Assembly: GCA_017964345.1 (NCBI GenBank)
Contig: JAGCSD010000059.1
Location: forward strand, 1-12,086
Direction of reading: 5' to 3'
Origin: Clostridia bacterium
GTDB lineage: Bacteria; Bacillota; Clostridia; Christensenellales; QALW01
Length of the DNA: 12,086 nt
Shown: piece by piece, positions 1-12,086 of the stretch
Layout: each line of letters opens with the position of its first letter
How positions within the stretch are numbered: position 1 is the stretch's first letter
Notes under the pieces: model-generated
The model's input: only the letters and a program-made list of their open reading frames with translations
Told to the model about the DNA's origin: nothing
Databases searched by the model: none
Translations under genes and position numbers: made by a program

Positions 1-644
1 AACACGGGCACGCCTTCCATAGCGCGCAGGGCTTCCATCGTCTGACGGAAATAATTCTTGCGCTCGTTGACCTTCGTCACCGCCACGCCCAGCACGGTAA
101 GGTCGGGAGCGATCTCTTTGACGGTAGCGTAAAAATCAAACATATTGGCAAGCCCGAACATCCCCCACGGGCTTGCTTCCACGGGAATCAGCAGAAAATC
201 CGACGCGCAGAGCAGGTTCATCACCCACCCGCCGAGCGTGGGCGGCGCGTCAAGAAGAATATAATCGAAGCGGTTGCTTTCTTTGATACTTTTCAAGCAT
301 TTTTTCAGGATAAATTCCCGCTGCCATTTGGTGAACAGTTCATATTCGATCCCGCTCATCAGCGTGGACGACGGAATCAGAAACAGATTGTTATACGGCG
401 TTTCCACGATGCAATCGGTCAGATCCCGTTGATCGCGGATCGCGGCGTACAAGTTGTTTTCGCTTCGCGCCATGGCAAGCACGGTGTCCTCATCGAACAG
501 CGAAAGCGACAGATTGAGCTGCATATCGCCGTCAATAAGCAGCACCTTTTTGCCCTTTTGCGCCAGCGCATAGCCGACGTTCGCGCAAGAGGTGGATTTG
601 CCGGATCCGCCCTTGTTATTGGCAAAGCAAATGGTTTTTGTCAT
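1..644 (-). CDS. ParA/Soj-family ATPase (partial, C-terminus outside window)
   Basis: About 214 N-terminal residues are present; the frame stays open to the left edge, so the C-terminus is missing. The deviant Walker A motif NNKGGSGKST (residues 9-18, signature Lys11 and P-loop Lys16), the LIDGD segment (37-40, Walker A' Asp) and Walker B FDYILLDAPP (126-135) place it in the ParA/MinD superfamily of dimerising ATPases that position DNA or protein cargo. The loop reads GGSGKS instead of the usual GGVGKT, and DGDMQLN replaces the common DxDPQGN, so it is a divergent member. The ATG at 644 is supported by GGAGGG seven bases upstream and by a near-consensus promoter. No ParB gene or parS site is visible, so chromosome partition, plasmid-type partition and positioning of a surface machine all remain open. 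Family assignment is firm; the specific role is not. Confidence 0.9.
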   Translation of the reverse strand, partial: MTKTICFANNKGGSGKSTSCANVGYALAQKGKKVLLIDGDMQLNLSLSLFDEDTVLAMARSENNLYAAIRDQRDLTDCIVETPYNNLFLIPSSTLMSGIEYELFTKWQREFILKKCLKSIKESNRFDYILLDAPPTLGGWVMNLLCASDFLLIPVEASPWGMFGLANMFDFYATVKEIAPDLTVLGVAVTKVNERKNYFRQTMEALRAMEGVPV

Positions 645-677
645 AGGTTTTCCCTCCGAAAAATTTCCCTTGTCTTT

Positions 678-706
678 AGTATACTGAATTTACCCCGTTT
701 CGTCAA
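678..706 (-). promoter_or_regulatory. Sigma-A-type promoter of the ParA-like gene
   Basis: On the minus strand TTGACG (701-706) and TATACT (678-683) are separated by 17 bases, five of six matches in each box. Transcription would start about 25 bases before the GGAGGG ribosome binding site. The -35 box lies just beyond the T-run of the preceding operon's terminator, so the two transcripts are cleanly separated. Confidence 0.8.
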
Positions 707-707
707 G

Positions 708-734
708 AAAAATGAGAGGTGTGAACCACCTCTC
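708..734 (-). terminator. Rho-independent terminator of the cohesin/dockerin operon
   Basis: Minus-strand hairpin GAGAGGTG / CACCTCTC (8 bp, positions 727-734 with 714-721, 5-base loop), followed by ATTTTT (713-708). It begins 23 bases after the cohesin-protein stop codon. There is no T-run on the plus side, so it acts on the minus strand only. Confidence 0.8.
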
Positions 735-757
735 GAAAAAACAAACGCACACGCGGT

Positions 758-2305
758 CTATTCAAAATCATCCTCGCCCGTATAGACGTGATGGGGATCG
801 TCCTGATGTTTCTCCTGCGTCTGCGGCGCAGGATCGTCCGTTTCCGGATCATCGGAAAGAACGACATCATAAGGATCGTTCCGTCCCCAATCGTGACTGC
901 GTTTGCGCGGATGTCGCGATGAAGAAGAGCCGTGGCGGATCAGCACGATTACGGCAATCAGCACGCCTATCAGGAGCAGTCCGGCGACAACGACCAGCAT
1001 ATTGACGAGCATCCAGTCGATGGAATCGTCCGACGCATGACCGGCAGCAGTCGGTGTGACCGACAATACATCGGTTACAACAGGCGCGGCGGCAGTACCT
1101 TCAAGCAAGGCGCCCGACGCCGTTTGCAGCGTACCGTCCGCTTCACAGTAGACCGCGGAAAACTCCTTGCCGGTGCTGTGCCGCAATGCCGTTACCACAT
1201 AATAACCGTCCCCAAGGAGCGGGATCGTCCAGCAGGGAAGTCCGTTCACGCTTGTTTTTTCCGATCCGGCAGGCAGACGGACAGGCGTTTTATCCAAAAT
1301 GGTAAACGCTTCGCCCGTCGTTTCCAGCCCGTGGTACAGGGTGAACGCGCCCGTGGTTTCGTCAAAAAGATATAAGTCGAATTCTTCACCGTCATTGATC
1401 TGCACCACGCGCAAGCTTCCCATGACGCCGCTCTCCACTTCTTCGTCCCGATACGTCAGTTTTTCCTGCAGGAAGCCGTCCGGCAGGGCGGTGTGCAGCG
1501 TGCGGCTGAGCGTGAACGCTTTTCCGTCGATCGTAACCGCAATATCCGGCGGTTCCGTGGCGACAGGCGTAGGCACAGGCGTTGCGGCACCTTCCGCCGC
1601 GCGGGTGATCGTGACGGTATATGTTTTGGTGGTGCCGTCCTGCGCGGTCACGCGTACCGAACGCGTGTTCGTACCGACTTTCAAGCTCAGCGAGCCGATA
1701 GGCGTGGCTTTTGCCTTGCTGTCAGAGAGCGTCCAATCGAGCGGGAATTTTTCCACCGCATACGGTACCGAGCAGGTGTAACTGGTCGTGTTGGGAGAAA
1801 ACTTAGGTGCAAGCGTACAGCCCGCCGGCGGCGTCAAACTCGTTAGGTTGCAGTCCGACGGAAGGTTCTTCGCTTTTACGGTCACCGTGGCGCTTGCCGA
1901 AGAGGTGTCGATGGATATAAAATCCTGATCGCTGATATCACTGCTCGTGACGCGCACAACAGCACTGCCCACCGCTTTGGCGGTAAAGGTGAACGTCGCC
2001 GTGTAAGTGGAGGACGTATTGTTGCTGTTGTATTCCGAAATTTTAATCGTTTCGCCCTGTACATTGACGCCGCTGCCGCCGAGTGAACCGGTATAGCTCT
2101 TGTATTCCAGATGCGCGCTGTCAAATTGCACGGTCAAGTCCACACTGCCGACGGCTTTGGATTCCTTAAAGGTGAACGTCACCTTCACCGTGTCACCGAC
2201 GTATACCTGACTTGCAGAAACCGACGCACTGCACGCGGCGTGCGCGATGAGGCACGGCGCGATCATCAGGAAAGTACAAAGCAAAAGTGCAAGCCATTTT
2301 TTCAT
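758..2305 (-). CDS. Membrane-anchored cohesin-domain protein with cadherin-like domain
   Basis: 515 residues. Seen in order: signal peptide (1-23, cleavage after AHA); a cohesin-like beta-sandwich (about 24-145) opening with SASQVYVGDTVKVTFTF and containing VDLTVQFDSAHLEY; a cadherin-like beta-sandwich (about 152-236: LTSLTPPAGCTLAPKFSPNT, then KTYTVTITR); a short Pro/Thr linker (237-254); a domain I do not recognise (about 255-405); one transmembrane helix (about 430-456); then RHPRKRS and an acidic Asp/His-rich cytoplasmic tail (457-515). There is no LPXTG or S-layer motif, so the helix is the anchor. Cohesins bind dockerins, and the gene immediately upstream in the operon ends in a dockerin, so this is probably the membrane receptor for that enzyme. 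The start has an AAGGAGG site overlapping the upstream stop, implying coupled translation. The cohesin call rests on motif resemblance by eye; pairing specificity is inferred. Confidence 0.85.
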   Translation of the reverse strand: MKKWLALLLCTFLMIAPCLIAHAACSASVSASQVYVGDTVKVTFTFKESKAVGSVDLTVQFDSAHLEYKSYTGSLGGSGVNVQGETIKISEYNSNNTSSTYTATFTFTAKAVGSAVVRVTSSDISDQDFISIDTSSASATVTVKAKNLPSDCNLTSLTPPAGCTLAPKFSPNTTSYTCSVPYAVEKFPLDWTLSDSKAKATPIGSLSLKVGTNTRSVRVTAQDGTTKTYTVTITRAAEGAATPVPTPVATEPPDIAVTIDGKAFTLSRTLHTALPDGFLQEKLTYRDEEVESGVMGSLRVVQINDGEEFDLYLFDETTGAFTLYHGLETTGEAFTILDKTPVRLPAGSEKTSVNGLPCWTIPLLGDGYYVVTALRHSTGKEFSAVYCEADGTLQTASGALLEGTAAAPVVTDVLSVTPTAAGHASDDSIDWMLVNMLVVVAGLLLIGVLIAVIVLIRHGSSSSRHPRKRSHDWGRNDPYDVVLSDDPETDDPAPQTQEKHQDDPHHVYTGEDDFE

Positions 2306-2313
2306 ATTCGTTT

Positions 2314-2320
2314 CCTCCTT
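2314..2320 (-). promoter_or_regulatory. Ribosome binding site overlapping upstream stop codon
   Basis: AAGGAGG on the minus strand shares its first two bases with the TAA stop (2321-2319) of the dockerin-enzyme gene and sits 8 bases before the cohesin-protein ATG. A ribosome finishing the enzyme would be placed to start the anchor, fitting stoichiometric production of two binding partners. Confidence 0.8.
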
Positions 2321-4325
2321 AGGAAAGCCCTAAAATGCGCTTCTGACAAGCCAGAAGATCGCGGGAATTAACTGTGCTATCGCGCGTAAAATCCGCCGCT
2401 TCCCTATGCGCGGCGTTTGTAAAAGCAGAAAGCCCTAAAATCGCCTTTTGCGTGCGCAGCAGATCGGCGCTGTTTAATTTGCCGTCGCCGTTGGAATCAC
2501 CGAATACCACAATCGTATAGACGGTCTGCTGTCCGTTATACGTCAGAACTAAACGGTCGCCCGTCGCCATCGCGGAAGTCGCGGGTTTTTCACTTCCCGC
2601 GGCGATTTGCAGAGAAATCGTATAGCCGCTCACCGTCTGCTTTGCCAAAAACGCGGCGCGTGTTTCTCCCACGGGAATACCGAGCAGCAGGTCATCTTTT
2701 ATCTGGTACGCGCTTTGGAATGCGGGCGCGGACGTCGGCGTCGGCGTGACCGTCGCTGTCGGCGAAGGCGTTCCCCCCGCCGCGGGCGTGGGCGTAGGCT
2801 CGTCCGGCGGCGTTTCGCCCGGCAAGGTCAAATACAGCGTGTAATCGCGCGTAAAGCCGTTGGTCGCCCGTACCGTGATCGTGATCTCATTCATACCGCC
2901 GTGAAGCGAGCGCGTTCCCGCGCCGCTCACAACAGCGCCGGCATCCTCCGGCACGGCGGTGATCGTAATGCTTTGTCTTTCCGAAAGCGTTTGTTCGTAT
3001 TCAAACGTATACCGGTCAAACGGCGTACGCAAGGTCACACCCTCAATGGAAAGCGATTTTAAGTAATTATTGCCGTTGCCTGTCTTCGGAACAGCGGGAC
3101 AAGGTTCCGCCGGCATATTGTTATAGACGGGGATCAAAAATTCCAGCGGAGATTCCTCCGCGGGTGATCCGACGATCGCGTTGCGGATCGGCGCGCATTC
3201 CAGCACGCCCGCGCTGACGCTGGTCATATACTGGTGATTATAATACCCGTTGCCGCCGTCCACCACGTCGTATTTTTGCAGATACAGCGTGTTCTGCCCG
3301 ACTCCTACATAGCTGTTCACCAAAAATTGAGCGCCGCCGAGGATCGCCTTATACGGTGTGTTCCAGCCTTTATTCTTGGCGTAGATCGCGCCGTTGACAA
3401 TAGCCGTGCGTCCGCTGTGCGCATAGGCGCCGATGTCAAAATGATTGTAATATCCTTCGTACCCGGGAACGGTTCCGTGCGCCAGCTTGTTCCCCACGCT
3501 GCCCTGCTCTAAGCGAATGCGCGCCGCCAGCAGGTACGGACTGCAGTTTGCCGCCATGCCGGCGGAAACGATCGCCTGCGGGTACGAAATACCGCCGCAG
3601 TCGCCGTTTTCCATGAACGTGCCGGCAAGCATCGTGCGCACGACCGTTTCGTTCACGGTGCTTTCATCAAAATCCAAAACGAGGAACTGATAAATATTGC
3701 TGTCCAGAAAATTGCGGGGATCCATGTAGTACGCGATCACTTCTTTGAGCGCCTGTACCCAGCCGCCGCTGTCAAAAGCGTACCATTTTTTGTTTTCCCA
3801 GTCATAGGCGCCCTTGTCATAGGACTTCCACGCGTCGGGAGATTGGAGCAGATTGCGCCCGATCACCCATTCGTTTGCCATTACATCGTTCCAATCCAAA
3901 TTCGTCATAAGCGGCGTGAAGCGCCATGCCGGATGAAGAGTGTGCAAGGTACGCAGTTTTTCATGATAACTGACCGGAAACAACTCCAATGTCGTTTCAA
4001 AATCCGCGTCTTCTCCCTGCTGTGCTTCGCGCAGCGTGATGAATTTTGCCATCACAAACCCTTCTTTGCCGTCGGCGCTGACGCGATACCAGTCGTTTTG
4101 CGACGTGTCTTTTGTGACGCCGGTCACGCGGACGATACTGCCTTTGACAAGAGAAGAAACGATCCCATAGGACGTACCGGGGCCGCTGCGCATATTCAGA
4201 TTGCTGCTGCTCGTGGTCACGGTTCCCCATGCGGACAGCTCCGCCACCTCGTACGCGCGCGCAGGCAGCACGACAAGACCGATCAAGCAGACAAACACCA
4301 ACAACAGAGCGAGCGTTTTGCGCAT
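2319..4325 (-). CDS. Dockerin-bearing SH3 / glucosaminidase peptidoglycan hydrolase
   Basis: 668 residues. Seen: signal peptide (1-24, ARA before YEVAE); SH3b domain (about 34-98, with LNMRSGPGTSYGIV and GKEGFVMAKFI); a GH73/LytD-type N-acetylglucosaminidase domain (about 120-395) with likely catalytic Glu273 in ARIRLEQGS and the downstream YYNHFDIGAY block; a cadherin-like beta-sandwich (about 420-500); a Pro/Thr linker (505-535); a small module (about 537-607); and a C-terminal dockerin (609-668). The dockerin has two EF-like calcium loops: D610, N612, D614, N618, D621, and D645, T647, D649, N653, D656. The family cleaves the GlcNAc-MurNAc bond of peptidoglycan; the SH3b domain would help bind the wall. 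Dockerins normally dock enzymes onto cohesins, and the next gene in the operon supplies one. ATG at 4325 has AAAGGAG 8 bases upstream and a clear promoter. Substrate could also be a wall glycan other than peptidoglycan. Confidence 0.93.
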   Translation of the reverse strand: MRKTLALLLVFVCLIGLVVLPARAYEVAELSAWGTVTTSSSNLNMRSGPGTSYGIVSSLVKGSIVRVTGVTKDTSQNDWYRVSADGKEGFVMAKFITLREAQQGEDADFETTLELFPVSYHEKLRTLHTLHPAWRFTPLMTNLDWNDVMANEWVIGRNLLQSPDAWKSYDKGAYDWENKKWYAFDSGGWVQALKEVIAYYMDPRNFLDSNIYQFLVLDFDESTVNETVVRTMLAGTFMENGDCGGISYPQAIVSAGMAANCSPYLLAARIRLEQGSVGNKLAHGTVPGYEGYYNHFDIGAYAHSGRTAIVNGAIYAKNKGWNTPYKAILGGAQFLVNSYVGVGQNTLYLQKYDVVDGGNGYYNHQYMTSVSAGVLECAPIRNAIVGSPAEESPLEFLIPVYNNMPAEPCPAVPKTGNGNNYLKSLSIEGVTLRTPFDRYTFEYEQTLSERQSITITAVPEDAGAVVSGAGTRSLHGGMNEITITVRATNGFTRDYTLYLTLPGETPPDEPTPTPAAGGTPSPTATVTPTPTSAPAFQSAYQIKDDLLLGIPVGETRAAFLAKQTVSGYTISLQIAAGSEKPATSAMATGDRLVLTYNGQQTVYTIVVFGDSNGDGKLNSADLLRTQKAILGLSAFTNAAHREAADFTRDSTVNSRDLLACQKRILGLS

Positions 4326-4366
4326 TACGGTGGCTCCTTTCCCTCAAAAGTCGGGTTTATGTTGTT

Positions 4367-4395
4367 ATTGTACCATACTTCGACGAATTATGCAA
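4367..4395 (-). promoter_or_regulatory. Promoter of the dockerin/cohesin operon
   Basis: Minus strand TTGCAT (4390-4395), 17-base spacer, TACAAT (4367-4372) preceded by TGG, giving an extended -10 (TGnTACAAT). It drives the operon starting at 4325. It faces away from the promoter at 4442-4470; a dyad GGCGAA/TTCGCC (4413-4418 with 4429-4434) lies between the two and could be a shared operator, though nothing proves that. Confidence 0.75.
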
Positions 4396-4441
4396 TACTT
4401 TTGTAACAATTTGGCGAAAAATATTTGCTTCGCCGTACAGC

Positions 4442-4470
4442 TTTACGAAGATGACAAAATGTGATACAAT
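4442..4470 (+). promoter_or_regulatory. Promoter of the HAD phosphatase gene
   Basis: TTTACG (4442-4447), 17-base spacer, TACAAT (4465-4470) with a TG extension (TGATACAAT). The 17 bases AAAATGTGATACAATAC (4456-4472) recur exactly upstream of the deacetylase gene at 9094-9110. Confidence 0.65.
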
Positions 4471-4524
4471 ACAAAAGGTGTTTGATACGGCTTTCGACGG
4501 CGCCGTACGCCCGGAGGAAACGAT

Positions 4525-5316
4525 ATGAACCGATTACAATGTGTAATGCTGGATTTAGACGGTACCATCTACCTGGGAAACCGCCTGTTTCCCTATACGG
4601 CGGACTTTTTGGCGCGGCTGACGCGGTTGGGCATCGGCTGTTTGTTTTTAACGAACAACTCCTCTCGTTCCACGGACGCGTATTTGGAAAAGCTCGCGCG
4701 CATGGGCATCCAAACCGACGCGTCGCACATCCTCATCAGCTCGCACGCCGCGGCGAACTATCTGAACGCGCACTTTCCCGAAAAACGGGTGTTCCTGCTC
4801 GGCACCGACAGTATGCGGCGGGAAATGGAGTCGCGCGGGATCCGCCTGTGCGAGGACGATCCCGAGGTCTTGCTTGCCGGCTTCGATACGGATCTGAACT
4901 ATGATCGGCTGACGAAATTTGCCAATTTCGTCGCAGACGGTCTGCCGTATATCGCCACGCATCCGGATCGCGTTTGCCCCGCGGAACACGGTTTTTTGCC
5001 GGATTTAGGAAGTATAATGGAATTGATCTTCGCCTGCTGCGGCAGACGTCCCGACGTCGTCTGCGGTAAGCCCGAGGAGCAGATCCTGATTGCCGCGGAG
5101 CAAAGGACCGGCTTTTCCCGCGAGCATCTTTTGATGGTGGGCGACCGGCTGACGACCGATATCGCCATCGGGCAATGGGGCGTCAAAACCTGTTTGGTGC
5201 TTTCCGGCGAAGCTCGCAAAGAAGACATACCCGGCGCGCCGATCGCGCCGACGTACGTATTCCCGACCCTGTACGAATTGGGGCTTGCCATCGAAAAAGC
5301 GCGCAAAAACGAGTAA
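4525..5316 (+). CDS. HAD-superfamily IIA (NagD-like) phosphatase
   Basis: 263 residues, full length for the NagD/AraL/PGP subfamily. HAD motif I is DLDGT (Asp10 nucleophile, Asp12 acid/base), motif II is FLTNNSS (Thr43), the motif III Lys is in GKPEE (Lys182), and motif IV is GDRLTTD (Asp207, Asp212). A C2-type cap lies between motifs II and III. No signal peptide, so it is cytoplasmic and would hydrolyse a small phosphate ester such as a sugar phosphate or phosphoglycolate. Start ATG is supported by GGAGG seven bases upstream. It is divergent from the dockerin operon and followed by the L,D-transpeptidase gene, which has its own promoter, so the two need not be cotranscribed. A link to amino-sugar recycling is possible from context but not shown; substrates of this family cannot be read from sequence. 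Confidence 0.92.
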   Translation: MNRLQCVMLDLDGTIYLGNRLFPYTADFLARLTRLGIGCLFLTNNSSRSTDAYLEKLARMGIQTDASHILISSHAAANYLNAHFPEKRVFLLGTDSMRREMESRGIRLCEDDPEVLLAGFDTDLNYDRLTKFANFVADGLPYIATHPDRVCPAEHGFLPDLGSIMELIFACCGRRPDVVCGKPEEQILIAAEQRTGFSREHLLMVGDRLTTDIAIGQWGVKTCLVLSGEARKEDIPGAPIAPTYVFPTLYELGLAIEKARKNE

Positions 5317-5398
5317 AGACGCGGTGTTTCGCATATATTTTTTCTTAAATTCCGATTAAAATTTACAAAAAGTTTTCTTTCATATCCGTTGATTTTTA

Positions 5399-5427
5399 TT
5401 GACAGGTATACAGCTTAGTGGTATAAA
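5399..5427 (+). promoter_or_regulatory. Promoter of the L,D-transpeptidase gene
   Basis: Perfect TTGACA (5399-5404), 17-base spacer, TATAAA (5422-5427), within the AT-rich 198-base gap after the phosphatase gene. Predicted start near 5434 leaves an untranslated leader of about 80 bases. Confidence 0.8.
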
Positions 5428-5441
5428 TATAATAAAGATGA

Positions 5442-5492
5442 GTGGCTTCTTTTTTTTGAGCACACGACTGTGCCGTTTAATGGGTATGCCAC
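5442..5492 (+). promoter_or_regulatory. Possible structured 5' leader of the L,D-transpeptidase mRNA
   Basis: GTGGC (5442-5446) can pair with GCCAC (5488-5492), enclosing a perfect hairpin GCACA-CGAC-TGTGC (5460-5473) and an eight-base T run. The ribosome binding site GAAGGAG lies just downstream. It matches no riboswitch class I know (it lacks the GEMM and ydaO core motifs). It may be a small regulatory structure or chance pairing. Confidence 0.3.
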
Positions 5493-5514
5493 CGGACGAT
5501 GAAGGAGTGTTTTT

Positions 5515-6615
5515 ATGAAAAAACTTCTTGCCGTGACGGTTTGCCTGCTTTGTCTGGTCGCCTTTTTTTCCGCATGCCGACCGTGGCAGACCATCGGCGG
5601 CAACACGGCGTCCATTCCTACGCGCATACCGTATTCGCCTTCCTCGTCCGCCGCGTTCACGCCATCATCGGCTGATCCGAGCGGTTCCCCGCTGCCCGCC
5701 ACGCCCGACACCGATTCGTCCGCGCCCGTTACGCCGACACCCACCTTATATATTCGCCCCGCGCAAACAGAAAGTATCGTTCCCTCCGCGCTTCTGACGG
5801 TCGGCTATACCACGCCGCTGAAGGATGCGCCCAAGGGATATCGGATGCCGTATTACATCGAAGTCGATATCAGCAACCAGTGTGTCAATATCTTTGTAAA
5901 AAACAAAGCCACGGGCAAATATGATGTTCTGCTCAATCGCTTCATCTGCTCCGGCGGGACAAGCACCAATCCCACGCTGACCGGAGAGTTCTACATCAAA
6001 ACGCAGGAACAGCAGAGAGCCGCCACAGGGCAGAATCTCAAATACAAGCGGTATTACTTCCAAAAATACGAGTCTTATGCCTATTATGTAACGCGATATA
6101 AAAATGAATATATGTTTCATTCCTTTACCTTTGCACAGGTAAACGGAAAAGTCGTTCCGAAATCCGGCGCCTATTATAATATGGGAAATCCCGGCAGCGC
6201 AGGTTGTTTGCGTATGCTGATGAACCATGCCAAATGGATCTATGATAATGTCGACGGCGGAACGTATTGCGTTGTGACCAAAAACCGCCCGGTCGACAGC
6301 ACGCTGCGCGCCACACTGAAAAAGTATCTCCCACCGCTTGGTTGGGATATGCTGGCGGACTATGAGCCGGGTAACAATTCGCACGGGCTTGTGCGAACCG
6401 AGTTGGTAAGCAATCCCGATGTTGTTCCCACGCCCAAACCTACACCGGTGGAAGAATCTCCGACGCCGGACAATTCGGAAGAGCCGAGCGTTTCTCCCGA
6501 CGTTACGCCGACCGCAACGCCCACCGAAGTGCCGAGCGACGAAGCCTCTCCGACGGGAACAACGACGTCCCCGACCGACACACCGACAGCATCTTCCGAT
6601 ACGCAGGAACCATAA
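5515..6615 (+). CDS. L,D-transpeptidase (YkuD domain) lipoprotein
   Basis: 366 residues. A lipoprotein-type signal ends in FFSAC (likely lipidated Cys21). A Pro/Ser/Thr-rich stretch (about 30-80) leads to a YkuD catalytic domain (about 111-256) beginning PYYIEVDISNQCVNIFV, with FICSGG, the conserved His in MFHSF (His202) and the active-site motif GSAGCLRM (Cys231, Arg233). The family makes 3-3 cross-links in peptidoglycan or attaches proteins to it through the Cys thioester. The usual SHGC motif reads SAGC here, so one commonly conserved His is Ala; the catalytic Cys, upstream His and Arg remain, so activity is expected. A second Pro/Thr/Ser/Glu-rich tail (about 301-366) follows. GAAGGAG lies 8 bases upstream of the ATG at 5515. 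Located outside the membrane, next to other wall-acting genes. Confidence 0.92.
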   Translation: MKKLLAVTVCLLCLVAFFSACRPWQTIGGNTASIPTRIPYSPSSSAAFTPSSADPSGSPLPATPDTDSSAPVTPTPTLYIRPAQTESIVPSALLTVGYTTPLKDAPKGYRMPYYIEVDISNQCVNIFVKNKATGKYDVLLNRFICSGGTSTNPTLTGEFYIKTQEQQRAATGQNLKYKRYYFQKYESYAYYVTRYKNEYMFHSFTFAQVNGKVVPKSGAYYNMGNPGSAGCLRMLMNHAKWIYDNVDGGTYCVVTKNRPVDSTLRATLKKYLPPLGWDMLADYEPGNNSHGLVRTELVSNPDVVPTPKPTPVEESPTPDNSEEPSVSPDVTPTATPTEVPSDEASPTGTTTSPTDTPTASSDTQEP

Positions 6616-6626
6616 GGCAGTCAAAC

Positions 6627-6654
6627 GAAACCCCGATGTCCGCATCGGGGTTTC
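6627..6654 (+). terminator. Terminator after the L,D-transpeptidase gene
   Basis: Perfect 12-bp stem GAAACCCCGATG / CATCGGGGTTTC (6627-6638 with 6643-6654) with loop TCCG, starting 12 bases after the stop. The T-run is only the three T within the stem, so it is stem-strong but tail-poor. Confidence 0.75.
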
Positions 6655-6736
6655 AACTCACTGACGGAACAGCTAAAGAATACTATGTCCCGCTTCTCTT
6701 GATGTGATTTAATCTGCTAACGTAAATTATGGTAGT

Positions 6737-6754
6737 ATTCGGCTTAAGCCGAAT
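6737..6754. repeat. 18-bp perfect palindrome
   Basis: ATTCGGCTTAAGCCGAAT is self-complementary with no loop. Such a site could bind a dimeric protein or be the centre of a recombination site. It is not followed by a T-run, so it is not an obvious terminator. Confidence 0.6.
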
Positions 6755-6883
6755 GTGATAGGATATTATACATCTACTCAGGCGCCGGCGCGGCGCATAT
6801 CCATCGCGAAAGACGAGTATCCCGCCGGGTATATCACAGATTCACACAGGCGGATTTACTATTGTTGAAAAATCCGCCGTTTA

Positions 6884-6980
6884 GAAAATCCTGTCGCTAT
6901 TTAATGAAGAATGAAGACCGAAAGCTTTCAGAATGAATAATACAAAATGAAAATCCCGCCGCCTATGCGACAGGATTTTC
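6884..6980. repeat. 14-bp inverted repeats bounding an AT-rich 69-bp core (MITE-like)
   Basis: GAAAATCCTGTCGC (6884-6897) and its exact reverse complement (6967-6980) enclose 69 bases. The right arm also forms the terminator hairpin of the nuclease gene with 6949-6962. The arrangement looks like a short mobile-element relic or a duplicated terminator arm; no target-site duplication could be confirmed by eye. Confidence 0.45.
6949..6980 (-). terminator. Terminator of the nuclease gene
   Basis: On the minus strand 14 consecutive pairs form between GAAAATCCTGTCGC (6980-6967) and GCGGCGGGATTTTC (6962-6949), two of them G-U, with loop ATAG, followed by ATTTTG. On the plus strand the same two positions become C-A mismatches, so the structure is tuned to minus-strand RNA. 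It lies 44 bases after the stop codon. Confidence 0.7.
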
Positions 6981-7024
6981 GTTTTGGTGGGACTAGCGGG
7001 GTTTAAGTCGAACAATTCTTCTAT

Positions 7025-8425
7025 TTATTCAATGTATTTCCAGTGATAGCCATTTGAAGATTTACTTTTCCCGCGACAGCATTGGCGAATTGCCGACGGG
7101 ACGGTGCCATATTGTTCTCCCGCTTGAATTGCTGAGTCAAAAACTTCCCCAGTTTCTATATTCATTACTCTTTTCTTAGGCGTGCCCATTTTACTTTTTG
7201 AACATGTTGGGCAGCCATTATTGTCGGAGTTAAAATGTTCTTTTCTTAAAAGACTTCCAGGTGTCGGATCCCATACGGTTCCGCATTTTAAGCATTGGAC
7301 TTTAATAGGTTTATGACGACCGACGTATTCTCCAATTACCTTTATGGTAGGTATAAGATTTTTCAATTCATTTTCGAAGTCCTCCTGCTTGCGCCTTTCT
7401 TTGTGGCCACGATTTTTAGCACCGCATTTCCTGCAACCGTCTCCTGCAAGCAGACTAGCGGGAATACCATTCCAAGAAAAACCACATTTTCTGCATTTGA
7501 CCGCAATTCTACGATTTGCATTTTCATATTTTCCGATAACTTCTATATCAGGCCTAATTGCAGATAGTCTTTTGATAAACTCTTCATGCGTTAGGGATTT
7601 TGATTTCTCATAGGCTTGTTCTTCGAGGGCATCCCATTCTGCTTGAGAAAAATTTCTAACAATTTCGCATTGTGAGAACAATTCATTTATGAGATTGTGG
7701 ATGACTGTATGATCTACTTTATTTAAGTCATCATGGTAGACATAGCAATTATCTAAAAACGGAGGCTCTGTATTCTCTGGATATTTGTCATATATAGTAA
7801 TTAGCCTAAATCCTATTTCTCTGCAGCGAAGTCTTTTTTCCGTATCTCTTTTGAGTGATTGTTTATGAAGAAACCAATTGCCCGGCTCGATTGCTAGTTT
7901 GTATTCCGGAATAACAATATCCAATTCCATTCCAACTAGTGATTTATTTCTAGAAAGAACATACTTGTCACCAATGACTTCACGAAAACTCAGGAGAATC
8001 AATTGTTCCATAAAACTTGTTCCTGATTTTGCGCATCTTGGACAACCGTGTCCTTGTAACAAGGAATAAGGTTTTGCACTCCATTCATGACCGCATCTTT
8101 GGCATGCAAATCTTATAGAATCTTTATTGCTAGTATATGAGTCTAAGGGCTCAATATCGGGATGTAGTTTTCTTAATTCTTCGCGAAATTGCTTGTCTGT
8201 TTTCGTTCCTGTAATTCCTTTATTATTGTGAGAGCCTCTTATTGCGCTGCAATGTGGACATGACTTTCCAGATGCTAATGAATATGCTGCCGGATGCCAG
8301 ACCTTGCCGCATTTCTTGCATTTAACTTCAATATGATCAACTGCTCGTGTGTATTTTCCTATAACTTCAATTTCTGGATTAATCGTCAATAGTTCTTTTA
8401 CAAAATCTTCATGCGTTTTTGCCAT
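7025..8425 (-). CDS. Vsr-like (EDxHD) homing-endonuclease-like protein with four zinc modules and NUMOD1
   Basis: 466 residues from the ATG at 8425. Four similar modules share the pattern F..L....P.I.vig.Y......i.vkC..Cg..W....sLl.g.gC..C; Cys pairs are 36/39+56/59, 108/111+128/131, 311/314+331/334 and 378/381+405/408, as in treble-clef zinc fingers. Between modules 2 and 3 lies a PD-(D/E)XK/Vsr-type nuclease core: SFMEQ (Glu140), MELDIVIPEYKLAIE (Asp169, Glu180), His187, Asp194 and GFRLITIYD, matching the E-D-x-H-D pattern of phage Vsr-like homing endonucleases. The C-terminus (about 418-466, IETGEVFDSAIQAG through GYHWKYIE) is a NUMOD1-type DNA-binding module. A longer frame starts at 8503, but its extra 26 residues fit no module and lack a ribosome site. 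AT-rich codon use unlike neighbours suggests recent transfer. It probably makes a site-specific DNA cut; a defence role is an alternative. Confidence 0.85.
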   Translation of the reverse strand: MAKTHEDFVKELLTINPEIEVIGKYTRAVDHIEVKCKKCGKVWHPAAYSLASGKSCPHCSAIRGSHNNKGITGTKTDKQFREELRKLHPDIEPLDSYTSNKDSIRFACQRCGHEWSAKPYSLLQGHGCPRCAKSGTSFMEQLILLSFREVIGDKYVLSRNKSLVGMELDIVIPEYKLAIEPGNWFLHKQSLKRDTEKRLRCREIGFRLITIYDKYPENTEPPFLDNCYVYHDDLNKVDHTVIHNLINELFSQCEIVRNFSQAEWDALEEQAYEKSKSLTHEEFIKRLSAIRPDIEVIGKYENANRRIAVKCRKCGFSWNGIPASLLAGDGCRKCGAKNRGHKERRKQEDFENELKNLIPTIKVIGEYVGRHKPIKVQCLKCGTVWDPTPGSLLRKEHFNSDNNGCPTCSKSKMGTPKKRVMNIETGEVFDSAIQAGEQYGTVPSAIRQCCRGKSKSSNGYHWKYIE

Positions 8426-8576
8426 TATTCCACAGCCTTTGTTTTGTGATATTATTGTCTTCTGGTGAGCCGCATATTCGATTGAGGATAATACTACGGC
8501 CATTATACCGACTAACAGATAAAAAATCTAGCTCACTAGAGTTAGTGCTAACTGCAGGGCTTCGTCTACCACGCAT
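8409..8576 (-). CDS. Possible small upstream ORF or gene remnant (55 codons)
   Basis: A frame starting MRGRRSPAVST and ending at the TGA at 8411-8409 overlaps the first codons of the nuclease gene. AGGAGG (8596-8591) lies 8 bases before an in-frame TTG (8582) and 14 before this ATG. The frame is open without a stop back to 8723, so it may instead be the 3' end of a degraded gene. I recognise no family. It could couple translation into the nuclease gene, whose own start lacks a good ribosome site, but chance is not excluded. Confidence 0.25.
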   Translation of the reverse strand: MRGRRSPAVSTNSSELDFLSVSRYNGRSIILNRICGSPEDNNITKQRLWNNGKNA

Positions 8577-8582
8577 ATGCAA

Positions 8583-8729
8583 AGCTATAACCTCCTGCGA
8601 AAGGGGAACGATTTCGCAAAAGCAGTAATCCTCGTTTCCATAAAAAGAAAAGAACCCCGGAACATTGCAGCAAATCCGCCTCTTATAATCGATGCGAATA
8701 CCCCATCGATCGGTCTTCAGGAACTAATG
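8583..8729. other. Short stretch between nuclease gene and tRNA terminator
   Basis: No recognisable gene. It contains AGGAGG on the minus strand (8596-8591) belonging to the small ORF. A plus-strand frame crossing it runs into the antisense of the tRNA and is not considered real. No convincing promoter with both boxes was found for the nuclease gene; TATAAT at 8507-8502 on the minus strand has no clear -35. Confidence 0.3.
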
Positions 8730-8785
8730 AAAAAGTCCTCGCCCGACACCTTGCTTTTGGGCAAGGGTTCGAGTAAGGACTTTTT
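8730..8785 (-). terminator. Terminator of the tRNA-Ala transcript
   Basis: Minus-strand long hairpin: outer arms AAAAAGTCC / GGACTTTTT (8785-8777 with 8738-8730), inner arms CCTTGC / GCAAGG (8766-8761 with 8754-8749), ending in a five-T run. Its first base is the last base of the encoded CCA end. Confidence 0.8.
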
Positions 8786-8860
8786 GGTGGACCTGGTGGG
8801 ACTCGAACCCATGACCTCTGCGTTGCGAACGCAGCGCTCTACCAACTGAGCTACAAGCCC
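8785..8860 (-). tRNA. tRNA-Ala (anticodon CGC)
   Basis: 76 bases fold as a full cloverleaf on the minus strand: acceptor GGGCTTG/CAGGTCC, D stem GCTC/GAGC, anticodon stem CTGCG/CGCAG with loop TTCGCAA (anticodon CGC, reads GCG), T loop TTCGAGT, discriminator A and encoded CCA. The acceptor contains G3-U70, the classic alanine identity pair. The outermost T-stem pair (49-65) is an A-C mismatch. Promoter upstream at 8999-9026, terminator directly behind. Confidence 0.96.
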
Positions 8861-8909
8861 GTTTTAGGGGCGATATAAAATTGTGGGGTATGTAAGCGTG
8901 CCCTTCGGG

Positions 8910-8933
8910 CTACCAACTGAGCTACAAGCCCGT
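8910..8933 (-). repeat. Truncated duplicate of the tRNA-Ala 5' end
   Basis: These 24 bases repeat 8839-8862 exactly: two leader bases plus the first 22 bases of the tRNA (acceptor 5' strand and most of the D arm). After GGTAG the copy diverges into CCCGAAGGGC, so CGGGCT can pair with AGCCCG in a hairpin instead of a cloverleaf. It lies between the tRNA promoter and the tRNA and would be transcribed in the 5' leader. It is not a functional tRNA. Confidence 0.85.
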
Positions 8934-8998
8934 ATTTTGGATGTGATTTGGGCATCGTGCGGGGAGTGCGGGAAAACAAACTTCCCGCGACGCATATT

Positions 8999-9026
8999 AT
9001 TGTAGCACAAATCTTGAAAAACGCAA
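8999..9026 (-). promoter_or_regulatory. Promoter of the tRNA-Ala transcript
   Basis: Minus strand TTGCGT (9021-9026), 16-base spacer, TACAAT (8999-9004) preceded by TGC as an extended -10. It would give a leader of roughly 130 bases before the mature tRNA, including the truncated tRNA copy. Confidence 0.6.
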
Positions 9027-9079
9027 CTCATTCTTTCAAAATACTGAAAATAATTTAGAGTCGGTTTGACAAAATGCCC

Positions 9080-9108
9080 TATACTTTTTCGAAAAAATGT
9101 GATACAAT
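9080..9108 (+). promoter_or_regulatory. Extended -10 promoter of the deacetylase gene
   Basis: TGATACAAT (9100-9108) is an extended -10; the hexamer at the right distance (9080-9085, TATACT) is a poor -35. The 17-base block AAAATGTGATACAATAC (9094-9110) is identical to that before the HAD gene. TTGACA at 9066-9071 is too far upstream to pair with it. Confidence 0.55.
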
Positions 9109-9158
9109 ACGGTGTGAGATGAAGGTAAGCGCATTGCGCATGAAAAGGAAGCATCGAT

Positions 9159-10391
9159 ATGAAGCATTTGCGTCGTATATTGATTGGAATTCTGTTGATC
9201 TGTTTGCTGGCAGGCTGTGCGGCAAGCGTACCGGCGACGGTATGCGTGATCCGCGCATCCGGGCTGGAGGAAAAGGCGGTTACGATTCGTTCGCTCACGC
9301 CGGAAAACTTGATTTCGATTTTGATAGAAGAAGGTGTTTTACCGCAAAATATCACGGTTAAGTCTTTCTCGCAGGACACAGAAGTGCTGTATTTGGATAT
9401 GAACGAGGCGATCCTTCCGCATTTGACGCAGTATCAGCCGGTCGGTCAGAAAATGATCGTGCAGTGCGTCGCCAACACGTTTTTGAAGAATTATCAGGCG
9501 CAAAGCATCACGATACGCTGCAACGGACTCGCCATTGCCGATGCGTCCGCGGATTTTACCGCGCCGATGACGTATGACATGATGACGGGCGTGGATCCGA
9601 TGACGACGCCGACGCCCGTTCCCACGCCCACGCCTACGCCGACACTGACGCCGACGATCGAACCGACGCCGGGCGTCAAAACATCCGCAACGCCCTCCGT
9701 ATCGGGGGAAACAAAGATCATCGTTCCCACAAGCAAGGCGACGCCTCAGCCCGGCAAAACGCTCACAGAGGGGAAGAAGTACGTTGCGTTGACGTTCGAC
9801 GACGGTCCGCATTCCAAATATACCCGTATGTTCGTGGATAAACTGAAAGAATACGACGCACACGCTACTTTCTTCATCGTAGGCAACCGTGTGGACGATT
9901 CCACTGCGGACGCCATGCGCTATGCGGTGGAGAACGGCAATGAAATTCAGATCCACGGTTATACGCACGCATCGTCCGTTTATTATCACAACTGTTCAGA
10001 CGAACGGTACGCCTATGAACTCAACGAAACCGCCAAGGTTATCGTGGACGCGGTCGGCATCGCGCCGACTTTGATGCGTCCTTTCGGCGGTTCCATTACG
10101 AAGGAACGCGTTGCGTCCTGCCCGTATTCCGTCGTGATCTGGGACGTGGACACCGAAGACTGGAGATACAAATCCAAAGGGGAGAGCGGCAGGGAGATCA
10201 TCGTCAACAACGCGATGAAAAACGTACGGGATCGCAGTATCATCCTGATGCATGAAATATATGAAAACTCGTATCTCGCGTTTTGCACCATCATCGAACG
10301 GCTTTACGCGCAAGGGTACGAAGTCGTTTCCGTCAGTGAGCTTTTGGGAAATAACGCCAAGCCCGGCACGCGATACTACGCGGGATATTGA
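9159..10391 (+). CDS. GerMN / NodB polysaccharide deacetylase lipoprotein
   Basis: 410 residues. Lipobox LLAGC gives lipidated Cys20. Residues about 40-130 (SLTPENLISILIEEGVLP, then CVANTFLKNYQAQSITI) resemble a GerMN domain. A TPTPTPT linker (about 149-200) leads to a NodB domain (about 207-390): motif 1 LTFDDGP (Asp214, Asp215), motif 2 HGYTH (His266, His270), motif 3 RPFGG (Arg307), motif 4 DVDTEDW, motif 5 ILMHE (His365). The metal ligands Asp-His-His are all present, so N- or O-deacetylation of peptidoglycan or another wall glycan on the outer face of the membrane is expected. Motif 2 has Gly where the family usually has Ser/Thr. AAGGAA precedes the ATG at 9159. A bidirectional terminator follows. 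GerMN domains occur in germination and wall lipoproteins; their role next to NodB is unknown. Confidence 0.93.
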   Translation: MKHLRRILIGILLICLLAGCAASVPATVCVIRASGLEEKAVTIRSLTPENLISILIEEGVLPQNITVKSFSQDTEVLYLDMNEAILPHLTQYQPVGQKMIVQCVANTFLKNYQAQSITIRCNGLAIADASADFTAPMTYDMMTGVDPMTTPTPVPTPTPTPTLTPTIEPTPGVKTSATPSVSGETKIIVPTSKATPQPGKTLTEGKKYVALTFDDGPHSKYTRMFVDKLKEYDAHATFFIVGNRVDDSTADAMRYAVENGNEIQIHGYTHASSVYYHNCSDERYAYELNETAKVIVDAVGIAPTLMRPFGGSITKERVASCPYSVVIWDVDTEDWRYKSKGESGREIIVNNAMKNVRDRSIILMHEIYENSYLAFCTIIERLYAQGYEVVSVSELLGNNAKPGTRYYAGY

Positions 10392-10406
10392 CGTCGGAAC
10401 ACACTT

Positions 10407-10441
10407 TAAGGAACGCACGAATCAAGTTCGTGCGTTCCTTA
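10407..10441. terminator. Bidirectional terminator between deacetylase and XRE genes
   Basis: 15-bp perfect stem: TAAGGAACGCACGAA (10407-10421) with its reverse complement (10427-10441), loop TCAAG. It sits between convergent genes; tails are ATTATT on the plus side and AAGTGTGTT on the minus, so it relies mostly on stem strength. Confidence 0.75.
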
Positions 10442-10744
10442 TTATTCCCTGCGTGCGCTGTTATGTTTTTTTCTTAACCGTTCGACGATCATCTGTACGG
10501 CGCGAATGTCCTCGTCGGAAAGACCGGATACATCGACGGTTCGGCTTTTTTGCACGTCCAGTAAATAGTCTGTACTAACGTGAAATACCTGCGCGAGCTT
10601 GACCAGCGTATCGGGCGAGGGCGCGCGTTCTTTCAACTCATAAAAGGAAATGACTGACTTCGTTACGCCGATGCGGCTTGCCAACTGTTGTTGAGTCAAG
10701 CCGTTTTGCTTACGCAGTTCTTTGATTTTCGTTCCGAAATCCAC
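10442..10744 (-). CDS. XRE-family HTH transcriptional regulator
   Basis: 100 residues. A Cro/C1-type helix-turn-helix spans about 6-61: IKELRKQNGLTQQQLASRIG, VTKSVISFYE as the recognition helix, and PDTLVKLAQVFHVSTDYLL. A charged C-terminal segment (about 70-100, GLSDEDIRAVQMIVERLRKK) may dimerise. Cytoplasmic DNA-binding repressor or activator. The start is GTG at 10744, with GAGG and GGAG sites 4 and 10 bases upstream and no nearby ATG in frame. TATACT (10775-10770, minus) is a plausible -10 but lacks a good -35. It is divergent from the small membrane-protein gene 131 bases away, which is a natural target; its own promoter region may be autoregulated. No phage or toxin genes are adjacent. 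Confidence 0.92.
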   Translation of the reverse strand: MDFGTKIKELRKQNGLTQQQLASRIGVTKSVISFYELKERAPSPDTLVKLAQVFHVSTDYLLDVQKSRTVDVSGLSDEDIRAVQMIVERLRKKHNSARRE

Positions 10745-10818
10745 TATTCCTCAACTCCGTTTCTATCTTAGTATACTTGTTTTGAATACGAAATTGGTGG
10801 AATTACATCATGAAATAG

Positions 10819-10847
10819 TTGACAAAAAAAAGAAACGGTGCTATACT
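10819..10847 (+). promoter_or_regulatory. Promoter of the small membrane-protein gene
   Basis: Perfect TTGACA (10819-10824), exactly 17 bases, TATACT (10842-10847). Predicted transcription start near 10854, directly before the AAGGAG site. It lies in the divergent gap shared with the XRE gene. Confidence 0.88.
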
Positions 10848-10875
10848 GTCAAAAAAAGGCAAGGAGTATCGTGTT

Positions 10876-11175
10876 ATGTTCAGAAACGCAGGCGCAAAAA
10901 TACAGGTCTTGGCGTGGATCCTCTTTTTTCTGATTATTTTCGGAGGCAGCGCGGCGGGAATTTTGTATGCGGTGCAGACCACGTCCCTTTGGTATTTGCT
11001 TTATATTCCCGTGTCGGTTTTGAGCGGATGGCTGAGTACGATTCTTCTGTATGCGTTTGGGGAATTGTGCGAAAACGTGTCGATCATCAGCCGTCATTAT
11101 GAAAAGCCGGAGGAACCGCAAGAAGCATTGAAGGAAGAGCCGAGCGCACCGTGGCAGGACGCGCCGGATATGTAA
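10876..11175 (+). CDS. Small two-helix membrane protein of unknown function
   Basis: 99 residues from ATG 10876, with AAGGAG 9 bases upstream. Two hydrophobic helices (about 9-32 and 38-63) are joined by a short loop; the C-terminal 35 residues are soluble, acidic and Pro/Glu-rich (KPEEPQEALKEEP). A longer in-frame start at TTG 10819 is the -35 box of the promoter itself and upstream of the predicted transcription start, so it is rejected. I do not recognise a named function. The layout (short N-terminal charged segment, two helices, long polar tail) resembles small conserved Clostridia membrane proteins. Divergent from an XRE regulator and convergent with thiI. Confidence 0.85.
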   Translation: MFRNAGAKIQVLAWILFFLIIFGGSAAGILYAVQTTSLWYLLYIPVSVLSGWLSTILLYAFGELCENVSIISRHYEKPEEPQEALKEEPSAPWQDAPDM

Positions 11176-11189
11176 GGAGAGTAAAAGAA

Positions 11190-11224
11190 AGCACCTGCTT
11201 GATGATCCAAGCAGGTGTTTTGTT
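11190..11224. terminator. Bidirectional terminator between membrane-protein gene and thiI
   Basis: 10-bp stem CACCTGCTTG / CAAGCAGGTG (11192-11201 with 11208-11217). Plus tail TTTTGTTT; minus tail CTTTCTTTT. It separates two convergent genes and can serve both. Confidence 0.85.
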
Positions 11225-11231
11225 TAGGGGA

Positions 11232-12086
11232 TCAAAACAGGTTTTCCCCGCGTTTTCGGAGCATTTCCGCAAGTGTTTCCGTGCTGATCACGCCGTCCGC
11301 GGTGATGTCGACACGCTCGGTTTTTTCGAGCGCTTCACGAATCAGCGCGTCCGCGTCAAGCAGAGCTTCCGCCGCCAGTACGTCCTCCAAACGCGGCTTG
11401 GTGGCGGGATGACGGGGGGTAAAGACCGTACAGCAATCCTCAAACGGCTGGATCGACGTTTCAAACGTGCCGATCTTTTCGGCGATCTTCATGATCTCGG
11501 ATTTATCCATGCCGATGCAGGGACGGAAAACCGGAAGGGACACGGCGCTGTCGGTGGCGTGCAGACTTTCCATCGTCTGGCTTGCCACCTGTCCGATGCT
11601 TTCACCTGTGACGAGTGCGCCGCACGCCCGCATATTGGCGATCTTTTCGGCAATTTTCATCATAAAACGCCGCGTCAGAATCGTCATGAACGCGTCGGGA
11701 CACGTTTCGTAAATGGACTCCTGGATATGCGTGAACGGCACGGTGAATACCGACAGACGCGGCATATACGCGCATAATTCGCGCGCCAACTCAAACACCT
11801 TTTCACGCGCGCGTTCGCTGGTGTGCGGAAAGCTGTAGAAATGCACCGCGTCAAGGCAGACGCCGCGCTTGGCGATCATATAGCCCGCCACGGGGCTGTC
11901 GATCCCGCCGGAGAGCAGCAGCGCCGCCCGCCCATTAGTTCCGAGCGGCAGTCCGCCGGCGGCGGGGATGTCCCGCGCGTAGACGTAAGCCTTTTCGCGG
12001 ATCTCCACTTCGACCGTGTGCGCGGGGCTTGTCAGATCTACCTTCATATCCGGCAGGGCGTTCAAGATGCCCTCGCCGACCAAGCG
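11232..12086 (-). CDS. thiI: tRNA 4-thiouridine synthase ThiI (partial, N-terminus outside window)
   Basis: 284 C-terminal residues; the frame continues past the right edge. Seen: the end of the THUMP region (LVGEGILNALPDMKVDL, then EVEIREKAYVY), the PP-loop SGGIDSPVAGYMIAKRG that binds ATP, TRRFMMKIAEKIA, the family signature TGESIGQVASQTMESL, RPCIGMDKSEI and the conserved IGTFETSIQPFEDCCTVF block with a Cys pair. ThiI adenylates U8 of tRNA and receives sulfur, forming s4U; it also feeds thiamine thiazole synthesis in some bacteria. The protein ends soon after the PP-loop domain with no rhodanese domain, as is usual in Firmicutes, where a dedicated cysteine desulfurase often sits next to thiI (its place would be outside this window). 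The internal TTG at 12083 is not a start: the conserved sequence reads through it. Confidence 0.96.
   Translation of the reverse strand, partial: RLVGEGILNALPDMKVDLTSPAHTVEVEIREKAYVYARDIPAAGGLPLGTNGRAALLLSGGIDSPVAGYMIAKRGVCLDAVHFYSFPHTSERAREKVFELARELCAYMPRLSVFTVPFTHIQESIYETCPDAFMTILTRRFMMKIAEKIANMRACGALVTGESIGQVASQTMESLHATDSAVSLPVFRPCIGMDKSEIMKIAEKIGTFETSIQPFEDCCTVFTPRHPATKPRLEDVLAAEALLDADALIREALEKTERVDITADGVISTETLAEMLRKRGENLF

Follow-up and report, generated by a model that had tools for sequence, protein, structure and literature searches.

What would cohesin and dockerin modules, the textbook tool for the extracellular assembly of plant-fibre enzymes, be doing on a cell wall hydrolase and on the membrane protein encoded next to it? 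This question is raised by a locus in a stretch of 12,086 nucleotides from a Clostridia bacterium (contig JAGCSD010000059.1; hereafter the window). Both open reading frames were present as first described, on the minus strand.

The two genes and their domains

The features of the hydrolase (the enzyme) and of the membrane protein (the anchor) are as follows.

2319..4325, minus strand: enzyme gene, 668 aa (signal peptide, SH3, GH73, cadherin-like, X module, dockerin)
4038..4205, minus strand: SH3_3 domain, aa 41-96
3102..3935, minus strand: GH73 glucosaminidase domain, SagB-like, aa 131-408
2829..3062, minus strand: cadherin-like beta sandwich of the enzyme, aa 422-499, under the Pfam cut-off
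2511..2729, minus strand: X module preceding the dockerin, aa about 533-605, without a Pfam name
2322..2510, minus strand: type I dockerin, aa 606-668, with one canonical and one degenerate loop
2314..2320, minus strand: Shine-Dalgarno sequence of the anchor, AAGGAGG, overlapping the enzyme stop codon
758..2305, minus strand: anchor gene, 515 aa (signal peptide, cohesin, cadherin-like, juxtamembrane domain, TM, acidic tail)
1868..2248, minus strand: cohesin domain, aa 20-146
1601..1813, minus strand: cadherin-like beta sandwich of the anchor, aa 165-235
1106..1543, minus strand: juxtamembrane beta domain, aa about 255-400, conserved
929..1015, minus strand: transmembrane helix, aa 431-459
761..928, minus strand: acidic tail, predicted to be cytosolic, with DDFE as its last residues

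The coupling of the two genes, as claimed in the preliminary description, was borne out, with the enzyme stop codon TAA (2321-2319) overlapping AAGGAGG (2320-2314) and the anchor ATG following at 2305. A downstream ParA-type gene was rejected as an operon member after its translated sequence, compared by blastp with the ORFs from 52 other loci, gave no matches at 1e-4. The HAD gene on the other flank was matched by blastp in one of the 52 (same-genus G001, 68.6%).

The profile search and structure prediction that had been proposed as checks recovered both modules. Dockerin_1 (PF00404) matched the enzyme with E 5.6e-9 (36.5 bits, cut-off 22.9) and Cohesin (PF00963) matched the anchor with E 5.9e-6 (27.0 bits, cut-off 24.1), where the predicted structure contains the cohesin beta-sandwich fold. 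The description of an SH3/GH73 hydrolase likewise held, with SH3_3 found by Pfam (E 2e-13) and the GH73 assignment, for which there was no Pfam match in the enzyme, resting on three observations: an NCBIfam SagB match (E 1.4e-19; 70.4 bits, far under the model cut-off of 425), PDB sequence matches to 6fxp/6u0o (E about 1e-13) and a predicted GH73 fold with a conserved Glu, nearest to SagB. This residue, Glu273, is invariant across 24 aligned sequences. The likely substrate of the enzyme is the wall of the cell that makes it.

Its dockerin, predicted to fold within 0.9 A of 2ccl_B, had been called a canonical two-loop module; this applies to loop 1 (DSNGDGKLNSAD), while loop 2 (DFTRDSTVNSRD) is degenerate. 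The preceding X module is common to otherwise unrelated cargo proteins: the A2 profile, whose first row (P0095) holds the database version of the enzyme, with at least one residue changed in the dockerin, matches amidase and SpoIID cargoes from about position 516 to the dockerin, and GH25 cargoes from 527.

The anchor carries its cohesin on one C-terminal helix (431-459), as originally described, and is identical (100%) to its database copy in the first row of A4. A lipoprotein anchor, through a Cys near the signal-peptide end, is unlikely, as the Cys is not conserved. Cadherin-like sandwiches were confirmed in both proteins, by Pfam in the anchor (E 2.1e-9) and, in the enzyme, by a match to the cadherin-like part of the anchor profile (E 1.1e-14), the Pfam score there (20.8 bits) lying below the cut-off of 24.2. 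The juxtamembrane domain, on which the preliminary description is silent, has no Pfam or NCBIfam match. In five of six relatives its two-fold repeat scored higher than all 300 shuffles; in the sixth 70 of 300 shuffles scored as high, and in the window copy 214 of 300, i.e., none is apparent.

Recurrence of the pair and exchange of cargo

The A5 profile matched at least 93 genomes, from which 40 regions of 37 genomes were taken for their match over the cohesin and/or the juxtamembrane part; many other genomes, matched in the cadherin-like part only, were left out of the anchor counts. Together with the window anchor and 10 anchors from loci within its genus or order, the 43 anchors in these regions make up a set of 54, outside which lie L084 and L149 (both truncated at contig ends), L085 and the G001 cohesin-dockerin adaptor. 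The survey of Clostridia found the pair to be widespread, with a dockerin gene directly upstream of 37 of the 54 membrane-cohesin genes; it is not confined to a single organism. Of these 37 upstream genes, 29 code for wall hydrolases, which fall into four classes (GH73, SpoIID, amidase and GH25), with GH73 called by the A2 profile, the others by Pfam, and one gene split by a stop codon (G175, L079) counted as GH73. The 17 anchors lacking an upstream dockerin comprise 10 beside a dockerin-less GH73 (nine in genus g167, plus L146), three second tandem anchors, one at a contig edge and three others (L150, L151 and the second of L155). Exactly one dockerin was found in 16 of the 49 anchor-bearing genomes, each time adjoining the anchor.

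A less selected test covered 391 genomes of the class, searched for dockerins at E 1e-4. Dockerins were found in 183 and exactly one in 76, where a membrane cohesin directly follows the single dockerin in eight cases known before and in nine of the 68 others; in G459, two membrane proteins follow the single dockerin, the second with a cohesin match. Most of the single dockerins (58 of 76) were either not paired in this manner or unjudgeable at contig ends. Pfam was run on 8 of the 68 dockerin proteins, so that non-GH73 wall hydrolases were possibly missed.

Cohesin and dockerin distances correlate in a Mantel test, also when the catalytic domain is controlled for, in a set of related sequences comprising 21 of the 22 GH73 pairs laid out (the cut gene of G002 was dropped; the split G175 gene and non-GH73 pairs are excluded). 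Conservation, cargo swapping and this correlated divergence support a dedicated membrane cohesin as the tether of a wall hydrolase. The anchor probably holds the enzyme by its cohesin, and we consider a dedicated tether, i.e., a membrane-tethered peptidoglycan hydrolase made from one operon, to be the likely arrangement.

Alternative readings of the pair

The anchor could instead be mainly a receptor or regulator, in which the sensing or gating of wall cutting falls to the juxtamembrane domain and the acidic tail, with cohesin-dockerin binding secondary. Among anchors with a dockerin neighbour, a wall hydrolase adjoins 26 of the 27 that carry the juxtamembrane domain (the 27th is truncated at the end of its contig) and 3 of the 10 that do not, a comparison for which the domain threshold was chosen after the data were seen. 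Ten further domain-bearing anchors adjoin a GH73 without dockerin; the domain accompanies wall-hydrolase cargo even without a dockerin. The acidic tail is also kept in close relatives, often with a DDFE-like end. We nevertheless regard a primarily regulatory anchor as unlikely, given that no Pfam or NCBIfam signalling domain was found in it, that anchors without the juxtamembrane domain are still paired with dockerins and that the counts above lack phylogenetic independence.

The preliminary description had envisaged a one-cohesin, one-dockerin system, and this did not survive for the window genome, which at 73% completeness encodes eight dockerins and six cohesins, including a protein with two cohesins and one dockerin (L016) and a cohesin-dockerin adaptor. 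The tether reading is supported, and strict one-to-one pairing is rejected for this genome. The hydrolase might accordingly dock on the other cohesins while the anchor serves other dockerins, the operon being part of a small surface scaffold. This appears quite improbable, as the window dockerin is 18-27% and the window cohesin 19-26% identical to the rest, whereas five of the other dockerins share 52-63% mutual identity (four pairs compared), and 16 other genomes hold no second dockerin.

There is similarly little reason to favor a displayed hydrolase that targets other cells, for competition or as a lysozyme, as cellulosomal wall hydrolases perhaps do. A review (PMC6403190, in the text available) mentions both wall hydrolases with dockerins and a lysozyme activity for the cellulosome of Ruminococcus champanellensis; one transmembrane helix, however, would keep the enzyme at the membrane, beneath the Gram-positive wall, and SagB, the nearest fold, is described in the available text of PMC12272431 as an enzyme that works on the nascent wall of the cell itself.

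That the link is mainly through the cadherin-like sandwiches, related in both proteins, or through shared expression only, with the cohesin-like domain not binding this dockerin, is very improbable, since G045, G138 and G208 keep the pair with no cadherin-like match in either protein and cohesin and dockerin distances correlate.

Comparison with known systems and proposed mechanism

Type I cellulosome systems share the cohesin and dockerin folds with this pair, which differs in its single cohesin, wall-hydrolase cargo, one transmembrane helix and operon-encoded partner. A multi-cohesin scaffoldin with a carbohydrate-binding module and plant-polymer enzymes was not found in the pair, and Pfam gave no carbohydrate-binding module in either protein, as had been stated; the claimed absence of a scaffoldin array applies to the pair, with L016 the one two-cohesin protein elsewhere in the incomplete genome.

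The literature already contains, separately, wall hydrolases with dockerins and TM proteins with a single cohesin. PMC11557425, surveying genomes with a multi-cohesin protein plus dockerin-GH, reports "nonSLH-anchoring scaffoldins" with a single cohesin and C-terminal TM in Lachnoclostridium sp. MSJ-17, an arrangement like that of the anchor, and single-cohesin TM proteins of H. luporum and C. cibarium whose partners are unclear; its available text states no peptidoglycan role or operon partner for these scaffoldins. Three R. albus strains are each listed with a single dockerin-bearing GH73 (PMC4081043, Table 3), and X modules in R. bromii adjoin domains annotated as wall hydrolase/autolysins (PMC5814915, available text). 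The R. albus and R. champanellensis hydrolases carry a dockerin as here; they come from cellulosome studies, and the available portions of PMC4081043 and PMC6403190 describe no dedicated membrane cohesin. In the open-access literature searched, we found no paper that connects a membrane cohesin with wall hydrolases of this sort.

A further point of comparison is the SagB-SpdC (LyrA) peptidoglycan release complex of Staphylococcus aureus, whose SpdC belongs to the CAAX-protease family and is integral to the membrane (PMC12272431, available text). The enzyme gives a fold match to SagB but scores well below the cut-off of the NCBIfam SagB model. The holder there is SpdC; here the operon partner of the dockerin-bearing enzyme is a cohesin protein predicted to cross the membrane once, in which Pfam found no CAAX match. 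The best reading is an operon-encoded membrane socket for peptidoglycan hydrolases, with a SagB-SpdC-like logic built from cellulosome parts. Both proteins would be exported, the C-terminal helix keeping the anchor in the membrane with its cohesin displayed. The dockerin would bind this cohesin, presumably in a calcium-dependent manner as in cellulosomes, and hold the putative glucosaminidase near the membrane, while SH3 may grip the wall and the juxtamembrane domain may position or gate the enzyme. New glycan strands could then be cut near their membrane end, as described for SpdC-bound SagB. That the purpose is trimming or release of nascent glycan is a tentative suggestion.

A wider proposal, which we put forward tentatively, is that Clostridia possess a general hydrolase socket, combining a gating or positioning juxtamembrane domain with a cohesin, into which enzymes of the GH73, SpoIID, amidase or GH25 kind fit by their dockerins, one replacing another in the course of evolution; cohesin-dockerin pairing may then serve self-directed wall remodelling without a cellulosome, and some lineages may have become dockerin-less while keeping the pair.

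Source names shown for proteins related to the G480 anchor read cadherin-like domain or "hypothetical" and leave the cohesin unnamed; the system is therefore easily overlooked. By name, relatives of the anchor occur in Lacrimispora. Genomes with one cohesin and one dockerin by Pfam count (11 of the 49 anchor-bearing genomes) offer a set of natural pairs, and the anchor is a testable partner for the dockerins of single-dockerin genomes. Altogether, in many Clostridia and for several hydrolase classes, cohesin-dockerin modules seem to keep enzymes directed at the cell's own wall tied to the membrane, as a possible clostridial counterpart of SagB-SpdC.

Architecture of the enzyme and anchor genes

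The two genes of the pair are arranged as follows:

4325-2319, minus strand: gene 1 (enzyme), 668 aa; signal peptide, SH3_3, GH73 region, cadherin-like sandwich and C-terminal type I dockerin
2305-758, minus strand: gene 2 (anchor), 515 aa; signal peptide, cohesin, cadherin-like domain and one C-terminal TM helix

The preliminary description had proposed a dockerin on the first gene, a cohesin-like domain on a single membrane helix in the second, and a stop codon overlapping the Shine-Dalgarno sequence. All three were borne out by Pfam matches to a type I dockerin at aa 609-665 of the enzyme (E 5.6e-9) and to a cohesin in the anchor (E 5.9e-6, exceeding the Pfam cut-off) and by the single helix, and the TAA of gene 1 overlaps the AAGGAGG of gene 2, with an intergenic distance of 13 nt. 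The cadherin-like domain of the anchor was likewise matched (E 2.1e-9). The SH3/GH73 assignment held for SH3_3 (aa 41-96, E 2e-13); the GH73 region had no GH73 match in the Pfam search and was supported through NCBIfam SagB (E 1.4e-19, with a score far under the model's own cut-off) and the PDB sequences of SagB and the Atl glucosaminidase (E about 1e-13 to 6e-13).

Further wall genes near the pair encode a YkuD L,D-transpeptidase (5515-6615, plus strand) and a polysaccharide deacetylase (9159-10391, plus strand) that matches the Germane domain weakly. The gene at 7025-8503 (minus strand) is possibly a mobile or homing element; it encodes CapR/DUF4379 zinc-ribbon repeats with a weakly NUMOD-like end.

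Cohesin and dockerin repertoires

The assembly of the window genome (73% complete, 1.02 Mb, 204 contigs) holds 8 dockerins and 6 cohesins in total, and therefore the earlier proposal of a strict one-cohesin, one-dockerin system fails there. These include a protein (C83, 1890-3563 of locus L016) that combines two cohesins and GHDY repeats with one dockerin of a second class, of the LLARYLAKWGGEY type, a cohesin-dockerin adaptor (C42), a surface protein with cohesin and dockerin (C173), and a dockerin on a protein judged by eye to be transglutaminase-like (C111). A rival explanation is that the window hydrolase docks on these other cohesins. The window dockerin is 18-27% identical to the other seven of its genome and 67% and 37% identical to the pair dockerins of the same-genus genomes G001 and G002, respectively; the corresponding values for the cohesin are 19-26% (other five), 50% and 35%. 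From these identities, the window pair looks like a specificity class separate from the genome's other cohesins and dockerins.

Amongst 49 anchor-bearing genomes (12 + 37, picked by anchor-profile match), 16 have exactly one dockerin, which adjoins the anchor in all 16. In 11 of the 16, Pfam likewise finds a single cohesin (below its cut-off in one genome); in one it finds two, and in four none, the anchor there being found by profile. Across 391 class genomes, a less selected sample, 76 carry a single dockerin. Its gene is followed directly by a membrane cohesin in 17 of the 76 and, in one more (G459), by two genes for membrane proteins, the second matching cohesin. GH73 bears the sole dockerin in ten, with a membrane cohesin in nine, G459 included; G600 has GH25 in the same layout. 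Counter-examples are G319, without a membrane-cohesin neighbour on the dockerin gene's strand, and loci L024 and L026, reached by a separate route and likewise without this neighbour.

Mantel tests on 21 GH73 pairs correlated cohesin with dockerin distances (rho 0.41, p 0.0004; rho 0.38, p 0.0008 after controlling for GH73 distance), and dockerin with GH73 of the same protein (rho 0.33, p 0.004); no clear correlation was seen between cohesin and GH73 (rho 0.16, p 0.11). Across 17 pairs, the dockerin also correlated with the juxtamembrane domain, the conserved anchor region before the TM helix (rho 0.34, p 0.003; rho 0.25, p 0.024 after controlling for GH73 and cohesin). The cohesin-dockerin correlation is the pattern that would be expected of a binding pair, short of proof.

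Distribution and cargoes

The pair is present in both same-genus genomes, the G002 enzyme being truncated by a contig end. Within the order, 12 of 248 genomes matched the anchor profile (E 1e-20 or better) and nine the enzyme profile (1e-40), seven of which also matched the anchor profile; a broader anchor profile (1e-12) matched at least 93 of 391 class genomes, many via the cadherin-like part only. The proposed survey of Clostridia found the pair conserved: 54 anchor-like ORFs, each with a cohesin-type match and a hydrophobic helix at the C-terminus, were inspected, and in 37 of the 54 the same-strand ORF immediately upstream encodes a dockerin.

Cargoes encoded upstream of the 37 dockerin-paired anchors
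Wall hydrolases: GH73 23, SpoIID 4, Amidase_3 1, GH25 1
Others: subtilase 2, transglutaminase/LRR 2, Glug repeats 1, cohesin-dockerin adaptor 1
Rest: unknown 1, cut by contig end 1

By family, 29 of the 37 cargoes are peptidoglycan hydrolases, of four kinds and in identical operon position throughout. The best-supported reading is that the pair tethers a peptidoglycan hydrolase to the membrane; a rival is that the tethered hydrolase acts on foreign cells.

Other layouts were also observed. In G001, a cohesin-dockerin adaptor gene precedes one for cohesin, cadherin-like repeats and TM (L076, 4527-6707), a possible relay version of the membrane socket. L126, L128 and L129 carry tandem membrane anchors, the first behind a SpoIID-dockerin gene and the second with no readable dockerin ORF ahead. 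At L167 (1062-3142), two membrane-protein genes come after a GH73-dockerin gene; the product of the second has a cohesin match and also, as judged by eye, a TM and an SH3-like segment.

With the juxtamembrane domain called at a profile coverage of at least 100 positions, a threshold chosen post hoc, the cargo was a wall hydrolase for 26 of 27 anchors with the domain (the 27th cut) and 3 of 10 without, counts that are not independent because the genomes are related. Ten more anchors with the domain, nine from genus g167 (L131, L133, L134, L135, L138, L139, L140, L142, L154) and one from G563, adjoin GH73 proteins without a dockerin, and Pfam found no dockerin in their genomes; therefore, the domain tracks wall-hydrolase cargo even without dockerins. 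In the nine g167 genomes the cohesin-like domain has diverged and dockerin matches are absent genome-wide; the cohesin-dockerin fastener may have been lost here and the pair kept. The domain is also the centre of a rival in which the anchor is a sensor or gate. The last rival links the two proteins via the cadherin-like domains that both carry.

Relation to published systems

According to a review (PMC12272431), SagB is under the control of the membrane protein SpdC, with which it forms a complex that cuts nascent peptidoglycan off its membrane lipid anchor; by analogy, this suggests a similar release as a possible purpose of the tethered hydrolase. Other papers describe a dockerin-bearing GH73 once per strain in three R. 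albus strains (PMC4081043), dockerin-bearing wall hydrolases including the R. champanellensis lysozyme (PMC6403190), and single-cohesin proteins with a TM helix (PMC11557425). Each component is already published; a link between dockerin-bearing wall hydrolases and single-cohesin TM proteins was not found in the open-access literature. Relatives of the G480 anchor carry names in Lacrimispora, Hungatella and Clostridium boliviensis, and therefore indicate culturable hosts in which the pair could be tested.
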